Source: Planctomycetia bacterium | Lineage (GTDB): Bacteria; Planctomycetota; Planctomycetia; Pirellulales; Thermoguttaceae | Assembly (NCBI GenBank): GCA_030537455.1 | Contig: JAUNMR010000002.1 | Span: 1 to 64,000, forward strand | Direction: 5' to 3' | DNA length: 64,000 nt | Part shown: positions 1 to 64,000 of the stretch, one piece after another | How positions within the stretch are numbered: the stretch's first letter is position 1 | Layout: the number at the start of each line of letters is the position of its first letter | Position numbers and translations under genes: made by a program | Notes under the pieces: model-generated | Databases searched by the model: none | Told to the model about the DNA's origin: nothing | What the model saw: the letters and a program-made list of their open reading frames with translations, nothing else

Positions 1-24
1 CACAAGTAAGTCTCGCGGTTGCAT
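1..24 (-). CDS. Start of an unidentified gene running off the left edge (partial)
   Basis: On the minus strand an ATG at 24-22 is preceded by a near-perfect ribosome binding site (AAAGGAGG, ending about 6 bases upstream). The frame stays open for all eight codons to the window edge (MQPRDLLV). It lies 124 bases downstream of the GH71/GH99-like gene on the same strand, so it may be the next gene of that transcript. Nothing can be said about its product. The call rests only on the strong binding site and spacing. Confidence 0.4.
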
Positions 25-148
25 AGCTTGCCTCCTTTGGAGTGTTCAGTCAAGCCACAAAAAGTCAACTTCACTGACTGGATTGACGTCACACTCCTCG
101 AACAATTGTTAGATGGCAACTACGACACAAACGAGGCGATAGCTAACG

Positions 149-1930
149 CTATTCCGCCGCTTGATAGAAGAAGCGACTGCTAGGCGCGACGTCGCCGGTG
201 GCGTAGAGATCCGCGACAGTTGCGTCGCGACCAAAGTTATCGAGCCACTTAAAAGAGACGCTGTTGAAAGACGCCCTTTCTGCGTTGATTCCTAAGACGT
301 CGTAGGGCGCCTTAATCATGAGTTGATTACCCTGTAGCGCGTACTCAACCTTTGAGGTCTTCTTCCACTTCCATTCGCTCGAATCCGTACCGTTGTGCGC
401 CGCGACAAGCGCTGTACTACCGTTGTACTGCGCGCCGATGAGAATATCGCCGCCAATAAATCCGGTTTGAAGATTATTGTCTGTGTTGATCAGCAGGCAC
501 AGACCGTTAGGACGCTCGGGCGTTATCGGTTTGGCGGTTTTAAGATAGAAGTAGAAATTCTCCGCGTCGCGAGCCGCTTTGCATAGAACGATATCATTGC
601 GTCCCGAGACGTTGCGATAGTGGGTCTGACCCGCGCCGTTGAAGTCGCGCGCGGTTGTGTCGTTAACGTAGTCGGTAAAGGTAGTTTCAACTTTTTCCCA
701 CTGCTGAAATCCCGCCGTAAGGTCGATCGTAACATTAGTCGTCGCCTTTGGAACAGCCGGAACGCCCTTGTAGCGACGAATCCCTTGTACCATTTGCAGA
801 TAGTAGGCGTCGAGGTGACCTCCTCGCATAGGCTCAATGTCGCGACTATATTCGCGATTGTACTGGTCGACGAAGACGTTTCTATCGCCGCGTTCCCATC
901 GACCAGCAACCCATTCGTTCCAGCCCGTCACCATGACTACGTCGGGGTCGAGTTCATAGGCGCGTTGCCACTGCTCTTGGAAATTGTGACCTAAGTCCGT
1001 GTCGATCGTCTCTTCAACAACGCCGTTGTGGAAACTGCGACCTCTGGCAATACCAGAGCTCATATTTTGTACTACAGCGCTTGGCTCACGACTCAAATTC
1101 TGTGCTACTGACACATTAACCTGCTCGGCGTGGTTCGGATCCGTTGACCATCCGTAGGGTTGCGGATATGCCGCTTCCCAATGCCATGCCTTTTCTGTAT
1201 TGACCATTTGAAACGGCCAGTGTGCGCGCCGCAGAGTCAGAGCGTTCTTAATCGTTTCGTTTTCGATTTGCTCGGGGTCGCCGATCAATAACGGTTTGCC
1301 GTCAAGTTGAAAGAGTAACTCTTGATATTCCGGTACGTTATAGAGCTCGTTCCATAATCTATTTGCCGTTCCGTTGACGTCGGTATTGAGCATACAGGCG
1401 ACCTGTGGCACGCTCGCACCTTCTTTCTTCATCTGCAGTAGAGTTTGGCAAATAGCGGTTATTTCAGTCGGGTACGTGACGGCGTTGGTTGTGTCAAAGA
1501 TCCAGAAGTCAACGCCGGCGTCACTGAGTAACTCCACGTGTTTACGGATAACCCACGGATCTTTGGAGAGATAGTATCCAAAGAGCGGTTCTCCCCAGAA
1601 GTACATGGTCGAATGACGTGGCGCCCATAGATCGGACTTACTCGTTTCGATATCGCGTTTTTCCCCTTCCGGCAGGCGTTCGAGAATCTTGGAGACGTCA
1701 TAGGGACCGTCTGTCCAATGCGCCTTTTTAATCGACTCTTGTAGCCACACGAAGTAAAAAATACCGACCTTTTTGTCAGGTCGTACCGCGCCAACCTTCG
1801 TAGAGGTTTCGACCTGTCGTCCAAGGGAGTCGATCGCAGGCCACGGCACGCCCTCAGACTGAGAAAGAGCTGGACTAATACTCAGTAACGTAAACGCCAG
1901 AGCCATGAGGATATTAAAAGTATGTTTCAT
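149..1930 (-). CDS. Secreted glycoside hydrolase-like protein, GH71/GH99-like barrel with C-terminal beta domain
   Basis: The 593-residue protein begins with a signal peptide (MKHTFNILMALAFTLLSISP, then ALSQ), so it is exported. Residues of about 50-390 read like the GH71/GH99-like TIM-barrel family found in Planctomycetota and Bacteroidota: 'VGIFYFVWL' early, 'GVDFWIFDTTN' near residue 145, and the strand motif 'VMVTGWNEW' near residue 335, whose Glu is a candidate catalytic acid. Residues from about 400 to the end look like a beta-sandwich of the CBM9-like kind ('CLLINTDNNLQTGF'). The substrate is not evident; alpha-mannan or related endo-activity is known for GH99, but this is inference. 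An AAGGTAG lies about 9 bases before the ATG. Confidence 0.6.
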   Translation of the reverse strand: MKHTFNILMALAFTLLSISPALSQSEGVPWPAIDSLGRQVETSTKVGAVRPDKKVGIFYFVWLQESIKKAHWTDGPYDVSKILERLPEGEKRDIETSKSDLWAPRHSTMYFWGEPLFGYYLSKDPWVIRKHVELLSDAGVDFWIFDTTNAVTYPTEITAICQTLLQMKKEGASVPQVACMLNTDVNGTANRLWNELYNVPEYQELLFQLDGKPLLIGDPEQIENETIKNALTLRRAHWPFQMVNTEKAWHWEAAYPQPYGWSTDPNHAEQVNVSVAQNLSREPSAVVQNMSSGIARGRSFHNGVVEETIDTDLGHNFQEQWQRAYELDPDVVMVTGWNEWVAGRWERGDRNVFVDQYNREYSRDIEPMRGGHLDAYYLQMVQGIRRYKGVPAVPKATTNVTIDLTAGFQQWEKVETTFTDYVNDTTARDFNGAGQTHYRNVSGRNDIVLCKAARDAENFYFYLKTAKPITPERPNGLCLLINTDNNLQTGFIGGDILIGAQYNGSTALVAAHNGTDSSEWKWKKTSKVEYALQGNQLMIKAPYDVLGINAERASFNSVSFKWLDNFGRDATVADLYATGDVAPSSRFFYQAAE

Positions 1931-2114
1931 GATATTAAACTACCTTGACAGGTAAATACGAATACACAATGGAAAAAGTTGAATCTTTCTTATAAACGTT
2001 AAATCAGCCATTCTAAAATGGCGCATACGTTAACAAACGCAATGACAAGAGCCAAAGACGTTTATTAACGCATATAATGTACACTGGAAACAAATCGATT
2101 GATGATAAACCAGT

Positions 2115-2438
2115 TTAGAGGTGTTTTTCAATCAACTCTTGCAACTTTTGTAGTTTTTGTACGCCGGCGAGTCTGGCGACGACCTGACCATTTTTGAAGA
2201 GGATTAGAGTCGGCACGGCGTCAATTTTGTACTTTAACGCCAGTTGAACATTGGACGAGGCGTCAACTTTAGCGATCACGGCGACGTCGCCGATAGTCTG
2301 TGCGAGTGTTTGCAGAACAGGCGCTAGGAAGCGGCAGGGCACACAGGTCGGCGACCAAAAGTCGACCAAGACCGGACGCGTTTCGTTAAGGACGCTCTCT
2401 TCAAAAGCAGCGTCTGTGAGTTCGAGTAATTCGCTCAT
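2115..2438 (-). CDS. trxA: Thioredoxin
   Basis: This 107-residue protein has the usual length of a cytosolic thioredoxin. It carries the fold's landmarks: 'VLVDFWSPTCVPCRFLAP' with a CVPC redox centre at about residues 32-35 (the classical form is CGPC), 'AKVDASSN', the cis-proline strand 'VPTLILFKNGQVV', and the closing glycine 'LAGVQ'. It reduces protein disulfides. A strong AAGGAGG sits 6 bases before the ATG. It lies 119 bases downstream of the EF-G-like gene on the same strand and could be co-transcribed with it. The valine in the active-site pair may shift its redox potential (inference). Confidence 0.92.
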   Translation of the reverse strand: MSELLELTDAAFEESVLNETRPVLVDFWSPTCVPCRFLAPVLQTLAQTIGDVAVIAKVDASSNVQLALKYKIDAVPTLILFKNGQVVARLAGVQKLQKLQELIEKHL

Positions 2439-2557
2439 TTTGCCTCCTTGTGTAAGAAGAGGCGCGATGACGATGGATGATAATTCAAACGTCAGTCGCG
2501 CCTCAATTAATTAAATGCCGAAAGTTTGGATACCTAGTACGAACAATCCGTTAGGTC

Positions 2558-4657
2558 TTATTCTTCGTCGTTGTCGTGTTCCGCGGCGTCAACGATTTGC
2601 TGTTGAATATTGCCAGGAACAACGTCGTAACGGTTGAATTCGATCGAGTAACTACCCTGACCGCCCGTCATACTGGCCAAAGTACGGCTGTAGGTGGTGA
2701 TTTCCGCGAAGGGAACTTCCGCCTTTACCGTCTGGAAGCCGCCGCCAGCGTCTTCAACGCCGATCGGACGACCGCGACGCGCGGACACGACGTCGGAGTT
2801 GACGTCGCCTACCTTGTCGACGGGTACCGTAACGTCAAGATTAACGATCGGCTCCAGAAGCGCGGGACGAGCCTTGGCGAAGGTTTCGCGGAAAGCGCCC
2901 TTAGCGGCAGTACGGAACGCTTGTTCGTTACTGTCGACCGGGTGATATTTACCGAAGTGAACTTCGATGCAAAGATCCTGGACTTGGTAACCAGCCAAGA
3001 CGCCGGCTTCCATACGATCTTTGAATCCCTTTTCGATCGCGGGGAGGAAGTTCGAAGGAATCGAACCGCCGACGATCGAGTCGACCCACAGGAAGTTATT
3101 TTCCGGGAAGTACTTCCATTCTTTCATGGACGGGAAGCGGCTCTTGTCGGTCGCGAATTCTTCCGGATCGGTTCCGCTCGGGAACGGATACATACGAATG
3201 TGGACTTCGCCGAACTGACCGGCGCCGCCAGATTGCTTCTTGTGACGATAGGAACCTTCCGCCTTCTGCTGGATCGTTTCGCGGTAAGGAATCTTCTGTT
3301 CTTTGGTATCGAGTTCGACCTTATCACGGCGCTTGAGACGCTCTTGCAGAACTTGCAGGTGCAATTCGCTCATACCGGTGATGACGAGCTGTTTGGTTTG
3401 GTCGTTACGTTCGACTTTGAAGGTTGGATCTTCTTCCGCAAGTTTGGTCAAAGCGCCGGAGACCTTCGCTTCGTCGCCACGGCTCTTGGGGAACGCGGCC
3501 AGACCGACCATTGGGGTGGGGAAGGAGAAAGCGGGCATTGCGACGTCGCCAAGAGTTACGCACACGCCGAGTTCATCGGTCTTGGTAACCGCAACGATAG
3601 AGCCTGGACCGGCCTCGTCGACAGGGGTCAGGTCGTTCGCTTGAACTTCGAAGAGTTGCGCGATCTTGAAGCCCTTACGAGAACCGACGAGCGGAACAGT
3701 CGCGCCGGTCTTCAAAGTACCGGAGAAGACGCGAATGTAGTTGATCTTCTGAACGAAGGGGTCGATACGAGTCTTGAAGACTTGCGCGACGATTTCGCCG
3801 TTCGGGTCGGCTTTGACTACGACGTCATTACCCTCGCTGTCTTTGCCGGTGCGTTCAATGGCGTCGGCAGGAAGCGCATAAGCGGCCAGAGCGTCGAGCA
3901 ATTCATTCATACCGACGCCGGTTTTAGCGGAAACGCAGAAGACCGGGATCAAAGTTTCGTCTTTGACGCCCTTGGCAATGAGTTTACCCATTTCTTCGTC
4001 GCTGGGCAGTTCGCCTTCGAAATAGCGTTCCATCGCAGCGTCATCGACCGAGACGATGGTTTCGATGAGGGATTCTCGCAGTTCGTTCGGATCGAGCAGA
4101 GCGCCGTCGGCTTCGGTCGGTTTGAGAACGTCGACAACGCCGGAGAAGGACGCGCCATGTCCAATCGGGACGTTGAAGAGCGCCGCTTCCGCGCCGAAAA
4201 CGCTATGGATCGAGTCCATGAGTTTATCGAAATCGATGTTATCGCCGTCCATTTTGGAGATAATCACGACGCGACCCAGACCCGCCTTTTTCGCTTCCGC
4301 GAAGACACGACGAGTATTCACTTCGATACCGGAGGAAGCGTTCACGACAATTGCCGCGACGTCTGCCGCGCCCATTGCACAGATAGCGCCGCCGATGAAG
4401 TCGGGATAACCAGGGGAGTCGAACAGGTCAAAATGTTTCCCACGCCAATCGAAGTTAATACACGAGGTTTCGATCGTGTACTTGTGCGACTTTTCTTCTT
4501 CGTCGAAGTCGCAGATACTCGTACCGTCGTCGACGCTCGCTGGTCGTTTCACAGCGCCTGTCAGATTCAGAAACGCGTCCGCCAGCGTGGTTTTGCCGGA
4601 TCCGCCGTGACCGCATAAAACAATGTTTCGGATATTTTCAGGTGTGTGTTTCGACAT
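2558..4657 (-). CDS. Elongation factor G-like GTPase (EF-G2 type)
   Basis: The 699-residue protein has the full EF-G domain order: G domain, domain II, and domains III-V ending in the usual 'YRHKKQSGGAGQFGEV' and 'SMTGGQGSYSIEF' blocks. Its nucleotide motifs are those of the EF-G-like branch rather than the main translocase. G1 is GHGGSGKT (about residues 16-23), G3 is DSPGYPDF where EF-G normally has DTPGHVDF, and G4 is SKMD where NKMD is usual. The Tyr in G3 replaces the histidine that activates GTP hydrolysis on the ribosome in canonical EF-G. A canonical fusA therefore probably exists elsewhere, and this copy likely has an accessory ribosome-linked role (inference). A GGATC-type binding site lies rather far upstream. 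Confidence 0.88.
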   Translation of the reverse strand: MSKHTPENIRNIVLCGHGGSGKTTLADAFLNLTGAVKRPASVDDGTSICDFDEEEKSHKYTIETSCINFDWRGKHFDLFDSPGYPDFIGGAICAMGAADVAAIVVNASSGIEVNTRRVFAEAKKAGLGRVVIISKMDGDNIDFDKLMDSIHSVFGAEAALFNVPIGHGASFSGVVDVLKPTEADGALLDPNELRESLIETIVSVDDAAMERYFEGELPSDEEMGKLIAKGVKDETLIPVFCVSAKTGVGMNELLDALAAYALPADAIERTGKDSEGNDVVVKADPNGEIVAQVFKTRIDPFVQKINYIRVFSGTLKTGATVPLVGSRKGFKIAQLFEVQANDLTPVDEAGPGSIVAVTKTDELGVCVTLGDVAMPAFSFPTPMVGLAAFPKSRGDEAKVSGALTKLAEEDPTFKVERNDQTKQLVITGMSELHLQVLQERLKRRDKVELDTKEQKIPYRETIQQKAEGSYRHKKQSGGAGQFGEVHIRMYPFPSGTDPEEFATDKSRFPSMKEWKYFPENNFLWVDSIVGGSIPSNFLPAIEKGFKDRMEAGVLAGYQVQDLCIEVHFGKYHPVDSNEQAFRTAAKGAFRETFAKARPALLEPIVNLDVTVPVDKVGDVNSDVVSARRGRPIGVEDAGGGFQTVKAEVPFAEITTYSRTLASMTGGQGSYSIEFNRYDVVPGNIQQQIVDAAEHDNDEE

Positions 4658-4817
4658 AAGAACAAGATCCTTGTATTAACAGTGCGTCAAAACGTCGTGC
4701 AATTTACCTGCAGGATGACGACATTCCATAAACGTTAAACTTAACTTCGTCGGAGCGATTCCGGTAAAAACTCGCGAAAAGCAACGACGAACCAAGGTGG
4801 TGAACAGTACCTTATGC

Positions 4818-4871
4818 ATATATGCGAACGCTCAGCGCACGCGCTATTCTACGCATATATACTGTTTTTTT
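4818..4871 (+). terminator. Intrinsic terminator-like hairpin with no upstream gene (first of two)
   Basis: The arms ATATATGCG (4818-4826) and CGCATATAT (4852-4860) are perfectly complementary. An inner AGCG/CGCT stem (4834-4837/4842-4845) lies between them. Seven T residues follow at 4865-4871. It points along the plus strand, but no plus-strand gene lies before it, since the EF-G-like gene upstream runs the other way. Confidence 0.5.
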
Positions 4872-4888
4872 ATTATAAACGAATCGCC

Positions 4889-4920
4889 GCGGCGCTTCAA
4901 GGCGCCACGACTTTTTTTTT
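4889..4920 (+). terminator. Strong intrinsic terminator with no upstream gene (second of two)
   Basis: The stem GGCGC (4891-4895)/GCGCC (4902-4906) has a TTCAAG loop and is extended by G4889-C4908. It is followed by nine T residues at 4912-4920. It is oriented with the plus strand and lies 18 bases after the first hairpin. Together they suggest a short untranslated transcript starting somewhere in 4658-4800, or insulation of the M16 gene. I found no convincing promoter for such a transcript. The rest of 4658-5233 holds no believable gene. Confidence 0.65.
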
Positions 4921-5131
4921 ACTATTTACATAAAACGGCATACTCCTTCGTATCGACGCCCAAAACCATAGCGGTTATTCCTCGAGGTATTCTTCCCTGA
5001 TCCAGGTCGTCTATATCGGTGTTTTGTCAATTCAATCTCACACGTTCCGACCAAACGTGGCTCCTTGACGACAGAACAATAGCGACGATTCCTTGAAAAG
5101 AAAAAGAGCGCCTTTATATTGTGTGCTTTTT

Positions 5132-5140
5132 TGCTATACT
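5132..5140 (+). promoter_or_regulatory. Extended -10 promoter for the M16 peptidase gene
   Basis: TG at 5132-5133, one base, then TATACT at 5135-5140 forms a good extended -10 element. There is no clear -35 at the right distance, which is usual for extended -10 promoters. Transcription would start near 5147, about 87 bases before the gene. Confidence 0.45.
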
Positions 5141-5233
5141 ATGCTGTACTGTTGAGTAGGACTTCGCGACCATGTTGCAGACGACTGCTCCTCGATTGTA
5201 CTGAGAGACTCTCCACAATTGAAAGCTTGTTAT

Positions 5234-6466
5234 ATGTCATTTCAACACACGACGTTAGAGAATGGATTAGAAATAATTGCCGAACACAATGAGGCGGCTC
5301 TTTCGGCTTCTTTGGGGTTCTTTGTCAAGACCGGCGCTCGAGACGAGAACGACGACAATTCAGGGGTGAGTCATTTTCTCGAACACATGGTTTTCAAAGG
5401 TACGGAGCGTCGTAGCGCCGCGGACGTTAATCGTGAACTCGACGAACTCGGCGGTTTTGCAAACGCCTATACCTCCGTCGAGCGCACCGTTTACTATGCT
5501 AAGGTACTGCCGGAGTTGCTCGCACGCACAATTGACCTGTTTGGCGATATTCTGCGTCCGAGTCTGCGTGAGGACGATTTCAACATCGAAAAAAAGGTCG
5601 TGCTTGAGGAGATCAAGAAATACGATGATCAGCCGCCCTTTGGCTTGGAAGAGAAATATCGTGAGTATTTTTGGCGTAATCATCCGCTAAGTCGGAGCGT
5701 TTCTGGCTCCTGTGAGACGGTCTCTGGTATTACGCCGGAAATCATGCGCGATTATTTTACTCGACGTTATAGCTCTGATAACATCGTTGTGGTTGTTTGC
5801 GGTCAGTTCGACTTCGACGACGTTGTGGCGCAGGTTCAAAAGACCTGTGGACATTGGCGACCAAGCGAACCGACGCGAGAACTCTTTCAGCCGGTTAGTC
5901 TGCGCGGGACTCATGTCTTTAATCGTGCAGACGCCAGTCAAGAGTACGTGGTGCAAATGGTTGACGCGCCCAGCGCCGTGGCGACTAATCGCCGTGCCGC
6001 CACTCTACTTGCCGACGTCGTTGGCGACGACGTCGGAAGTCGTCTCTTCTGGGAACTCGTTGATACCGGTCGCGCAGACGCCGCCTCTTTTCACTTCCGA
6101 CCCTATCTTGACGCCGGTTTGTTCCTGACCACCCTCGTCTGTCGACCCGAGGACTGTGAGGAAAACCTCAAAATCATTCGCGCCACTCTCGATCGCGTCC
6201 AAGCCGAAGGCGTTAAGCAGGATGAACTAACGCGCGCGAAAAATAAACTACTTGCCCATATCGCTGCCAATAGTGAACGCTCGCAGTCGCGTATGTTTTC
6301 CATCGGACGTCATTGGCTCTTCTGCGGTCAGTATCAGTCTGTGTCGGAAAAACTCGACGCAATTCGCGCCGTCTCGGTCGACGACGTTAATAGTATTCTC
6401 GCACAGTATTCCCTCAATGATCCCATGACCATGGCAATCGGACCGCTAGAGACTCTCCGCCCCTAA
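5234..6466 (+). CDS. M16 family zinc metallopeptidase (insulinase/processing-peptidase type)
   Basis: The 410-residue protein carries the inverted zinc-binding motif HFLEH near residue 50, within 'GVSHFLEHMVFKGT'. The downstream zinc-ligand glutamate stretch 'EEIKKYDDQPP' follows about 75 residues later. The length fits a single-chain bacterial M16B subunit of two roughly equal halves, the second inactive. No signal peptide is visible, so it is probably cytoplasmic. I chose the ATG at 5234 (MSFQHTTLENGL) over an in-frame TTG at 5219 because family members begin close to 'TTLENGL'. Members of this family degrade oligopeptides or process precursors; the substrate here is unknown. Confidence 0.9.
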   Translation: MSFQHTTLENGLEIIAEHNEAALSASLGFFVKTGARDENDDNSGVSHFLEHMVFKGTERRSAADVNRELDELGGFANAYTSVERTVYYAKVLPELLARTIDLFGDILRPSLREDDFNIEKKVVLEEIKKYDDQPPFGLEEKYREYFWRNHPLSRSVSGSCETVSGITPEIMRDYFTRRYSSDNIVVVVCGQFDFDDVVAQVQKTCGHWRPSEPTRELFQPVSLRGTHVFNRADASQEYVVQMVDAPSAVATNRRAATLLADVVGDDVGSRLFWELVDTGRADAASFHFRPYLDAGLFLTTLVCRPEDCEENLKIIRATLDRVQAEGVKQDELTRAKNKLLAHIAANSERSQSRMFSIGRHWLFCGQYQSVSEKLDAIRAVSVDDVNSILAQYSLNDPMTMAIGPLETLRP

Positions 6467-6535
6467 GCGCCGAATATATGTCAAGCGAGGAGCTCTTACG
6501 TGAGAGTCATGCTAAGTTGACGTTTAGTCTTCATT

Positions 6536-6590
6536 AAAAAACGCCCATTGGAAGATAGTAATTCTCTGAATCACTTACGTTCCAATGGGC
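6536..6590 (-). terminator. Convergent intergenic terminator
   Basis: The arms GCCCATTGGAA (6543-6553) and TTCCAATGGGC (6580-6590) match perfectly. On the minus strand the stem is followed by six T residues (6541-6536), so it ends the acidic secreted protein gene. On the plus strand it is followed by TTTGGCTTT and may also help end the M16 gene. Confidence 0.75.
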
Positions 6591-6658
6591 TTTGGCTTTG
6601 GGGTTTATGTACTACTCGCTATTGGGAAACCCAACCGTACGATTAGTACGACGTCGTA

Positions 6659-7900
6659 TTAGATTTCCTCGATTGCGTCTTCAACATCGTCTTCATCGAT
6701 CTCGTCGTCTTCATCGTCTTCGTCGTTTTCGTCGGTGAACTTTTGGCGGAGATCTTGGATGATTTTAATGAGTTTATCGACGGTCGGCTGATTATCCTGC
6801 CAGAAGACGCGATCAAATTTCATGACGATGGCGTTGTCTTGGGCTTGGGGTAGCGCGGTGTAGGCGTCGATGAGTTCATTGATCACGCTGGCGATATCGT
6901 TAATCGTCGCGGCGTCAACGGGAAGATCTTCTTGCTTGGATAGAACGTTCGCGGCGGAAAGAATAGTAGATTTAAGCTCTTGGCTTAGCGCATGGCATTC
7001 GTCCAAATAGGACTGCGCGTCCGATTTGAGTTCGACTTTACTATTGATTTCAAACTTTTTGAGGTTAAAGTTGGCAACGCCATATATAATTCTGTCAGCG
7101 TTGTTCTTCTGGAACTCGACTGCTTTCTCCAGAAGTTGCGAGAGTTGTTCCACGACCTCCTGGAAACTTGGGTCGACCTCAGAGAGCGTTTCGCGTAATT
7201 CCTCGAGAGACTTTTCCGCTTCCGCGATGGACGCGGTAGTATTCTTATTCGGGTAAGTGACAACGTTCAGAATCGCCTCAGGATCGGCGTTTTTGAATCC
7301 TTCGATAAAGGCTGTTGCGTCGGCGTTGCCGGGCTTGCTGAATCGCGCCTTGGTATAATCCTTGACGTCCTCGCTTTCCAGATAGGACGGCGTAATGAGC
7401 GCATAGAGGAAACCATTGCGTACAAATCGGAATTTTAACGTGGATTTCAAGGCGTCGTTGAGCTTCGCAAGCGCTTTACGAGCGTCCTGCAAGTCGGTCT
7501 CGCTCATGCCTTTGGTCGGAATGGCAATGTAAGGATACAGCGTGTCCACAGCCATGTTTTCCGATTGCTCAATAACGATATAAACGCTCTTGGCATTTGC
7601 GTCTTTGAGCGGCTGAGCATATTGCGTGAAAAACTGCTCCACAAACATTTGGCCCAGGGGAACGAGTTGCTTGAGTTGTTCCGCATTCTCTTGATCCTTA
7701 ACAAAGTAATCAATTGCGGCAGTACTCAATTCCTGCAAACTAGCCGTGAACTCATCAGCTTCTAACGAGCCGAGGTTCACGCGCATGATAACGGTAGTTT
7801 CCTCGTGCACCAGGGGAGCGACCTCCTGCTGTGCAAAACTACGACCGACCATGCCGAAGGAAACGCAAATAGCAAGCGCTACGGCAAGAAAACTCTTCAT
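6659..7900 (-). CDS. Secreted protein of unknown function with acidic C-terminal tail
   Basis: I do not recognise a family in this 413-residue protein. It starts with a clear signal peptide (MKSFLAVALAICVSFGMVG, cleavage near SFAQ). The middle is mostly alpha-helical, with long Glu/Lys/Gln/Leu-rich stretches around residues 225-300 that could form coiled coil. The last 24 or so residues are almost all Asp and Glu ('DENDEDDEDDEIDEDD'). Such a tail could bind divalent cations or cationic partners (inference). A good AGGAGAG site lies just before the ATG. It stands alone between a convergent terminator and a divergent gene. Confidence 0.7.
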   Translation of the reverse strand: MKSFLAVALAICVSFGMVGRSFAQQEVAPLVHEETTVIMRVNLGSLEADEFTASLQELSTAAIDYFVKDQENAEQLKQLVPLGQMFVEQFFTQYAQPLKDANAKSVYIVIEQSENMAVDTLYPYIAIPTKGMSETDLQDARKALAKLNDALKSTLKFRFVRNGFLYALITPSYLESEDVKDYTKARFSKPGNADATAFIEGFKNADPEAILNVVTYPNKNTTASIAEAEKSLEELRETLSEVDPSFQEVVEQLSQLLEKAVEFQKNNADRIIYGVANFNLKKFEINSKVELKSDAQSYLDECHALSQELKSTILSAANVLSKQEDLPVDAATINDIASVINELIDAYTALPQAQDNAIVMKFDRVFWQDNQPTVDKLIKIIQDLRQKFTDENDEDDEDDEIDEDDVEDAIEEI

Positions 7901-8387
7901 AAAACTCTCCTCGAAAGTTCGTTGTATACCAATTAATGCGTCATGACACGCGCATTGTTTACATTAGGCATGTGATCACGCTATGACCAGACGCGTTGAT
8001 CGTACGTTCTGTTGACGTCGCCAAGCGTGGACGTAGCGTCGACAGTGTCGTAACGACCTCACAAAGTTGGTCTGCCCGGTTATAGCGATAATTGTGTCCG
8101 AGGTCAAGGTAGATATTAGTAATTTTAGCGCTTTTGGCTTTTTTAACGAATTTCTGCGCCAGAGTGGAACTTGTTCCTACGTAGTATGAGACGTTGTGAT
8201 CTGAGACTTTAATTTGTGCTAGAATAGAGTATAATCAGGCATACGGCGGCGGTCGTCGTCAAGAGTTGACTCGTGACGGCGTGTCTGGCTTGTGTCGTTG
8301 CCTGACCTTTGATCGTCGGAAGTACGCTTGCGCCAAGTGAATCAATAAGACGACGCCGTAACGCCTTGGTATTAGACGGAGGATTGG
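7901..8387. other. Divergent intergenic region of 487 bases
   Basis: This stretch separates the minus-strand acidic protein gene from the plus-strand RDD gene. I see no coding sequence or RNA gene. The only clear element is the -10 hexamer near 8230. The 5' untranslated region of the RDD gene would be about 145 bases. Confidence 0.5.
8208..8235 (+). promoter_or_regulatory. Promoter for the RDD protein gene
   Basis: A consensus -10 TATAAT lies at 8230-8235. A weak -35-like TTTAAT (8208-8213) lies 16 bases upstream. Confidence 0.4.
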
Positions 8388-9188
8388 ATGGAGAACGAGC
8401 ACGACGAACAAAGCGAGCCTCTGGACGTGGTCTACGACGTTATTGCGCCAGAAAATATCGCGTTCAAATATTGTGTCGCCGGACCATTTGTCAGAAGCGT
8501 TGCATACCTGATCGATTGCATTGGCATGGTGTTATATCTGTTTGCCGTGGCATTTGCATTGACATTTTTGGAGGAATATGCGCCTGCTTTTGTGACGTAC
8601 TTTATTGATGGAGACGTACTATTATTTACGTTTATTATTAATTTGGTTTTAGTGTTCTGGTTCTGGACTATTTTATTCGAGGCGTTCTGGCGCGGTCGAA
8701 CGCCCGGTAAATTTTTCCTAGGACTACGTACGATTTCCATCTCCGGACGCCCAATAACTTTTACCCAGTCCTTTGTTCGTAATACGTTACGATACGCCGA
8801 CCTCATGATCGGTCCGCTCGCTATTGTATTCATGGCGGCTAATGATCGCATGGCGCGCTTGGGCGACCTTGCGGCTGGTTCCGTCGTGGTTCAGGAACCA
8901 CGACGTAAGCGTAAATTGCGCGCCGATATCCTAAAAAATGACAAAGCCGCGCATTTTATTGCCGAACAAATACCAGAAGATTTTACGGTTTCTCAAAGCG
9001 TTTGCGACGCCCTTGCGCTCTATATGGCGCGTCGTTTGCAGTTTCACCCTGCTTTGCGTAATCGGCTAGCGGAACCGCTGGCAACCCCGTTGCGTATTAC
9101 TTTGGGGTTCTCCGACAAAATCGAACCTGACTTGTGCTTGCGCGCCATTTATTTGCATACCGTCGGTACGGATCGTCGTGTGACCTGA
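8388..9188 (+). CDS. RDD family membrane protein
   Basis: The 266-residue protein shows the RDD hallmarks: an Arg and Asp in the first membrane helix ('VRSVAYLIDCIGMVLYLF'), a second hydrophobic pair around residues 80-110, and the loop 'FWRGRTPGKFFLGLRTI'. The third helix region contains 'GPLAIVFMAANDRMARLGD', typical of the family end. About 90 soluble residues follow the membrane part. RDD proteins are poorly understood; some act in ion transport. It lies 71 bases before hflX. The start is supported by GGAGGATTGG directly before the ATG. Confidence 0.85.
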   Translation: MENEHDEQSEPLDVVYDVIAPENIAFKYCVAGPFVRSVAYLIDCIGMVLYLFAVAFALTFLEEYAPAFVTYFIDGDVLLFTFIINLVLVFWFWTILFEAFWRGRTPGKFFLGLRTISISGRPITFTQSFVRNTLRYADLMIGPLAIVFMAANDRMARLGDLAAGSVVVQEPRRKRKLRADILKNDKAAHFIAEQIPEDFTVSQSVCDALALYMARRLQFHPALRNRLAEPLATPLRITLGFSDKIEPDLCLRAIYLHTVGTDRRVT

Positions 9189-9259
9189 TTTTAACCTCCG
9201 TAACTTTATATTGGCAACTTCTGTTATAAAGCAATTTATCAAAGGAATAGTTATTAATT

Positions 9260-10867
9260 ATGCAAGAGCGAAAAGGTCCGAAAAATCCCAAATCACGCGA
9301 TCGTGATAGGGAAAAAGACCAAAAGCATAAACGTTCTTCTCGAACGTCCTCAAACGATTCTTACACTAGTTATTCCGAAGATTTCTCCGAGGAAGATTCG
9401 TCTGAGGAACTTTCCTTCGACGAGCACAACGCTCTGGAGGACTCGCCATTTGACAGTGAAGTTTATCGCTACATGGGCGAGCGTGACGACGATCCCTACT
9501 ATCGCGGCGGGTTCTTTTCGACCGAACGGTTCGACGCCTCGACGCAGAGCGATTTAACAACGCGTACTACGAGCGTAGCCAGTGAGCGCGCGATTCTCGC
9601 TGGCGTCTATATGCCAGGGCAGGGTCTTGGCGATAATCCCCTAGCGGAACTAGCCGGTCTGGCTCAGGCGGCTAGCGTCGATCCCGTCGGCAGTGTGATT
9701 CAGCGACGCGCCAAGCCAGACGTCGCATACTGCCTGGGGAAGGGGAAACTTGAGGAATTAAAGCTTTTAATTCAGGCGACCGACGCCCAGGTTGTTCTCT
9801 TCGATCTTGACCTAGCGCCGGGGCAGACGCGTAACCTAGAACGTTATCTCCAGGTTAAAGTCATCGACCGTACCGAGTTAATTCTTGACGTCTTTGCCAC
9901 GCGTGCTCAAACGCGGGAAGCGCGTCTGGCTGTGGAACTGGCGCAGTTGGAATATTCGCTGCCTCGACTTAAACGCATGTGGACTCACCTTGAACGTCAG
10001 ACTGTTGGCGGCGTGGGCTTACGTGGACCGGGCGAAAAGCAACTGGAAGTCGATAAACGAATTGCACAGAAGCGCATTGTGGAACTCAAACGTGAATTGG
10101 ACGATATCCACAATCGCAAAAAGCGTGAAATTGCCGCGCGTGAGCAGTCGCGTCGCGTATGTCTGGTCGGGTATACAAACGCCGGTAAAAGCTCTTTGCT
10201 CAACGCCATGACTCAGGCTGACGTCTTTGCACGCGATATGCTCTTTGCTACTCTGGACACGCGAACGCGTCGCTGGTTCTTGCCCGGTTGGGGTCCGGTT
10301 CTTATGAGCGATACAGTCGGTTTTGTCCGCGATCTGCCGCACCATCTGGTCGCCAGTTTCCGTGCAACTCTTGAAGAAACTACGACCGCCAACCTCTTGA
10401 TTCATGTCGCCGACGCTAGCGCTTATGACGTACAGGAACAAATCCAAGCGGCGCATCAGACCTTGGAACGTCTGGGCGTCAGAGAGAAGGACGAAATCCT
10501 CGTGCTCAATAAGATCGACGCAATTGACCAGGAGCGGTTGCAGTTTTTACAAGCGCGATATCCAACGGCAATTTCAGTGAGCGTGCGCGAGCGTCTCGGT
10601 TTGGATAAGTTGACCGCGGCCGTGAGCGAGGCGCTCAGTCGCGAGTTTCTCGACGTCTACCTCGAATTGTCGGTTGCAGACGGTAAAACCGTGGCGTTAC
10701 TCGCACGCGACGGTGAAATTACCTCCAGAGAATACAATGCTGACGGACGCGCCGTGATTCATTGTCGTTTGCCGAAGCATGTGTTGGAAAAATTACGCAA
10801 TGTGCCTAACGTGACGACACGATTGGACAGCCGGTCGGCAGAGCCGTTGTTCGATACTTGGGAATAA
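9260..10867 (+). CDS. hflX: GTPase HflX with a long charged N-terminal extension
   Basis: Residues of about 110-535 match HflX, the ribosome-splitting and rescue GTPase. They include 'AELAGLAQAASVDPVG', 'GKGKLEELK', the glycine-rich 'TVGGVGLRGPGEKQLE', the G1 loop GYTNAGKS near residue 305, G3 'SDTVGFVRDLPHHLVASF' and G4 'LNKID'. Ordinary HflX proteins are about 370-430 residues, so the first 110 residues are extra. They are rich in Lys/Arg at first, then Ser, Glu and Asp ('EDFSEEDSSEELSFDE'), and look disordered. It follows the RDD gene closely. Confidence 0.95.
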   Translation: MQERKGPKNPKSRDRDREKDQKHKRSSRTSSNDSYTSYSEDFSEEDSSEELSFDEHNALEDSPFDSEVYRYMGERDDDPYYRGGFFSTERFDASTQSDLTTRTTSVASERAILAGVYMPGQGLGDNPLAELAGLAQAASVDPVGSVIQRRAKPDVAYCLGKGKLEELKLLIQATDAQVVLFDLDLAPGQTRNLERYLQVKVIDRTELILDVFATRAQTREARLAVELAQLEYSLPRLKRMWTHLERQTVGGVGLRGPGEKQLEVDKRIAQKRIVELKRELDDIHNRKKREIAAREQSRRVCLVGYTNAGKSSLLNAMTQADVFARDMLFATLDTRTRRWFLPGWGPVLMSDTVGFVRDLPHHLVASFRATLEETTTANLLIHVADASAYDVQEQIQAAHQTLERLGVREKDEILVLNKIDAIDQERLQFLQARYPTAISVSVRERLGLDKLTAAVSEALSREFLDVYLELSVADGKTVALLARDGEITSREYNADGRAVIHCRLPKHVLEKLRNVPNVTTRLDSRSAEPLFDTWE

Positions 10868-10930
10868 TTCTCGCAATTTGTACTAACAACGCCACTTTAG
10901 AGTCGTATAAGCGCGTCGTTGTCTTGATTA

Positions 10931-10960
10931 TTGACACAGTGGTTTGCCTTGCGCTAAGAT
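10931..10960 (+). promoter_or_regulatory. Sigma-70-type promoter for the alpha/beta hydrolase gene
   Basis: A perfect TTGACA (10931-10936) is followed by an 18-base spacer and TAAGAT (10955-10960). Transcription would start near 10967, about 64 bases before the ATG. Confidence 0.6.
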
Positions 10961-11030
10961 ATGGAACCCAAGAGCGATGAGCTCTATTAGCGCGGTAGCC
11001 AGCTTTGCCTAGAAACAATAAACAAGAGAT

Positions 11031-11951
11031 ATGGCAATTAGTTATCAACAAATGACTTGTCCAGACGGGGCGACCTTGAACTACGTTGACGTCGGCTCTG
11101 GTCGTCCTCTTATTTACCTTCAGGGATTTGGCGAGACGATCGCGAACGCCTATGGCGCCTTGGAGGCCTGGAGCGGACAATTTCGGAGTCTCTGCTTTGA
11201 TTTTCGAGGTTGGGGCGACTCAACTCCCACAGACAACGTCGGCGTGTATCAGACGGCGCGCGATTTGCGACTCTTTCTGGAACGGTTCGATTTACAAGAC
11301 GTTACGCTGGTCGGTTATTCCATGGGCGGTTCTGTCGCGTTTGCTTACCTTAGTGAGTTCGGTTGTGATCGAATTGGACAGCTTGTTTTGGCGGATACTT
11401 CCCCGAAACTTATTAATGAAGGAGAGTATAAAGTTGGACTCTGGCAAGGGCGCTACACGTTCAAAGACCTTGAGCAAGATCTTCAGCTGATTCACGATCA
11501 CTTGAATCTTTTCCACATGTCCTTTTACGTGCGATCGACCCTTCCTTCCTTGCCCGAGGAGACGCTATGCTACCCCGAGAGAGGCGATTACGACGCCTGG
11601 TTCGCAATAGCATGCGAAATTACCGGATTACGTCCGGCGCTAATTAGACGCGTCTTTAACGCCGACGAATCGCCAGAACGCGTACGAATCGAGACGCGTT
11701 ACTGGCGAGAAATGCTTGAACAGGACAAACGTGACGTCTTGCCCAATATAGCCGTGCCGACCCTTTGTGTCTATGCCGAGCCGGGCTCGTTCTATTCGCC
11801 AAGGACTGCCCAATTTTGCGCGTCTCAAATTCCCAATGCGAAGGTGGAAATCGTGCCAAACGCAACGCATGTCTTTCCCAAAGAGCGCTTTTCTCAGTAC
11901 GTAGAGATCATACGTAACTTTGCCCTGCGCGATGGACAGATCGATAACTGA
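11031..11951 (+). CDS. Alpha/beta hydrolase
   Basis: The 306-residue protein has the alpha/beta hydrolase order. The oxyanion-region strand is 'GRPLIYLQGFGE', followed by 'LCFDFRGWGDS'. The nucleophile elbow is GYSMGG with Ser near residue 96. A likely acid lies near 'PTLCVYAEPGSF', and the histidine is in 'VEIVPNATHVFPKE' near residue 280. The cap domain, about residues 130-220, is helical. No signal peptide is seen, so it is cytoplasmic. It could be an esterase or a hydrolase of small metabolites; the substrate cannot be read from the sequence. Confidence 0.85.
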   Translation: MAISYQQMTCPDGATLNYVDVGSGRPLIYLQGFGETIANAYGALEAWSGQFRSLCFDFRGWGDSTPTDNVGVYQTARDLRLFLERFDLQDVTLVGYSMGGSVAFAYLSEFGCDRIGQLVLADTSPKLINEGEYKVGLWQGRYTFKDLEQDLQLIHDHLNLFHMSFYVRSTLPSLPEETLCYPERGDYDAWFAIACEITGLRPALIRRVFNADESPERVRIETRYWREMLEQDKRDVLPNIAVPTLCVYAEPGSFYSPRTAQFCASQIPNAKVEIVPNATHVFPKERFSQYVEIIRNFALRDGQIDN

Positions 11952-11992
11952 CGCATTCAATGGCGTTTGTCAAAATCGGCGGAACAATTCCC

Positions 11993-12020
11993 TTGTCCAA
12001 TCTATCAAATGGACTATAAT
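11993..12020 (+). promoter_or_regulatory. Sigma-70-type promoter for the cyclophilin gene
   Basis: TTGTCC (11993-11998), a 16-base spacer and a consensus TATAAT (12015-12020). The transcript would have a leader of about 145 bases. Confidence 0.5.
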
Positions 12021-12172
12021 TTCGGGAGAGATCGCGTTGTGTTCTAACGCGACGTTCCTAGTGTTTTGGCTGTGACGCCAATGTTTTGCCCAAGCGCTTT
12101 GTCCGTAAGGGTAAGTAGACGAAAAACTAGCGCAGGCGTAGAATCTGGCGCTGTACCTATAAGGAAAATGCG

Positions 12173-12607
12173 ATGAAAGTTGCAACAATTGAAACGGATC
12201 GTGGCGTGATCAAATTGGAACTCTTTGCCGATAAAGCGCCGAAGACCGTTGCGAATTTTGAGAAACTCGCCAATAGCGGTTTCTATAATGGTATTACGTT
12301 CCACCGCGTTATTAGCGACTTCATGATCCAGGGCGGCGACCCTACCGGCACTGGATGTGGCGGTCCCGGCTATACGTTTGAAGACGAATTCCATCCCGAC
12401 CTGCGTCACGATGGTCCCGGAGTCCTGTCGATGGCCAACGCCGGTCCGAATACCAACGGTTCCCAGTTCTTTATCACCCACGTCCCGTGCCCGTGGCTCG
12501 ACGGAAAACACTCCGTCTTCGGAAGAGTTCTCGAAGGACAAAACGTTGTCGATACTATTGAGCAAGGCGACGTCATGAATAAAGTCACCGTTGTCGACGT
12601 CGAATAG
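12173..12607 (+). CDS. ppiB: Peptidyl-prolyl cis-trans isomerase, cyclophilin type
   Basis: The 144-residue protein is a compact bacterial cyclophilin without a signal peptide. Visible motifs are '[20 protein letters not shown]', the active-site '[19 protein letters not shown]', '[11 protein letters not shown]', '[20 protein letters not shown]' and '[12 protein letters not shown]'. The catalytic Arg in FHRV and the substrate-pocket residues Phe, Gln and His are present, so it should catalyse prolyl isomerisation in the cytoplasm. AAGGAAAATGCG precedes the ATG. A hairpin at 12643-12672 separates it from xseB. Confidence 0.95.
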
Positions 12608-12642
12608 TAAGGCGCACGATTACAATAACCGGTACTTTTATG

Positions 12643-12672
12643 CGCGACTTTTATCACACGGTAAGAGTCGCG
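12643..12672. other. Hairpin between ppiB and xseB
   Basis: CGCGACT (12643-12649) pairs with AGTCGCG (12666-12672), with an inner TTA/TAA extension. There is no T tract after it, so it is a weak terminator candidate or an RNA processing/stability element. Confidence 0.4.
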
Positions 12673-12713
12673 ATTGTAGAGTAATATGAGTACTGAGCGC
12701 CGTGGACGTTGCC

Positions 12714-13235
12714 ATGTCAGATGAATTTGAAGATTTGTCTTTTGAAGAGGCGTTTAGCCAGTTGGAAAAGATCGTCTCCGCCTTGGAAGAGGGGAACGAG
12801 AATCTTGCTGACTCCCTTGATATTTACGAAACCGCTGTACGCCTCTTAGCGCATACACGCAGGATTTTAGACGGCGCCGCTAGGCGGATCGAAGCTCTCA
12901 AGCAACAGGAATTGGATTTGCTCGCCGAACTAGAATTTCTACAAGAGGACGATTTACGATCTCCCGAAGATCAAGCGGGTCGTCAAACATCCAAATCCAA
13001 AATCGATTCCACCGACGCCACGCAAAGTTCCTTGTCACAATTTCCCGAGGACGACCAAGTTGCAAATAACAATTTGGAGCGTCCCCCAGCAAATGATTCC
13101 AACGTCTCTGTGAATAATGTCGCCGAAACGACGTCGGAGAATAAGAACTCGTTAAAACGTCGTTCTAAAAAACAACAGCCCAAAGAAATCACGGATATGC
13201 CAAATCTCTTCGGACTTGACGACTGTCCGTTCTAA
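12714..13235 (+). CDS. xseB: Exodeoxyribonuclease VII small subunit with disordered C-terminal extension
   Basis: The first 70 residues match XseB: 'LSFEEAFSQLEKIVSALEEG', 'LADSLDIYETAVRLL', and a helix ending 'RRIEAL'. XseB binds the large subunit XseA to form exonuclease VII, which degrades single-stranded DNA. Typical XseB is about 80 residues; this one is 173. Residues of about 90-160 are polar and low in hydrophobics (Ser, Asn, Asp, Glu), then basic ('LKRRSKKQQPKE'). The end is 'MPNLFGLDDCPF', which looks like a short docking motif (inference). I chose the ATG at 12714 over a GTG at 12702. It starts the xseB-ispA-dxs cluster. No xseA is in the window. Confidence 0.85.
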   Translation: MSDEFEDLSFEEAFSQLEKIVSALEEGNENLADSLDIYETAVRLLAHTRRILDGAARRIEALKQQELDLLAELEFLQEDDLRSPEDQAGRQTSKSKIDSTDATQSSLSQFPEDDQVANNNLERPPANDSNVSVNNVAETTSENKNSLKRRSKKQQPKEITDMPNLFGLDDCPF

Positions 13236-13408
13236 ATGTGGAAAATACGCGTAAGTTCGATCGCCCGCGTGAACGTTTTGTAGCGTAGTCGAGCGGCTCA
13301 ATGTAACCGGTAACCCGGGGATATTTAAAATAGCGCAAGTAACGCCAAGGGCGAAATGGATAAGCTCCATGAGATTCACGCTCTGCGATGGTTGTGCTGG
13401 AGGTAAGA

Positions 13409-14395
13409 ATGACCCGTTTTATTTGTGCATACAATGAGGATGAGGTAAAAAGTTATCTGTCGACGATTCGGGCGGATATTGATAGTATCCTTGTGTCTTA
13501 TGCACAGTTTGACAACGATTGTCCGGAGCGCTTGGCGTCGGCGATGCGTTATTCCCTTTTGGCGCCGGGAAAACGTTTCCGTCCAACCTTGGCAACACTC
13601 GCCTTGGAGTTATGTGGCGGCTCTCGTGAGAAGATTGCGCCGGTTGCCGTAGCGCTAGAAGCGACGCATACGTATTCTCTCATTCATGACGATTTGCCTT
13701 GTATGGACGACGACGACCTAAGGCGTGGTCGTCCGACTTGCCACCGGCAATTCGACGAGGCGACTGCCGTTCTTGCAGGCGATGCGCTTCAAGCTTGGGC
13801 TTTTGACTTGCTGTCATCGCGTATTGAGGACGAAGCGATAGCTGCGCGTTGCGTGAAGGAATTAGCTAGAGCGATCGGTCCTTCCGGTATGGTTGGCGGG
13901 CAAATGGACGATATTATCTCTTCCAACGGTTCTTGTCCCCATGTGGCTTGTTTCGATTCCGATAGAACGTTAGATACAGATCCTACAGCGAGTTCCTACG
14001 ACCTCCTCGCAAAAATACATCGTCGCAAAACAGGCGCGCTAATCCTTTGTTCGTTAAAGATAGGGGCGCTATTAGGCGGGGCGTCAACCACGGTTCTATC
14101 GACTCTTTGCGAATATGGTCGTTTGCTCGGTCAGGCTTTTCAGATCGGCGACGACCTATTAGACGCCGTTGGCGAACAGGCAAATTTGGGCAAGCGCGTT
14201 CAAAAAGACAACGAACATGGTAAGCTGACCTATGTTTCGCTTTTTGGCGTGGATAAGACGCGTGCTTTACTCGCGTCGATTTCTGAACAGATCAAAGACG
14301 CGTTGAGCGACGTTGCACAAGTATTCGACGTTCAAGGATGCGCGTTTAAAGCTGCTTATTATATGGCTGATTATGTCGTGAGGCGGGACAGATGA
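13409..14395 (+). CDS. ispA: Polyprenyl diphosphate synthase (farnesyl/geranyl diphosphate synthase type)
   Basis: The 328-residue protein carries both aspartate-rich motifs of trans-prenyltransferases: DDLPCMDDDD near residue 94, followed by LRRGRPT, and GDDLLD near residue 248. Between them are 'LAGDALQAWAFDLL' and 'MVGGQMDD', and the Lys-Thr of 'HRRKTGALI'. It condenses isopentenyl diphosphate with allylic diphosphates to make C10-C20 prenyl chains. The start at 13409 is supported by GGAGGT just upstream; an in-frame ATG at 13388 lacks one. The stop overlaps the dxs start by four bases (ATGA), so the two are translationally coupled, an arrangement also known in Escherichia coli. Confidence 0.92.
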   Translation: MTRFICAYNEDEVKSYLSTIRADIDSILVSYAQFDNDCPERLASAMRYSLLAPGKRFRPTLATLALELCGGSREKIAPVAVALEATHTYSLIHDDLPCMDDDDLRRGRPTCHRQFDEATAVLAGDALQAWAFDLLSSRIEDEAIAARCVKELARAIGPSGMVGGQMDDIISSNGSCPHVACFDSDRTLDTDPTASSYDLLAKIHRRKTGALILCSLKIGALLGGASTTVLSTLCEYGRLLGQAFQIGDDLLDAVGEQANLGKRVQKDNEHGKLTYVSLFGVDKTRALLASISEQIKDALSDVAQVFDVQGCAFKAAYYMADYVVRRDR

Positions 14396-16524
14396 AGAAT
14401 GCCAGTTCAAAAGGACAACCTGGTCATACAGAGCAAGTGGCGTCGCATTCTGGCGATTTACTCAGTACAGTCGAGCTGCCCGGCTATCTTAAAACCGCGT
14501 CTATTGAACAACTTGAAGAGTTAGCGCGAGAGATACGCGCTACCATTTGTTCTCTTTCTGAAAAACGAAGTATCCACCTCGCGTCGAACTTAGGCGTGGT
14601 TGAATTAACGTTAGCGTTACACGCGTCGTTTGATTTCACCTGGGATCGTCTGGTCTGGGACGTCGGTCATCAGTGTTATCCTCACAAATTACTGACCGGA
14701 CGATATTCTTCCTTTGAAACCCTGCGTTTACGCGGCGGTCTATCTGGTTATCCGAATCCGAACGAAAGCGTTTACGATCTCTTTGCAACCGGTCACGCCG
14801 GCTGTAGCGTGGGTTCTGCTTTAGGGTTGGCGTGTGGCGACGCCTTAATGGAGCGAGTCGCTGGCGGTGACGACGTGATAGAAGCCACATCGCGTGAAAA
14901 GCAGGCGCGCGTACGTCATTCCATCGCGGTCGTGGGCGACGGCGCGTTTTCCAGTGGGCCGATCTTTGAGGCGCTCAATCATACGGGCGGACTCCAGCAG
15001 AAGTTACTGGTGATTCTCAATGATAATAAAATGTCGATTTGTCGGCGAGTCGGCGGGTTCGGTCGCTATTTAGATCACCTGCGCATGGCGCCAGGGTATC
15101 TGGGCGCGAAGACCCACTTGCGCCGACTCGTGGAAAATCTGCCGAATGCTTATGCCATGGCGTCGCGTTTCAAGGACGCCTTAAAAGCAGGGTTAATTGG
15201 CGGCGCTTTCTTTGAAGATCTCGGATTACGGTATATCGGTCCGATCGACGGACACGATCTACCGACCCTTATGAAGTATTTTGCTGCGATTAAGACTGTT
15301 GATCAGCCCGTCTTATTGCATGTTCTAACAGAAAAAGGGCGAGGATACCCGCCTGCGGAAAATGATCCGTCCCATTTCCATTCCTCTCATCCGCTCAGAA
15401 GCTCAATGGAATCGCCCGCGGGAACAGAAGGCAAATCAAAGACTAAGGGCGTCAACGTTAATCGTAAAAAGACAGATAGCGCCCGCAAGCTCTCCTCTGT
15501 GATTGGAGTGGGACGACACGCTGATAGCGACGACGATAGCTCGCGCGAAATTCGAACGCCTTCAACGAACGAGAATTCATTTACCTTTTGGGCTAAGCAA
15601 GCGATAACCAGCGCGTTGCGTGCAAATCCTCGCGCATGCGTCGTGGTTGCAGCCATGACGCAAGGTAATATGCTCGAGGAGGTGCGAGCGGAGTTTCCTG
15701 AGAGATTTTTTGACGTTGGAATTTGCGAAGCGCACGCCGTAGTCTTTGCCGCCGGTTTGGCGAAAGCTGGCATGCGTCCGATTGTCGATATTTATAGCGG
15801 GTTTCTCCAGCGTGCATACGATCACCTGTTCCAAGAGACGTCGCTACAGAATCTTCCGATCGTCTTTTCCCTAGACCGAGCGGGATTAGTCGGCTCCGAC
15901 GGCGCTACGCACCATGGCGTGTTCGATTTAAGTTATCTGCGTCCCTTTCCCAATATGACAGTCATTGCTCCGAGCGACTCATATGATATGACTCAGGCGT
16001 ACGACTTTGCGTTGCGTCACAATGGACCGGTAGCAATTAGATATCCCAAAGCAAATACTGGACAATTGCCAACGCCAAATCGCGCGCCGTTTGAACTTGG
16101 AAAGTCTGAAATAATAAAATCAGGTCGCGACGGTTACTTTGTGGCTTGTGGCGGTCAATTGGCTCAGCTTGCGTTGAAAGCTTCGGAAGAGCTTGCACGA
16201 ACGAAAGGACTCGACGTGGGCGTGATTAATTCACGCTTTATCAAGCCTTTGGACGCCGAGACGATTCTAGCGCCGCTAAAGGCGGGAATGCCGGTGGTTA
16301 CGCTAGAAGAGAACGCCTTGGCCGGCGGGTTCGGATCCGCGACGCTCGAGGCCGCGGCGAACTCTTGTGTCGACGTGCGTACGTTGGTACGAGTTGGCGT
16401 GCCTGACGCCTTTATTGAACATGGTTCACGCGAAGAACAGTTGCGCGAAGTCGGACTAGACGCGCCTGGTATGGTTAAGTCTTTTGGCATAGCATATGAA
16501 CGCCAGCTAAAGCTCACGCGCTAA
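14392..16524 (+). CDS. dxs: 1-deoxy-D-xylulose-5-phosphate synthase
   Basis: The 710-residue enzyme joins pyruvate and glyceraldehyde 3-phosphate in the first step of the methylerythritol phosphate pathway. It uses thiamine diphosphate. The thiamine-binding block runs from 'VVGDGAFSSGPIFEALNH' to 'LVILNDNKMSI'. Upstream is 'WDVGHQCYPHKLLTGR', and downstream are 'YIGPIDGHD', 'DVGICEAHAVVFAAGLA', 'DRAGLVGSDGATHHGVFD' and a C-terminal transketolase-like domain. Usual length is about 620-640; the excess is mainly a polar insertion around residues 340-395 between the two halves. It is the last gene of the operon. Confidence 0.95.
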   Translation: MKNASSKGQPGHTEQVASHSGDLLSTVELPGYLKTASIEQLEELAREIRATICSLSEKRSIHLASNLGVVELTLALHASFDFTWDRLVWDVGHQCYPHKLLTGRYSSFETLRLRGGLSGYPNPNESVYDLFATGHAGCSVGSALGLACGDALMERVAGGDDVIEATSREKQARVRHSIAVVGDGAFSSGPIFEALNHTGGLQQKLLVILNDNKMSICRRVGGFGRYLDHLRMAPGYLGAKTHLRRLVENLPNAYAMASRFKDALKAGLIGGAFFEDLGLRYIGPIDGHDLPTLMKYFAAIKTVDQPVLLHVLTEKGRGYPPAENDPSHFHSSHPLRSSMESPAGTEGKSKTKGVNVNRKKTDSARKLSSVIGVGRHADSDDDSSREIRTPSTNENSFTFWAKQAITSALRANPRACVVVAAMTQGNMLEEVRAEFPERFFDVGICEAHAVVFAAGLAKAGMRPIVDIYSGFLQRAYDHLFQETSLQNLPIVFSLDRAGLVGSDGATHHGVFDLSYLRPFPNMTVIAPSDSYDMTQAYDFALRHNGPVAIRYPKANTGQLPTPNRAPFELGKSEIIKSGRDGYFVACGGQLAQLALKASEELARTKGLDVGVINSRFIKPLDAETILAPLKAGMPVVTLEENALAGGFGSATLEAAANSCVDVRTLVRVGVPDAFIEHGSREEQLREVGLDAPGMVKSFGIAYERQLKLTR

Positions 16525-16575
16525 GCATAGAATATACGACGAGTTTTACAAAGATATCTGACGTGATTTTCACGC

Positions 16576-16619
16576 AACCAGACGCAGAGCGATTACGACT
16601 ACTCTGCGTCTGGTTTTTT
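16576..16619 (+). terminator. Intrinsic terminator of the xseB-ispA-dxs operon
   Basis: The arms AACCAGACGCAGAG (16576-16589) and CTCTGCGTCTGGTT (16602-16615) are perfectly complementary over 14 bases. Six T residues run through 16614-16619. It lies 52 bases after dxs. Confidence 0.92.
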
Positions 16620-16741
16620 CAAGCGCCACAAACGACTATACAAAAGTGTGTTAGCGATTGTTCGAGTAACAAACGCCAGGATTGAATAATATATGTGCAG
16701 TAATCGTGAACAGTAATCACAGTAGGATAAGTATTGTTGTA

Positions 16742-19700
16742 TTAGGAGTTAGCGGTAAAAAGGCCAAGGGATTGGAATTGATCGTTCCACGCCTGTTTTT
16801 CCTTCAGAGTCATTGGAACCATCCCAAATTGCGAACGATAATATCGTTCGACAAAGTTTGTGATTAGTTTGATCGCCGACGGACTGAGACTGTCGATTTC
16901 GCTCTCTGACGTCGGTTGACTTTGTATGGTTTGTTGTATAAGTTGTACACGATCTTCGTTGATATGAATACATCGTGTTATGAATTCTCGTGAGGTTTCC
17001 CACGGCGAACGCGTTGTCTTAAATATTCTACCGAGCGCTTCTTCCAAGCGGAGATTTAGCTGTAGCGCCTCGTTATTACGCAATTGCGCCGCCAAGATCT
17101 CTTGTTGTTTCTTCTCTAGCAGAAGTGTTTTGACCTTCCTTCTTGCTCGAAGGAATAGTTTTATTGAGAGATACGGCGTCGCCACAACGAGGGAAACGAT
17201 TAAGACAATACGCATGAGTGACACGGGCGTTAAGTTACCGTGTAGGACGTCGTCAAAAGCTTGGTAGAACTGATCCAGAATGATTTTAAGGAAGGAAAGA
17301 TTATGCGCCAATGAACGAAGCAAGTGAAGAAGCTTACGCAAGAGCCGTAATATCGGCTCATAAACGCTACGCATCTGTTGAGCGCCATTGAAATTCAAGA
17401 CATAATCGTGACCGAAGCTTTTAAAGAAATTGGACCATGTAAAGATACCCAGCGCCAACGTGCTGGGACGCTCCGCGTCTCTGTCACTTGACGGAGTGGC
17501 GTCGAGACGTAGCCAAGCGCCGTCGGTCGGCCACTCCTTGACATTGTCAGGAAGGCAGGAGTTTCCGTTGGAGTCAGTGGAGGAGCCTGCAAAAAGATGA
17601 GAAAAAGGACTATCCTTCTTGGGGAGTTTGTCAGTAGGAATATAGGCTTCCACCCAAGCATGCGCGTCCGACTGTCGAACCGTGACCGGCTTGCCGTCAT
17701 CGGTTGGGTATGTGACAAAGCCGACGACAACACGCGCTGGAATACCAACAGCGCGTAAAAGCATGACAAGGGCTCCAGCGAAATATTCACAGTGACCGGC
17801 GCGGTGAACCGAGACGAAATCCTCAAGAGGGTCGACAAAGGGGTCGCGTTCAACCCCGGAGCGATTGTATTGGAACATGCCGGTATTGCGTAGTTTATTC
17901 TCAAAATAGAGCGCGCGTGCAATGAAGTTCTCTTGTGGAATTTGCGATTCCTCGTCCCACTGCTGCGCAAGTTGGCACAGTTGTGGGAAGAAATCCTGAT
18001 CGATTTCTAAATACTGGTCAATATAAGGCCAAACGAGCTCTTGATTAGGCGTCAACCGCGCCATCTCGCCCCGCTGGAACGCCGTGCTGACGCTCCAAGA
18101 GTGTACGTTAGTTCGTGGCGGTTGATGAAAGTCGCGACGATTAGCAAAGTTGATTCTTGTTCCGAAGCTCTCGGTTCGCTGAAGCTGTTGATCCGACTTG
18201 ATTAAGTAATAAGGCGAAATCATAAAGACCGTAGCGACGTCAAGCGCCTTTTGGTCGGAGTCAATGCCAATGAGTTCGCCACGGGCGTCGTATTTGATCG
18301 TGGAAATATCGACATTGTCACGAAGTAGTTGTTGTGCAACTTCCGTTAGCGAGTTAAAACTTTCGAAACCATCGTATAAATAGGCGACGCTTAGGGTTTG
18401 TGGGGCAAAACCAAGCGTGGGCTCATGTGTTACACGTCGGTAACTAGGAGGCCAGCCGTTCTGATTTGACGTGGAGGAAGAGCCTTGACTCAGGGATGGC
18501 GCAGGATTAAAATTCCATTGAAACACTGATCTCAATTGTCGTTGCGGCATGTTGTTGTTTTGAGGGTAACGACTGTCGCTAGGTTGATTTGTTGGCGGAC
18601 TTTGGGTTTCTGAGGAATTTTCCAGAAGCGAGCTAAGGATATAGTCAGGATCTGCAACTGTTCTATTGGCAAGTGCATAGCGCAATTGGTTAACATCGAG
18701 TTTAGGCGTTTTATCATTCAAGACGATCCACTTGCGATCGTTGTATTGTGTGAGCGCAGAGCCTCGAAAGTAGATTGGACTGTGAATATTGAGCGACGGC
18801 GGAACCTCTGGTTGCGTCATATTGACAAAGCGAACCGACATAACGGTCGCGTGTGAATCGATCGCCGGTCCCAAATCGCCGAGTTCGATTTGGTCGCGAA
18901 AGCCCGTTTGAGTCAGACCAGCGCTACTACGTCCCCAGTTAATTTCGCTGAAGCGCAGTTCGCCAAAGCCAAACTCATCCAGACGCGGAAAAAACCAGAA
19001 CACAATACTTGCAAAGAGAAAGACGTAGAAGGATCCGAGCGCAAAACGTCGGAAATAAGGAAGGTCGAATTGAACCGGCAAGGTCGACGGCTTACGGAAG
19101 AATCGCAGCTGGTCGTCCTTATGAGCATGATGTGCAAAGGATAACGCCGCTTCGTTATTAAAGGCGTCGAAAGCTTCAATTGGCGTCTCTACTGCCGGTT
19201 CTTCCACCGTGATCATTTTCAAGGTACGGTTGCCTATGAAGCGATTCTTGAGCGTGATACGTTCACTATAGAATTTTCGTTCCCCCCAGATAAAGAGGAG
19301 CGAAATGCAGGTAAACGCCAAGATCGCGTAAAGCGGCAACGTCAAGACAAACAGTGAAGAACGTTGAAAAACCGCGCCAACTGCCACTTCAATAAAGGAG
19401 ATTGACAGAATTTGATACGACGTACGCAACGTCTTGCGCTGAAGAAAGAGAATCGCCTGTAAAGACGCTAAAATATTGGCGATAGAGAAGGCGAGAAATT
19501 CGTCCCGAGAACTCAAAAGAGGTTTGAGTTGTAAAACGACGACGAGCACAATAAGAATATTACATATTCGCTTGGAGAGAGTGAACTTCTTTTTGTAATC
19601 GACCCAATAGAGCGCAGAGGCAATGGTAATAAAGGTTGCGACGCCGATGATAGCGCTGGCGTTACTTTTGAGATGGTCGTCACACAGCTGTAGCATAAAG

Positions 19701-19750
19701 GTAGCTAAGACTGTGACAATGGCTAACACGCAGGAAATGGTAAAATCCAT
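16742..19750 (-). CDS. TgpA-like membrane transglutaminase
   Basis: The protein is about 1002 residues from the chosen ATG at 19750 (MDFTISCVLAIV); a GTG 75 bases upstream lacks a binding site. It begins with several closely spaced membrane helices (about residues 1-190), followed by a long periplasmic region. A transglutaminase-like cysteine-protease core has 'GHCEYFAGALVMLLRAVG' (Cys near 653), 'DAHAWVEAY' (His near 697) and 'WLRLDATPSSD' (Asp). One more membrane helix near residue 860 leads to a cytoplasmic C-terminal domain like DUF4129. This order (DUF3488, transglutaminase, DUF4129) is the TgpA family. In many bacteria it neighbours a MoxR ATPase and a DUF58 protein, but neither is here. 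Confidence 0.85.
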   Translation of the reverse strand: MDFTISCVLAIVTVLATFMLQLCDDHLKSNASAIIGVATFITIASALYWVDYKKKFTLSKRICNILIVLVVVLQLKPLLSSRDEFLAFSIANILASLQAILFLQRKTLRTSYQILSISFIEVAVGAVFQRSSLFVLTLPLYAILAFTCISLLFIWGERKFYSERITLKNRFIGNRTLKMITVEEPAVETPIEAFDAFNNEAALSFAHHAHKDDQLRFFRKPSTLPVQFDLPYFRRFALGSFYVFLFASIVFWFFPRLDEFGFGELRFSEINWGRSSAGLTQTGFRDQIELGDLGPAIDSHATVMSVRFVNMTQPEVPPSLNIHSPIYFRGSALTQYNDRKWIVLNDKTPKLDVNQLRYALANRTVADPDYILSSLLENSSETQSPPTNQPSDSRYPQNNNMPQRQLRSVFQWNFNPAPSLSQGSSSTSNQNGWPPSYRRVTHEPTLGFAPQTLSVAYLYDGFESFNSLTEVAQQLLRDNVDISTIKYDARGELIGIDSDQKALDVATVFMISPYYLIKSDQQLQRTESFGTRINFANRRDFHQPPRTNVHSWSVSTAFQRGEMARLTPNQELVWPYIDQYLEIDQDFFPQLCQLAQQWDEESQIPQENFIARALYFENKLRNTGMFQYNRSGVERDPFVDPLEDFVSVHRAGHCEYFAGALVMLLRAVGIPARVVVGFVTYPTDDGKPVTVRQSDAHAWVEAYIPTDKLPKKDSPFSHLFAGSSTDSNGNSCLPDNVKEWPTDGAWLRLDATPSSDRDAERPSTLALGIFTWSNFFKSFGHDYVLNFNGAQQMRSVYEPILRLLRKLLHLLRSLAHNLSFLKIILDQFYQAFDDVLHGNLTPVSLMRIVLIVSLVVATPYLSIKLFLRARRKVKTLLLEKKQQEILAAQLRNNEALQLNLRLEEALGRIFKTTRSPWETSREFITRCIHINEDRVQLIQQTIQSQPTSESEIDSLSPSAIKLITNFVERYYRSQFGMVPMTLKEKQAWNDQFQSLGLFTANS

Positions 19751-19970
19751 TGGACTTCTCGTATAAAAGTTGGCGCATAAGCGAACAGGAATCTGTCGAG
19801 ACGAAAGGAAACACAAGGGTTTCACGTCGCAACGAATAGCTGTTTGGGATGAAATCGGCGCACGCGAAAGTTAGATGACGTAATTATCGCACGTTAATTT
19901 ATAGATACGACCGACGAGTACAAATGTTTTACCGTTGGGCGTATAGCGACATAGTAACGAACGCTTTGAA

Positions 19971-20882
19971 TTAGTCAAACATAGCGTCGACAAAAGTATT
20001 GGGATCAAAGACGTCGAAGTCGGTTTCTGCTTCTCCCAGACCAATGTATTTCACGGGCAGACCGAGTTGTCGTCGAATCGCTACGGCCACGCCGCCTTTA
20101 GCAGTTCCATCGAGTTTCGTGAGAATAATACCAGTACAGGCGACGACTTCGGAGAATTTCTTTGCCTGACTCAGACCGTTCTGCCCGGTTGTAGCGTCAA
20201 GAACAAGAAAGGTTTCATGCGGGGCGTCTGGAATCTGTTTGCCGATTACGCGCTTGATCTTTTCCAACTCGTTCATGAGGTTTTTCTGGGTCTGCAAACG
20301 TCCGGCCGTGTCAATGACGCACAGATTCGCGTTGGTCGCGAGCGCGTGTGCTACGGCGCGATGCGCCACGCTTGCTGGATCGCTCTGAGGAGCGCCTGTC
20401 ACGATCTCGACGCCGAGACGTTCAGCCCAAATCGTGAGCTGGTCGACCGCTGCGGCGCGAAAGGTATCCGCCGCGCCTAAAACTACTTTTAATCCGCGCT
20501 CCTTCATTGCTTTGGCGAGCTTAGCGATACTGGTCGTTTTACCACTGCCATTAACGCCGCAGACCAGAATGATGGTCGGACCGGATTCAGCAAATCGGAT
20601 TTCCGGCGTCTCTTGCGCCATGAGCGACTTTAATTTGCTCTTGATGACGTCAACGACGTCGTCCTTTAAAACAACACGACCGCGAAATTGTTCTTTAATC
20701 TCGCCGACAACTTCGCGCGCACACTCCACGCCCATATCGGTGCGTAGGAGCGTCTCTTGAAGTTCATTGAGAAAGACTGCGTCGACCAGTCGACCATCCG
20801 ACTTAAACAGGTCGCGAACATCTGTTTGCAAAACCTTGACCGTACGGTCAAGACCTCTTTTGAGTTTATCAAATAGCCCCAT
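19971..20882 (-). CDS. ftsY: Signal recognition particle receptor FtsY
   Basis: The 303-residue protein is the NG core of FtsY without the acidic A domain of Escherichia coli. The N domain starts '[19 protein letters not shown]'. The G domain shows [15 protein letters not shown], '[11 protein letters not shown]', '[19 protein letters not shown]', '[10 protein letters not shown]' and 'YIGLGE'. It docks the SRP-ribosome complex at the membrane through paired GTP hydrolysis with Ffh. The gene follows nusB by 74 bases on the same strand and precedes the TgpA-like gene. Confidence 0.97.
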
Positions 20883-20956
20883 GAGTAAATCCGTGATACA
20901 GCGTTAGTTAGCTCGTTTGGGTTACAATTTTAGCGTCGCATTTGCTTCAATGGGTT

Positions 20957-21433
20957 TTACGCTTCTTCAGGCGTGGATGTGATCTTATCGAGTACGCCGT
21001 TGACGAAGTTAGAGGAACCCTTGTCGCCAAATTGATTACTGAGATTGAGCGCTTCTGAAATGACGATTGCACGCGGCGTTTGAACGAAACGTATTTCGTA
21101 AGCCGCCATACGTAATATATTACGCTCGATCGGTGATAGACGCGCAATGGTTCTGGATTTATCAAGCGCTTTTAGAATAAGATCGTCGACCTCGACATGT
21201 CGGTCGTGATAACCTTCAACGAGGAGCTTTGAAAATTCAATGATCGCCTGACGTTCTTCACCGGAGATCATTTCAGATGTGTCGCAATATAGTTCAAATA
21301 AGCGCGTCCAGCGATTGTCGTCCTGTTCCGGAGCAATCTCATCCTGATAAAGCGCCTGAAAAGCTAAGACTCGACTGATTTTGCGCAAACGCGCTACTGA
21401 TTTTTGCTTGGGGGTGTTCTTCTTGTCGCTCAT
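20957..21433 (-). CDS. nusB: Transcription antitermination factor NusB
   Basis: The 158-residue protein is an all-helical NusB. It has 'SRVLAFQALYQDEIAPEQ' near the start, the middle 'LILKALDKSRTIARLSPIER', and the typical C-terminus 'NILRMAAYEIRF', 'AIVISEALNLSNQFGDKGS' and 'FVNGVLDKI'. With NusE (S10) it binds boxA RNA and supports antitermination of ribosomal RNA operons. It sits between ribH and ftsY; ribH-nusB neighbours are common in bacteria. Confidence 0.96.
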   Translation of the reverse strand: MSDKKNTPKQKSVARLRKISRVLAFQALYQDEIAPEQDDNRWTRLFELYCDTSEMISGEERQAIIEFSKLLVEGYHDRHVEVDDLILKALDKSRTIARLSPIERNILRMAAYEIRFVQTPRAIVISEALNLSNQFGDKGSSNFVNGVLDKITSTPEEA

Positions 21434-21535
21434 AGTGAGTGTCGCCGACAGGAGTTGGGACGCACGCGATTCATAGGATAGGCAACGGAAAATGCTGGAG
21501 ACGAGGCGTATTGCGTCTTAATACTACTGGAATAA

Positions 21536-21594
21536 GTACGAAAGACAAGTCAATTCAGTAGAGTTTAAGTTTTTACTGACCATGTCTTTCGTAC
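21536..21594 (-). other. Long-armed inverted repeat between ribH and nusB
   Basis: GTACGAAAGACA (21536-21547) matches TGTCTTTCGTAC (21583-21594) perfectly. An inner TCAGTA/TACTGA pair lies in the 35-base loop. On the minus strand no T tract follows, so it may attenuate or process the ribH-nusB transcript rather than end it. Confidence 0.6.
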
Positions 21595-21643
21595 ATGCAA
21601 TTGAATTCAGATAAACACGCAGGAGCGTGGCTCCGAACGATTG

Positions 21644-22483
21644 TTATCGTTTTTTACTCGGTTTGCCGCCTTTACCGCCCTTGCCGCCTTTACTGGGGAA
21701 AGAACCGCCTTTACCGCCACGCGAGCTTTGAGCATGCTTGCTACCGCCGGGACGATGAGACGATTTATCAGCGTTTCCACGATTGGAGTGGAAAGACTTT
21801 GGGCGTTCTTTGGGGCTGTGGGAAAATTCTCCAGGCGTCCAGGGGAGCTCAGCGTCCTCTTCTTCATCGTCTTCGTCGTCCTGAAATTCGTCTTGATAGT
21901 CGAACATACCGTCGGAAAGGCGTTTAGAATTCCGGACAATGGAGGCGAGGAAGTCGTTTGAGTCGCCTTCTCCTTCCGGTTGAGGAAGTTTGTCGAGTAG
22001 GTCGAGCATTTCCAGAGCCGCTTCGGCCGCTTCGGCGCCTTTATTGCCAGGTTGTTCTCCTAACGCTTTGTCTTTTCCGACTTCTGCTTGACCGGAACGC
22101 GCCAAGGCTTGTTCCACGTTTAAGCATGTCAGCATGCCGAAAATCACCGGAATACCATATTCCGCGCCGATACGAGCAAGTTGGGAACTTACTGCAGAGT
22201 TAATATATTCGTCGTGAGGGGTTTCGCCTTTGATAACGCAACCGAGGCAGATAATCGCGGCATAGCGTTGGTCGCTGGCCATATATTCGGCAATGGTAGG
22301 GATTTCAAAAGCGCCGGGAACACGCGCGACAACGATCTGATCTTCATCCACCATATACTCGCGGAGTTTACCCAACGCGCCTTCCAGGAGCTTTTCAGTG
22401 ATCGTTTGATTAAATCGTGCGACGATAATTGCAATAGCGCCTTCAACGCTCGGCGCACAGGGATGACCTTCAAAAAGTTGCAT
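21644..22483 (-). CDS. ribH: 6,7-dimethyl-8-ribityllumazine synthase with glycine/lysine-rich tail
   Basis: Residues 1 to about 165 are lumazine synthase, the penultimate step of riboflavin synthesis. Landmarks are 'IAIIVARFNQTITEKLLEGA', 'RVPGAFEIP', 'CLGCVIKGETPHDEYI' with the catalytic His near residue 90, and 'GNKGAEAAEAALEM'. Normal enzymes stop there, at about 155-165 residues. This one continues for about 110 residues: an acidic patch ('FQDDEDDEEEDAE'), a Ser/His/Arg-rich stretch, and a final 'GGKGGKGGKPSKKR'. Lumazine synthase often forms 60-subunit cages, so a tail would be displayed many times (inference). It follows the Rho-like gene by 76 bases. Confidence 0.93.
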   Translation of the reverse strand: MQLFEGHPCAPSVEGAIAIIVARFNQTITEKLLEGALGKLREYMVDEDQIVVARVPGAFEIPTIAEYMASDQRYAAIICLGCVIKGETPHDEYINSAVSSQLARIGAEYGIPVIFGMLTCLNVEQALARSGQAEVGKDKALGEQPGNKGAEAAEAALEMLDLLDKLPQPEGEGDSNDFLASIVRNSKRLSDGMFDYQDEFQDDEDDEEEDAELPWTPGEFSHSPKERPKSFHSNRGNADKSSHRPGGSKHAQSSRGGKGGSFPSKGGKGGKGGKPSKKR

Positions 22484-22559
22484 GAGTTTGTCTTATAGGG
22501 GTATTCGAATCTCACGGGGATCGGAGAATTCTTGACGTTTCTTTTTGTGAAAATGGAGA

Positions 22560-25037
22560 TTAGCTGTTGAACGAATCGAACAATTCATCGTTGCTAGCGG
22601 TTTCATTGAGCTTGGAATTGAAGAACTCTTGCGCTTCATCGGGGGTAAGCTCTTTGAGTTTGTTCCAGAACGCAACGTAAGCTTGATAGCGATAGGCGTC
22701 GATGAAATCGCGGCAGTCTCCGACAGAACTCTTAGCGCAGTTGACGATAACGTTTCCGCTAGGAGTCGTTAAGTCGCTTTCCAAAAAGACTTCAGCGTTT
22801 ACAAAGGACTGTAACGCTTCGTGGATGACGTTGTATTCCGGAATTTGCTCATTGCTTTTAACCATGCCGATGATCGTAAGGGAGCCGCCACGATTGATTT
22901 GACGCGAGGAACTAAGGAGTTTGCGAGGACGGTGGAACGCTTGTTCGAGGATTGGATTGTTCTCGTCCTTGTCCTTATCTTTGTCCTTACTAGCTTTATC
23001 CTTATCTTTGCTCGATTTGCTTGCTTCAAGAGCTTTGAGCGCTTGGTTCCAGGATTGTGTTAGGGTGGTCATTGAATCAACGAAAAGAACCACGTCGTGA
23101 CCGTATTCCACAAGGCGCTTGGCTTTTTCCAAAACCAGTTCAGAGACTTGAAGGTGGCGCGCGGCCGGTTCGCCAAAGGTGGCTCCAACGATTTCGCAAT
23201 TCGGGGAAGAATTTTCCTTACGCAGGAAGGTCAAATCCTCGGGTTGCGACTCGATAAGCAACGCTAGAACGTATATATCGGGTTGATTTGCCACAGCCCC
23301 TTGAATAAGCTTATTGAGGAATTTTGGTTTGTCGAGGTGCGGTGGAGTGACGAGTAAAGCGCGTTGTCCAAAGGCAAGCGGGGCGACCAAATCGATTGAA
23401 CGCAAGTCGAGATCTGGCGCGTTGGAATCGGAATTTGGAAGAGTCGCCTCAAACTTGAGTTGGCGACTTGGACGCACGTCGATTAGGTCGTCAAAGAAGG
23501 GCTTGGTATCGAGTTCTTCCGGCGCCAGACCATTGATTTGATCGATGTGTAATAGCGCGAAGTAGCGCTCGCTTTCCTTAGGCGGACGGATTTGACCTGA
23601 AATTGTCAAACCAGAACGTAGGTGGAAACGCCTAATTTGACTGGGAGAAATGTAAATATCGTCGGGGCAGGAGAGGTAGTTTGCCTTGGCGCTACGGAGG
23701 AAGCCAAATTCATCGGGGAGAATTTCAAGCGTTCCCTCGCCGTCGATGAGACCGGCGCTATCGATTTTTTCACGAAGGACGCGCACAATTGGAGCGTCGT
23801 CGCCATTGGACGTTTGCTCGCCCATCTGTCGACGCGCTTCGGCCACCAATTCTGACGTCGACATCGACATGTAGCGTTGCACTTCGCTGGAGAGGACTTC
23901 CGGCTCTTGACTCGTACTGGTTGAAGCGACGACGTCCTTGATTTCTCCTCTTTTCCCAGCGCTCCAAGTGTTGCGACCGCGATTGGCGTTACGATTCTTA
24001 TAGCGTTTAAGCGCGAGGGATTCCGCCAAAGATAACGGTTCGCCACGTTTGCCAAGCGCGCCAATAGTGGGTTCAAGACTGCTGGGAGAGCGTCGTCCGT
24101 GACGCTGGGCGCTAGATTCATTGGATTTGCCAAACGAACCGCCACTACGCTTGTTGGCGCCGGAACTACCGCCGAAGCGTGCGTCGCGTTGACGAGTGGC
24201 GTTGCGTTGAGAACCGGCGTTACGATCGTAACTACGACCGGACGACGTGCCATAGGACGACGCGTTGTAATCGTGTCCGCCAGAGTAACGAGAATAGGAA
24301 TAATTCGCGCCACGCGTGGGGGGAGCGGTACGTTCGTCTCGATTATAAGGGCGATAGTTTGAGTTTCTCGCCGGACCGCTGCCACTGCCACGATAGGAAC
24401 TGGCGTCACGGTAGGCGCTCTGTCGGTATCCGTCGTCGCGGCGCACGCCGCCGGGAACGGAACGAGAGTATGACTGGTCACGGTAGGCGCCGTCCGGTCT
24501 GTCACTACGGCGACGATCGTCTTGAGTGTAAGATTGACGAGCGCCGCGGTATGTTGGGCGATTATCAGTGTGGTAAGAACTTTGAGCGGCACGATAGTCG
24601 CCGTTCAATCCGCTGTTGTAGCGATCGCGAGAGGAGTCAGGGGCACGGCGTTCGTATCTGTCATAGCGATCGGTACGACTGGGGTAAGAGTCGTATCCGC
24701 CACGACTATAACCGCTGCGATCTTCCTGACGTCCCCAGGAGTCACGTCCCCAGGAAGAACGATCTTGCATGCTGGAGGAGGGGTATGGGTTGCGTGGTCG
24801 GTCGTCGGTGTATTCGACCGAATACGGAGTGGACGGAGGCGTTTGCGAAGTTGCGCCGTCCGTTGGGGCGCCATGGATATCGTAGGAAGAATCTTTGTTG
24901 ACTTCTTCAGCGATTTTGTCCCAGGAGTCCGCGCGTTGGCGTTCTTCTGAGGACTGCGATGATTGGCGTGGTACGGAGCGACGATAACCTTGGTTGGAGT
25001 CGTCATTGGATCTATTTTCGCTGTCGTTTGAATTCAT
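22560..25037 (-). CDS. Divergent Rho-family protein with long disordered N-terminus and degraded ATPase site
   Basis: The protein is about 825 residues; the ATG at 25037 has GGAG 7 bases upstream. Residues 1 to about 350 are low complexity, dominated by Ser, Arg, Tyr, Asp and Gly ('SRDRYNSGLNGDYRAAQ'). From about residue 430 it is clearly Rho: 'LEILPDEFGFLRSAKANYL', 'DDIYISPSQIRRFHLRSG' and 'GQIRPPKESERYFALL' preserve the primary RNA-binding domain. The motor domain is degraded. The Walker A region reads PPHLDKPKFL where Rho has PPKAGKTMLL. The stretch equivalent to IDERPEEV is IESQPEDL, losing catalytic Glu and Arg. The R-loop 'FKGTGN' and the 'RKIAEKRVFPAID' region with the arginine finger are absent. 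A Lys/Asp-rich insertion (about 22955-23030) replaces the Q-loop. It probably binds RNA but is unlikely to be an ordinary translocating terminator. Confidence 0.85.
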   Translation of the reverse strand: MNSNDSENRSNDDSNQGYRRSVPRQSSQSSEERQRADSWDKIAEEVNKDSSYDIHGAPTDGATSQTPPSTPYSVEYTDDRPRNPYPSSSMQDRSSWGRDSWGRQEDRSGYSRGGYDSYPSRTDRYDRYERRAPDSSRDRYNSGLNGDYRAAQSSYHTDNRPTYRGARQSYTQDDRRRSDRPDGAYRDQSYSRSVPGGVRRDDGYRQSAYRDASSYRGSGSGPARNSNYRPYNRDERTAPPTRGANYSYSRYSGGHDYNASSYGTSSGRSYDRNAGSQRNATRQRDARFGGSSGANKRSGGSFGKSNESSAQRHGRRSPSSLEPTIGALGKRGEPLSLAESLALKRYKNRNANRGRNTWSAGKRGEIKDVVASTSTSQEPEVLSSEVQRYMSMSTSELVAEARRQMGEQTSNGDDAPIVRVLREKIDSAGLIDGEGTLEILPDEFGFLRSAKANYLSCPDDIYISPSQIRRFHLRSGLTISGQIRPPKESERYFALLHIDQINGLAPEELDTKPFFDDLIDVRPSRQLKFEATLPNSDSNAPDLDLRSIDLVAPLAFGQRALLVTPPHLDKPKFLNKLIQGAVANQPDIYVLALLIESQPEDLTFLRKENSSPNCEIVGATFGEPAARHLQVSELVLEKAKRLVEYGHDVVLFVDSMTTLTQSWNQALKALEASKSSKDKDKASKDKDKDKDENNPILEQAFHRPRKLLSSSRQINRGGSLTIIGMVKSNEQIPEYNVIHEALQSFVNAEVFLESDLTTPSGNVIVNCAKSSVGDCRDFIDAYRYQAYVAFWNKLKELTPDEAQEFFNSKLNETASNDELFDSFNS

Positions 25038-25209
25038 GTGTAAGCTCCGAGATAGCGGCACAGACGGGAAAGCGGAAGGTCGTTCCTGAAAAGATTCCTA
25101 CTTAGGGGGCGCATAAAAAAAGCGTTTCCTGTTAGTGCAAATGCTTTTAAAATGTAGTCGTTGCTGTAATGGCATAGGTATTGGCTTTAGCGCGTAAGCT
25201 CTCGTTAAT

Positions 25210-25264
25210 AAAAAGGCGAAGCGACCGTTTAATAAGGCGTTTGCCTTGGACGATTCGCATTTTT
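25210..25264 (-). terminator. Probable terminator of coaE
   Basis: Read on the minus strand, AAAAATGCGAA and TTCGCCTTTTT form the outer stem, with an inner AAGGC/GCCTT hairpin. The last five T residues are at 25214-25210. It lies about 160 bases beyond coaE and before the Rho-like gene. The rest of 25038-25422 shows no gene. Confidence 0.55.
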
Positions 25265-25422
25265 ATGGGAACTCAATTGAGCTTCGTGCACGACACAAAA
25301 GGAGGTTCGGCGGGAATGCTCGTAAAACGAGGCGTTGTCGTGCGTGTAAATTAACGCGTCCCCAAACTACCATAATCATATCAAAAAAAAAGAATGTGTG
25401 TAGGGGCGGCAGGCGATTGCTT

Positions 25423-26085
25423 CTAACCTGTCTGACGCAATAAGGTCAAAATCTTGGCGACTTGACGCGAAACGTCAGAATTGTCTTGGGAATCAATTAA
25501 AAAGGAAGCGCGTCGTTTTTTCTCTTCGATAGGCAGTTGAGAGGCTTCTCGACGGAAAAACTCCTCGCGACTCCAACCTCGTGCGAGCGCTCGCGTAAGA
25601 CGAAGCTCAGTTGGCGCGTCAACAAAGACGATATAATCGACTTGCTCCTGCCATCCCGCTTCGAGAAGTAGTGGCGCGTCAAGAATGACAACGCGAAATC
25701 CATCAATTTGTGAGTCTTTCTTTGTTGCTGTAATCCACGTACGAAAGAGTCGAAATATTTCGGGGTGCACGAGTGCGTTGAGTTCGTTAAGTTGCACGCG
25801 ACCCGCGTCGGAGTCCTGGAAAACAATGGCGGCTAGACTGGCGCGCAAAACGACCCCATTTTGATCAACTGCGCTCGGCCAGCGTGCTCTAAGTTTTTCA
25901 ACAAACTCCGGGACGCTATAAAGCTCGCGCGTCATAGCGTCGGCGTCGAATCGTAACGCGCCCTGACGCTGAAACTCCGTCGTGACGTGACTTTTACCCG
26001 ATGCGATACCGCCGATGATCCCTAATACAGGATCCGAACCCCATTTAAATCGCGACGGCGAACTACAGTTACTTTTGTTTGACAT
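25423..26085 (-). CDS. coaE: Dephospho-CoA kinase
   Basis: The 220-residue protein has the P-loop GGIASGKS near residue 25, followed by 'GALRFDADAMTRELY', 'LNALVHPEIF', 'VVILDAPLLLEAGWQEQVDYI' and 'RLTRALARGWSREEFFRREASQ'. It phosphorylates the ribose 3'-hydroxyl of dephospho-CoA, the last step of coenzyme A synthesis. Length and motifs are ordinary. From memory, coaE next to rho is a common arrangement in Planctomycetota, which suggests the neighbouring Rho occupies the usual rho position. Confidence 0.95.
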   Translation of the reverse strand: MSNKSNCSSPSRFKWGSDPVLGIIGGIASGKSHVTTEFQRQGALRFDADAMTRELYSVPEFVEKLRARWPSAVDQNGVVLRASLAAIVFQDSDAGRVQLNELNALVHPEIFRLFRTWITATKKDSQIDGFRVVILDAPLLLEAGWQEQVDYIVFVDAPTELRLTRALARGWSREEFFRREASQLPIEEKKRRASFLIDSQDNSDVSRQVAKILTLLRQTG

Positions 26086-26302
26086 GGCGGCGATTATACT
26101 TATGTAGGTATTTTATCAGTGAATGATGACGGGCGCCTCCGCGTTGGCATTCTTTGACGCCAACTTTTATTATTATCATGAGTCGACAAGAAACATCAAG
26201 TGTCGATTTGTTACTACCGTGCAATAGGTTGTGAAAGACGAACCCCATTGGTCTTGCAGAAGGTCGTTCTTCGGACGTGCTTTTTATTTTTTATCTATCG
26301 GT

Positions 26303-26308
26303 TATAAT
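26303..26308 (+). promoter_or_regulatory. -10 element of the rhomboid gene promoter
   Basis: A consensus TATAAT lies 116 bases before the rhomboid start. The -35 region is only T-rich. The rest of 26086-26424 holds nothing else I can support. Confidence 0.35.
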
Positions 26309-26424
26309 GAGGAAACTGCGCGTTGTATCGCGTCGAATACACAACTGGACGAATCTCATCGGTCAGAGTGCGTTGCTGATTTGCGACGTTATGCTGACGT
26401 TGTTACATATGATTGGGAAGCCTT

Positions 26425-27333
26425 ATGAGTCTGAGTGATCGAGACTATTATGATGAAGAAGAGCGACGCGAATCGAAAGTTTCGCGTTTTAACAGCTGGT
26501 CTGCCGTTTTGATTGTGATTCTTTTGAACGTTGGTCTGTATTTCTTGAACCAGCTAACGGGCGATCAACTCTTTGCTAGGATGACGCTTTATAGTCAAAC
26601 GATTGGAGAGCCACTACACTGGTATCAGTTTTTAACTTACGGTTTTGCACACAATCCGAACGACTTCATGCATATTCTTTGTAATATGCTTGCTCTCTTC
26701 TTTTTGGGCGTGCCGGTTGAGCGTCGTTACGGAAAACGCGAGTTTCTCACATTTTACCTATTGGCGATTGTCTTTAGCGGCGTGGCGTGGGGAGTTTTGA
26801 ATTACGGCGCTCCAGTAGCAATCCTCGGCGCTTCTGGCGGCGTTTCAGCCATAGTGATTCTTTTCGCATTTAACTATCCTCGTAGTATTGTCTATCTTAT
26901 GGGGATTATTCCAATCCCTGCGTGGCTTTTGGGCGTTTTGTTTGTTGTGGGCGACGCCTATCAGGCGACTCATGGGTTTGACAATATCGCGCACGACGCA
27001 CATCTTTTCGGCGCGGCGTTTGCCTGTCTGTATTACCTTAGCGGTATTGAAATTACTCGATTGCGCTTTGGAGCGCCTCGACGAAGCGCCAGTAACAGAA
27101 GCGCGAAGAGTCGAAAAGAGGAGTATCGTAAGTTTCGTCTTCGTACTCACTCAACGCCGATTGACGACGACTCGACAGTCGCCAATCCGCGTTACATGTC
27201 CTTCGAACGGCTCAAGGCGGAAGTCGATCGTATCCTTAAAAAGTATTCCGAAACCGGCAAGGATAGTTTGACAGAGCTGGAACGCGAGACTCTGGAGTAT
27301 GCGAGCGAGGAATATCAGAAGCACAAACGCTGA
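26425..27333 (+). CDS. Rhomboid family intramembrane serine protease
   Basis: The protein is about 302 residues from the ATG at 26425; an in-frame TTG at 26413 is less likely. After a charged cytoplasmic start, a first helix ('WSAVLIVILLNVGLYFL') is followed by 'FAHNPNDFMHILCNMLALFF', with the conserved His and Asn of the rhomboid oxyanion region. The catalytic Ser lies in 'ILGASGGVSAIVI' near residue 140. The catalytic His is in 'NIAHDAHLFGAAFACLYY' near residue 195. About 90 soluble, charged residues follow the last helix. It cleaves membrane proteins within or near their transmembrane segments; the substrate is unknown. Confidence 0.92.
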   Translation: MSLSDRDYYDEEERRESKVSRFNSWSAVLIVILLNVGLYFLNQLTGDQLFARMTLYSQTIGEPLHWYQFLTYGFAHNPNDFMHILCNMLALFFLGVPVERRYGKREFLTFYLLAIVFSGVAWGVLNYGAPVAILGASGGVSAIVILFAFNYPRSIVYLMGIIPIPAWLLGVLFVVGDAYQATHGFDNIAHDAHLFGAAFACLYYLSGIEITRLRFGAPRRSASNRSAKSRKEEYRKFRLRTHSTPIDDDSTVANPRYMSFERLKAEVDRILKKYSETGKDSLTELERETLEYASEEYQKHKR

Positions 27334-27424
27334 TTTTCCCTACTCAGAACGCCACGCCTGTTTCAGATCGTTTGGTCGTGTTAGACAGTGTGAACTCCTT
27401 TTGCGACAAGTCCCTGACGTAGCC

Positions 27425-27454
27425 TTTGCATTTCTCAAGTCGACGTCGTATAAT
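27425..27454 (+). promoter_or_regulatory. Promoter for the sialidase-like gene
   Basis: TTTGCA (27425-27430), an 18-base spacer and a consensus TATAAT (27449-27454). Transcription would start near 27461, and the leader contains an AGAGCGC/GCGCTCT hairpin. Confidence 0.45.
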
Positions 27455-27530
27455 TTAGTTAGAGCGCCAACTGTGGCGCGCGGTGCGCTCTGTTATAAGC
27501 GTCGTCTAATCTTTCAGACGGAGAGTTTGT

Positions 27531-28742
27531 ATGCAAAAGGTTCACGTCGTCTTTTGGGGACGTCTTTTAACGTCAGTAGTATTAGTAGTATTGGCTGCGG
27601 TTTGCGCCCTGGACTCTCGGTGTTGCGCACAAGAAGAAACGCCGACGATTGATATTTCCCAGGATCTGAATCGGCATGTTATTATTGCCGCCGGTACGCC
27701 TGAGATTTACCAAGGTCATCCCTACCTAGTTCAGAATCCGGACGATTCTTTACTCCTGGTTTGGTGTATTAATCATGGCGGACCAGCCGGACCGATTGCA
27801 TACAGTTCCGACCGTGGTTTGACTTGGACTCGAATCGACGCCAATGCGCCGGAAGAATATCGAACTCATACGAATTGTCCGAGTATCTATCGATTGGTTG
27901 ACGTTCAAGGTCATGCGTGGCATTGGGTCTTTACCTCTCAACCTTGGTTAGCGCGTATTGTTAGCGGCGACGGAGGAAAGACCTGGGAAGAAAAAGCGCC
28001 GTTGGGATTTGCTAACGTTATGGCGTTTAGTTCGATTGTGCCTAAAAATCCCAATCTTCAAGACGGTTGCTATATTGGCTTTTTCCACCGACTACTGCGC
28101 AACGACGGCGTCGTGCTTAATAAGGAACCACGTACGAACGGACGACTTGAAGTAGTCGTTTCCGAAACGGAAGACGCTGGATTCACTTGGAGCGAGCCGC
28201 GAGTGATCGCGAGCGTCGAGGGTAAGGATTTGTGTGAACCGTGTGCGATTTGGTCCCCTGATAATAAGGAACTATGTTGTCTCATGCGTGAGAATACGCA
28301 TAAAGGGCGCAGTATGGCGACATTCAGTTCTGACGCGGGTCAAACCTGGACTCAACCACAAGACGTCTCCTGGGAATTGACCGGCGACCGTCATATTGCC
28401 AGATATATCGGCGAGAATCGTTTGTTTATCGCGTTTCGTGATCAGGCGCTGGAAAGTCCGACGCGTGGACACTTCCTCGGTTGGGTCGGTAGTTACGACG
28501 ATATTAAAAACGCAACGCCGGGCGAATATCGCGTGAAACTCCTTCATTCCTACGCTAAACCTTGGGTTGGCGATTGCGGGTACTCTGGCGTCGGCGTCTT
28601 TGACGACGGCTCGGTTATTGCGCTAACATACATAAAGTATCGTGACGATGAGGATAAACACTCAATTGTTGAGACGCGCTTTACTGTCGAGGAACTCGAC
28701 GCCATGGCAAGTGAATATGCCAAAGCCAACGAGAGTAAATAA
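27531..28742 (+). CDS. Secreted exo-sialidase-like (BNR repeat) protein
   Basis: The 403-residue protein opens with a hydrophobic export signal, 'LLTSVVLVVLAAVCALDS', followed by a Cys-rich stretch ending CCAQ. It contains four Asp-box repeats of the sialidase beta-propeller: SSDRGLTW, SGDGGKTW, TEDAGFTW and SSDAGQTW. The length fits a six-bladed propeller without extra domains. Many secreted members of this superfamily are annotated as exo-alpha-sialidase, but substrates vary and the arginine triad cannot be assigned with confidence. It lies about 170 bases before rhamnulokinase, which suggests a glycan-use setting (inference). Confidence 0.8.
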   Translation: MQKVHVVFWGRLLTSVVLVVLAAVCALDSRCCAQEETPTIDISQDLNRHVIIAAGTPEIYQGHPYLVQNPDDSLLLVWCINHGGPAGPIAYSSDRGLTWTRIDANAPEEYRTHTNCPSIYRLVDVQGHAWHWVFTSQPWLARIVSGDGGKTWEEKAPLGFANVMAFSSIVPKNPNLQDGCYIGFFHRLLRNDGVVLNKEPRTNGRLEVVVSETEDAGFTWSEPRVIASVEGKDLCEPCAIWSPDNKELCCLMRENTHKGRSMATFSSDAGQTWTQPQDVSWELTGDRHIARYIGENRLFIAFRDQALESPTRGHFLGWVGSYDDIKNATPGEYRVKLLHSYAKPWVGDCGYSGVGVFDDGSVIALTYIKYRDDEDKHSIVETRFTVEELDAMASEYAKANESK

Positions 28743-28781
28743 TTGCGTTCACATAGATTATTATTCAGTGTGAAATGTGGT

Positions 28782-28809
28782 TTGATTTTGGCGGTAACGT
28801 TCTTACAAT
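28782..28809 (+). promoter_or_regulatory. Promoter for rhamnulokinase
   Basis: TTGATT (28782-28787), a 16-base spacer and TACAAT (28804-28809). The start of transcription would be about 100 bases before the GTG start codon. Confidence 0.5.
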
Positions 28810-28914
28810 TACAGTAGAGACGAATTGGCACATAACGCCGTGTCGACTTTTGGGTTGACATGGATTGGCAAATAACACGACGTCGTCGGACGCCGTAGAA
28901 AAGACGAGGACACA

Positions 28915-30423
28915 GTGAAGAAATCATATTTAGCGATTGATATGGGAGCCTCCAGCGGTCGACATGTCGTTGCAAACTTTGACGGAAAAAAAGTCGAGCT
29001 TGAAGAACTTTACCGTTTTGAGAACGGTCCGGTCGAGATGAACGGTTCTCTGTACTGGGATCTGCCCGGTCTGTGGAAGAGCGTTCAACAGGGACTTTAC
29101 GCAGTCGGCGCGAAGTACGGCGACAAGATCACTAGCGTCGGCGTTGATACCTGGGGCGTGGACTTTGCGTTTCTCGGACGTGGCGGCGAACTGCTCGGTA
29201 ATCCCTATTGCTATCGCGATCCGCGCACCGACGGCGCCATGGCGCGCGCTTTCCAGGTCGTTCCTCGTGAAGAAATCTTTGCGCAAACCGGTCTGCAGTT
29301 CATGGATTTCAATTCCCTCTACCAGTTGATGGTAATGAAAGAACAGAACTCGCCGTTGCTCGACGTCGCTGAACGCTTGCTTCAGATTCCCGACTTGTTC
29401 CACTGGCTCCTCTCTGGCGTGGAAAGTAACGAATATACCAATGCGACGACGACCCAGTGCTTCAATCCGACGACGCGATCTTGGGCCTTCTCTCTCCTGA
29501 AGAAGTTTGGTATTCCAACGAACTTCCTGCCGCCGACGACCGAATCTGGCACGACGCTTGGTAAACTGCGCGCTAAACTCGCTCAAGAGACCGGTTTGAC
29601 GGCCGCCAATGTGGTGTTGCCCGGTACCCATGACACGGCAAGCGCTGTTTTTGCCGTACCGTCGCGCAGTCCGTTAGGCGTTCCTGATTGGGCTTATATT
29701 AGTCTCGGAACATGGGCGCTCATGGGTATTGAATCGCCTAAGCCGGTTGTCAACGACGTCGTTTCGCGCTTCAATTTCACGAATGAAGGGGGCGTTTGTG
29801 GCACCACGCGTATTCTCAAGAACATTTGTGGCATGTGGTTGTTACAAGAGTGCCGTCGCGTTTGGAATCAGCAGGGTAAAAAGAACGCCGCCGGAGAGTC
29901 GCTCGGTTGGGAAGACCTTAATCTTCTCACGGCGAACGCCAAGCCCTTTGTGACCTTTATCGACCCTGACGCGCCCGAATTCGCCAAGCCAGCCAACATG
30001 CCGCAATTGATTCGCGATTACGCTGCGCGTACCGGTCAGGTTGTGCCGGAAACCGACGGCGCCGTTCTGCGCGCAATCGTCGAAAGCTTGGCGCTGAAGT
30101 TCCGTCGCGTCCTTGGAATGTGCGAGGAAATTGGCGGACGTCGTATTGAGACGATTCACGTTGTCGGCGGCGGCGTGCGTAATAAGCTTCTTCTTCAAGC
30201 GACAGCTGACGCGACGGGTCGTCTGGTTGTGGGCGGTCCTATCGAGGGTACTGGCGTGGGAAACGCTCTTATGCAAGCGGTTGGCGCCGGTGATATCGCC
30301 GATGTGGTTGAAGCGCGCGAAGTTGTGCGTAATAGCTTTGAAATGACGACCTTCGAACCGGCTGAAAATTCTGCGCCCTATTGGGATCAAGCGTACGACC
30401 GCTTCCTGAAGATCATCGACTAG
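28915..30423 (+). CDS. rhaB: Rhamnulokinase
   Basis: The 502-residue protein is a FGGY-type sugar kinase. The rhamnulokinase signature is clear: 'YLAIDMGASSGRHVVANFDG', 'SVGVDTWGVDFAFLGRGGEL', 'NPYCYRDPRTDGAM', 'LPGTHDTASAVFAVP', 'YISLGTWALMGIE' and 'HVVGGGVRNKLLLQATADA'. It phosphorylates L-rhamnulose to rhamnulose 1-phosphate in the cytoplasm. The start is a GTG preceded by GAGGA. RhaA and RhaD homologues are not in this window, so the rest of the rhamnose pathway must lie elsewhere. A strong terminator follows. Confidence 0.95.
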   Translation: MKKSYLAIDMGASSGRHVVANFDGKKVELEELYRFENGPVEMNGSLYWDLPGLWKSVQQGLYAVGAKYGDKITSVGVDTWGVDFAFLGRGGELLGNPYCYRDPRTDGAMARAFQVVPREEIFAQTGLQFMDFNSLYQLMVMKEQNSPLLDVAERLLQIPDLFHWLLSGVESNEYTNATTTQCFNPTTRSWAFSLLKKFGIPTNFLPPTTESGTTLGKLRAKLAQETGLTAANVVLPGTHDTASAVFAVPSRSPLGVPDWAYISLGTWALMGIESPKPVVNDVVSRFNFTNEGGVCGTTRILKNICGMWLLQECRRVWNQQGKKNAAGESLGWEDLNLLTANAKPFVTFIDPDAPEFAKPANMPQLIRDYAARTGQVVPETDGAVLRAIVESLALKFRRVLGMCEEIGGRRIETIHVVGGGVRNKLLLQATADATGRLVVGGPIEGTGVGNALMQAVGAGDIADVVEAREVVRNSFEMTTFEPAENSAPYWDQAYDRFLKIID

Positions 30424-30534
30424 TATGACGCGACTTGACGCTGGTATGTCCCGGAAGATAGCCGATCCTGACACATCGCTTGCGTCCTCCTATGTTTAGT
30501 CGCAAGATGCGCGTTGTTTACCGTTATTTATCAG

Positions 30535-30588
30535 AATAACCAGAGCAATTGTTTCTCGAAACGCCGCTCTGGTTATTTGTTTTTTTTA
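30535..30588 (+). terminator. Intrinsic terminator after rhaB
   Basis: The arms AATAACCAGAGC (30535-30546) and GCTCTGGTTATT (30566-30577) are perfect over 12 bases, followed by TTTGTTTTTTTT. Confidence 0.9.
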
Positions 30589-30597
30589 TACCTTGCC

Positions 30598-30625
30598 TTG
30601 TCGATTTGTTACGTTATGTTATAAT
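30598..30625 (+). promoter_or_regulatory. Promoter for the VTT-domain gene
   Basis: TTGTCG (30598-30603), a 16-base spacer and a consensus TATAAT (30620-30625). Confidence 0.5.
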
Positions 30626-30676
30626 TTCATAAACGTTTGCTAACCTGCGATATTAAAGATGTTATCGTGGCATCGA

Positions 30677-30707
30677 AACACGAGTCGCTCTTTGAACGAC
30701 TCGTGTT
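30677..30707 (+). other. Perfect hairpin in the leader of the VTT-domain gene
   Basis: AACACGAGTCG (30677-30687) pairs perfectly with CGACTCGTGTT (30697-30707) around a 9-base loop. It lies downstream of the predicted promoter and before any start codon. The following bases (GTTGCAG) are not T-rich, so it is a leader structure or a weak attenuator rather than a plain terminator. Confidence 0.6.
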
Positions 30708-30856
30708 GTTGCAGTTAACCGGATCGATTTCGCGGTTGGAATATCCCGGTGTGCGGACGTTTAGCGATTATGTTTGAGCACACGGCGACGCGAGCGCATG
30801 CACGACTTCCCGATAAGCTCGTCTTTCAAGGCGTGCCCTTAGTCATAGTTACGTTG

Positions 30857-31567
30857 ATGGAATCAGCAGAAAAAACAACTTTGAACAACTCAGATTTGTC
30901 ACCAGTTAACGAAGGGACGGTCGACCACGAATGTCAGTCGAAGCGCGCGCCCCTTTGCCTACGTCCCTTTTATTTCTGTTCACGCTGTCTGCGACGGCTT
31001 TATGATTGGGTTCTTTCCCTCGCTCATACTCGTCATGGCACGGCGTTTTTGTTCCTGTTGTCATTTGCAGAAAGCTCGTTCTTCCCGATTCCTCCCGACG
31101 TTTTACAAATTGCGCTGTCGATCGAACGTCCAAAGCGCTCCTTCTATTATGCTATTGTTAGCGCGTTTGGGTCTGTTTGTGGCGCCGTGCTCGGTTGGTA
31201 TATCGGCTTTGCTTTATGGCAGGTTCTCAGTCCCTTTTTTGTGCCCATGATCATCTCTGCGGAGGTTATGCAGAGAGTGCAAGAGTTTTTCCAGGAGTGG
31301 GGCTTCTATGCGCTATTTGCCGCCGCCTTTACCCCGATTCCCTTTAAAGCCTTTACGATCTCAGCCGGTCTTGCCGAGATGTCCTTACCCATTATGCTAG
31401 CCGCTTCTTTTGTGGGACGTAGCGCGCGATTCTTGCTTACCGCAACGTTGATTTATTTCATCGGACCTACTGTCAAAGTTTGGATCGATAAGTACTTCGG
31501 ATGGTTGACCATCGTGCTCTTTGTTTTGCTCCTGGGCGGTTTTTATTGCATTAAATACATCGTCTGA
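30857..31567 (+). CDS. VTT/SNARE-associated membrane protein (YqaA/DedA-like)
   Basis: About 236 residues from the ATG at 30857. In-frame starts at 30749 (GTG) and 30770 (ATG) are possible and no binding site decides. After about 60 polar residues the family core begins at 'LYDWVLSLAHTRHGTAFLF'. It continues through 'FAESSFFPIPPDVLQIAL', an inner re-entrant region with two prolines, several membrane helices, 'AAAFTPIPFKAFTISAG' and 'VGRSARFLLTATLIYF'. The paired 'FPIPPD' and 'TPIPFK' motifs are typical of the DedA superfamily, some of whose members flip lipid carriers or other lipids. It lies 95 bases before metX and may share its transcript. Confidence 0.85.
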   Translation: MESAEKTTLNNSDLSPVNEGTVDHECQSKRAPLCLRPFYFCSRCLRRLYDWVLSLAHTRHGTAFLFLLSFAESSFFPIPPDVLQIALSIERPKRSFYYAIVSAFGSVCGAVLGWYIGFALWQVLSPFFVPMIISAEVMQRVQEFFQEWGFYALFAAAFTPIPFKAFTISAGLAEMSLPIMLAASFVGRSARFLLTATLIYFIGPTVKVWIDKYFGWLTIVLFVLLLGGFYCIKYIV

Positions 31568-31662
31568 TCCCCACGATCTTTTGGAAGAATATAGGGATCT
31601 TGGTTTGTTGTATTTGGCAACGGCTATCTTTCCACTAGGAACGTTTAAGGATTTTTATAGTA

Positions 31663-33477
31663 ATGTCGACGAACGATCTGTTTGATAGTAGCGATTCGGT
31701 GCGTTCAGGTCGGCCTTTGGCTCATGTGAAAACCGCAGTTTTCCCGGGGCCCGTGACGCTTACGACCGGCGGAGTCTTGCCTGAATTACAAGTTGCCTAT
31801 GAAACGTATGGCGAACTGAGCCCTCACAAAGACAACGCTGTTCTGATTTTCCATGCGCTCTCGGGCGATTCCCACGTCGCCGCGCATGACGATCAAGACG
31901 ATCCGGGCTGGTGGGATCTACTTGTTGGACCTGGCAAATACGTCGATACCAATCGCTATTTTGTTATCTGCGCCAATGTTCTAGGCGGTTGTCGTGGCAC
32001 GACTGGTCCTGATAGCATTAACCCCAAGACCGGTCATAAGTACGGCGTTGATTTCCCACCGATTAGCGTTACTGATATTGTCGATTCACAACGCATGCTC
32101 TTACAGTCGCTTGGGATCGAACGTCTTCTCGCGATTATTGGCGGTTCCCTCGGAGGTCTAATGGCGCTCGAGTGGGGCGCTAGATATCCCGAGAGCGTTG
32201 CGGGTATTGCCGCGATCGCCACAGGCGCGCGTATGACCACTCAAGCGCTTGCCTTCGATATCGTCGCGCGTAACGCTATTATAAGCGACCCTAATTTCCA
32301 CGGTGGTCAGTATTACGATAAAGCAGAGGGACCGTCGGTAGGTCTGGCAATCGCTCGTATGCTCGGGCACATTACATACTTGTCTCAAGAGTCGATGAAT
32401 CGCAAATTTAACGCGAATCGTAACGTAGGACGTAAATTAGACACGACCTTTGAGACGAAATTTTCCGTTGGTTCTTATCTTGCGTATCAAGGCGGTAAAT
32501 TCGTTGAACGATTCGACGCTAATAGTTACTTAACGTTGACTTTGGCGCTAGACGCTTTCGATTGGGGCGCCACACGCGAACTTCTCGTGTCTAATATGAG
32601 ACGTTCCATGTGTCGTTGGCTCTTTGCGAGTTTTAGTTCCGATTGGCTCTTTCCGACCTTTCAGGCGCGTGAACTTGTCGACGCCGCGATCAAAGCAGAT
32701 AAACGCGTGAGTTATTGTACGATCAAGAGCGATTGCGGTCATGACGCCTTTCTTTTGGAAAACGAACTTCCTACTTATGGCGGTTTGATCGGTTCTTTTC
32801 TACATAATCTCTCACTCGACTGGCGTCCTCACGACTCTGAACGTCGACAGATGCTCAATGACAGCTATGGCAAACCGAGTAAACCGCGAAAAGTTCGACT
32901 CGATTACGACAGCATTTTGGCTCTTGTTCCGCCTATGACGAAGGTTCTTGACCTCGGATGTGGTAAGGGCGATCTGCTCATGCGTTTGAAGGAGCGCGGG
33001 CACGAAAGAGTCGTGGGCGTTGAAGTTGAAGAACAACTCGTTTTGAAGTGTGTGGAGAAGGGACTCGACGTTGTGCAACTCGATCTCAACGACGGACTAC
33101 GTTCCTTCTCGGATCATCAGTTCGATTTCGTTGTTCTTTCTAAGACGTTGCAAACAATTCGTAACGTTGAGCTTGTGCTCAACGAGATGCTACGCATTGG
33201 CACGCGCGCAATTGTCAGCTTTCCCAACCTTGGCTATAAAAAATACCGTAAGCAGTTACAGGAGGGACACGCGCCGCAAACCGATCCTAGACCCGGCGTT
33301 ACTTGGTATAACACCAATGACGTGCGCTTTTTGACATTGTCCGATTTCGAGGAATTCTGCGAACATAAAGGTTACAAGATTTTTCGTAAGGTTGCTCTTG
33401 ACGCTGAAACAGGCGAGATTGTTGACGACAATCATACTGACAATGCAGACGTTGTGATCGCGGTGTTAGGTCGCTAG
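31663..33477 (+). CDS. metX: Homoserine O-acetyltransferase fused to MetW
   Basis: The 604-residue protein joins two enzymes of methionine synthesis. Residues of about 20-385 are MetX, an alpha/beta hydrolase-fold acyltransferase: 'NAVLIFHALSGDSHVA', 'GGCRGTTGPDSINP', the nucleophile GGSLGG near residue 165, 'DWLFPTFQAREL' with the likely Asp, and 'SDCGHDAFLLE' with the His. From about residue 408 it is MetW, a small methyltransferase-fold protein: 'DYDSILALVPPMTKVLDLGC', 'KGDLLMRLKERGHERVVGVE' and 'VVLSKTLQTIRNVELVLNEM'. MetX and MetW are usually separate adjacent genes, so the in-frame fusion is notable. MetW supports MetX activity in bacteria where it has been studied. AAGGATTTTTATAGTA precedes the ATG. 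Confidence 0.93.
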   Translation: MSTNDLFDSSDSVRSGRPLAHVKTAVFPGPVTLTTGGVLPELQVAYETYGELSPHKDNAVLIFHALSGDSHVAAHDDQDDPGWWDLLVGPGKYVDTNRYFVICANVLGGCRGTTGPDSINPKTGHKYGVDFPPISVTDIVDSQRMLLQSLGIERLLAIIGGSLGGLMALEWGARYPESVAGIAAIATGARMTTQALAFDIVARNAIISDPNFHGGQYYDKAEGPSVGLAIARMLGHITYLSQESMNRKFNANRNVGRKLDTTFETKFSVGSYLAYQGGKFVERFDANSYLTLTLALDAFDWGATRELLVSNMRRSMCRWLFASFSSDWLFPTFQARELVDAAIKADKRVSYCTIKSDCGHDAFLLENELPTYGGLIGSFLHNLSLDWRPHDSERRQMLNDSYGKPSKPRKVRLDYDSILALVPPMTKVLDLGCGKGDLLMRLKERGHERVVGVEVEEQLVLKCVEKGLDVVQLDLNDGLRSFSDHQFDFVVLSKTLQTIRNVELVLNEMLRIGTRAIVSFPNLGYKKYRKQLQEGHAPQTDPRPGVTWYNTNDVRFLTLSDFEEFCEHKGYKIFRKVALDAETGEIVDDNHTDNADVVIAVLGR

Positions 33478-33587
33478 GAGAATGGGGAATCCCACGCGTT
33501 CTGGTATGACCCTGAAGAACTCATGGGCTTAAGTCGAGTTTTTTTGACAAAAAGGACTCTTTTTGCCGTCCACGGCAAACTCCCCGC

Positions 33588-33617
33588 TTGACGAGTCCCC
33601 CAGCTTGACGCTATATT
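33588..33617 (+). promoter_or_regulatory. Promoter before the membrane-anchored repeat protein
   Basis: TTGACG (33588-33593), an 18-base spacer and TATATT (33612-33617). Confidence 0.4.
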
Positions 33618-33703
33618 ATACTTGAAGTTGTACCTTTATACGATTGGGAAGCGTGGCTGACGTCGTGACGACCAACCCGTAACCCAATAAAGGATTGTAT
33701 ATA

Positions 33704-34600
33704 ATGAGCAAACAGAAAATCGAAGAAAGAAACAGTCTTGAACAGCTCCTACTGCGTTGGCAAAAGAGCTTCGAGAATAATAAGGCTAAAACATACCAAC
33801 TTGTCGCTGTTGTGGCGCTCGTCGTTCTTGTCGTACTCGTCGTGCGTTCTGGCGTGTTCCGTGGCACGAATGAATTGAACGCGGTTGACGCCGCCTATTA
33901 CAGCGCGACTTTGGGGTCTGTTGTCGGCGGAATTACCGACGCAGAACAACTTGCTACGATTGCGCAAGCGACGAAAAATCCTGCAGAAGCTAGCGCTATG
34001 AAGCTGACCGCGGGCGAAGCGTATCTGCGCGCCGCCACGCAAGATATAGCCAGCGCAAAGGCTTATAGTCGCGGCGCTTCCAGTGATAACAAGGAAAAAC
34101 CTGCGGATCCGTCCGTTAATTTCCAACTGGCTGTCGAACTCTTTGAAGCGGTTTCTAACGCTCAAAATCCCCTGCTCAAGGCGCGTGCTAATTATGACCT
34201 CGGTTTGGCTCAGGAAGGCTTGGCTTCTGTCGCCGCCAATGACGAGGCGGTTGTAGCTGCCTTGGACGTAGCGAAAGAACGTTATTCTGTGGCTTCTGAA
34301 ATTGCCAATACGCCTTATCAACGTCCTGCACAAACTAACCTTGTCAATTTACAACGTAAACTGACGGTCGATTACTACAAGAGCGTGGCGAATAGCTTCC
34401 GTACGTTACCCGATCCCGCCGACGCCGAGTCGATTCTGACTGGCGAAACTGAGTTGAATGTCGGCGAGCCGCTGAACGTTGGTGAATTCGACACTGCTGA
34501 CGACGACGTCACAGAGGCTACCGAAGACGCTAGCGCCGAAGAACCCCCTGTTGAAGAAGTCACGCCCGAAGTCGACGAAGCTCCAGCCGACCCTGAATAA
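33704..34600 (+). CDS. Single-pass membrane protein of unknown function, TPR-like periplasmic part, acidic tail
   Basis: About 298 residues from the ATG at 33704 (an in-frame TTG at 33695 is less likely). A short charged cytoplasmic N-terminus with 'SLEQLLLRWQKSFENNKAK' precedes one membrane helix ('LVAVVALVVLVVLVV', about residues 32-48). The remaining part is Ala-rich and helical, with paired-helix phrasing ('AVELFEAVSNAQNPLLKARA', 'YDLGLAQEGLASVA') like tetratricopeptide repeats. The last 50 residues are acidic and proline-containing ('EPPVEEVTPEVDEAP'). The topology recalls YfgM-type tetratricopeptide proteins, but identity is not proven. Confidence 0.65.
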   Translation: MSKQKIEERNSLEQLLLRWQKSFENNKAKTYQLVAVVALVVLVVLVVRSGVFRGTNELNAVDAAYYSATLGSVVGGITDAEQLATIAQATKNPAEASAMKLTAGEAYLRAATQDIASAKAYSRGASSDNKEKPADPSVNFQLAVELFEAVSNAQNPLLKARANYDLGLAQEGLASVAANDEAVVAALDVAKERYSVASEIANTPYQRPAQTNLVNLQRKLTVDYYKSVANSFRTLPDPADAESILTGETELNVGEPLNVGEFDTADDDVTEATEDASAEEPPVEEVTPEVDEAPADPE

Positions 34601-34631
34601 TTCATTCAGCAATAACGAATCGTGTGTGTTT

Positions 34632-34659
34632 GCTGTTCTTTATTGAAGAGGAGAACAGC
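34632..34659 (+). terminator. First hairpin after the membrane-anchored protein gene
   Basis: GCTGTTCT (34632-34639) pairs with AGAACAGC (34652-34659). No T tract follows, so it is probably not a terminator on its own. Confidence 0.35.
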
Positions 34660-34676
34660 GATAATTAAGACCGAAG

Positions 34677-34710
34677 GACTACTGTCGTTTTTATCGCGAC
34701 GGTAGTCTTT
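34677..34710 (+). terminator. Terminator-like hairpin between convergent genes
   Basis: GACTACTGTCG (34677-34687) pairs with CGACGGTAGTC (34697-34707) with one G-T pair, followed by TTTGCTTCTTT. It lies between the membrane-anchored protein gene and the convergent xerC-like gene. Confidence 0.55.
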
Positions 34711-34767
34711 GCTTCTTTGAGGGCGCTTTTGACGTCCTTTGCTTACAACTATTCGACACGCGTCTGA

Positions 34768-35880
34768 CTAGGCGCGCGGATGCCTCTTCTGATAAACCTC
34801 GCGTAGCTTTGAAACGTCGACGTGAGTGTATATTTGCGTTGTCGCGATACTTTCGTGTCCGAGCATCTCTTGCACCTGCCTTAGATCTGCGCCGCCTTGT
34901 AAAAGATGGGTTGCGAAACTATGACGCAATGAGTGCGGACTAATCGTCTTAGGCGCGCCGATACGTAATGCGTACTTTTTCACCAGTTCCCACACCGCTT
35001 CACGATGCAGTTTCATACCATTGTATGACACAAAGGCATATTGTGCCGGGTTGTCGGTTCGCTTGGATTGTGGACGTCGTTGTAGAGAGACTGGCGCATC
35101 GGAAAAATTGCCTGTCAACGCGTTGGCGTCATCATGAGAGAAGCTAAAGACCATTTCATCCTCTATCCTCGGGGGAGTCGGCTTTTGCGTACGTTCCTTT
35201 TCCCTCAAGGCAGGGGATCGCGCGTAGCAGGCGCGTTTTAATAATTCTTCGCGCGACTGCGACAACCAAAGCTTGAACGCTACAATCGCGGATTCTCCGA
35301 GGTGGACAACGCGTTCCTTTGAACCTTTTCCAATGCACAAACAGCACGCCCTGTCAAGCCAGACGTTTTCTAGTTTAAGATTCACGACCTCGGAGACACG
35401 ACATCCGGTGGCGTAGCAGAATTCGAGTATTGCGCGATCGCGTATCCATAATCTGTCAGTTTCAGGGTTCGGTTCCACGAGAAGACGCGAGATCTGCCCA
35501 GGGGAAAGAACCGAGGGCAGACGTTCCCATTTCTTCTGTGTTCCTATGAGCTTCGCGACGTTTCGAGTAATGAGTCCTTCACCGAGAAGAAAGTTAAAAA
35601 AAACGCGTACTGAGGTTACGTTGCGTGCGATCGACGCTGGTGAAAAGGACAAATCATTGAGAGACGCCACATAATCGGAGAGTTGAGTCGGCGTTAACTC
35701 TTCAATCTTTCGCTCTCCAAGCCAGCGGTAGAAGCGGAGTAAGTCGGAACGATACGCCATGCAGGTATTGGGGGACAATTGACGCTCGTGCGCGATATAT
35801 TCCAGGAAATTACGTAGCCACGAACGCTGGGAGTCAACCGGTATAACTTTTTGTGGCGTGAGTGTTCGACGTGGAGGCAT
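34768..35880 (-). CDS. xerC: Tyrosine recombinase, XerC/XerD family, with an internal insertion
   Basis: The 370-residue protein has an N-terminal SAM-like core-binding domain ('FLEYIAHERQLSPNTCMAYR') and a catalytic domain with all key residues. These are Arg in 'ATGCRVSEVVNL' (about 159), Lys in 'GKGSKER' (about 187), His and Arg in 'SPHSLRHSFATHLLQGGADL' (about 315), His in 'MLGHESIATTQ' and Tyr in 'IYTHVDV' (about 352). Family members are usually near 300 residues. The excess is about 70 polar residues between the Lys hairpin and the HxxR box. Likely role: resolving chromosome dimers at dif, or a related site-specific reaction. No mobile-element context is visible. AAGGCGG precedes the ATG. 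Confidence 0.88.
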   Translation of the reverse strand: MPPRRTLTPQKVIPVDSQRSWLRNFLEYIAHERQLSPNTCMAYRSDLLRFYRWLGERKIEELTPTQLSDYVASLNDLSFSPASIARNVTSVRVFFNFLLGEGLITRNVAKLIGTQKKWERLPSVLSPGQISRLLVEPNPETDRLWIRDRAILEFCYATGCRVSEVVNLKLENVWLDRACCLCIGKGSKERVVHLGESAIVAFKLWLSQSREELLKRACYARSPALREKERTQKPTPPRIEDEMVFSFSHDDANALTGNFSDAPVSLQRRPQSKRTDNPAQYAFVSYNGMKLHREAVWELVKKYALRIGAPKTISPHSLRHSFATHLLQGGADLRQVQEMLGHESIATTQIYTHVDVSKLREVYQKRHPRA

Positions 35881-35949
35881 GAGTCCGCCTTGTTCCTAAT
35901 GATGATCCACATGCGAGATTGATCGTTCTAACCTACCGTTATAAATAGA

Positions 35950-36864
35950 TTAGAATTCGAAAGTGTAAGAGGGTTGTGCTTCGTGACCTTCCACGATAAT
36001 GGCGTTTTTCTCCAATTCCACGAAGGCGTAAGCGTTTGGCGAGGTTTCTACGACGCCCTTGAAGGTCACGTGAGCGACGTTATTGCGGACGCCGTAGGAA
36101 CCTTCGTGAAGATGACCCGCCAGATAACCGCGAATATTCTTGTGTTTGTCAAGAATATCGAGTAGTTCCTGACCGTTCCAAGTTGATATGCCAGTGGTGA
36201 AAAAGTACATATCGAGGTTAACGATCGATGCAATCTTGGTTTTGGAACCGTTCAACGACCGTGTCTGACAGAAAAGTGGGAAATGTGAGCAAACGATAAT
36301 GTTCTTGTCTTGTTCCTCCGCTTTGGTCAGGGTCGAGTCGAGCCATTCAAGCTGGGTCTTAGAGATCGAGCCGTTCCAATCTGCGGGTAGTTTGCCATTT
36401 GCAAGTTTACAGCGGTCGCGTTCGGCGACAGCGCGCTCGTATTCTTCGTCTGTTTCGGCAGAGTAGGTACTGATTTCATTACCGTTGAGAACGACCACGT
36501 GCCAACGGTTTTCCTCGTCTTCCGGATCGGACAGCGAAAAGTCATAGTATCCGGGTTTCGGAACGTTCAGAAGCTCGTAAATCTTAGCTTTTTGAACCCT
36601 AGGCACGAGGAAATCGTGATTGCCAAGCACATGACGCCATTTAATGCCCGCCTTACCGGTGATTTGAAACAATTCGCCAATCGCCTGGGCGTTCTCCCAA
36701 TCTGACTGCAACGAATCGCCAAAGTTCATGACAAAGCTTGCAACGTCTGAATTAAATGCCCCGGAAGCAGCGAGTAACTTCGTAAGGGACGCGCGATAAT
36801 CGCGTCCGATTGTCATGTCCAAATCGCCATATTGTATATCTGCGATTGCGCCAAATCGTATCAT
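35950..36864 (-). CDS. Calcineurin-like metallophosphoesterase, ADP-ribose/CDP-alcohol diphosphatase-like
   Basis: The protein is about 304 residues from the ATG at 36864, which has GGGGAG upstream; an alternative start at 36882 lacks one. Metal-binding motifs appear in order: 'RFGAIADIQYGD' near the start, 'FVMNFGDSLQS', 'HVLGNHDF', 'IIVCSHFPLFC' and 'GYLAGHLHEGSYG'. Gln where most family members have His in the first motif (DIQ) is typical of the manganese-dependent ADP-ribose/CDP-alcohol diphosphatase group, so nucleoside diphosphate-linked compounds are likely substrates (inference). No signal peptide is seen. Confidence 0.82.
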   Translation of the reverse strand: MIRFGAIADIQYGDLDMTIGRDYRASLTKLLAASGAFNSDVASFVMNFGDSLQSDWENAQAIGELFQITGKAGIKWRHVLGNHDFLVPRVQKAKIYELLNVPKPGYYDFSLSDPEDEENRWHVVVLNGNEISTYSAETDEEYERAVAERDRCKLANGKLPADWNGSISKTQLEWLDSTLTKAEEQDKNIIVCSHFPLFCQTRSLNGSKTKIASIVNLDMYFFTTGISTWNGQELLDILDKHKNIRGYLAGHLHEGSYGVRNNVAHVTFKGVVETSPNAYAFVELEKNAIIVEGHEAQPSYTFEF

Positions 36865-36964
36865 TGTTGTCTCCCCGAACAAACAAAATCAAATGTTGTG
36901 ACTCTGTGAAACAAAGGAACCAGACGCGATGGCATTTAGTCCTCTATGTTAGGTCAGTCGCAAA

Positions 36965-37004
36965 ACAAAAAAGCAGAATAACGACGCCGGTCGCTATTCT
37001 GCTT
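36965..37004 (-). terminator. Terminator of the giant SdrD-repeat gene
   Basis: AAGCAGAATA (36971-36980) and TATTCTGCTT (36995-37004) pair, extended inward by CGAC/GTCG after one mismatch. On the minus strand six T residues follow. Confidence 0.8.
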
Positions 37005-37045
37005 ATATTATACAGTCAAAGACTACTTACGATTGATATGTAAGA

Positions 37046-40000
37046 CTAAAGTTGTGCAATTTCCGAACCGTTTTCGGCGTTGGCGTTCGCCATATCCGAT
37101 CCTTCAGGCTTCGCAACGCTGGGACGATAGATCCCGAGTTCATCGACGCCGTCGCCATTCCAGTCGCCTGTGACGGGACGGTCGCCCGCTTGGAATTCCT
37201 GGAAGCTGACGGTCTTGTCTAGACGGTGATCGCCGTCGACGTCCAACATCCACTTGCCGTCTTTGAAGATGCCAATAGTATCGATACCATCGCCATTCCA
37301 GTCGCCTACAACCGGAGTATAACCGGCGCCACCAACATTTCTGATCAAAACGTCGCCGTCGTCCCAACGTCCGTTGCCGTTCATATCGAGGTACCAATCG
37401 CCGCCACGATAGACTCCGATCTTACTGACGCCGTCGCCATTCCAGTCGCCGATGAGCGCGTAATCATCCTTGGAGCCGTATTCAAATACGTGGTCGATCA
37501 AGTCGTAACGCGTTTGACCGGAGTCAAGTCGTCGAGCACGGCGAATATTGAGTTCGGCCTGGTGGAAAGACGCTTCTGTTTGGATGTTCTTGGCACGACC
37601 TGCCGGAGTGGAGATATTCGCGTCACTCGGCAAACCGGGTTCCAGAGAAATTGCCAGGGAGTCGTCTGTCCATTTGGGACCGAAGATACCGATATCGTAT
37701 TTCCCGTCGCCGTCCCAGTCGCCAGTGACAGGTTGATCGCTACCTGTGCCTAGTTCAGCCAGAACGTCCATTTCGTCCCATTCGCCATTGCCGTCACGAT
37801 CGAGGTACCATGTACCGGCAATGAAGACGCCGATCTTGTCAACGCCATCGCCGTTCCAGTCGCCAACGACCGGAGTCGCGTCGCTCAGACCGAAGCTGTA
37901 GCGATTGACAACGTTGCCGTTCGTATCGCAGAGGAACCATTGCCCCGATTCGAGTTTTGAGAGACTTACTGACGAAACGTTCATCAAGACGCTTTGGTCG
38001 TTGAGGGAGTTGAGACCGTTGCGGAAACCGTAGGTAGTCGTCAAAGCTTCGAGTGAACGCGGCGAAGTCGCGTCTAGAACGCTCAAGTGCCAGGAGTAGG
38101 ATTCCGTGAAGCCCCCACCGCCGCCGTATAGCGTCGTCATACTGCCAGGTATTGACGGTTGGTACCAGATGTACGGGAACGCTGTGGGCGAGGGCGCCCA
38201 AAGGTTGTTAGGCACTGGCGTTGGGCTAGGAGGCGTGCCTTCGGGAATATAGGGCTTGTCAGGTTCGGTCGGCAATTCGCCAAAGTTGTATTCCACGCCG
38301 TGGTCATTCGGCATGACCGGGATCGAGTAAAAGACGTCGTTGCTGACTTGACCGCCGAGTGAACCAATTGTGTCCTTACCGTCAATGTAACCTTTCGGCT
38401 GTGTTTCGACAATGCGGTAAACACGCGCCGGCTCTAGATTATCGAAGAGATAGTAACCGTCTGCGTCGGTTTGAACGACGCGTCCGGTCGCCTCGTAGAG
38501 ACCTGTTTCTTCATTGAGAATGTAAAGCGTAACTGGTACGTTAGCGATAGGCGCTTCACCTTCGTCCATAATACCATTGTCGTTGTTGTCTTCGTAGACG
38601 TAACCGCTCAAAGAACCAGGCTTGAGTTCGCCGAAGTCATAGTGAACGCCTTGACCACGACGCGGTAGGAGAATGTCGACGAGTTCGTCGTTATCGCCGA
38701 GTGAACCGACTGTTTCGCCAAAGATCGTACCTACGGCGTCTTTTCCGTCGTAGTATGCACTCGGTTGAGTTTCGCGCACGATATACGTTTTGTCGGGTTC
38801 TAGGTTATTGAACAGATAGAAACCGTCGCTGTCGGTCAGTTGAGTCGCTTGAAGAACGGCATGGTTATTTTCGTCAAGTACGTACAACGAAACCAAAACG
38901 TCTTTGATTCCAGCCTCACCGTCGTTCTTCACGCCATTGTTGTTATTGTCTTCGTAGACATAGCCGCTCAAAGAACCCAACGGAGTCAGTTCGCCAAAGT
39001 TATACTCTTGACCGTGCTGATCCCACAGAATGCGCACTTTGTCCATATAGTCGTTATCGGCAACATTGCCTCCGAGCGACCCGATCGTATCTTTGCCGTC
39101 GTCCCAATCACTAGGCTGAATTTCACGAACTGCATAGGTCTGTTCGATATCGAGCGAGTCGAACTTGTAAAAACCTTCGCTGTTGGTCGTCGTTTCTGCG
39201 ATCTTGACATAGTCTTCGCCGTCCAAGCGATAGAGTTCGACGGTAACATTGGCGATTCCTTCTTCGCCGTCTTCTTTTAGGCCGTTGTCGTTACGGTCGT
39301 GATAGACATAACCGGAGATGGAACCAAGTTTGAGTTCGCCGAAGTTGTAGTCCACGCCGTGGTCGTCCCACTGCACGTCGATTTTGTCAATGTAATCGCT
39401 TTCGGAGAGTTGACCGCCAAGCGAGCCGACAGAGTCTTTACCGTCAGTATATTCCTCGGGCTGTTTCTCGCGAACGGCATACTCCTTATTGATATCGAGT
39501 TTGTCAAAGAGGTAAGAACCGTCTTCGGCGGTTTGGGTTTCAGCGATCTTAACGTAGTCGGAGCCGTCCCACTGGTACAGTTCTACAACAACGCTTCCGA
39601 TACCGGGCTCGGCGTCGTCGAAGAATCCATTGTCATTACGGTCTTCATAGACGTTGCCAGCGATGGAACCAAGTTTGAGTTCGCCAAAGTTATACTCGAC
39701 GCCGTGTTGATCCCAACCGACTGCGATATCCGAGAAGTAGTCGTTCGTCTTTTGACCGCCGAGCGAGCCGATCGTGTCCTTGCCGTCGTCGTAAGCGCTC
39801 GGTTGCAACTCTTTGACAGCGTACTCTTTATTGATATCGAGATTATCGAAGAGGTAGGAGCCGTCTTCATCTGTTTGAGTCTCGGCGATTTTGACGTAGC
39901 TAGCGCCGTCCCACTGGTACAGTTCGATCGTTACGCCGGCAATACCCGCTTCACCGTTGTCAATAATGCCGTTGTCGTTACGGTCTTCATAGACGTTTCC

Positions 40001-41563
40001 GGCAATGGAACCGAGTTTAAGTTCGCCGAAATCGTAGTGGTAGCCATGTTGACCGTAGCCGACAAAGATATCGGTGAGGACGTCGTTATCAACGGTACCT
40101 CCGAGGGTTCCAATGTAATCCTTACCGTCGGAGTAATCGCTTGAGGCGAAGACTTCGCGAATCTCGTAGGTTTTCTCGGGCAATTTGCGCAAAGAGTGCG
40201 CTTCATTCCATGAACCGTCAAGTTCGAACTTGTAGTGACCTTCTGCGTCGACCGTTTGCGCTTCCATAAAGGTATAGGTCGCAACGCCAGACGCGTCGTA
40301 ATCTATTCTATAGAGTTCGATTCTAGCGGGATAAGTCACGCCGTCCCAGGATTCGCCAGATTCTTTACCGTTGGCGTCATTGAGATCTTCAAAGACGTAA
40401 CCTTCGATACTACTGACGAGAACCTTTGCAAAGTTGTTGTCAGGCGCAACGTCGCCGCCCTGCATACCTTTGACGTCAATTTCAATCGGCGTGATCTTTT
40501 CACCATACTCGCCGCCCTTAGCACAGAAGTCGAAGTATTGCCAACCTTCCGGGGAGATCAGATCAGATTCCGAGAAGATTTGATACTCACCCGGCATGAG
40601 ATCGTCACTATTGAATTCGTAATAGCCGTTTGCGTCAGTCGTCGTATACCATTTGTCGCCATTTTCCGAAACCAGTGTGACGCCAACGCCGGCGATAGGA
40701 TCGTCGGTATCGTCGAAATTACAGTCGACGTCGTAGTCGGCGTAGACGTAACCGGAAACGATGATCGGTTTGGGCGTTAAGTCAAATTTGTCGTAAATAC
40801 CAGCTTGGTCGAGACCCTCGTTTCCGTCGTCGAGATCGTAGGGCAGAAGCGTTCTGTCATAGCCGTCGCTAAGCGCCTCAGAACGCGTGTACTCTTCGTC
40901 GTACATGTCGACGAACATTCCTGTCCAAATCTCTGGTTGATAATGATCCGAGCTGAACAGTGCAGTTGCCGTGGCGCCGTTGATACCTTGGACGACCGAA
41001 CCGCCCATTTCGCCGGCCTCTACCTGCGCGTTATTTGAGTCGATAGAGGAGTTCGTTTGGTATTCGTCCAGGTCGATCACGAATACAAAGTGGTCGCCTG
41101 CGTAGAAATTCGTGAAGCTGATCGACAGCGTCATCCCGCCGTCTTCAACCTCGTATGAGTAACCAATGTGATCAGTCTTGTCGACCAAAGTGAACGGAAC
41201 TGACGAATAGACGCCTAGACCGCCCTGTTGCGTGTCGAAGAACGGTTCGCCATCGTCGAGCTGACCGTTGCCGTTCTTATCGAGATTAATGACCAGAGAG
41301 TCGAGCGTCGTCGACCCGTCTTCGCCTCCAACCCAGGCGACGAAGAATTTATCGCCCAAGTTCTCGGTGTTTTGTTCCGCATAGACGACGCCGACAGAAA
41401 TCGGATCAGCGGCGAGGTATTCGCGCTTCTCCAACTCTTCGAATCTGAATACACGTCGCCTCGAGGCGTCATGCGCCGACTTTTTAGCGCTCTTACGTCG
41501 ACCACGCTTCGATTTTTTCGTCAAGTCAGATTCAATCGCGTGTTTTTTCATTAAAAGCGACAT
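37046..41563 (-). CDS. Giant secreted protein: LEPR-like N-terminal motif, seven SdrD B-type domains, five FG-GAP/VCBS-like blades
   Basis: The 1505-residue protein has a strongly basic start ('KKSKRGRRKSAKKSA') followed by 'FRFEELEKREYLAA', a form of the N-terminal LEPR-type motif of large planctomycete secreted proteins. After about 230 residues come seven SdrD B-like domains (about 38265-40760), each opening with 'GYVYEDNNDNG' or 'GNVYEDRNDNG' and closing with 'YNFGEL'. This is a calcium-binding Ig-like fold in staphylococcal adhesins. A short proline-rich linker follows. The C-terminal part has five blades with 'GDWNGDG' or 'GDWDGDG', each offering a calcium-type Asp loop. It is probably a surface or matrix adhesin (inference). 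GAGGA precedes the ATG. Confidence 0.85.
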   Translation of the reverse strand: MSLLMKKHAIESDLTKKSKRGRRKSAKKSAHDASRRRVFRFEELEKREYLAADPISVGVVYAEQNTENLGDKFFVAWVGGEDGSTTLDSLVINLDKNGNGQLDDGEPFFDTQQGGLGVYSSVPFTLVDKTDHIGYSYEVEDGGMTLSISFTNFYAGDHFVFVIDLDEYQTNSSIDSNNAQVEAGEMGGSVVQGINGATATALFSSDHYQPEIWTGMFVDMYDEEYTRSEALSDGYDRTLLPYDLDDGNEGLDQAGIYDKFDLTPKPIIVSGYVYADYDVDCNFDDTDDPIAGVGVTLVSENGDKWYTTTDANGYYEFNSDDLMPGEYQIFSESDLISPEGWQYFDFCAKGGEYGEKITPIEIDVKGMQGGDVAPDNNFAKVLVSSIEGYVFEDLNDANGKESGESWDGVTYPARIELYRIDYDASGVATYTFMEAQTVDAEGHYKFELDGSWNEAHSLRKLPEKTYEIREVFASSDYSDGKDYIGTLGGTVDNDVLTDIFVGYGQHGYHYDFGELKLGSIAGNVYEDRNDNGIIDNGEAGIAGVTIELYQWDGASYVKIAETQTDEDGSYLFDNLDINKEYAVKELQPSAYDDGKDTIGSLGGQKTNDYFSDIAVGWDQHGVEYNFGELKLGSIAGNVYEDRNDNGFFDDAEPGIGSVVVELYQWDGSDYVKIAETQTAEDGSYLFDKLDINKEYAVREKQPEEYTDGKDSVGSLGGQLSESDYIDKIDVQWDDHGVDYNFGELKLGSISGYVYHDRNDNGLKEDGEEGIANVTVELYRLDGEDYVKIAETTTNSEGFYKFDSLDIEQTYAVREIQPSDWDDGKDTIGSLGGNVADNDYMDKVRILWDQHGQEYNFGELTPLGSLSGYVYEDNNNNGVKNDGEAGIKDVLVSLYVLDENNHAVLQATQLTDSDGFYLFNNLEPDKTYIVRETQPSAYYDGKDAVGTIFGETVGSLGDNDELVDILLPRRGQGVHYDFGELKPGSLSGYVYEDNNDNGIMDEGEAPIANVPVTLYILNEETGLYEATGRVVQTDADGYYLFDNLEPARVYRIVETQPKGYIDGKDTIGSLGGQVSNDVFYSIPVMPNDHGVEYNFGELPTEPDKPYIPEGTPPSPTPVPNNLWAPSPTAFPYIWYQPSIPGSMTTLYGGGGGFTESYSWHLSVLDATSPRSLEALTTTYGFRNGLNSLNDQSVLMNVSSVSLSKLESGQWFLCDTNGNVVNRYSFGLSDATPVVGDWNGDGVDKIGVFIAGTWYLDRDGNGEWDEMDVLAELGTGSDQPVTGDWDGDGKYDIGIFGPKWTDDSLAISLEPGLPSDANISTPAGRAKNIQTEASFHQAELNIRRARRLDSGQTRYDLIDHVFEYGSKDDYALIGDWNGDGVSKIGVYRGGDWYLDMNGNGRWDDGDVLIRNVGGAGYTPVVGDWNGDGIDTIGIFKDGKWMLDVDGDHRLDKTVSFQEFQAGDRPVTGDWNGDGVDELGIYRPSVAKPEGSDMANANAENGSEIAQL
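38265..40760 (-). repeat. Tandem repeats encoding seven SdrD B-like domains
   Basis: The period is roughly 345 bases. Approximate unit boundaries are 40760-40530, 40410-40010, 40015-39680, 39670-39320, 39320-38985, 38985-38625 and 38625-38265. The units at 40015-39320 are nearly identical in protein and close in DNA, so they are recent copies. The first two units are more divergent. Confidence 0.8.
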
Positions 41564-41852
41564 ACTTTCGTCCTCTACGCCTCTTACTTAGCGGCGCGCT
41601 GATTATTAAGGTTGTTCGACAAGAGTCCGCGTCATTCGAACGGCTTATACATGACGCAGGTCTATGAACGTCGATAGGCACACAACTGTAAGCGTCGAAA
41701 CAATTCACATTGCTTCGTGCAGTATTCCACACGAACAGCCTGAGCATGCGTCGCAACGACAGCGTGCCCACGCAAACGTCATGCTTTGACAATACGCGCC
41801 CTTTCTGCAATATCGTCAAATAAATACGGCGTCTTCAATTGAATCGGTAAAA

Positions 41853-42956
41853 TTACGGTAGTTTCCACTTGATGATCGTGGTGTCGTAACTGCCGCTGTA
41901 AATGACTTTTTCGGTCGGATCGTACAGGAGAGTTGCGACGGTGCCGGTGTGCTTGGCAGTGGAGTCTTCTAAGTCGTCCTGTCCAAGGCTCTGAGCCTTA
42001 ATTGTTTGGGTTCCCAGATCCCAAACGCGAACTTTATTGACGCTGTCGCCGCTCACAAGCGTGTCGTTACCACAGAAGATTAGCGAAAAGACCTTGCCTT
42101 CCGGTAGCGTCAGCCTGGCGACGAGCTGACGGTTTTCAATATTCCATACGAGAATTTGATTGCTATCGCCCGCGGCGGCCACAAGGGTTTCGTCTTCGCT
42201 AAAAGCGATCGCGCGAATACGACGACTTACGAAAGACTGTTCGGAAGTGAGCTGGGTATTGAGCGTAGCGCCCACGTTTGCTTTCCAGACGCTTAGCGCG
42301 CCGTTACGACCAGCCGCGGCGACATACGACCCTTTACTTGAAACCGTTAAACAAGTGCAATTTTCGGTTGGCGCCGGTAATTTGTGATTGTACTGCTTGA
42401 GATTTGGTTCGTAGAACAAAATGGACGGTTCAAATCCACTAACAACCAAAAAATTACCTGCCGAGGAATACGCAAGCCCATGCGCCCCGGTGAGCGGTAC
42501 GCGCGTTTCGTGAAGCTTCTGCTGGGTCTTGAGATTCCATACTTCCATCTGACCGTTTTGCGCCAGGGTTACAATTCTTGGGTCGCCGCCTGCGTCGGGC
42601 GCGTTGCTAGGAATTAAGGCGATGGCGCGGATCCAGTCGGATTTGCGTGTGAAGAGACGTTCGACTGTTTCTGTTTCGAGATTCCATGCATAAACGTAAT
42701 GATCGTCCCCCCCCACATAGAGTCGTGAGCGATCTTCTGATTCTGCCATTGACGTTACAGTCGGACGTAGGTCGACGTTTTCAAACAATCGGACGTTCGT
42801 GCCAAAGTCATATTTATTAACAGGCGTAAGTCTCGGCGTTTCGCCTAAGTTTTGCGCGTGCGCGACCGTATTCTGTAGCACAACGGCGCTCGCGAATGAC
42901 AGTAGGAGGCAAATAACGCCACGTACGAGCGACCTAGAACTTGATACTCTTGGCAT
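41853..42956 (-). CDS. Secreted WD40-repeat protein
   Basis: About 367 residues from the ATG at 42956, which is followed by a signal peptide ('LVRGVICLLLSFASAVVLQN', cleavage near AHAQ) and preceded by GGAG. The open frame extends 58 codons further upstream but that part is not signal-like. WD-type blades are visible: 'YVGGDDHYVYAWNLET', 'LAQNGQMEVWNLKTQ', 'AAAGRNGALSVWKAN', 'AAAGDSNQILVWNIEN', 'VSGDSVNKVRVWDLG' and 'YSGSYDTTIIKWKLP'. This gives a six- or seven-bladed propeller ending exactly at the C-terminus. It probably binds partners outside the cytoplasm. Confidence 0.85.
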   Translation of the reverse strand: MPRVSSSRSLVRGVICLLLSFASAVVLQNTVAHAQNLGETPRLTPVNKYDFGTNVRLFENVDLRPTVTSMAESEDRSRLYVGGDDHYVYAWNLETETVERLFTRKSDWIRAIALIPSNAPDAGGDPRIVTLAQNGQMEVWNLKTQQKLHETRVPLTGAHGLAYSSAGNFLVVSGFEPSILFYEPNLKQYNHKLPAPTENCTCLTVSSKGSYVAAAGRNGALSVWKANVGATLNTQLTSEQSFVSRRIRAIAFSEDETLVAAAGDSNQILVWNIENRQLVARLTLPEGKVFSLIFCGNDTLVSGDSVNKVRVWDLGTQTIKAQSLGQDDLEDSTAKHTGTVATLLYDPTEKVIYSGSYDTTIIKWKLP

Positions 42957-43038
42957 AATGTGATACTCCAACGTTTCTGTAACGTTCGGCGCGTCTGACG
43001 TTTTTCTATCTTTTCTACGCGGAAACGTCCAAAGAGGC

Positions 43039-43066
43039 AAAGTTTCACTGCATGTTGCGAAACTTT
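43039..43066. repeat. Inverted repeat AAAGTTTC / GAAACTTT, spaced
   Basis: AAAGTTTC at 43039-43046 and GAAACTTT at 43059-43066, spacer 12 bases. The same half-sites occur fused at 43155-43170. The location is the 687-base divergent region between the WD40 and exporter genes. It looks like a paired binding site for a regulator (inference). Confidence 0.5.
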
Positions 43067-43073
43067 TTCTTGT

Positions 43074-43127
43074 GACGTGTGTTAAATATGTGGATCTCGC
43101 GTGCATAACGCGAATTTGACACACGTC
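43074..43127. repeat. Inverted repeat GACGTGTGT / ACACACGTC
   Basis: Arms at 43074-43082 and 43119-43127, with an inner GCGT/ACGC pair. It lies directly between the two AAAGTTTC palindromes. Confidence 0.5.
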
Positions 43128-43154
43128 CACACTCCTTATCGGCAGTGAAGACGT

Positions 43155-43170
43155 AAAGTTTCGAAACTTT
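43155..43170. promoter_or_regulatory. Perfect 16-base palindrome, possible operator
   Basis: AAAGTTTCGAAACTTT reads the same on both strands. It reuses the half-sites found at 43039-43066. No gene overlaps it. The rest of 42957-43643 shows no coding sequence I can support. Confidence 0.5.
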
Positions 43171-43643
43171 AATCGGAAACCATATAACTGATAGGATTTG
43201 TACTTGTAGAGTTTTTGATCGTGTCGAAACTGTCAATTTAAAGGATCGTTATAACAGCGCAAAGTAGTGAAAATATAAGCGTCGTGTCGAGAAGTAGAAT
43301 TGGGAACAATCAATCTGCGGTATTATGGTAAAAACCACGGGAAAAAACTTGTGGATTACGCATATGTGCTTATCCTATATATTACGCCCCGTTACGTGTT
43401 GATTTTGAAATATTCGCAAAGGCGACGCGATTTTTTCAATGCGCCTGTAATTGACCTTTCCTCAACACAGACGTGCGTTTCACGCGCCTCACACTTAAGG
43501 AGAGACGACGTCACAAGGTTCAGGACGTACAATCTCCGAACTTTGATATATTGCTCAGCGACGTTTCCGCGTTAGACGTCGATGGAAAAGCGAGTCTGAC
43601 TGTGCTTTGACGCAAAGATTGAGTGATTCGTAAGGGAAACCTA

Positions 43644-46600
43644 ATGTTAAAACGAACGAAACAAAAAGAAAAAGAACGTGCGAACGTTTCGATGCAAATT
43701 CGACATGGCGGAGCCGCCAAGATTGTCGTCTTTTTGCTCATCGTTGCAGTGGTAGTCGGCGGCGCCTTTGCCTGGCGGTGGAAGCGTTCGCACACGACCA
43801 AGCAAGTGAATCTGATTTTTGCGACAGTCGAGCGCGGCACTTTTATTCACGAAGTTAGCGGTAAAGGTAGCGCGGAAAGCGCTAAAAACGTCGACGTCGC
43901 GTCACAAGTGGAAGGCACCGCGACTATTATCTATCTGATTCCAGAAGGCTCCAACGTTAAAAAGGGCGACCTCTTGGTCGAATTGGACTCCTCTGCTATC
44001 GACGAAAAGTATGACTCGCAAGTCGTTACCACCAATAGCTCTCGCGCTACTCTCAATAGTTCACGCGCGACTCTGCGCTCCAATGAGATTTCTTTGGAAG
44101 AATACGTGGAAGGCACGTTCGAACAGAGCTGGATGGAGTATGCAAACACGATCTTCGAAGCGGAACAAACGCGCAAGCAAAACGCTGATAGCGCACGCTT
44201 TACCGAACACCTTCTCAATTTGAATTACTCCACCGAGCTTCAGTACGAAATCGATAAAGTCGCTGAAGAAAAGGCGAAGAATTCTCTTGAAGTCGCCAAT
44301 CTCAAGAAGAATACTCTGCTGAAATTCACCAGCGAAAAGCAGATTACCTCCTTGATGTCCGATATAGAAACGGCGCGCGCTAAGGTAGAGTCCGATAAGA
44401 ACTCCTATAATATTAACCTCAGCCGTGAGAATCGCTTGCATCAACAATCTCAAAACTGCAAGATTCTTGCGCCACAAGACGGACAAGTTGTTTACGCCAA
44501 TCAAGACTCTCGTCGTATGTCCGAATCTGATATGATTAAGGAAGGTTCGACCGTGTATCAACGACAGGTCTTGATTCGCCTACCTGACAAGACCCAGATG
44601 CAGGTTAAGACTATGATTAACGAGTCGAATATCTCGGCCGTCAAGACCGGTATGCCTGCGAAGATCTCATTCGACTCAATCCCGAATCGTGTTATCGAAG
44701 GCGAGGTTGTTAAGGTTAATCTTTATCCTGAAATCGTATGGATGTCCTCTGCGAAAGACTATGTGACTTTGGTCAAAATTAAGGAAGACGTAGAAGAACT
44801 ACGCTCCGGTTTGACCGCCCAGGTTCGTATTATCGCAGACGAACAGACTGACGTCCTCATGGTTCCCGTACAATGTGTTACCGAATATGGTAAGAAAACC
44901 TACTGTATTACCTATACAGACGGTAAGTGGGGCTATAAGGAAGTACTACTCGGCGCTTCCAATGAAAAGCAAGTCATAGTTCTAGGAGGTTTGGAAGAGG
45001 GCGACGTTGTTGTCAGCGGCGCGCGCCTATACCGTGACAATGTGGAATTTCCCGCTCCTGACGCTCCTTCCGACTTTGAAAATTCCGAAGTCTATCAAGA
45101 GAAACTTCTTGCGGCTAAGGAGGAAGAAGAAAAGAATGCCGAAATTGAAGCTGGCGGGTTGCCTGAGGGCGGTTTCCCCGGCGGCGGAATGCCCGGCGCT
45201 GGTTTTCCTGGCGGCGGCGCGCCTGGCGATGGCACAACTGGCGATGGTTCCCCTGGACGTGGAAGACCAGAGGGCGGTATGCCGAATCCCGATATGCTCG
45301 CTGGATTGGCAGAAAAGATTAGCTCTGGCGATATTCCACCCGAAGTCTTAGCTAATATTCCTCCTGAACTCTTGGCTCAAATTCAAGGCGGTAGCTCTGA
45401 GCAACTCAGTGACGCCGAGCTTGAAAAATTACGCCAGAAAGAGGAAGCGGCTGCGACCTATAACCGTTCGATCACCGAACGTCTGGAACGCGATGGAAAA
45501 GTCGCCAGGATCGAACCCTTCTTTACGCGTACCGTCATGGAGATGCAACGCGAATTGCTTGCCGCCATTTCCACGCGTACCAATGAGGTTCGTGCGCGCA
45601 TTGCCACTCGCCAAAATGCAATTTCGCGTCGCCAAGACGAGATTGAACTACTTCAAAAGTCTGCTTCCTCTGATGATTCTAGCGCTGACGCCTCCGAGCA
45701 GATCGAACGTTTGACCGAAGAAATCAAGACTCTTCGTGGAGATTCTGATTACGACGTCCTTGAACGCGTTGTCTACGACGATTTGATTGATTGGGAACTC
45801 TATATTCACGGTAATGATATTACCAGAGAGGCATTGACGTTCCTTTCGGAAGATCCAGACTACCTCTTTAATCAGCTCTTCCCGAATTCCAGCGAAGTTG
45901 ACTCTGTCGTTAAGTTGGATACCGAGGGAATTGAAGACGTCGCTGATCGTCTGGAAGTTGAGACCGACGAGGATTGGCTTGATTCTTCTGACTCAACTAG
46001 CGCTAGTTTAGACTCAAACGATCGCGACTCTATGCAACAATATGCCGCCTTCCTGCCGCTCTTTGATCTGTGGGATACTAATGGCAACGGTATACTAACT
46101 CCAACCGAATTCGTAATCGGGTTCTTTTCTGATCGCAAGGGTTTCCAGAACACCGAAACGGACGACGTGATCGACGGTTATTTCGCCGAATATATTCCTG
46201 GCGATTCCGACGCAAAAGAGTTCTCGCTCGAAGAAGCGCAACCGATAGTCAATCGCATTCTGAGTGAACGTTCCGACGCCGACTCCTCTAGAGCCGACGC
46301 CTCTAGATCTTCGCGTCGTGGCGGTGGTCGCGGTGGAAATCGTGGCGGTATGGGGTCGATGACCGGTATGCCTGGCGGTTCGCAGGGCGATCCGATCGGC
46401 GGTTCTCAAGGCGGTATGCCCGGTGCGCCACAGGGTGGAAACGATCAAGACGTCAGCTCTAGAGTCGCCGAAGGAGCGCCGGGCGGCGAGGGTAATCCTC
46501 GGATGGGCGCGCGTCCTCCGCGTGGAGACGGCGCACAAGGTAATGACGAGGGACAGCCTCCTGCACGTCCAGAAGGCGATAATCGCCCGATTCAGAGTCT

Positions 46601-46817
46601 TGCGGAAGCTACCAGTCTGCGTCAAGCTATCGCGTTCTACCTGCCGAAAATCGACTTCGATAATGACGGTTACATTCAAAAGTCTGAATTCGTTGTAGGC
46701 TATAATGAGATCAAAGAGGTTGTCGGCAAAATGTTTGCGAATGTTACGACGGTGAACGCCGTTGATAACGGCGGCGGCATGGGGGGCATGGGCGGCTTTG
46801 GACCTCCACCGCGCTAA
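43644..46817 (+). CDS. MacA/HlyD-type efflux adaptor with long EF-hand-bearing C-terminal extension
   Basis: About 1057 residues from the ATG at 43644 (AGGGA upstream; an in-frame GTG at 43623 is less likely). One membrane helix ('IVVFLLIVAVVVGGAFAW', about 25-43) anchors it. Residues of about 55-465 form the usual adaptor: lipoyl-like strands ('VASQVEGTATIIYLIPEGSN', 'VKKGDLLVELDSS'), a long coiled coil, the second lipoyl half ('NCKILAPQDGQVVYA') and the beta-barrel ('MPAKISFDSIPNRVIEGEV'). Ordinary members end near there. A further 590 residues follow: a Gly/Pro-rich stretch, a helical segment, a canonical EF-hand loop DTNGNGILTPTE (about 811), another Gly-rich stretch and a second loop DFDNDGYIQKSE (about 1003). 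It heads the macAB-like operon. Confidence 0.88.
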   Translation: MLKRTKQKEKERANVSMQIRHGGAAKIVVFLLIVAVVVGGAFAWRWKRSHTTKQVNLIFATVERGTFIHEVSGKGSAESAKNVDVASQVEGTATIIYLIPEGSNVKKGDLLVELDSSAIDEKYDSQVVTTNSSRATLNSSRATLRSNEISLEEYVEGTFEQSWMEYANTIFEAEQTRKQNADSARFTEHLLNLNYSTELQYEIDKVAEEKAKNSLEVANLKKNTLLKFTSEKQITSLMSDIETARAKVESDKNSYNINLSRENRLHQQSQNCKILAPQDGQVVYANQDSRRMSESDMIKEGSTVYQRQVLIRLPDKTQMQVKTMINESNISAVKTGMPAKISFDSIPNRVIEGEVVKVNLYPEIVWMSSAKDYVTLVKIKEDVEELRSGLTAQVRIIADEQTDVLMVPVQCVTEYGKKTYCITYTDGKWGYKEVLLGASNEKQVIVLGGLEEGDVVVSGARLYRDNVEFPAPDAPSDFENSEVYQEKLLAAKEEEEKNAEIEAGGLPEGGFPGGGMPGAGFPGGGAPGDGTTGDGSPGRGRPEGGMPNPDMLAGLAEKISSGDIPPEVLANIPPELLAQIQGGSSEQLSDAELEKLRQKEEAAATYNRSITERLERDGKVARIEPFFTRTVMEMQRELLAAISTRTNEVRARIATRQNAISRRQDEIELLQKSASSDDSSADASEQIERLTEEIKTLRGDSDYDVLERVVYDDLIDWELYIHGNDITREALTFLSEDPDYLFNQLFPNSSEVDSVVKLDTEGIEDVADRLEVETDEDWLDSSDSTSASLDSNDRDSMQQYAAFLPLFDLWDTNGNGILTPTEFVIGFFSDRKGFQNTETDDVIDGYFAEYIPGDSDAKEFSLEEAQPIVNRILSERSDADSSRADASRSSRRGGGRGGNRGGMGSMTGMPGGSQGDPIGGSQGGMPGAPQGGNDQDVSSRVAEGAPGGEGNPRMGARPPRGDGAQGNDEGQPPARPEGDNRPIQSLAEATSLRQAIAFYLPKIDFDNDGYIQKSEFVVGYNEIKEVVGKMFANVTTVNAVDNGGGMGGMGGFGPPPR

Positions 46818-46951
46818 TGAATAGACTTGTGTCTGGCGCTACGTTCGGCGTGCTGGCTACTTCCTAGCCAGTTCGTCGACGTAGTCGTCGCAGTCTTCTA
46901 TTAACGCGGCGTATTGTCGTTTGTATGAATTAGGGACTAATTTGAGATCTA

Positions 46952-47698
46952 ATGTCAGATAATAAAAAGAATAAGAAGATCGAGCCGTCCCCCAGTTCTT
47001 CTCAAAATTTTTTTGCCGCTAAGCTCACTGGCGTCAAGCGTGAATATGTGCTCAAAGGCGAGACTGTTTACGCTCTGCGTGGCGTCGACTTGGAGGTGCC
47101 CGAGGGCGACTATGTCGCTATTATGGGCGCTTCTGGTTCCGGCAAAAGTACTATGTTGAACCTGTTGGGGTGTCTGGATAGACCGACTCACGGTAAAATA
47201 TGGCTGGGTCATGACGACGTTACCTCGCTTGACGACGATCATCTCTCTGAGATTCGTGCTTCACGTATCGGGTTCGTTTTTCAATCATACAATCTCATCC
47301 AGCAACTTACGGTTATCGAAAATATCGAGGTTCCGCTATTCTACCAAGGTAATGTAGGTCTGCGTTCTCGCAAACGTTGTATTGAATTGGCGAAGATGGT
47401 GGGACTGGCTGAGCGTCTCAACCACCGTCCGTCGCAACTTTCCGGTGGTCAGCAGCAGCGCGTGGCGATTGCACGCAGCCTGGTGAATGATCCGTACTTT
47501 ATCCTGGCAGACGAACCGACGGGAAATTTAGACTCGAAAACGACCGCGGAAATCCTCGAGCTACTCGATAAACTCAGCGCACAAGGTCGTACGATCATCT
47601 TGGTTACGCACGAGGACGACGTCGGCGCGCGTAGTAAACGTATCGTGCGTTTACGCGACGGTTTAGTTGAATCGGATACGCGTCTGAAACCGATTTAG
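46952..47698 (+). CDS. ABC transporter ATPase, MacB/LolD type
   Basis: The 248-residue ATPase has Walker A GASGSGKST, Q-loop 'GFVFQSYNLIQQLTVIENIE', signature 'LSGGQQQRVAIARSL', Walker B 'FILADEPTGNLDS' and switch 'VTHED'. This pattern is the MacB/LolD/FtsE group that powers mechanotransmission rather than ordinary import. It lies between the adaptor gene and the permease gene, 22 bases before an early permease start. With them it forms a tripartite-type exporter. ATPase and permease are separate polypeptides here, unlike fused Escherichia coli MacB. Confidence 0.92.
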   Translation: MSDNKKNKKIEPSPSSSQNFFAAKLTGVKREYVLKGETVYALRGVDLEVPEGDYVAIMGASGSGKSTMLNLLGCLDRPTHGKIWLGHDDVTSLDDDHLSEIRASRIGFVFQSYNLIQQLTVIENIEVPLFYQGNVGLRSRKRCIELAKMVGLAERLNHRPSQLSGGQQQRVAIARSLVNDPYFILADEPTGNLDSKTTAEILELLDKLSAQGRTIILVTHEDDVGARSKRIVRLRDGLVESDTRLKPI

Positions 47699-47810
47699 TC
47701 GTGGCGTAAATTAACAAAACTTGAGTTCGCGCGTCCGCAAACTTAATTCAAATGTCGGGCGTGTAGCGACTTACGTTATTTGCTTTGATAGCATAGGTAA
47801 AACGTACAAG

Positions 47811-49154
47811 ATGAGACACGCGTTTCAAACGTTGCTTTCCGGCGTTAAGAGCCTCTATCTCCACCCGATGCGCTCGCTCCTTACGGTGCTTGGTATTTTT
47901 ATCGGCGTGGCGAGCGTTATTTGGCTTATGGCCATTGGCGAGGGGATCAGTCGTAAAGCACAAGAACAGATCGAGAGTTTAGGCGCTGATAATATTATCG
48001 TGAGCACAATCAAGCCGCCTAACGAGGCGCTCTCCTCCGGAAGCGGCGGTCGTGGTATGCAGATCCCGGAATACGGTCTGACGCGCGCCGATTACGAGCG
48101 ATTGACAGAAACGATTCCAACCATCGTGAACTCTGCGCCGGTAAAGGATTATCAGGAGACGTTTCAGAACGGTCGTTGGAAGGTTGACGGGCGTTTGGTC
48201 GGTTGTACCGCCGCCTATGCTGACGTCGTTAAGATCACGATGTTCGACGGGCGATTCTTTACCGACGAGGAAAACTCCGAAGCGCGCGACTATTGTGTTT
48301 TGGGCTCGGGCGTTGCTCAAACGCTCTTTCCCTATGAGGAGCCGATCGGTAAATTGATTCGCGTCGGCGAGAACTATTATTATCGCGTTATTGGCGTTGC
48401 AAATTCCCGCGCGCCTTCCGCGGCTATCGGTAGCTCATTGAAATCGGAAGACTATTCTTACGACGTCTATATTCCGTTGCAAACAATGCAGACGCGCGTT
48501 GGCGATACCGTCGTGGTGCGAAGAAGCGGTTCTATGGAGGGCGAAACTGTCCAGCTCAAACAGATAACTCTAAAAGTCGGGCAGGTTTCTGACGTTATGC
48601 AGACGTCTGAATTGATTAAGTTGACCATCGAGAAATATCATACAAAGTTCGAGGATTACGGCATTACCGTACCGCTGGAGCTTTTGGAACAAGCCAAAAC
48701 GACGCGTATGATGTTTAACGTCTTCATGGGCTTGATTGCCGGTATTTCGCTAGTGGTCGGCGGTATCGGGATTATGAATATCATGCTGGCGACGGTCACG
48801 GAGCGTACGCGTGAAATTGGTATTCGTCGCGCGCTCGGCGCTAAACGTGGCGATATTGTTCGTCAGTTTCTCATTGAGACGATTGTTTTGTCAGTCGTGG
48901 GCGGTGGTTTGGGCGTTTTAGTCGGTCTGACATGCGCGCCCGTGACAACCTTTGTGATGAATATTCTCAAGAAAACGAATCCCGAACTACTTGCAAGCCT
49001 ACCGTCGATTGTGCAGGAACTTAAACCGATTATTGTCTTTTGGTCCGTGCCGCTTGCGTTTTTGATCTCGATCGTTATCGGCGTGGTTTTTGGCGTTTAT
49101 CCGGCAATTCGCGCCGCTAAGATGGATCCGATCGAAGCGTTGCGTCACGAATAA
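47811..49154 (+). CDS. ABC transporter permease, MacB/FtsX type
   Basis: The protein is about 447 residues from the ATG at 47811 (MRHAFQTLLSGVKSLYLHPM); an upstream TTG at 47721 gives a poor N-terminus. A first helix ('SLLTVLGIFIGVASVIWLMA') is followed by a large periplasmic domain of about 260 residues. Three closing helices contain the FtsX core: 'LVVGGIGIMNIMLATVTERT', 'REIGIRRALGAKRGDIVRQF', and the ending 'GVYPAIRAAKMDPIEALRHE'. This is the MacB-type permease layout. The export substrate is unknown; macrolides, lipoproteins and peptides are precedents in the family. A strong terminator follows. Confidence 0.9.
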   Translation: MRHAFQTLLSGVKSLYLHPMRSLLTVLGIFIGVASVIWLMAIGEGISRKAQEQIESLGADNIIVSTIKPPNEALSSGSGGRGMQIPEYGLTRADYERLTETIPTIVNSAPVKDYQETFQNGRWKVDGRLVGCTAAYADVVKITMFDGRFFTDEENSEARDYCVLGSGVAQTLFPYEEPIGKLIRVGENYYYRVIGVANSRAPSAAIGSSLKSEDYSYDVYIPLQTMQTRVGDTVVVRRSGSMEGETVQLKQITLKVGQVSDVMQTSELIKLTIEKYHTKFEDYGITVPLELLEQAKTTRMMFNVFMGLIAGISLVVGGIGIMNIMLATVTERTREIGIRRALGAKRGDIVRQFLIETIVLSVVGGGLGVLVGLTCAPVTTFVMNILKKTNPELLASLPSIVQELKPIIVFWSVPLAFLISIVIGVVFGVYPAIRAAKMDPIEALRHE

Positions 49155-49192
49155 TCTTAAACGCCCAGGCGACTCGTTCCCATCTGTAAGTT

Positions 49193-49236
49193 AAATACGC
49201 GACTTCAAACGCCACGTTGGAGTCGCGTATTTTTTT
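49193..49236 (+). terminator. Terminator of the exporter operon
   Basis: The arms AAATACGCGACT (49193-49204) and AGTCGCGTATTT (49221-49232) match perfectly and are followed by further T residues. Confidence 0.92.
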
Positions 49237-49455
49237 ACCAGGGTATTTGACAGGGAAATTGTGTCGCGACTAATTGACGTTACAGCGAATAATAGAGAAA
49301 ATATGTCTAACTCGTAAGGGTAGACGTTGTGCCGCTACGTTTTGGATTACAATATTACAGTAGCGTATGACTCTCAGAGAACTCGTGCGGGTTTTGTAGA
49401 GAAGATAGTAATTGTGAATCGTTTTCGGTTCTCATTCAGTAGTAAGGATTTTTAC

Positions 49456-50871
49456 ATGTCAGCGACGACCAATGCGTTGAGCGGGGCGGAATTTTGGATC
49501 GATAAAACAAAAGAACTAGCCGAACCGGATAAGACTGCGTCGCCCGCATTGGCATTGACTGCAGAACAGAGTTCTCAGGCGAGTCTGACCCTGTGCTGGG
49601 GAATCGAACAGTGGCCGCTCTGGCGTCAAGCGGCGAAGGAAATCAAAGATTACGCCTTGGCTCGTCTGGACGAATCTCTGGTTCAGTTTGAAGCCAATTT
49701 AACGCGCAAAGGCGTTCGCGTCTTCTGGGCAAAAGACGCCGAGGAAGCGAACCAAATCGTCCTACAAATCGCCAAAGAGAATAACGTTCGTACCGTTGTT
49801 AAAGCAAAATCTATGGCGTCGGAAGAGATCGCGCTTAATCGTGCGCTACAAGCCAACGGTATTCGAGCTCTTGAAACCGACTTGGGCGAGTACATCGTCC
49901 AACTCCTGGGACAACGTCCGACTCACATCGTAACGCCGGCTACACACCTGAGCGCGGAGGAAATAGGGCGCAAATTTGAAGAGAAACTTGGCGTCCCGTA
50001 TACTGCTGAACACGAAAAACTTACGATGATTGCCCATGACAAATTGCGGCAAGAGTTTGTCAATGCGGATATGGGTATTTCTGGCGCCAACTTTGGTATT
50101 GCCGATACCGGTTCGCTATGTTTGGTCGAAAACGAAGGTAATATCGGTCTTTCAACGACTGCGCCTAGGATTCACGTTGCGCTCATTGGTATTGAAAAGG
50201 TTCTGCCGAGTATTAAATACATTCCGTTGTTCCTGAACATGCTTCCTCGCATGGGGACGGGTCAGAAGTTGACGTCCTATACCCACTTGTTCAATGGACC
50301 GACACAGGGTCGACAGATGAACGTTGTGCTTATTGACAACGGTCGTACGAACGCCTTGGCGTCGCAAAAGAATCGCGGCGTTTTGCGTTGTATTCGTTGT
50401 GGAGTTTGTATGACGCACTGTCCCGTCTACCGTCAGGTCGGCGGTTGGGCGTACGGCTGGGTTTATCCCGGTCCGCTTGGCGCGGTTCTTACGCCTCAGC
50501 TTCTCGGCGTTCAGACCGCCGGCAAGTTGCCTTTTGCTTCCTCGCTTTGTGGCGCTTGCTCCCAGATTTGCCCCGTAAAGGTTGACTTGGCGCATCAGCT
50601 AGTGAGACTGCGCGCACAGGCTATTGAAGCGCGTCCTAAGTCCCCCGCTTACTCATGTTGGGATTCCCTCCTGTGGAAGTCCTACGCTTTCTTTATGGCG
50701 TCGCCCGCTCGATACAAGTTCATGATGGCGTGCCTCAAGTTCAGTGTTTGCGCCTCCAAACTGTTACCAAGACAGCTCCATCCTTGGTTGCTAGGTCGCT
50801 GGACGCGTGGGCGTGAAGTCCCACGTGCGCACGGTACTTTCCGCGATTGGTGGCAGAAGAATCACAACTAG
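49456..50871 (+). CDS. lutB: LutB-like iron-sulfur protein (lactate utilization)
   Basis: The protein is about 471 residues from the ATG at 49456, which has TAAGGA upstream; an in-frame GTG at 49327 is less likely. An N-terminal LUD domain ('VVKAKSMASEEIALNRALQA', 'GITDTG'-like 'GIADTGSLCLVENEGN') precedes two [4Fe-4S] motifs: CIRCGVCMTHCP near residue 312 and CGACSQICPV about 55 residues later. This is the LutB subunit of the LutABC complex that oxidises L-lactate to pyruvate. No LutA or LutC gene is adjacent, which is unusual. The C-terminus contains the family's hydrophobic helix ('SYAFFMASPARYKFMMACLK'). Confidence 0.88.
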   Translation: MSATTNALSGAEFWIDKTKELAEPDKTASPALALTAEQSSQASLTLCWGIEQWPLWRQAAKEIKDYALARLDESLVQFEANLTRKGVRVFWAKDAEEANQIVLQIAKENNVRTVVKAKSMASEEIALNRALQANGIRALETDLGEYIVQLLGQRPTHIVTPATHLSAEEIGRKFEEKLGVPYTAEHEKLTMIAHDKLRQEFVNADMGISGANFGIADTGSLCLVENEGNIGLSTTAPRIHVALIGIEKVLPSIKYIPLFLNMLPRMGTGQKLTSYTHLFNGPTQGRQMNVVLIDNGRTNALASQKNRGVLRCIRCGVCMTHCPVYRQVGGWAYGWVYPGPLGAVLTPQLLGVQTAGKLPFASSLCGACSQICPVKVDLAHQLVRLRAQAIEARPKSPAYSCWDSLLWKSYAFFMASPARYKFMMACLKFSVCASKLLPRQLHPWLLGRWTRGREVPRAHGTFRDWWQKNHN

Positions 50872-50941
50872 TCTTCTAGCGTTCTACTTGTTGTGGATAT
50901 TGCCTGCGTCGCTGTGACCCTTTAAGTTAGCTGGTACGACG

Positions 50942-52078
50942 ATGGATTTTCGCGGAATTTTACTTATTTGTTGCTCTTTACCACTTTTGGCGTTTGCCAC
51001 GATTGCATTGGAGTTTTTGCGTCGACGCCCAACTGGTATTGATTCTGCGATGCTTTCGATGTGCAAGTCTCGTGTGGACGCTTGGTGGCTCCTCTTTGGC
51101 TCGCTAACCTGTGCTTTACTTCTCGGTACAGTGACGACGACCCTTTTTTTCGGCGCGCTTTCATTCTGGGCGCTCCGAGAGTATATTACACTGACCCCGA
51201 CGCGTCCTGCCGATCATAAGACGCTCGTTGGGGTCTTTTTTGTCCTAACGCCATTACAGTTCATCCTAGTGGGAATCAATCCCAGTTGGTTTTTGGAAAA
51301 ATTCCATCTGGAATCTTACTTTGTCTATTCGGCGCTGATTCCTTCTTTAGCGTTTCTCATTTTACCGGCGACAGTCGCAGTCTCTGGCGATCCGAAGTTC
51401 TTTCTTGAGCGTATCGCCAAGCTTCAAGTCGGCTTGTTGATTTGCGTTTACTCTCTGAGTTTTGCCCCGGCAATGATGACGCTGTCGTTGCCTAACTCCA
51501 GACCGACTAATTCTCTCGATATTAAAGCGGTTAATCTCGAAGACGCCGCGCTCAGACAGTTTGGTGAAACTGTCGTACAGATTGCGACGCCCGAGACCGA
51601 AGGGAACGACGTCGTTGAGAACCTTGCGGAAACGAACCAAAAGGCAACCGCGCATCGAAAGACCAAAGCGCCTAATGTAACGCTTCTTTTTGCTTTTGTC
51701 CTTTTGACGCAAATTAGCGACGTTGCGCAGTTTTTCTGGTCCCTCGCCTTTCCGAAGCGTAAAATTGCGGCAAAAGTCAATTCACGTAAAACATATTACG
51801 GCGTTGCTCTTGGCGCCTTGACAACGGCGCTCTTTGCCATCGCATTGTGGTACTTCCTGCCTTTTGCTCATTGGCTTCAGGCTGCGTTTGCCGGCGTTAT
51901 TATTGCTATGATGGGGTTTGCCGGCAATATGACGATCAGCGCGATTAAACGTGATCAAAACGTAGACGACTACGGCGCATTGATCGACGGTCACAGCGGC
52001 GTACTCGACCGAATCGATTCCCTTTGCTTTGCCGCGCCGGTTTTCTTCCATTACGTTCGCGTATGCTGTGGCATGTAA
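50942..52078 (+). CDS. cdsA: Phosphatidate cytidylyltransferase
   Basis: The 378-residue membrane protein carries the family signature near its end: 'SAIKRDQNVDDYGALIDGHS' followed by GVLDRIDSL. It makes CDP-diacylglycerol from CTP and phosphatidate, the branch point to phosphatidylglycerol, cardiolipin and phosphatidylethanolamine. At least six membrane helices are visible. A polar cytoplasmic insertion of about 60 residues around positions 180-240 interrupts the helices. Family members with such length occur in Planctomycetota (from memory). It follows lutB by 70 bases. Confidence 0.92.
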   Translation: MDFRGILLICCSLPLLAFATIALEFLRRRPTGIDSAMLSMCKSRVDAWWLLFGSLTCALLLGTVTTTLFFGALSFWALREYITLTPTRPADHKTLVGVFFVLTPLQFILVGINPSWFLEKFHLESYFVYSALIPSLAFLILPATVAVSGDPKFFLERIAKLQVGLLICVYSLSFAPAMMTLSLPNSRPTNSLDIKAVNLEDAALRQFGETVVQIATPETEGNDVVENLAETNQKATAHRKTKAPNVTLLFAFVLLTQISDVAQFFWSLAFPKRKIAAKVNSRKTYYGVALGALTTALFAIALWYFLPFAHWLQAAFAGVIIAMMGFAGNMTISAIKRDQNVDDYGALIDGHSGVLDRIDSLCFAAPVFFHYVRVCCGM

Positions 52079-52087
52079 ATGACTATA

Positions 52088-52132
52088 TATAAAAGAACCG
52101 TCGCTTGCCAAAGTATCGCAAACGACGGTTCT
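52088..52132 (-). terminator. Terminator of the GDPD gene, between convergent genes
   Basis: AGAACCGTCG (52094-52103) and CGACGGTTCT (52123-52132) match perfectly, with an inner TTGC/GCAA stem. On the minus strand the stem runs into TTTTATATA. Confidence 0.75.
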
Positions 52133-52163
52133 GTAAGGAACTGAGAAGCGTTTGGCGCGTGTT

Positions 52164-53816
52164 TTATTCCTTAGCGCTCACGCGTTCCAAGTATTCTGGC
52201 GTAAGTTTATTGAGAACAAATCCGGGAAATTCTTTTGCGACGGACCAATCCTCTGTGAAGTAATTGACCAGCGGGAAGTCGATACCGTCGCGCAGGAGCG
52301 TACGAATCTTCTCTGGATCGTCGGTTCCAAAGAAGTTAATCGTGATTCCAGCGGCTTTGAGTTTAGCAACGTCTTCTTCGTCATAACTCGTGAACTGCAC
52401 GAAGTTGCATTTCATGTCGATAGCGTTTTGAATCATCTGTTTACGCGCTTCGCCTCTAGCGCCGGAAAGAAACGCTATCTTAATTTCAGGACATACGGCT
52501 CTGGCGGCGTTGAGATCTGCGTTATTTTCCACTGCGATTATCGATTGTGCGACACGTCCTTTTTCCACAACGACTTTCGTCGCCGCTTCGGCAACGCCTT
52601 CGCCTGGTTTAATATGGATATTCAGAAGAATATTATCGGGGAGGACGTCGAGCGTTTCTTCAAAGGTCGGAACCTTTGTACCGGTAAATTCGGCGCTGAA
52701 TTTACTACCGGCGTCCAATTCACGGATCTCATTGAAAGTTAAATCTTTGACCGCGCCCTTACCATTGGTCGTGCGATCCACTGTAGGGTCGTGCATAATG
52801 ACTAACCGACCGTCTTTGGTTTTCTGGACGTCGAATTCGATTTGCTGAGCTCCTGCGCGAGCCGCTGCGATGAAGGCGGGCAGGGTGTTTTCCGGTCCGA
52901 GTTTCTGATCGCCACGATGTGCGCACAAACCGCGCGTCGCTAGTCGTGGCGCGGGAAGACTATCTCGCGCATATTGGCGGTATTCCTCGCTCACTTCGTT
53001 TAACTTAAATCCATCCATTTCCGCGGGGACATACCAGTCGGCGCTAAACTTATTCACTAGTGGGAAATCGATTCCGTCACTGAGTAACTGCCGAATTTTA
53101 TCCGGATCGTCAGTTCCAAAGAAGTTGATTTTAATTCCGGCGTCTTTGAGGCGTTTGATCTCTTCTGCGGTGTAGTTGTGCGTCAACTGGATGAAGTCGC
53201 ACTTCCATTCGATCGCGTTCTTAATGTATTGTTCCGGGTTCGGCTTACGCTCCATGCAACAGATTTTAACTTCCGGACAAATCTCACGGAGCGCTTCCAT
53301 GTCTTTTTTACCACAAGCAAAGAACGCTTGGTGAAGTCGGTCTTTCTCTTGGAGTACTTTAAGCGCCGCTACGGCAATTCCTTCGCCTGGTTTGACGTGG
53401 ACGTTAATCCAGATATTTCGCGGTAGCGCGTCGAGAACCTCTTCGAAGGTAGGCGCACAAGGCGCGTCATAGTAGCTACCGGCGAGGTTTTTGACGCCGG
53501 CATTGCGGATCTCTTCGAGGGTAAGATCCTTTACCGCCCCCTTGCCGTTGGTAGTGCGGTCAATAGTAAGATCATGCATGATAACCAGTTGACCGTCTTT
53601 GGTCATTTGAACGTCCAGCTCTACTTGTTGAGCGCCGTGAACGGCGGCGGCAATAAAGGCGGGCACGGTATTCTCCGGACCCGCATCCTGGTCGCCACGA
53701 TGTGCACAAAGACCACGTTCCGGTAAGACGATAGCGTCGTCGGCGAGGACGAACGTCGGCGTCGTCATTAAAGTCAACGCCATAATCGCTAACGCACGTC
53801 TGACTTTTCTTAACAT
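52164..53816 (-). CDS. Secreted protein with two tandem glycerophosphodiester phosphodiesterase domains
   Basis: The protein is about 550 residues from the ATG at 53816, which has AAAGGAACG upstream and a signal peptide ('ALAIMALTLMTTPTFVLADD'). Two complete GDPD domains follow. The first begins 'GLCAHRGDQDAGPENTVPAF' and the second 'GLCAHRGDQKLGPENTLPAF', starting about 255 residues later. Each keeps the catalytic set: HR, E of PENT, ExD ('VELDVQ', 'IEFDVQ'), TKDG and HD ('VIMHDLTIDRT', 'VIMHDPTVDRT'). The enzyme would hydrolyse glycerophosphodiesters outside the cytoplasm, releasing glycerol 3-phosphate and an alcohol. Most GDPD enzymes have one domain; this is an internal duplication. Confidence 0.9.
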   Translation of the reverse strand: MLRKVRRALAIMALTLMTTPTFVLADDAIVLPERGLCAHRGDQDAGPENTVPAFIAAAVHGAQQVELDVQMTKDGQLVIMHDLTIDRTTNGKGAVKDLTLEEIRNAGVKNLAGSYYDAPCAPTFEEVLDALPRNIWINVHVKPGEGIAVAALKVLQEKDRLHQAFFACGKKDMEALREICPEVKICCMERKPNPEQYIKNAIEWKCDFIQLTHNYTAEEIKRLKDAGIKINFFGTDDPDKIRQLLSDGIDFPLVNKFSADWYVPAEMDGFKLNEVSEEYRQYARDSLPAPRLATRGLCAHRGDQKLGPENTLPAFIAAARAGAQQIEFDVQKTKDGRLVIMHDPTVDRTTNGKGAVKDLTFNEIRELDAGSKFSAEFTGTKVPTFEETLDVLPDNILLNIHIKPGEGVAEAATKVVVEKGRVAQSIIAVENNADLNAARAVCPEIKIAFLSGARGEARKQMIQNAIDMKCNFVQFTSYDEEDVAKLKAAGITINFFGTDDPEKIRTLLRDGIDFPLVNYFTEDWSVAKEFPGFVLNKLTPEYLERVSAKE

Positions 53817-54230
53817 AATCGTTCCTTTTAATTCGCAAATGAATGTGAAGAAATAGCTTTTCTCGCGGACGTTTCCACGGCGTATTAGCGCCTGTGGCGT
53901 CGCCTGCTTGTTAGACATTGTAACGAGTTACAGCTCGTAATACAAGTAAAAGGAGCTTGGCGACGACTCATGAAGAATTGTATTTTCTCACAATCACAAG
54001 ATTGACGTGGAAGGTTGAATAAACCATAATCGAACCAAGGTAAGTTTCATAGATTCTTAAATGCCTTCAATGTAGACCAGTGGTCTCGCCTTTGCAACTA
54101 TGGTGAATACCCCAATGATAAAGCGAACAATCTCCTTCTTTTAGAAGGGTGAAACTTTTACTAGTGGGATTCATGATAACAGCGTCGGGTTAAAAACAAA
54201 GATGCACTACTATAGAAACAGGAGCTTGAA
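53817..54230. other. Divergent intergenic region of 414 bases
   Basis: It lies between the GDPD and clan GH-A glycosidase genes. I see a small hairpin (ACGAG/CTCGT near 53931-53945) and a TATAGA near 54212 that could be a weak -10 for the glycosidase gene. No coding sequence is evident. Confidence 0.4.
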
Positions 54231-56735
54231 ATGACGCTTAGTTCAATCTGGAGCGTTTTCTTAATTAACGCCATCACCTGGATACCTAATAACGTCACTC
54301 AGTTCTGGTTGACGCCGGAAGTCGAGTCGACGATTTGTTTTTCGACTTCTGACGGAGACCTTCCACAGGAATCGCCCTATGTGATACGCACAACGGACGG
54401 CGAGATCTTAACCGAAGGTCTGGGTAAGATAGATAAGGGCGAGTTGTCCCTTGACGTCAAGCTTCCGCAGGGCTATTTCGAGCTTGAACTTCCCGACTCG
54501 GAACAATCTTTTGGCATGGCGTCGCAACCTGCGTTTTGCCATGATTGCGAACGTGCCGACGATGAGTTAGAAAACGCGCGCCTGCGTGACGAGTTCTTTG
54601 GAATTGACGCCGCGTCAACCTGGCTGGTTCACAATGCTCACGCTCGCGAGGACTTAATACGCAACGCGCGACGCATGGGAATCGCAACCTATCGAGAACG
54701 TTTGAATTGGGGACGCGTGGAACCAGAAAAGGGAAAGCTTGACCTCAATGCAGACGGAAACGCCTCTGTCTTGCGAGATACTGCGAAAAAGTATCATATG
54801 CCAGTCCTTGAGCTCTTTCACAATGCGCCTGAGTGGGCTGGGCGTTGGGGAACATACCCCAGTGATTTAATCGCTACGGCTGATACTTGGGGTAATATTG
54901 CCGAAGTTTGGGCTAGCGCTTGGAATTCAATTGAGGTCTGGAATGAGCCAGATATCTTCTTCAGTGGCAATATGCCGGCCGACCAATATGTTCCTGTTCT
55001 GAAATCAGTTGGACAAGAGCTTGCGCGCCGAGGCGTCGAGACTCCGGTTGTCGGTGGTATTATCGCGAATTTCCAGGATGATTTCATGAGTACGCTGGCG
55101 CGAAACGGCGTCATCGACGCGTGTGATATCTTTTCATTTCATACCTATTGTCGCGCTTACGATATGGAGAACGTTTCCCTGAGATATTGCCACTGGCTGG
55201 AAATGAATAAAGCGGAGTGGAAACCGTTGTGGATCACTGAGTGTGGTCGACCTTGGCAAAAGGGGACAAATCGTCCTAATCGTGAGGCGGATTTACTCAG
55301 CGCAATTGATATTGTCGAAAAGGGCGTTGCCGCCAAGGCCTTGGGAATCGACGCTTATTTTCCCTTTGTGTACGTCTACTATGAAGAGAACGACAATAAC
55401 TTTGGCATGAGTGATCGCAACAACGCGCCGTTGCGTTCAAGCGCCGGTTATGCACGTATGATACAACTTCTCAGCGATAAGCGATGTATTGGCACCTGGA
55501 AGTTGAATCAGGAGGGGGGGGAACGATCCTATCTTTTTATTGACACAACAACGAGGGAGCGTGTGGCGACGTTGTATGCACGCTCTGCCTCAACGGAGCG
55601 TCGTGTGACTTTGCCGTGCAAACCGACCTTTGTCGAGCGAGTGACCGGCGAGCCGGTGGAAGTTCAAGCGGACGGTAGCGTTGCGTTTAAAGACGGTTTT
55701 CTCTTTATTGGTCTTCCTAACGATTATCAAGCGGAACTCACGGCAGATAGTGAAGTCGACAAGGCTCGTAATTTACGCTTTGCCGCGCGTGTCAAGCACG
55801 GCGCTGATCCACGCGGTAAGACGTCGTGTGTGGCGCGCTTTGATTTTGACTCAAATCTTGTTGAAGCGAAAACTTCCGGCTATCGCATTCTCGATCCCAA
55901 GAGCGAATCGCTCACTGGGACGATTTCAGTCTTTAATTTCAGCGACGCTACGCAACTCCTGCCTATTACTGCGTATCTTCAACCTGAAAGAGAGGTTGAC
56001 CAAGAGCAGAGCAATGCCGGATTAAAGACCTCTGTTGATTCGATTTCTGTTGAACCACGCTCTGTGGCGTCTTTTGAGTTTACTTTGGACACAAAGGATA
56101 TTTCCCCGTTAGATTGGACGAATCTTGTCTTTAATGTCGCGGATGATCGCCTCGTAGTTCGGATGATTCAGACATTAGAGGAAAGCTCATTTCGCAAGGC
56201 TGCGACAACTGTTGCGCGTACAGACATTTCTGACCAGGAAAAATGGCGTAGGAACTGTACTAACACGGCGCAAATGACCTTTACGTCGGGTTTGGAAAGT
56301 GCAGAAGAATCTCCTACCATTGGCTTTGAATACCACTTCGAAGGCGACGCTGACCGTTGGGCTTATCCAATCTTTCCGCTCATAGGAGACGACGACGTTT
56401 TACATGGCGTGGTTAACGACGGCACACAGACGCAAACGTCTATTGAGGATTGTCGCGGGTTTGCTTTTAAAGTCGCTGGAACGTCAAATGCCCCGGGCGG
56501 TCAATTGCGTTTCTTTACTTACGATAAAAACGGTCGTCCCTACTATTATACCGCCGCTGGTATTGCTCCTACTGACGGGGAAGAACATTTTGTCGTCTTA
56601 CCATTTAGCGCTTTAGTTCCGTACGAAGGCGCTGGAAAGTTTAATCCCCTGGAGATCGGCTCCATTTCAATTGGCGGTAATTCCAAAGGGAGTGAACTGA
56701 CGGTAAAGGTCGGTGATTTCTATTGGTGGAAATGA
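54231..56735 (+). CDS. Clan GH-A glycoside hydrolase (GH39/GH5-like)
   Basis: In this 834-residue protein residues of about 110-430 form a TIM barrel with clan GH-A catalytic motifs: the acid/base Glu in VWNEPD (about 238) and the nucleophile Glu in WITECG (about 336). Supporting strands include 'IATYRERLNWGRVEPEKG', 'MPVLELFHNAPEWAGRW' and 'DIFSFHTYCRAYD'. An N-terminal beta domain precedes it, and about 400 residues of beta-rich modules follow, the last resembling a carbohydrate-binding sandwich ('FEGDADRWAYPIFPLIGDDD'). The N-terminus lacks a clean signal peptide. CAGGAGCTTGAA supports the start. Substrate is not determinable; a run of eight G residues at about 55513-55521 keeps the frame. 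Confidence 0.82.
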   Translation: MTLSSIWSVFLINAITWIPNNVTQFWLTPEVESTICFSTSDGDLPQESPYVIRTTDGEILTEGLGKIDKGELSLDVKLPQGYFELELPDSEQSFGMASQPAFCHDCERADDELENARLRDEFFGIDAASTWLVHNAHAREDLIRNARRMGIATYRERLNWGRVEPEKGKLDLNADGNASVLRDTAKKYHMPVLELFHNAPEWAGRWGTYPSDLIATADTWGNIAEVWASAWNSIEVWNEPDIFFSGNMPADQYVPVLKSVGQELARRGVETPVVGGIIANFQDDFMSTLARNGVIDACDIFSFHTYCRAYDMENVSLRYCHWLEMNKAEWKPLWITECGRPWQKGTNRPNREADLLSAIDIVEKGVAAKALGIDAYFPFVYVYYEENDNNFGMSDRNNAPLRSSAGYARMIQLLSDKRCIGTWKLNQEGGERSYLFIDTTTRERVATLYARSASTERRVTLPCKPTFVERVTGEPVEVQADGSVAFKDGFLFIGLPNDYQAELTADSEVDKARNLRFAARVKHGADPRGKTSCVARFDFDSNLVEAKTSGYRILDPKSESLTGTISVFNFSDATQLLPITAYLQPEREVDQEQSNAGLKTSVDSISVEPRSVASFEFTLDTKDISPLDWTNLVFNVADDRLVVRMIQTLEESSFRKAATTVARTDISDQEKWRRNCTNTAQMTFTSGLESAEESPTIGFEYHFEGDADRWAYPIFPLIGDDDVLHGVVNDGTQTQTSIEDCRGFAFKVAGTSNAPGGQLRFFTYDKNGRPYYYTAAGIAPTDGEEHFVVLPFSALVPYEGAGKFNPLEIGSISIGGNSKGSELTVKVGDFYWWK

Positions 56736-56797
56736 AATCATCGCTTCGTTGAGTTCAATGAACGTCACGTTCGGCGAGAAGTTTGTTTACAATGAAG

Positions 56798-56846
56798 CAG
56801 GGCGAGTTCCTTTTTTATGAGCTAAAAGGAACTCGCCCTGTTGATT
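56798..56846. terminator. Strong bidirectional terminator
   Basis: The arms CAGGGCGAGTTCCTTTT (56798-56814) and AAAAGGAACTCGCCCTG (56824-56840) are perfect over 17 bases. TTGATTTTT follows on the plus strand. It lies between the convergent glycosidase and lipoprotein genes. Confidence 0.9.
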
Positions 56847-56881
56847 TTTAAGGAATCGCGTCAAGATAAAAGACGTTTGTT

Positions 56882-57358
56882 TTATTCTTTGGTAACGATA
56901 TCGAAATCAAAGGTAGAGGTTTTATCGACGACGTTGACGTGGAAGTCGGAATTTTTCGGATCCTTGTATTTTGCGGGAATGAGATCGACCGGATGCATTG
57001 CCGGTTCCGGTTTCGACGGATCATACGGGATATCTTCCGCCGGTGTTCCATCTGCGGTGACCCAAACTTCCTTTTGGAAGGTTAGAACGTATTCGCCCGG
57101 CATAACGCCAGCGACCGGTGAACCCGCGGAAACAAAGCGAACGGTTCCGTCTTCTTTGGTGACCCCGCCCGCGGCGCGTTGACCGCTGTCGGCCGCTGCG
57201 TTCACAGGCGCCATGGTCACAGAGACGCCCTCCATTGGCTCGCCGTCGACCGTGATTCTACCTGTGATATCAATCGTGCCGTAAGGGTTCTTATTACAAC
57301 CAAGCGTTGCACAAGCGAACGCGGCTACGAATACGAGCAATAACGAGATTCTCTTCAT
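56882..57358 (-). CDS. Small lipoprotein with transthyretin/carboxypeptidase-regulatory-like domain
   Basis: The 158-residue protein has a lipobox near residue 21 ('FAACATLGCNKN' region, C preceded by LG), so it should be lipid-anchored. The rest is a small beta-sandwich: 'IDITGRITVDGEPMEGVSVT' opens the fold, and 'GTVRFVSAGSPVAGVMPGEY' with 'VLTFQKEVWV' is typical of the carboxypeptidase-regulatory-like family. Its place directly downstream of a DUF1559 gene repeats a pairing common in Planctomycetota. Function is unknown. Confidence 0.85.
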   Translation of the reverse strand: MKRISLLLVFVAAFACATLGCNKNPYGTIDITGRITVDGEPMEGVSVTMAPVNAAADSGQRAAGGVTKEDGTVRFVSAGSPVAGVMPGEYVLTFQKEVWVTADGTPAEDIPYDPSKPEPAMHPVDLIPAKYKDPKNSDFHVNVVDKTSTFDFDIVTKE

Positions 57359-57401
57359 TTTGATTTGCCGATGTGATAACGTTAAAAACGTAACTCATGT
57401 G

Positions 57402-57495
57402 TTAAGAAAAGGTCGTTTCACAACCGCCGTTTGTTAATACCGTCGATTGTAAATGATATAACCAACGTAATACCCGGGCAGAATGAAACGACCTT
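57402..57495 (-). terminator. Long-loop terminator after the DUF1559 gene
   Basis: AAGGTCGTTTC (57409-57419) and GAAACGACCTT (57485-57495) match perfectly around a 65-base loop. On the minus strand the second arm runs into TTTTCTTAAC. It could partly separate the DUF1559 gene from the downstream lipoprotein gene. Confidence 0.6.
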
Positions 57496-57551
57496 ACGTT
57501 AAAGATGATTCAGTTTCGCGCTAAGAATTGATTAGCATTCAAACGATTGTG

Positions 57552-58691
57552 TTAGAAGGATTTCGTCTCCCCACCGTCGAGGGAACCCATGGCTCCCCAG
57601 ACGCCGTAACCGCTCGCCGCGCCAGTGCCACGGTATAAGTCGTTGTTAGCGCTGGAGTCGCCGCAGTCGATCGTTTCGCTGATGAAGCGCACGGAACCGT
57701 CGGTCATTGCGATGTTAACGCCGCCAGAGTGACGAGAACTCGGCGTCATAATGGTACGTTCGCTGTCAGAGGTAGAATACAGACAGCTTACGGAGTTCGG
57801 CGGAAGAACCGTATTGCAGGAGGAGTAGACGTACATACCGTCTGGCCAACGTCGACCGTTCCAGGGGCGCGTAACGGCGGAGGAGATGAACTGATTGGGA
57901 TCATCCGGATCTTGATAACCGATACAGGTGGACGGCCACTGCGGGTTTTTACCAGTGAGAATACCGGTGCGGATATCGCGCGTAATTTCATCAGAACCAG
58001 ACGTAGTGCGGTGCGTGAGCATTTCACCGAACAGTACGGTGTTACTCGTGCCGTCGGTGACCGACGCGAGTGTACGAATCGTACGAGCAGTACCTGCGCC
58101 ATTGTTCACCATAAAGGGACCACGTGACTTTTTGCCGTCGGCGGCGAAGTAGCAAGAGGCGATCGTGGCGTCGCCTAAGCTAGCGCGATAGTTCATACGA
58201 CCGGGGAACCATTGTGCGGCGGAATCGCGGGTATTGCCGTCGGAGGGACAATGATAGCACGGAATGTCGGCATACCAAAGAGCGACGTTCCATTCCCAAG
58301 GGTTCGCCTTATAGGGAGCGCAGGTGGAAGAACTGCGACCACTATTAGGTTGACCAGCGGTATTGAGGTAAATGTTTCCCCCAGAGGCATATTCGTCCCA
58401 GACGCTCGATTGCTCGATGTATGGGAGAATCATAACGGCCCAGCTCACGCGAGAGAAATCGCTATTGTTTTGGGCGATGGGAGGAATGAATTGCTGTACG
58501 TCGTGGAAGTTGTGCACTGCAATCCCCAACTGCTTGAGGTTATTAGTGCATTGCATGCGACGTGCCGCTTCACGAGCCGACTGGACTGCAGGTAGAAGTA
58601 GACCAATCAATATACCGATAATGGCGATGACCACCAGGAGCTCAACAAGGGTAAACCCCTGTTTTTGCTTAATATAGAAGTTCGATATCAT
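57552..58691 (-). CDS. DUF1559 protein with prepilin-type N-terminal methylation motif
   Basis: The 379-residue protein starts with the prepilin cleavage/methylation motif: 'KQGFTLVELLVVIAIIGILI', processed after the Gly of QGF. It continues 'LLPAVQSAREAARRMQCTNN' and 'LKQLGIAVHNFHDV', the DUF1559 hallmark. The C-terminal 'FRHSGGVN'-like element appears as 'SSRHSGGVNIAMTDGSVRFI'. Such proteins are vastly expanded in Planctomycetota and are thought to be exported by type II/IV pilus-like machinery as pseudopilin-like surface components (inference). Confidence 0.95.
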   Translation of the reverse strand: MISNFYIKQKQGFTLVELLVVIAIIGILIGLLLPAVQSAREAARRMQCTNNLKQLGIAVHNFHDVQQFIPPIAQNNSDFSRVSWAVMILPYIEQSSVWDEYASGGNIYLNTAGQPNSGRSSSTCAPYKANPWEWNVALWYADIPCYHCPSDGNTRDSAAQWFPGRMNYRASLGDATIASCYFAADGKKSRGPFMVNNGAGTARTIRTLASVTDGTSNTVLFGEMLTHRTTSGSDEITRDIRTGILTGKNPQWPSTCIGYQDPDDPNQFISSAVTRPWNGRRWPDGMYVYSSCNTVLPPNSVSCLYSTSDSERTIMTPSSRHSGGVNIAMTDGSVRFISETIDCGDSSANNDLYRGTGAASGYGVWGAMGSLDGGETKSF

Positions 58692-59054
58692 ACTCGAATA
58701 CCCTTATCTATAAATGAGGAAAAAGACGCCAAACGTTCGAATTGACTTGAAGCTTTTGTGAATACGAGAGTTATCTCCTGTCACTGTGTCAATCATGTAA
58801 TACGACTGACGCTTTGGCGACCACGTTGTCAAAAGAACGTAATGTTCCAGGATCTCATCGTTTCTTCGTTTATATTATGGTTCCGTCATCGTCATGTCAA
58901 TCCACAGTTGCTGTAAAAAGAGTTTTTGTTGAAAGGACGTCCAGTATACATATGAGTATGTTCCTGACGTTATAACAAGATTAAAAAAACGCGTCATGAC
59001 TTCGTCAAGACACGTTTACAGGGTATAAAAGAGCCTTGGGGAGGGTAGCGACGT
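58692..59054. other. Intergenic region of 363 bases
   Basis: Apart from the terminator at 58983-59017 I see no gene or convincing promoter. A minus-strand TTGACA near 58790 has no matching -10 at normal spacing. Confidence 0.4.
58983..59017 (-). terminator. Terminator of the D-2-hydroxyacid dehydrogenase gene
   Basis: On the minus strand AAACG...TTGAC pairs with GTCA...CGTTT around a 3-base loop with two internal mismatches, followed by seven T residues (58989-58983). Confidence 0.75.
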
Positions 59055-60152
59055 TTAAAACCGTTGAAAATCATATTTAGTACGATTCAGTGGCATTCGT
59101 GTAGAGTATTGACGCTTGACGTCAATCCATAGCGTGGTGGAACCGTCGCGTAGCGGAAATCCTAATTCCTTTCCTCTGTAGGAGAGTTCATTGATTAGCG
59201 GAAGGTTGTTCCGATATCGATGAACGTTTTGACAATAGATATCGCAAATATCATCGAAACGCCATCCGATTTGTCCTGCAACGTGTGGGGTGATTAGTAC
59301 GTTGTCCATATCCCAGAGCGGCGAGTCGGGCGGGAGAGGTTCCGGCGAGGTGACGTCGGCAACGAACCCGCCGAGTTTCTCCGAGCGTAGCGCGTCAATG
59401 AGCGCGTCTGTGTCGACAAGAGATCCGCGCGCAAGGTTCGCAAGTAACGCGCCCGGCTTCATGATATTGAATTTATCGGCATTGAACATCCCGCGCGTGT
59501 GGGAGTTGAGCGGTAGCGACAAAAAGACGACGTCGACCACGCTGAGCGCCTCGTCCATACGTTCGGCGCTCCAGAGCTCATGCACATGCGCAGGTTTTCG
59601 TTCCGGATACAGATCCACCCCGATTATTTGTTCGGCAAAGGGCGCGACGACTTCAGAAAAACGACGTCCAACTCCGCCAAATCCAATAATACCAACTTTT
59701 TTACCAATCAGATCGAAGGTGGGTTTGCGTTTAAACTTTCGGTAATCGGGATTGCCGTCGCTCACGCGCATGTCGTGGATGAAAGAACGTAAATTGCGTC
59801 CCCACGCTAATATCAGAGCCAAGCCATGCTCTGCCACTTGGTCGGAAAGAACGCCGGCGGCCGCGGTGATTCGAATAGAAGAATCGATGACCGAAGGAAC
59901 CAAACACCAGTCCATACCCGCGGCAGAGGATTGGATCCACTGCAAGCGTCCTTGTGCGACTACGCGATCCCAATCCACGGGAACCTTTGCGTGACCACAA
60001 AAGTAATCAGCTTCCAGTAAGGCGTCGGCGATTTCGCTCTGACCGACGTTAATGATATTCAGTTCAGAAGACCAAGCCTCGTTAATTCGCGCAACCAGGC
60101 GATCTTCAACCGGGGCGGCGCGAAAACATAGCGCTAAATTTTTCTTTGCCAT
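59055..60152 (-). CDS. D-2-hydroxyacid dehydrogenase
   Basis: The 365-residue protein is an NAD-dependent D-isomer-specific dehydrogenase. The nucleotide-binding loop is 'GKKVGIIGFGGVGRRFSEV'. Catalytic residues appear as Arg in 'NLARGSLVDTDALIDAL', Glu in 'DVTSPEPLPPDSPLWD' and His in 'VLITPHVAGQIGW'. Upstream, 'RLQWIQSSAAGMDWCL' matches the substrate-domain region. It would interconvert a 2-keto acid and a D-2-hydroxy acid in the cytoplasm; hydroxypyruvate/glyoxylate reductase-like or phosphoglycerate dehydrogenase-like activity cannot be separated by eye. It follows ruvC by 53 bases on the same strand. Confidence 0.9.
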   Translation of the reverse strand: MAKKNLALCFRAAPVEDRLVARINEAWSSELNIINVGQSEIADALLEADYFCGHAKVPVDWDRVVAQGRLQWIQSSAAGMDWCLVPSVIDSSIRITAAAGVLSDQVAEHGLALILAWGRNLRSFIHDMRVSDGNPDYRKFKRKPTFDLIGKKVGIIGFGGVGRRFSEVVAPFAEQIIGVDLYPERKPAHVHELWSAERMDEALSVVDVVFLSLPLNSHTRGMFNADKFNIMKPGALLANLARGSLVDTDALIDALRSEKLGGFVADVTSPEPLPPDSPLWDMDNVLITPHVAGQIGWRFDDICDIYCQNVHRYRNNLPLINELSYRGKELGFPLRDGSTTLWIDVKRQYSTRMPLNRTKYDFQRF

Positions 60153-60205
60153 AATTAATATGTCTATTCACAGCAGTTAATTAACGTTAGGAGTAAGACG
60201 GTTTA

Positions 60206-60781
60206 TTACTCTTGGGGTTTACGCCCTTTACGCTGGTCAAGAGCCCAAACCGATTGCGGCGTCATGACGTGAGCATTGCCCAGACGACTGGTCAAATGCG
60301 CTTCGGTAAAGTGGCAAAACGCAATGGCAATAGCGTCAGCAACGTCGGGCGGTTCCGGAATACAGGGAAGTTGAAGCTCCATTTGAACCGCACGCTGGAT
60401 TTGATCCTTGGGCGCATGACCAGCGCCGGTCATCGTCTTCTTCACCTTGGTAGCGGCGTAAGAGACCACCTCAATGTTCGCTTGAGCAGCCGCTAAACAG
60501 ATCGCTCCACGAGCGTGTCCCATGAGAATAGCCGTTTCTGGGCGTTTGTAAAGAGAGTAGAGCGCTTCAAGAGCCAAAATGTCCGGATGGAACGTCTCAA
60601 TAACCTCAACGACCCCGTCGTAAATGTCTTTGACTCGAACCGGAAGGGTTTTACCGGCGCTCTTAATTACGCCTGCTTCGAGCAAACGCGCACGTCCAGT
60701 TGACACGTCGAGTACGCCATAACCTGTAGTGTTCAATCCAGGATCGATTCCCAAGATAATACGTTCTATTATTTGAGACAT
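60206..60781 (-). CDS. ruvC: Crossover junction endodeoxyribonuclease RuvC
   Basis: The protein is about 191 residues from the ATG at 60781; an upstream in-frame start at 60799 is less likely. The four acidic catalytic positions are visible: Asp in 'ILGIDPGLNTTGYGVLD', Glu in 'ILALEALYSLYKRPETA', and the pair in 'PPDVADAIAIAFCH'. 'YAATKVKKTMTGAGHAPKDQ' is the conserved DNA-contacting segment. It cuts Holliday junctions together with RuvAB. Length is slightly above the usual 165-180. RuvA and RuvB are not in the window. Confidence 0.95.
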   Translation of the reverse strand: MSQIIERIILGIDPGLNTTGYGVLDVSTGRARLLEAGVIKSAGKTLPVRVKDIYDGVVEVIETFHPDILALEALYSLYKRPETAILMGHARGAICLAAAQANIEVVSYAATKVKKTMTGAGHAPKDQIQRAVQMELQLPCIPEPPDVADAIAIAFCHFTEAHLTSRLGNAHVMTPQSVWALDQRKGRKPQE

Positions 60782-60870
60782 AGATGAAACAAGCGCCACG
60801 CTAATGCTTTTCGAGTTGGAGAATGAAACGCAACGTTAGAGTTTTAAACATAATCGCTGCGTTACAACGA

Positions 60871-60912
60871 CGCCGCGTCAACGCGATTTAGGAAATCGTG
60901 CTTGACGCGGCG
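60871..60912 (-). terminator. GC-rich hairpin after the DUF6807 gene
   Basis: CGCCGCGTCA (60871-60880) and TGACGCGGCG (60903-60912) are perfect, with an inner CGATTT/AAATCG stem. There is no clear T tract, so it may be a Rho-independent-like or RNA-protecting 3' structure. Confidence 0.5.
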
Positions 60913-60953
60913 ATATCAGTCAAGTGGTCAAGGAGTAATAAGTCAAGTCAGGT

Positions 60954-61961
60954 TTAGGCGTAAACTTCCTCCCACAGCTTGTTGAGGTCGACGTCCTGAG
61001 GCGTACCGGCGAAAACGACGATGCGATAAGTTCCTTTGAGGACGTCGTCTTTCTTCCAACTGAGTCCCTTTTCTTCCCAGAGGAACGGCATCGGAGAAAT
61101 ATTGCCATAGTCTCGCGTGAACCAAGGGCAATTCTCGAAAGGTTCTTTCGGGGGGCAGAAGACCGCGACGCCTTCGGTGATTTCAGGATTGAAACGACGC
61201 TTGCCATAGAATGCCATCCACTTGGCCGGCTTGCCAAAGGTGTTAGCTTCGCCGCTGACGCCCTGGTCATTGACGAGCGTACCGCCACAAACCGGCGTGA
61301 GATCTTGCTCCACGCGCACGCCAAAGAAACCGTGGTTCGTTTTTTCAATGTGAACGTCGACGAGCATTTTCATCTCGAACTCGAGGTCGAGCGTGTAGTA
61401 GTCTGGATTACGCCACTGCAATGTGTACTTGCGCGTGTCCTCGATGATCGGATCGTCGGTCGGCTTCTTCCACAAGCAACGGTCGGAAAAGACGACGGTA
61501 TCCGCTTCAGCGGAGAGCAGTTGCAGATCCTGACTGAGGATTTGACCGCGATCAGAACCCTCTTGCCAGTAGTTGCCGCCATTGACGCGATCTGCGCCCA
61601 TGAAGACCGAACGATGATGAGGCCAAGGCTGCGCCGATTCACTCGTAACGGAAACGCGTGAGATCGGACCGGCTAGCGGATAAATATAAGGGTACTTCTG
61701 GTTAGGGTTTGTGCGATATGCGGCGATGACTTGGTTGTCTTTGCGGATCCACAGAATCTTGTCGGCGAAGTCCGGATAATAAGAGGTAAAGTGTTCTACT
61801 TGGGCGTCGCCCCAACCGGGCTGAGTTTTGCCGGTTTTTTCGGGGAAGTTGACCGTATTGAAATCACGTGCGTCGGCCCCAAAAGACTGGGAACCGAGAG
61901 AGACCGTTAACCCGGCAGCCCCTAGAAGGCTCGCATTTTTAAAGAAGTCACGTCGTTGCAT
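60954..61961 (-). CDS. Tat-exported DUF6807 family protein
   Basis: The 335-residue protein begins with a twin-arginine-type signal ('QRRDFFKNASLLGAAGLTVS', then a cleavage region near SFGAD), so it should be exported folded. The body matches the DUF6807 family: 'RPYIYPLAGPISRVSVTSES'-like text here as 'YPYIYPLAGPISRV', then 'WPHHRSVFMGADRVNGGNYW', 'YTLQWRNPDYYTLDLEFEMK' and 'WMAFYGKR'. Relatives are sometimes mislabelled PmoA. The fold is thought to be a beta-sandwich; function is unknown, and it commonly sits with sugar-metabolism genes in Planctomycetota and Verrucomicrobiota. Confidence 0.8.
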   Translation of the reverse strand: MQRRDFFKNASLLGAAGLTVSLGSQSFGADARDFNTVNFPEKTGKTQPGWGDAQVEHFTSYYPDFADKILWIRKDNQVIAAYRTNPNQKYPYIYPLAGPISRVSVTSESAQPWPHHRSVFMGADRVNGGNYWQEGSDRGQILSQDLQLLSAEADTVVFSDRCLWKKPTDDPIIEDTRKYTLQWRNPDYYTLDLEFEMKMLVDVHIEKTNHGFFGVRVEQDLTPVCGGTLVNDQGVSGEANTFGKPAKWMAFYGKRRFNPEITEGVAVFCPPKEPFENCPWFTRDYGNISPMPFLWEEKGLSWKKDDVLKGTYRIVVFAGTPQDVDLNKLWEEVYA

Positions 61962-62060
61962 AATAACCTCGTTATGTTTTCGAGTTACAGAGCGCGATTT
62001 GAAGGGTTGAATACGCGATAGACGCGTATAAGCAACGCTCGCTCCAGCGTCGTTACACTC

Positions 62061-62089
62061 ATTCTATATAACCAATAATGGGACGTCAA
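62061..62089 (-). promoter_or_regulatory. Sigma-70-type promoter for the DUF6807 gene
   Basis: Read on the minus strand: TTGACG (62089-62084), a 17-base spacer and TAGAAT (62066-62061). Transcription would start near 62054, about 93 bases before the ATG. Confidence 0.6.
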
Positions 62090-62141
62090 TATTTTGCAAA
62101 TTACCAAGTTTATGTTTTTTCTGATAGTTTGAGGAATGCGC

Positions 62142-62216
62142 TTGACAGTGTGACATTTTTTTATATATTGTCATTTTGAAAATAAGCTCGTGGGCTTTCC
62201 TTGTTCTCATGAGCTT
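62142..62216 (+). promoter_or_regulatory. Promoter followed at once by a hairpin; possible small RNA start
   Basis: TTGACA (62142-62147), a 16-base spacer and TATATT (62164-62169) make a good promoter. About 8 bases after the expected start point, AAGCTCGTG (62184-62192) pairs with CATGAGCTT (62208-62216) and is followed by TTTT-CC. The nearest plus-strand gene, rpmF, is 425 bases away and has its own promoter, so this one may drive a short RNA or be attenuated. Confidence 0.5.
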
Positions 62217-62437
62217 TTCCTCTGAATATGCGCGGAATCACTTCGCTTTGGCATGAGAGTCTCGATGAGGCGTTGGAACGGCGCCAAATCGACACGATTC
62301 AGTCACAGAGAAATTGCGTTTCAAGCGCGTGCCTTTGTTAATGATTGGAGAGACTCAACCACGACCAATTCTATATGCTAACAGCCATTAAATTTGGTTT
62401 AATTTGCAAAAAACTATGAAAAATAGGCCGGGGGCGG
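62217..62437 (+). other. Gene-free stretch downstream of the 62142 promoter
   Basis: No coding sequence is evident. An AT-rich ATTAAA/TTTAAT repeat occurs near 62387-62402. I could not recognise a known RNA family. Confidence 0.35.
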
Positions 62438-62466
62438 TTGACGAAACCTACTTATGGCATTAAACT
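62438..62466 (+). promoter_or_regulatory. Sigma-70-type promoter for rpmF
   Basis: TTGACG (62438-62443), a 17-base spacer and TAAACT (62461-62466). The leader of about 168 bases contains TCGAAA/TTTCGA near 62569-62586 and a repeated ACGTGCGTT, so it may be structured. Confidence 0.55.
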
Positions 62467-62640
62467 AACTTGCAAATTTTACGCCTTAACCTTCGGCGCT
62501 TTGGTTCGTTTACTCGAGGTTTATGGCGTACCGCTTGGTAAAATCACGTGCGTTGCGTGTTGATAGGCTCGAAAGCGTTTTCGACGAATTTGACGTGCGT
62601 TTTAGTGTTATACCGTAATATAGCATATAGGTAGGTTTTT

Positions 62641-62823
62641 ATGGCAGTCCCAAAAAGAAAGCAAAGTAACGCTCGCACTGGCGCTCGTCGTTCCCATGAT
62701 TTTAAAAAGCCAGTTCAGACGATCGCTTGCTCCCAATGCAATCAAATGATTCCGCCACACGTGGTGTGCCCGAACTGTGGTCATTACTCTCGTCGTGAAG
62801 TCGTCGCTCAAGACGCCGACTGA
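62641..62823 (+). CDS. rpmF: 50S ribosomal protein L32
   Basis: The 60-residue protein is a typical bL32: 'MAVPKRKQSNARTGARRSHD' at the start and a zinc-ribbon 'CSQCNQMIPPHVVCPNCG' with two CxxC pairs. It is the zinc-binding (C+) form. Ordinary bacterial clusters place rpmF before plsX and fabH; here a terminator and then fabD follow. AGGT lies about 7 bases before the ATG. Confidence 0.97.
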   Translation: MAVPKRKQSNARTGARRSHDFKKPVQTIACSQCNQMIPPHVVCPNCGHYSRREVVAQDAD

Positions 62824-62911
62824 TAATGACGATGGTTTGCGCCAGTTCCAAAGTATTCGTCGAGCGCTAAGCTTGACTTTGGCGCCACGCTTGGCAAGCA
62901 TGTAGATTTAG

Positions 62912-62938
62912 AGGGGAATCGTGAGGTTCCCCTTTTTT
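62912..62938 (+). terminator. Terminator of rpmF
   Basis: AGGGGAA (62912-62918) and TTCCCCT (62927-62933) pair and are followed by TTTTTT. Confidence 0.85.
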
Positions 62939-63070
62939 ATAGCTTTGTCGTACCTAACGTCCGCTTGCGCTTTTCGGTTTCCTACTAGCGCAAGCGTTGT
63001 AGCGGTTTTGTAAGCGTAGCAAACTTCACTGCGGCTCGCCGCCACAGCGCTCGATATACGACGGAGGTTT

Positions 63071-63130
63071 ATGGGTTCGATGAGTCGCTCAGCGTTTTCG
63101 TTTGACGCTTTACCGTTGAAACGACCTTAG
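63071..63130 (+). CDS. Possible 19-residue leader peptide before fabD
   Basis: GGAGG lies four bases before an ATG at 63071 that opens a 19-codon frame (MGSMSRSAFSFDALPLKRP) ending at TAG 63128-63130. The fabD start is 40 bases later. The binding site is stronger than that of fabD itself. It could be a leader peptide, or a chance match. No family is recognisable in it. Confidence 0.25.
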   Translation: MGSMSRSAFSFDALPLKRP

Positions 63131-63170
63131 TTTTAAGACGCTAGGTTTTTTGTTGAAGGAACATGAGATC

Positions 63171-64000
63171 ATGGTAAAAACGGCCATTTTATTTCCTGGT
63201 CAAGGAGCCCAAACCGTCGGGATGGGACGTGAATTATACGACGCGTCCTCGAAAATCAGAGATCTCTATTCACTCGCCAACGACGTCGTCGGTTACGACC
63301 TGACGAACGTTTGTTTCCAGGGTTCGGCTGAACTGTTGGATTCCACGGAACAGAGCCAGCCTGCAATCTTTCTGACGAGTCTTGCGGCGCTGGAAAATCT
63401 CCGTGAAACTGACCCCGATGCGGTGGCAAGTTGTGTCGCGACCACTGGATTAAGTCTCGGCGAATACACCGCTTTGGTCTTTGCTGGAGTTATGTCCTTT
63501 GAAGACGGTTTGCGTCTGGTTCAACTTCGTGGCAAAGCGATGCAAGCGGCTTCCGATGCAACTGCCAGCGGTATGGTGAGCGTGATCGGTCTAGAAGTTG
63601 ACCAGGTTCGAAGCCTCTGTCAGGAAGCGTCTTCCACTGGATACATCCAGATCGCCAACTATCTGTGTCCTAAGAATTTCGTGGTTTCCGGTGAGCAGAA
63701 CGCTTGTGAGACGCTCGTCGACCTGGCGACTCAGGCCGGCGCCATTAAGCTTGCGCCTTTGGCAGTTGCCGGCGCTTTCCACACTGCGATTATGAACCCT
63801 GCAGTGGAACAGATGCGCGATATCATTGAAGGCATGACCTTTAGTGCGCCACAAATTCCGTATATTAGCGGCGTTGACGCTCAATTCCACAGCGACCCCG
63901 CTGAAATCAAACAGATCCTCATTCGCCAAATTTCTTCTCCGGTGCTCTGGGAAGACGCCATGCGACGGTTGTTGGCTGACGGCGTGGAATCCTTCTACGA
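63171..64000 (+). CDS. fabD: Malonyl-CoA:acyl carrier protein transacylase (partial, runs off the right edge)
   Basis: The first 276 codons are present from the ATG at 63171, with GAAGGA upstream. 'ILFPGQGAQTVGMGRELYD' is the family start. The nucleophile Ser lies in 'ATTGLSLGEYTALVFAGVMS'; the classical motif is GHSLGE, so Leu replaces the usual His before the Ser. The catalytic His is in 'VAGAFHTAIMNPA'. Downstream, 'IPYISGVDAQFHSDP' and 'QISSPVLWEDAMRRL' follow the expected order. The enzyme loads malonyl groups onto acyl carrier protein for fatty acid synthesis. About 30-40 residues should be missing beyond the edge. Confidence 0.93.
   Translation, partial: MVKTAILFPGQGAQTVGMGRELYDASSKIRDLYSLANDVVGYDLTNVCFQGSAELLDSTEQSQPAIFLTSLAALENLRETDPDAVASCVATTGLSLGEYTALVFAGVMSFEDGLRLVQLRGKAMQAASDATASGMVSVIGLEVDQVRSLCQEASSTGYIQIANYLCPKNFVVSGEQNACETLVDLATQAGAIKLAPLAVAGAFHTAIMNPAVEQMRDIIEGMTFSAPQIPYISGVDAQFHSDPAEIKQILIRQISSPVLWEDAMRRLLADGVESFY

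Follow-up and report, generated by a model that had tools for sequence, protein, structure and literature searches.

A MacA-like exporter adaptor of a planctomycete lineage carries a 591-residue tail with conserved EF-hand loops

The gene at positions 43644..46817 (+ strand) of the window (the whole stretch of planctomycete DNA analysed, 64,000 nucleotides) encodes a 1057-residue MacA-like periplasmic adaptor, in which a membrane anchor and a MacA/HlyD core are followed by a tail with two canonical EF-hand loops. The tail is an elaborated form of the compact tail with four EF-hands that is found on orthologous adaptors of two sister genera. Taken as a whole, the locus is best explained, and on balance probably, as a split-gene MacAB-like exporter whose adaptor bears a Ca2+-loaded, tethered docking tail. 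Usual descriptions of tripartite-exporter adaptors stop at the membrane-proximal domain. The combination of an adaptor with EF-hands, together with its elaboration, is apparently undescribed, the components (adaptor, ABC exporter and EF-hand) being known; no published description of an EF-hand-tailed adaptor was found in titles and abstracts, where subscription journals are thinly covered.

The adaptor ORF is uninterrupted over 1057 codons plus the stop. Since an AAGGG stretch resembling a ribosome-binding site lies ~10 nt before the ATG at 43644, the in-frame GTG at 43623 is a less likely start. AF2 predicted a helix at residues 25–48 (43716..43787, +), in a hydrophobic segment, and this N-terminal membrane helix would place the C-terminus outside the cytoplasm, so that the tail is very probably periplasmic. 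The core (residues 59–466; 43818..45041, +) comprises a barrel-sandwich, a long helical hairpin (117–271), a beta-barrel and a membrane-proximal part. Two Pfam domains exceeded their curated cut-offs, HlyD_D23 (PF16576) with 34.9 against 30 bits and HlyD_3 (PF13437) with 30.9 against 22.2 bits, and the RND_mfp model (TIGR01730) scored slightly below its own (86.9 against 94.9). The RND_mfp match stops at residue 463, in agreement with the original prediction of a core ending near residue 465 and an extension of about 590 residues; the tail, counted from ~466 to the C-terminus, has 591. Modelled in full by AF2, the protein showed the adaptor fold, and the model matched adaptor structures in Foldseek with E about 5e-14; the best matches of the core were adaptors of tripartite pumps, including MacA (9qgy, 5nik and 4dk0), at about 20% identity. 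By its domains and its fold, the protein is a member of the HlyD/RND_mfp periplasmic adaptors. By sequence it is classified as MacA-like and not strictly as MacA, because it reached 77.1 bits with the MacA equivalog PRK11578, far below the cut-off of 342.

Downstream of the adaptor lie separate genes for a MacB-type ABC ATPase of 248 residues (46952..47698, +; PF00005, E=5e-32, with MacB as the best NCBIfam match) and for a MacB/FtsX-type permease (47721..49154, +; a 477-codon ORF with MacB_PCD, PF12704, at 1.2e-36 and FtsX, PF02687, at 2.3e-21). As judged from these domains, an ABC ATPase and an FtsX permease with the MacB periplasmic core domain beside an adaptor assign the system to the MacB superfamily, and the gene order predicts an operon; the adaptor–ATPase–permease adjacency was retained in most relatives examined. 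The locus resembles the E. coli MacAB-TolC system in its adaptor, which like MacA is periplasmic, membrane-anchored and equipped with a long helical hairpin, and in the adjoining MacB-type ATPase and permease. It differs in the 591-residue EF-hand tail, in the ATPase and the permease, which are two genes and not fused as MacB (235 and 185 bits against the MacB cut-off of 966), and in having no outer-membrane factor among the annotated genes adjoining the adaptor in the window. Several ORFs with OEP matches occur elsewhere in the window's genome (G000, 3.73 Mb in 83 contigs), and in another member of the class an OEP gene is located immediately upstream of the EF-tailed adaptor (L188).

The original prediction had raised a missed frameshift between core and tail as a possible source of error. 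The fusion withstood comparison with the genus, being present as a full or near-full ORF in at least ten species. Eight congeners (G005, G006, G007, G002, G013, G001, G012 and G018) have full-length ORFs of about 1000–1060 residues that run to a natural stop, and in a ninth (G008) a single frame leads from the core into the tail and reaches the contig edge inside EF-d; wherever the gene of a species is complete, core and tail belong to one protein. In six assemblies (G009, G010, G011, G015, G016 and G017) the adaptor is in pieces, the one observation that would suit a separate downstream EF-hand gene joined by a missed frameshift or an assembly error, but these pieces lie at contig ends and the breaks fall mostly in the Gly-rich linker, which together with the nine unbroken frames makes such an artefact a negligible prospect. 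Gene fission was likewise ruled out, the split cases being contig ends. In G004 the adaptor is broken within the core. The G017 tail contig opens with an apparent arginine decarboxylase fragment, the junction lying at a Gly-rich stretch, a probable misassembly.

All features of the tail lie on the + strand. Linker 1 (residues 504–548; 45153..45287) is Gly/Pro-rich and predicted to be disordered (pLDDT below 50), and in several related genomes the assembly is interrupted within it or close by. It is followed by coiled-coil helices (residues 631–698; 45534..45737; helices 631–676 and 680–698), which had pLDDT values of roughly 90 or higher when AF2 modelled the tail alone and were found to be genus-specific by alignment with the sister genera. 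The remnant of a first EF-hand, EF-a (residues 699–735; 45738..45848), was recognised by alignment with the sister loops and from the AF2 models as GDSDxD ... NDITRexLxFL, with a strand at 725–727 and a helix. EF-b (residues 790–835; 46011..46148), supported by Pfam, alignment and AF2, is a helix-loop-helix unit with the loop DTNGNGILTPTE (residues 811–822; 46074..46109). EF-c (residues 841–874; 46164..46265; alignment and AF2) is degenerate here, as in most species; four congeners, G008, G010, G015 and G017, have a canonical form of it (DEDADGTVAIDE and similar). Linker 2 (residues 878–977; 46275..46574), of ~100 residues, is Gly/Pro/Arg-rich, fast-evolving and predicted to be disordered (pLDDT below 50). 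It leads to EF-d (residues 992–1035; 46617..46748), a second unit supported by Pfam, alignment and AF2, with the loop DFDNDGYIQKSE (residues 1004–1015; 46653..46688).

The two canonical loops are thus exactly where they had been predicted. As a description of the whole tail, two EF-hands covers both of these loops and leaves out the coil-interrupted EF-a and the degenerate EF-c, which emerged from the alignment and the models. Both loops have 12 residues, with oxygen ligands at positions 1, 3, 5 and 12 and a hydrophobic residue at position 8, and both are flanked by helices. In Pfam searches the adaptor passed the cut-off of EF-hand_6 (25.6 against 25 bits) and fell slightly short of that of EF-hand_1 (23.7 against 25.4 bits). 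The tail contains two strict loops, against a mean of 0.03 in shuffled versions of the same tail. A chance origin of both loops is excluded, since the shuffles yield so few and the ligands at positions 1, 3 and 12 are kept without exception in 16 species. The full-length and the tail-only AF2 models agreed in predicting helix-loop-helix units at EF-b, EF-c and EF-d and a strand-helix remnant at EF-a; the EF units had pLDDT values mostly above 80, and the linkers between them were disordered. Strands were predicted in the full-length model at residues 725–727, 859–861 and 1010–1012. The fold of the tail is a predicted one, assigned from sequence together with the model, because Foldseek found no significant PDB match for the model of the tail (best E=2.8); several of the weak matches were EF-hand proteins.

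Conservation of the loops was counted over these 16 species, all from the genus of the window. In EF-b, positions 1, 3, 8 and 12 were kept in 16/16 species, position 5 in 15/16 and Gly6 in 12/16; in EF-d, positions 1, 3, 5, 8 and 12 were kept in all 16 and Gly6 in 11. Mean pairwise identity in the genus was 85% for the core, 56% for the helical part, 57% for EF-b/c, 64% for EF-d and 31% for linker 2. The dN/dS ratio, mostly low for the folded parts and higher for linker 2, ranged from 0.06 to 0.27 for the coil with EF-a, from 0.04 to 0.31 for EF-b/c and from 0.25 to 0.9 for linker 2. For EF-d it was 0.04–0.11 outside the group G008/G010/G015/G017 and 0.37–0.57 within it, indicating relaxation in these four congeners, which, together with the loss of Gly6 in 4/16 (EF-b) and 5/16 (EF-d) species, counts against the explanation that we favour. 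Homologues retain the ligands, whose absence had been the other foreseen weak point of the claim. With the HlyD domains above their cut-offs, the EF-hand_6 match and the conserved ligands, the reading of the protein as an adaptor of the MacA type that bears a real EF-hand tail is supported.

A profile of the tail found full-length relatives in the window's genus only, and partial matches in the sister genera g56 and g60. Searched against 119 genomes of the family and 294 of the phylum, it matched only these adaptors or their contig-end fragments; a stand-alone protein family corresponding to the tail was therefore rejected. The g56 and g60 adaptors (for example L149 and L146) are orthologous to that of the window, with cores 46–56% identical, homologous tails and the same synteny with WD40 and SdrD_B genes. 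They differ from it in their compact tails, which by Pfam and alignment contain four EF-hand motifs in series, the first without the coiled-coil insertion. In the joint alignment a block F..T.ME precedes EF-a, and in the window's genus the EF-a loop is interrupted by an inserted coiled coil of roughly 65–90 residues, flanked by GDSD.D and NDITR. The three genera share a signature at EF-b that extends beyond the loop, WD.N.DG.L..T[DE][LF]VIGF...R..[FY]Q. When the two types of tail were compared by hhalign, only the EF-b region was aligned (E=5.4e-10); for EF-a, EF-c and EF-d, the multiple alignment and the model, together with gene context and the succession of the units in the protein, suggest homology. 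A profile of the sister tails (A7) matched calmodulin-like chains in the PDB, with a best E of 2.2e-6. The four sequential EF units of the sister tails resemble calmodulin and other proteins with four EF-hands, but the tail of the window would be tethered and outside the cytoplasm, and two of its four sites are degraded. It offers a concrete bacterial case of EF-hand domain evolution, including the loss of a site by insertion.

The domain search of homologues proposed with the original prediction revealed that EF-hand tails recur, in shorter forms, on orthologues through the class. In the tails of 70 adaptors, nearly all from one order, we counted 73 strict EF-hand loops, against 0.25 expected from shuffles. 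In a tree of 65 cores, g1, g56 and g60 form one clade (support 100/100) of 21 rows, 19 of them with EF-hands; the exceptions are L102, cut by a contig end, and L117_304, with degenerate loops. Other adaptors of the class, among them L110, L175, L186 and L188, resemble that of the window in the core, the Gly/Pro-rich linker and the C-terminal EF-hands, and in the two that were checked, L110 and L175, the ATPase and the permease adjoin the adaptor as they do in the window. Their tails, unlike that of the window, are about 100–180 residues long and have one EF-hand pair, with neither a coiled coil nor a second linker. Many orthologues in family f21 of the same class also terminate in an EF-hand pair. 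None of the 27 informative adaptors sampled from other classes of the phylum has such a pair at its end; in many of them the C-terminus is instead Gly/Pro-rich and includes M[ST]PEER-type helices. The class thus often appends predicted calcium-binding modules to the end of the adaptor, and one gut genus extends the module to a 590-residue arm, the most elaborate of these forms. Gly/Pro tails without EF-hands occupy 22 of the 65 rows of the tree, and because so many orthologues have them, the EF-hand tail is dispensable for the exporter as such. The range of natural tails, from none through a pair and a set of four to the elaborated form, provides a route to test the role of a tethered exporter module.

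According to the explanation that we favour, the core would function in the usual way of adaptors in MacB-type pumps. The permease of such a pump relays movements powered by ATP hydrolysis in the cytoplasm to the periplasm, as is established for MacAB-TolC. The adaptor would be held by its anchor in the cytoplasmic membrane, its body and C-terminus lying in the periplasm. To its core the lineage has appended a Gly/Pro linker, which is flexible, followed by an EF-hand domain that derives from the compact four-EF-hand tail; in the window's genus the coil opens EF-a, EF-b remains a good site, EF-c is degenerate and EF-d lies past the second long linker. Because the C-terminus of such adaptors is near the membrane-proximal domain, linker 1 would begin close to the permease, and because such adaptors are oligomers, each pump would carry several arms. 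The tail likely binds Ca2+, and a calcium-stabilised tail, which was part of the original prediction, is plausible. It would fold on the Ca2+ constantly present outside the cytoplasm and serve, on its tether, as an arm for docking or cross-linking that keeps a periplasmic or surface partner, or a substrate, near the exporter.

Among the alternatives, the one that survives best takes the tail for a generic planctomycete envelope module that binds the cell wall or matrix and anchors the pump, with no specific role in export. The genome of the window contains at least four other ORFs that pair EF-hands with Gly/Pro-rich stretches (one of 1023 codons with an FGE-sulfatase domain, the others of 477, 183 and 168 codons), from which this combination appears to be a wider habit of the lineage, and EF-hands are gained and lost frequently on the adaptor tree, where the label requires 13 changes. 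We nevertheless regard a generic module as doubtful: the clade-specific signature, from F..T.ME to the EF-b motif, is conserved beyond the loops in three genera, which suggests a more specific role of the tail.

The original prediction also allowed for a calcium-responsive exporter, in which a Ca2+-driven change in the shape of the tail would gate the coupling of adaptor and permease or the recruitment of an outer-membrane channel. The canonical, conserved loops and the predicted multi-EF-hand domain with disordered linkers could suit such a device. Long disordered linkers, however, transmit conformational changes poorly, and the same operon occurs in orthologues without EF-hands. Moreover, EF-hands outside the cytoplasm normally meet enough Ca2+ for constant loading, and nothing in our results points to switching, which we consider unlikely. 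As extracytoplasmic Ca2+ usually fills EF-hands, a permanently loaded docking domain is favoured over a switch, a preference reached by reasoning and tentative.

Divergent from the adaptor gene lie a gene for a WD40-repeat protein (41853..43130, − strand) and one for a giant surface-type protein with SdrD_B repeats (37046..41563, − strand; PF17210, E=3e-72, in six stretches), whose best NCBIfam match was MSCRAMM SdrD, under its cut-off. The order SdrD_B protein, WD40 protein, adaptor and ATPase is common to the genera g1, g56, g60 and g63, and wherever the contig extends that far the permease is next. SdrD_B domains of the staphylococcal protein bind Ca2+, and the tail might accordingly aid the export or the calcium-dependent folding of the neighbouring surface protein. 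Such a role is improbable, because MacB-type exporters take their substrates from the periplasm, for which a surface protein of 1505 residues would be an unusual load. In addition, EF-tailed adaptors elsewhere in the order and class have neither neighbour, and g63 has both neighbours and an adaptor tail without an EF-hand; a link between the tail and these genes is for these reasons suggestive only, and any connection of the adaptor with the surface protein is rather unlikely. Still less likely is that the EF-tails sense extracellular or periplasmic Ca2+ and control the export or assembly of the SdrD_B-repeat protein, in which case a Ca2+-sensing arm would couple calcium to cell-surface building in a gut planctomycete lineage. 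The source of the window is an uncultured planctomycete, and the records of its genus, labelled Thermoguttaceae or uncultured planctomycete, are metagenome assemblies, many of them from ruminant gut (rumen, omasum, cecum or rectum), the hosts being goat, water buffalo or water deer.

In four congeners of the window species (G008, G017, G010 and G015), the third of the four EF-hand motifs of the adaptor tail, EF-c, is canonical (sequences L010, L032, L034 and L036, respectively), whereas in the fourth, EF-d, three of these species lack the otherwise common Gly6, which they have lost, and this motif is faster-evolving in the group (dN/dS 0.37-0.57). The working site may have been swapped between EF-c and EF-d. 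The contig that holds the G017 adaptor tail (L032, C82) starts with KTAIREASQFYVQLRNMGFDIEYIDAGGGMGVDYDGG (8150-8273, minus strand), which we take to be arginine decarboxylase-like. This piece seems to meet the adaptor tail at a Gly-rich stretch, and the junction is probably a misassembly.

In genome G086, two tandem paralogous adaptors (L117, contig C211, 304-4048) have very long branches, and their tails contain only an EF-a/EF-b-like pair; a separate 931-codon orthologue is encoded apart from them. In other planctomycete classes, many adaptors end in Gly/Pro-rich tails that carry M[ST]PEERxKMRxR-type helical repeats in place of EF-hands (L213, L216-L219, L222, L234, L236-L238). Adaptor frames from other classes (L222-L227; 1012-1498 codons) stay open far 5' of the HlyD domain, either because GC-rich DNA yields long open frames or because the adaptors carry N-terminal fusions; a Pfam search of these frames (E below 1e-5) detected no domain beyond HlyD.

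The exporter is neighboured by genes for a giant SdrD_B-repeat protein (1505 aa) and a WD40 protein (window 37046-43130), both conserved in this adjoining position across four genera. The N-terminal FEELEKREYLAA of the former resembles, at the sequence level, the LEPR-XLL sorting motif; the WD40 protein is fast-evolving (29-37% identity among congeners).

Besides the adaptor, EF-hands are paired with Gly/Pro-rich stretches in four ORFs of the window's genome, G000 (L178, L179, L180 and L181, on contigs C29, C72, C50 and C3), one of which, of 1023 codons, additionally contains an FGE-sulfatase domain.
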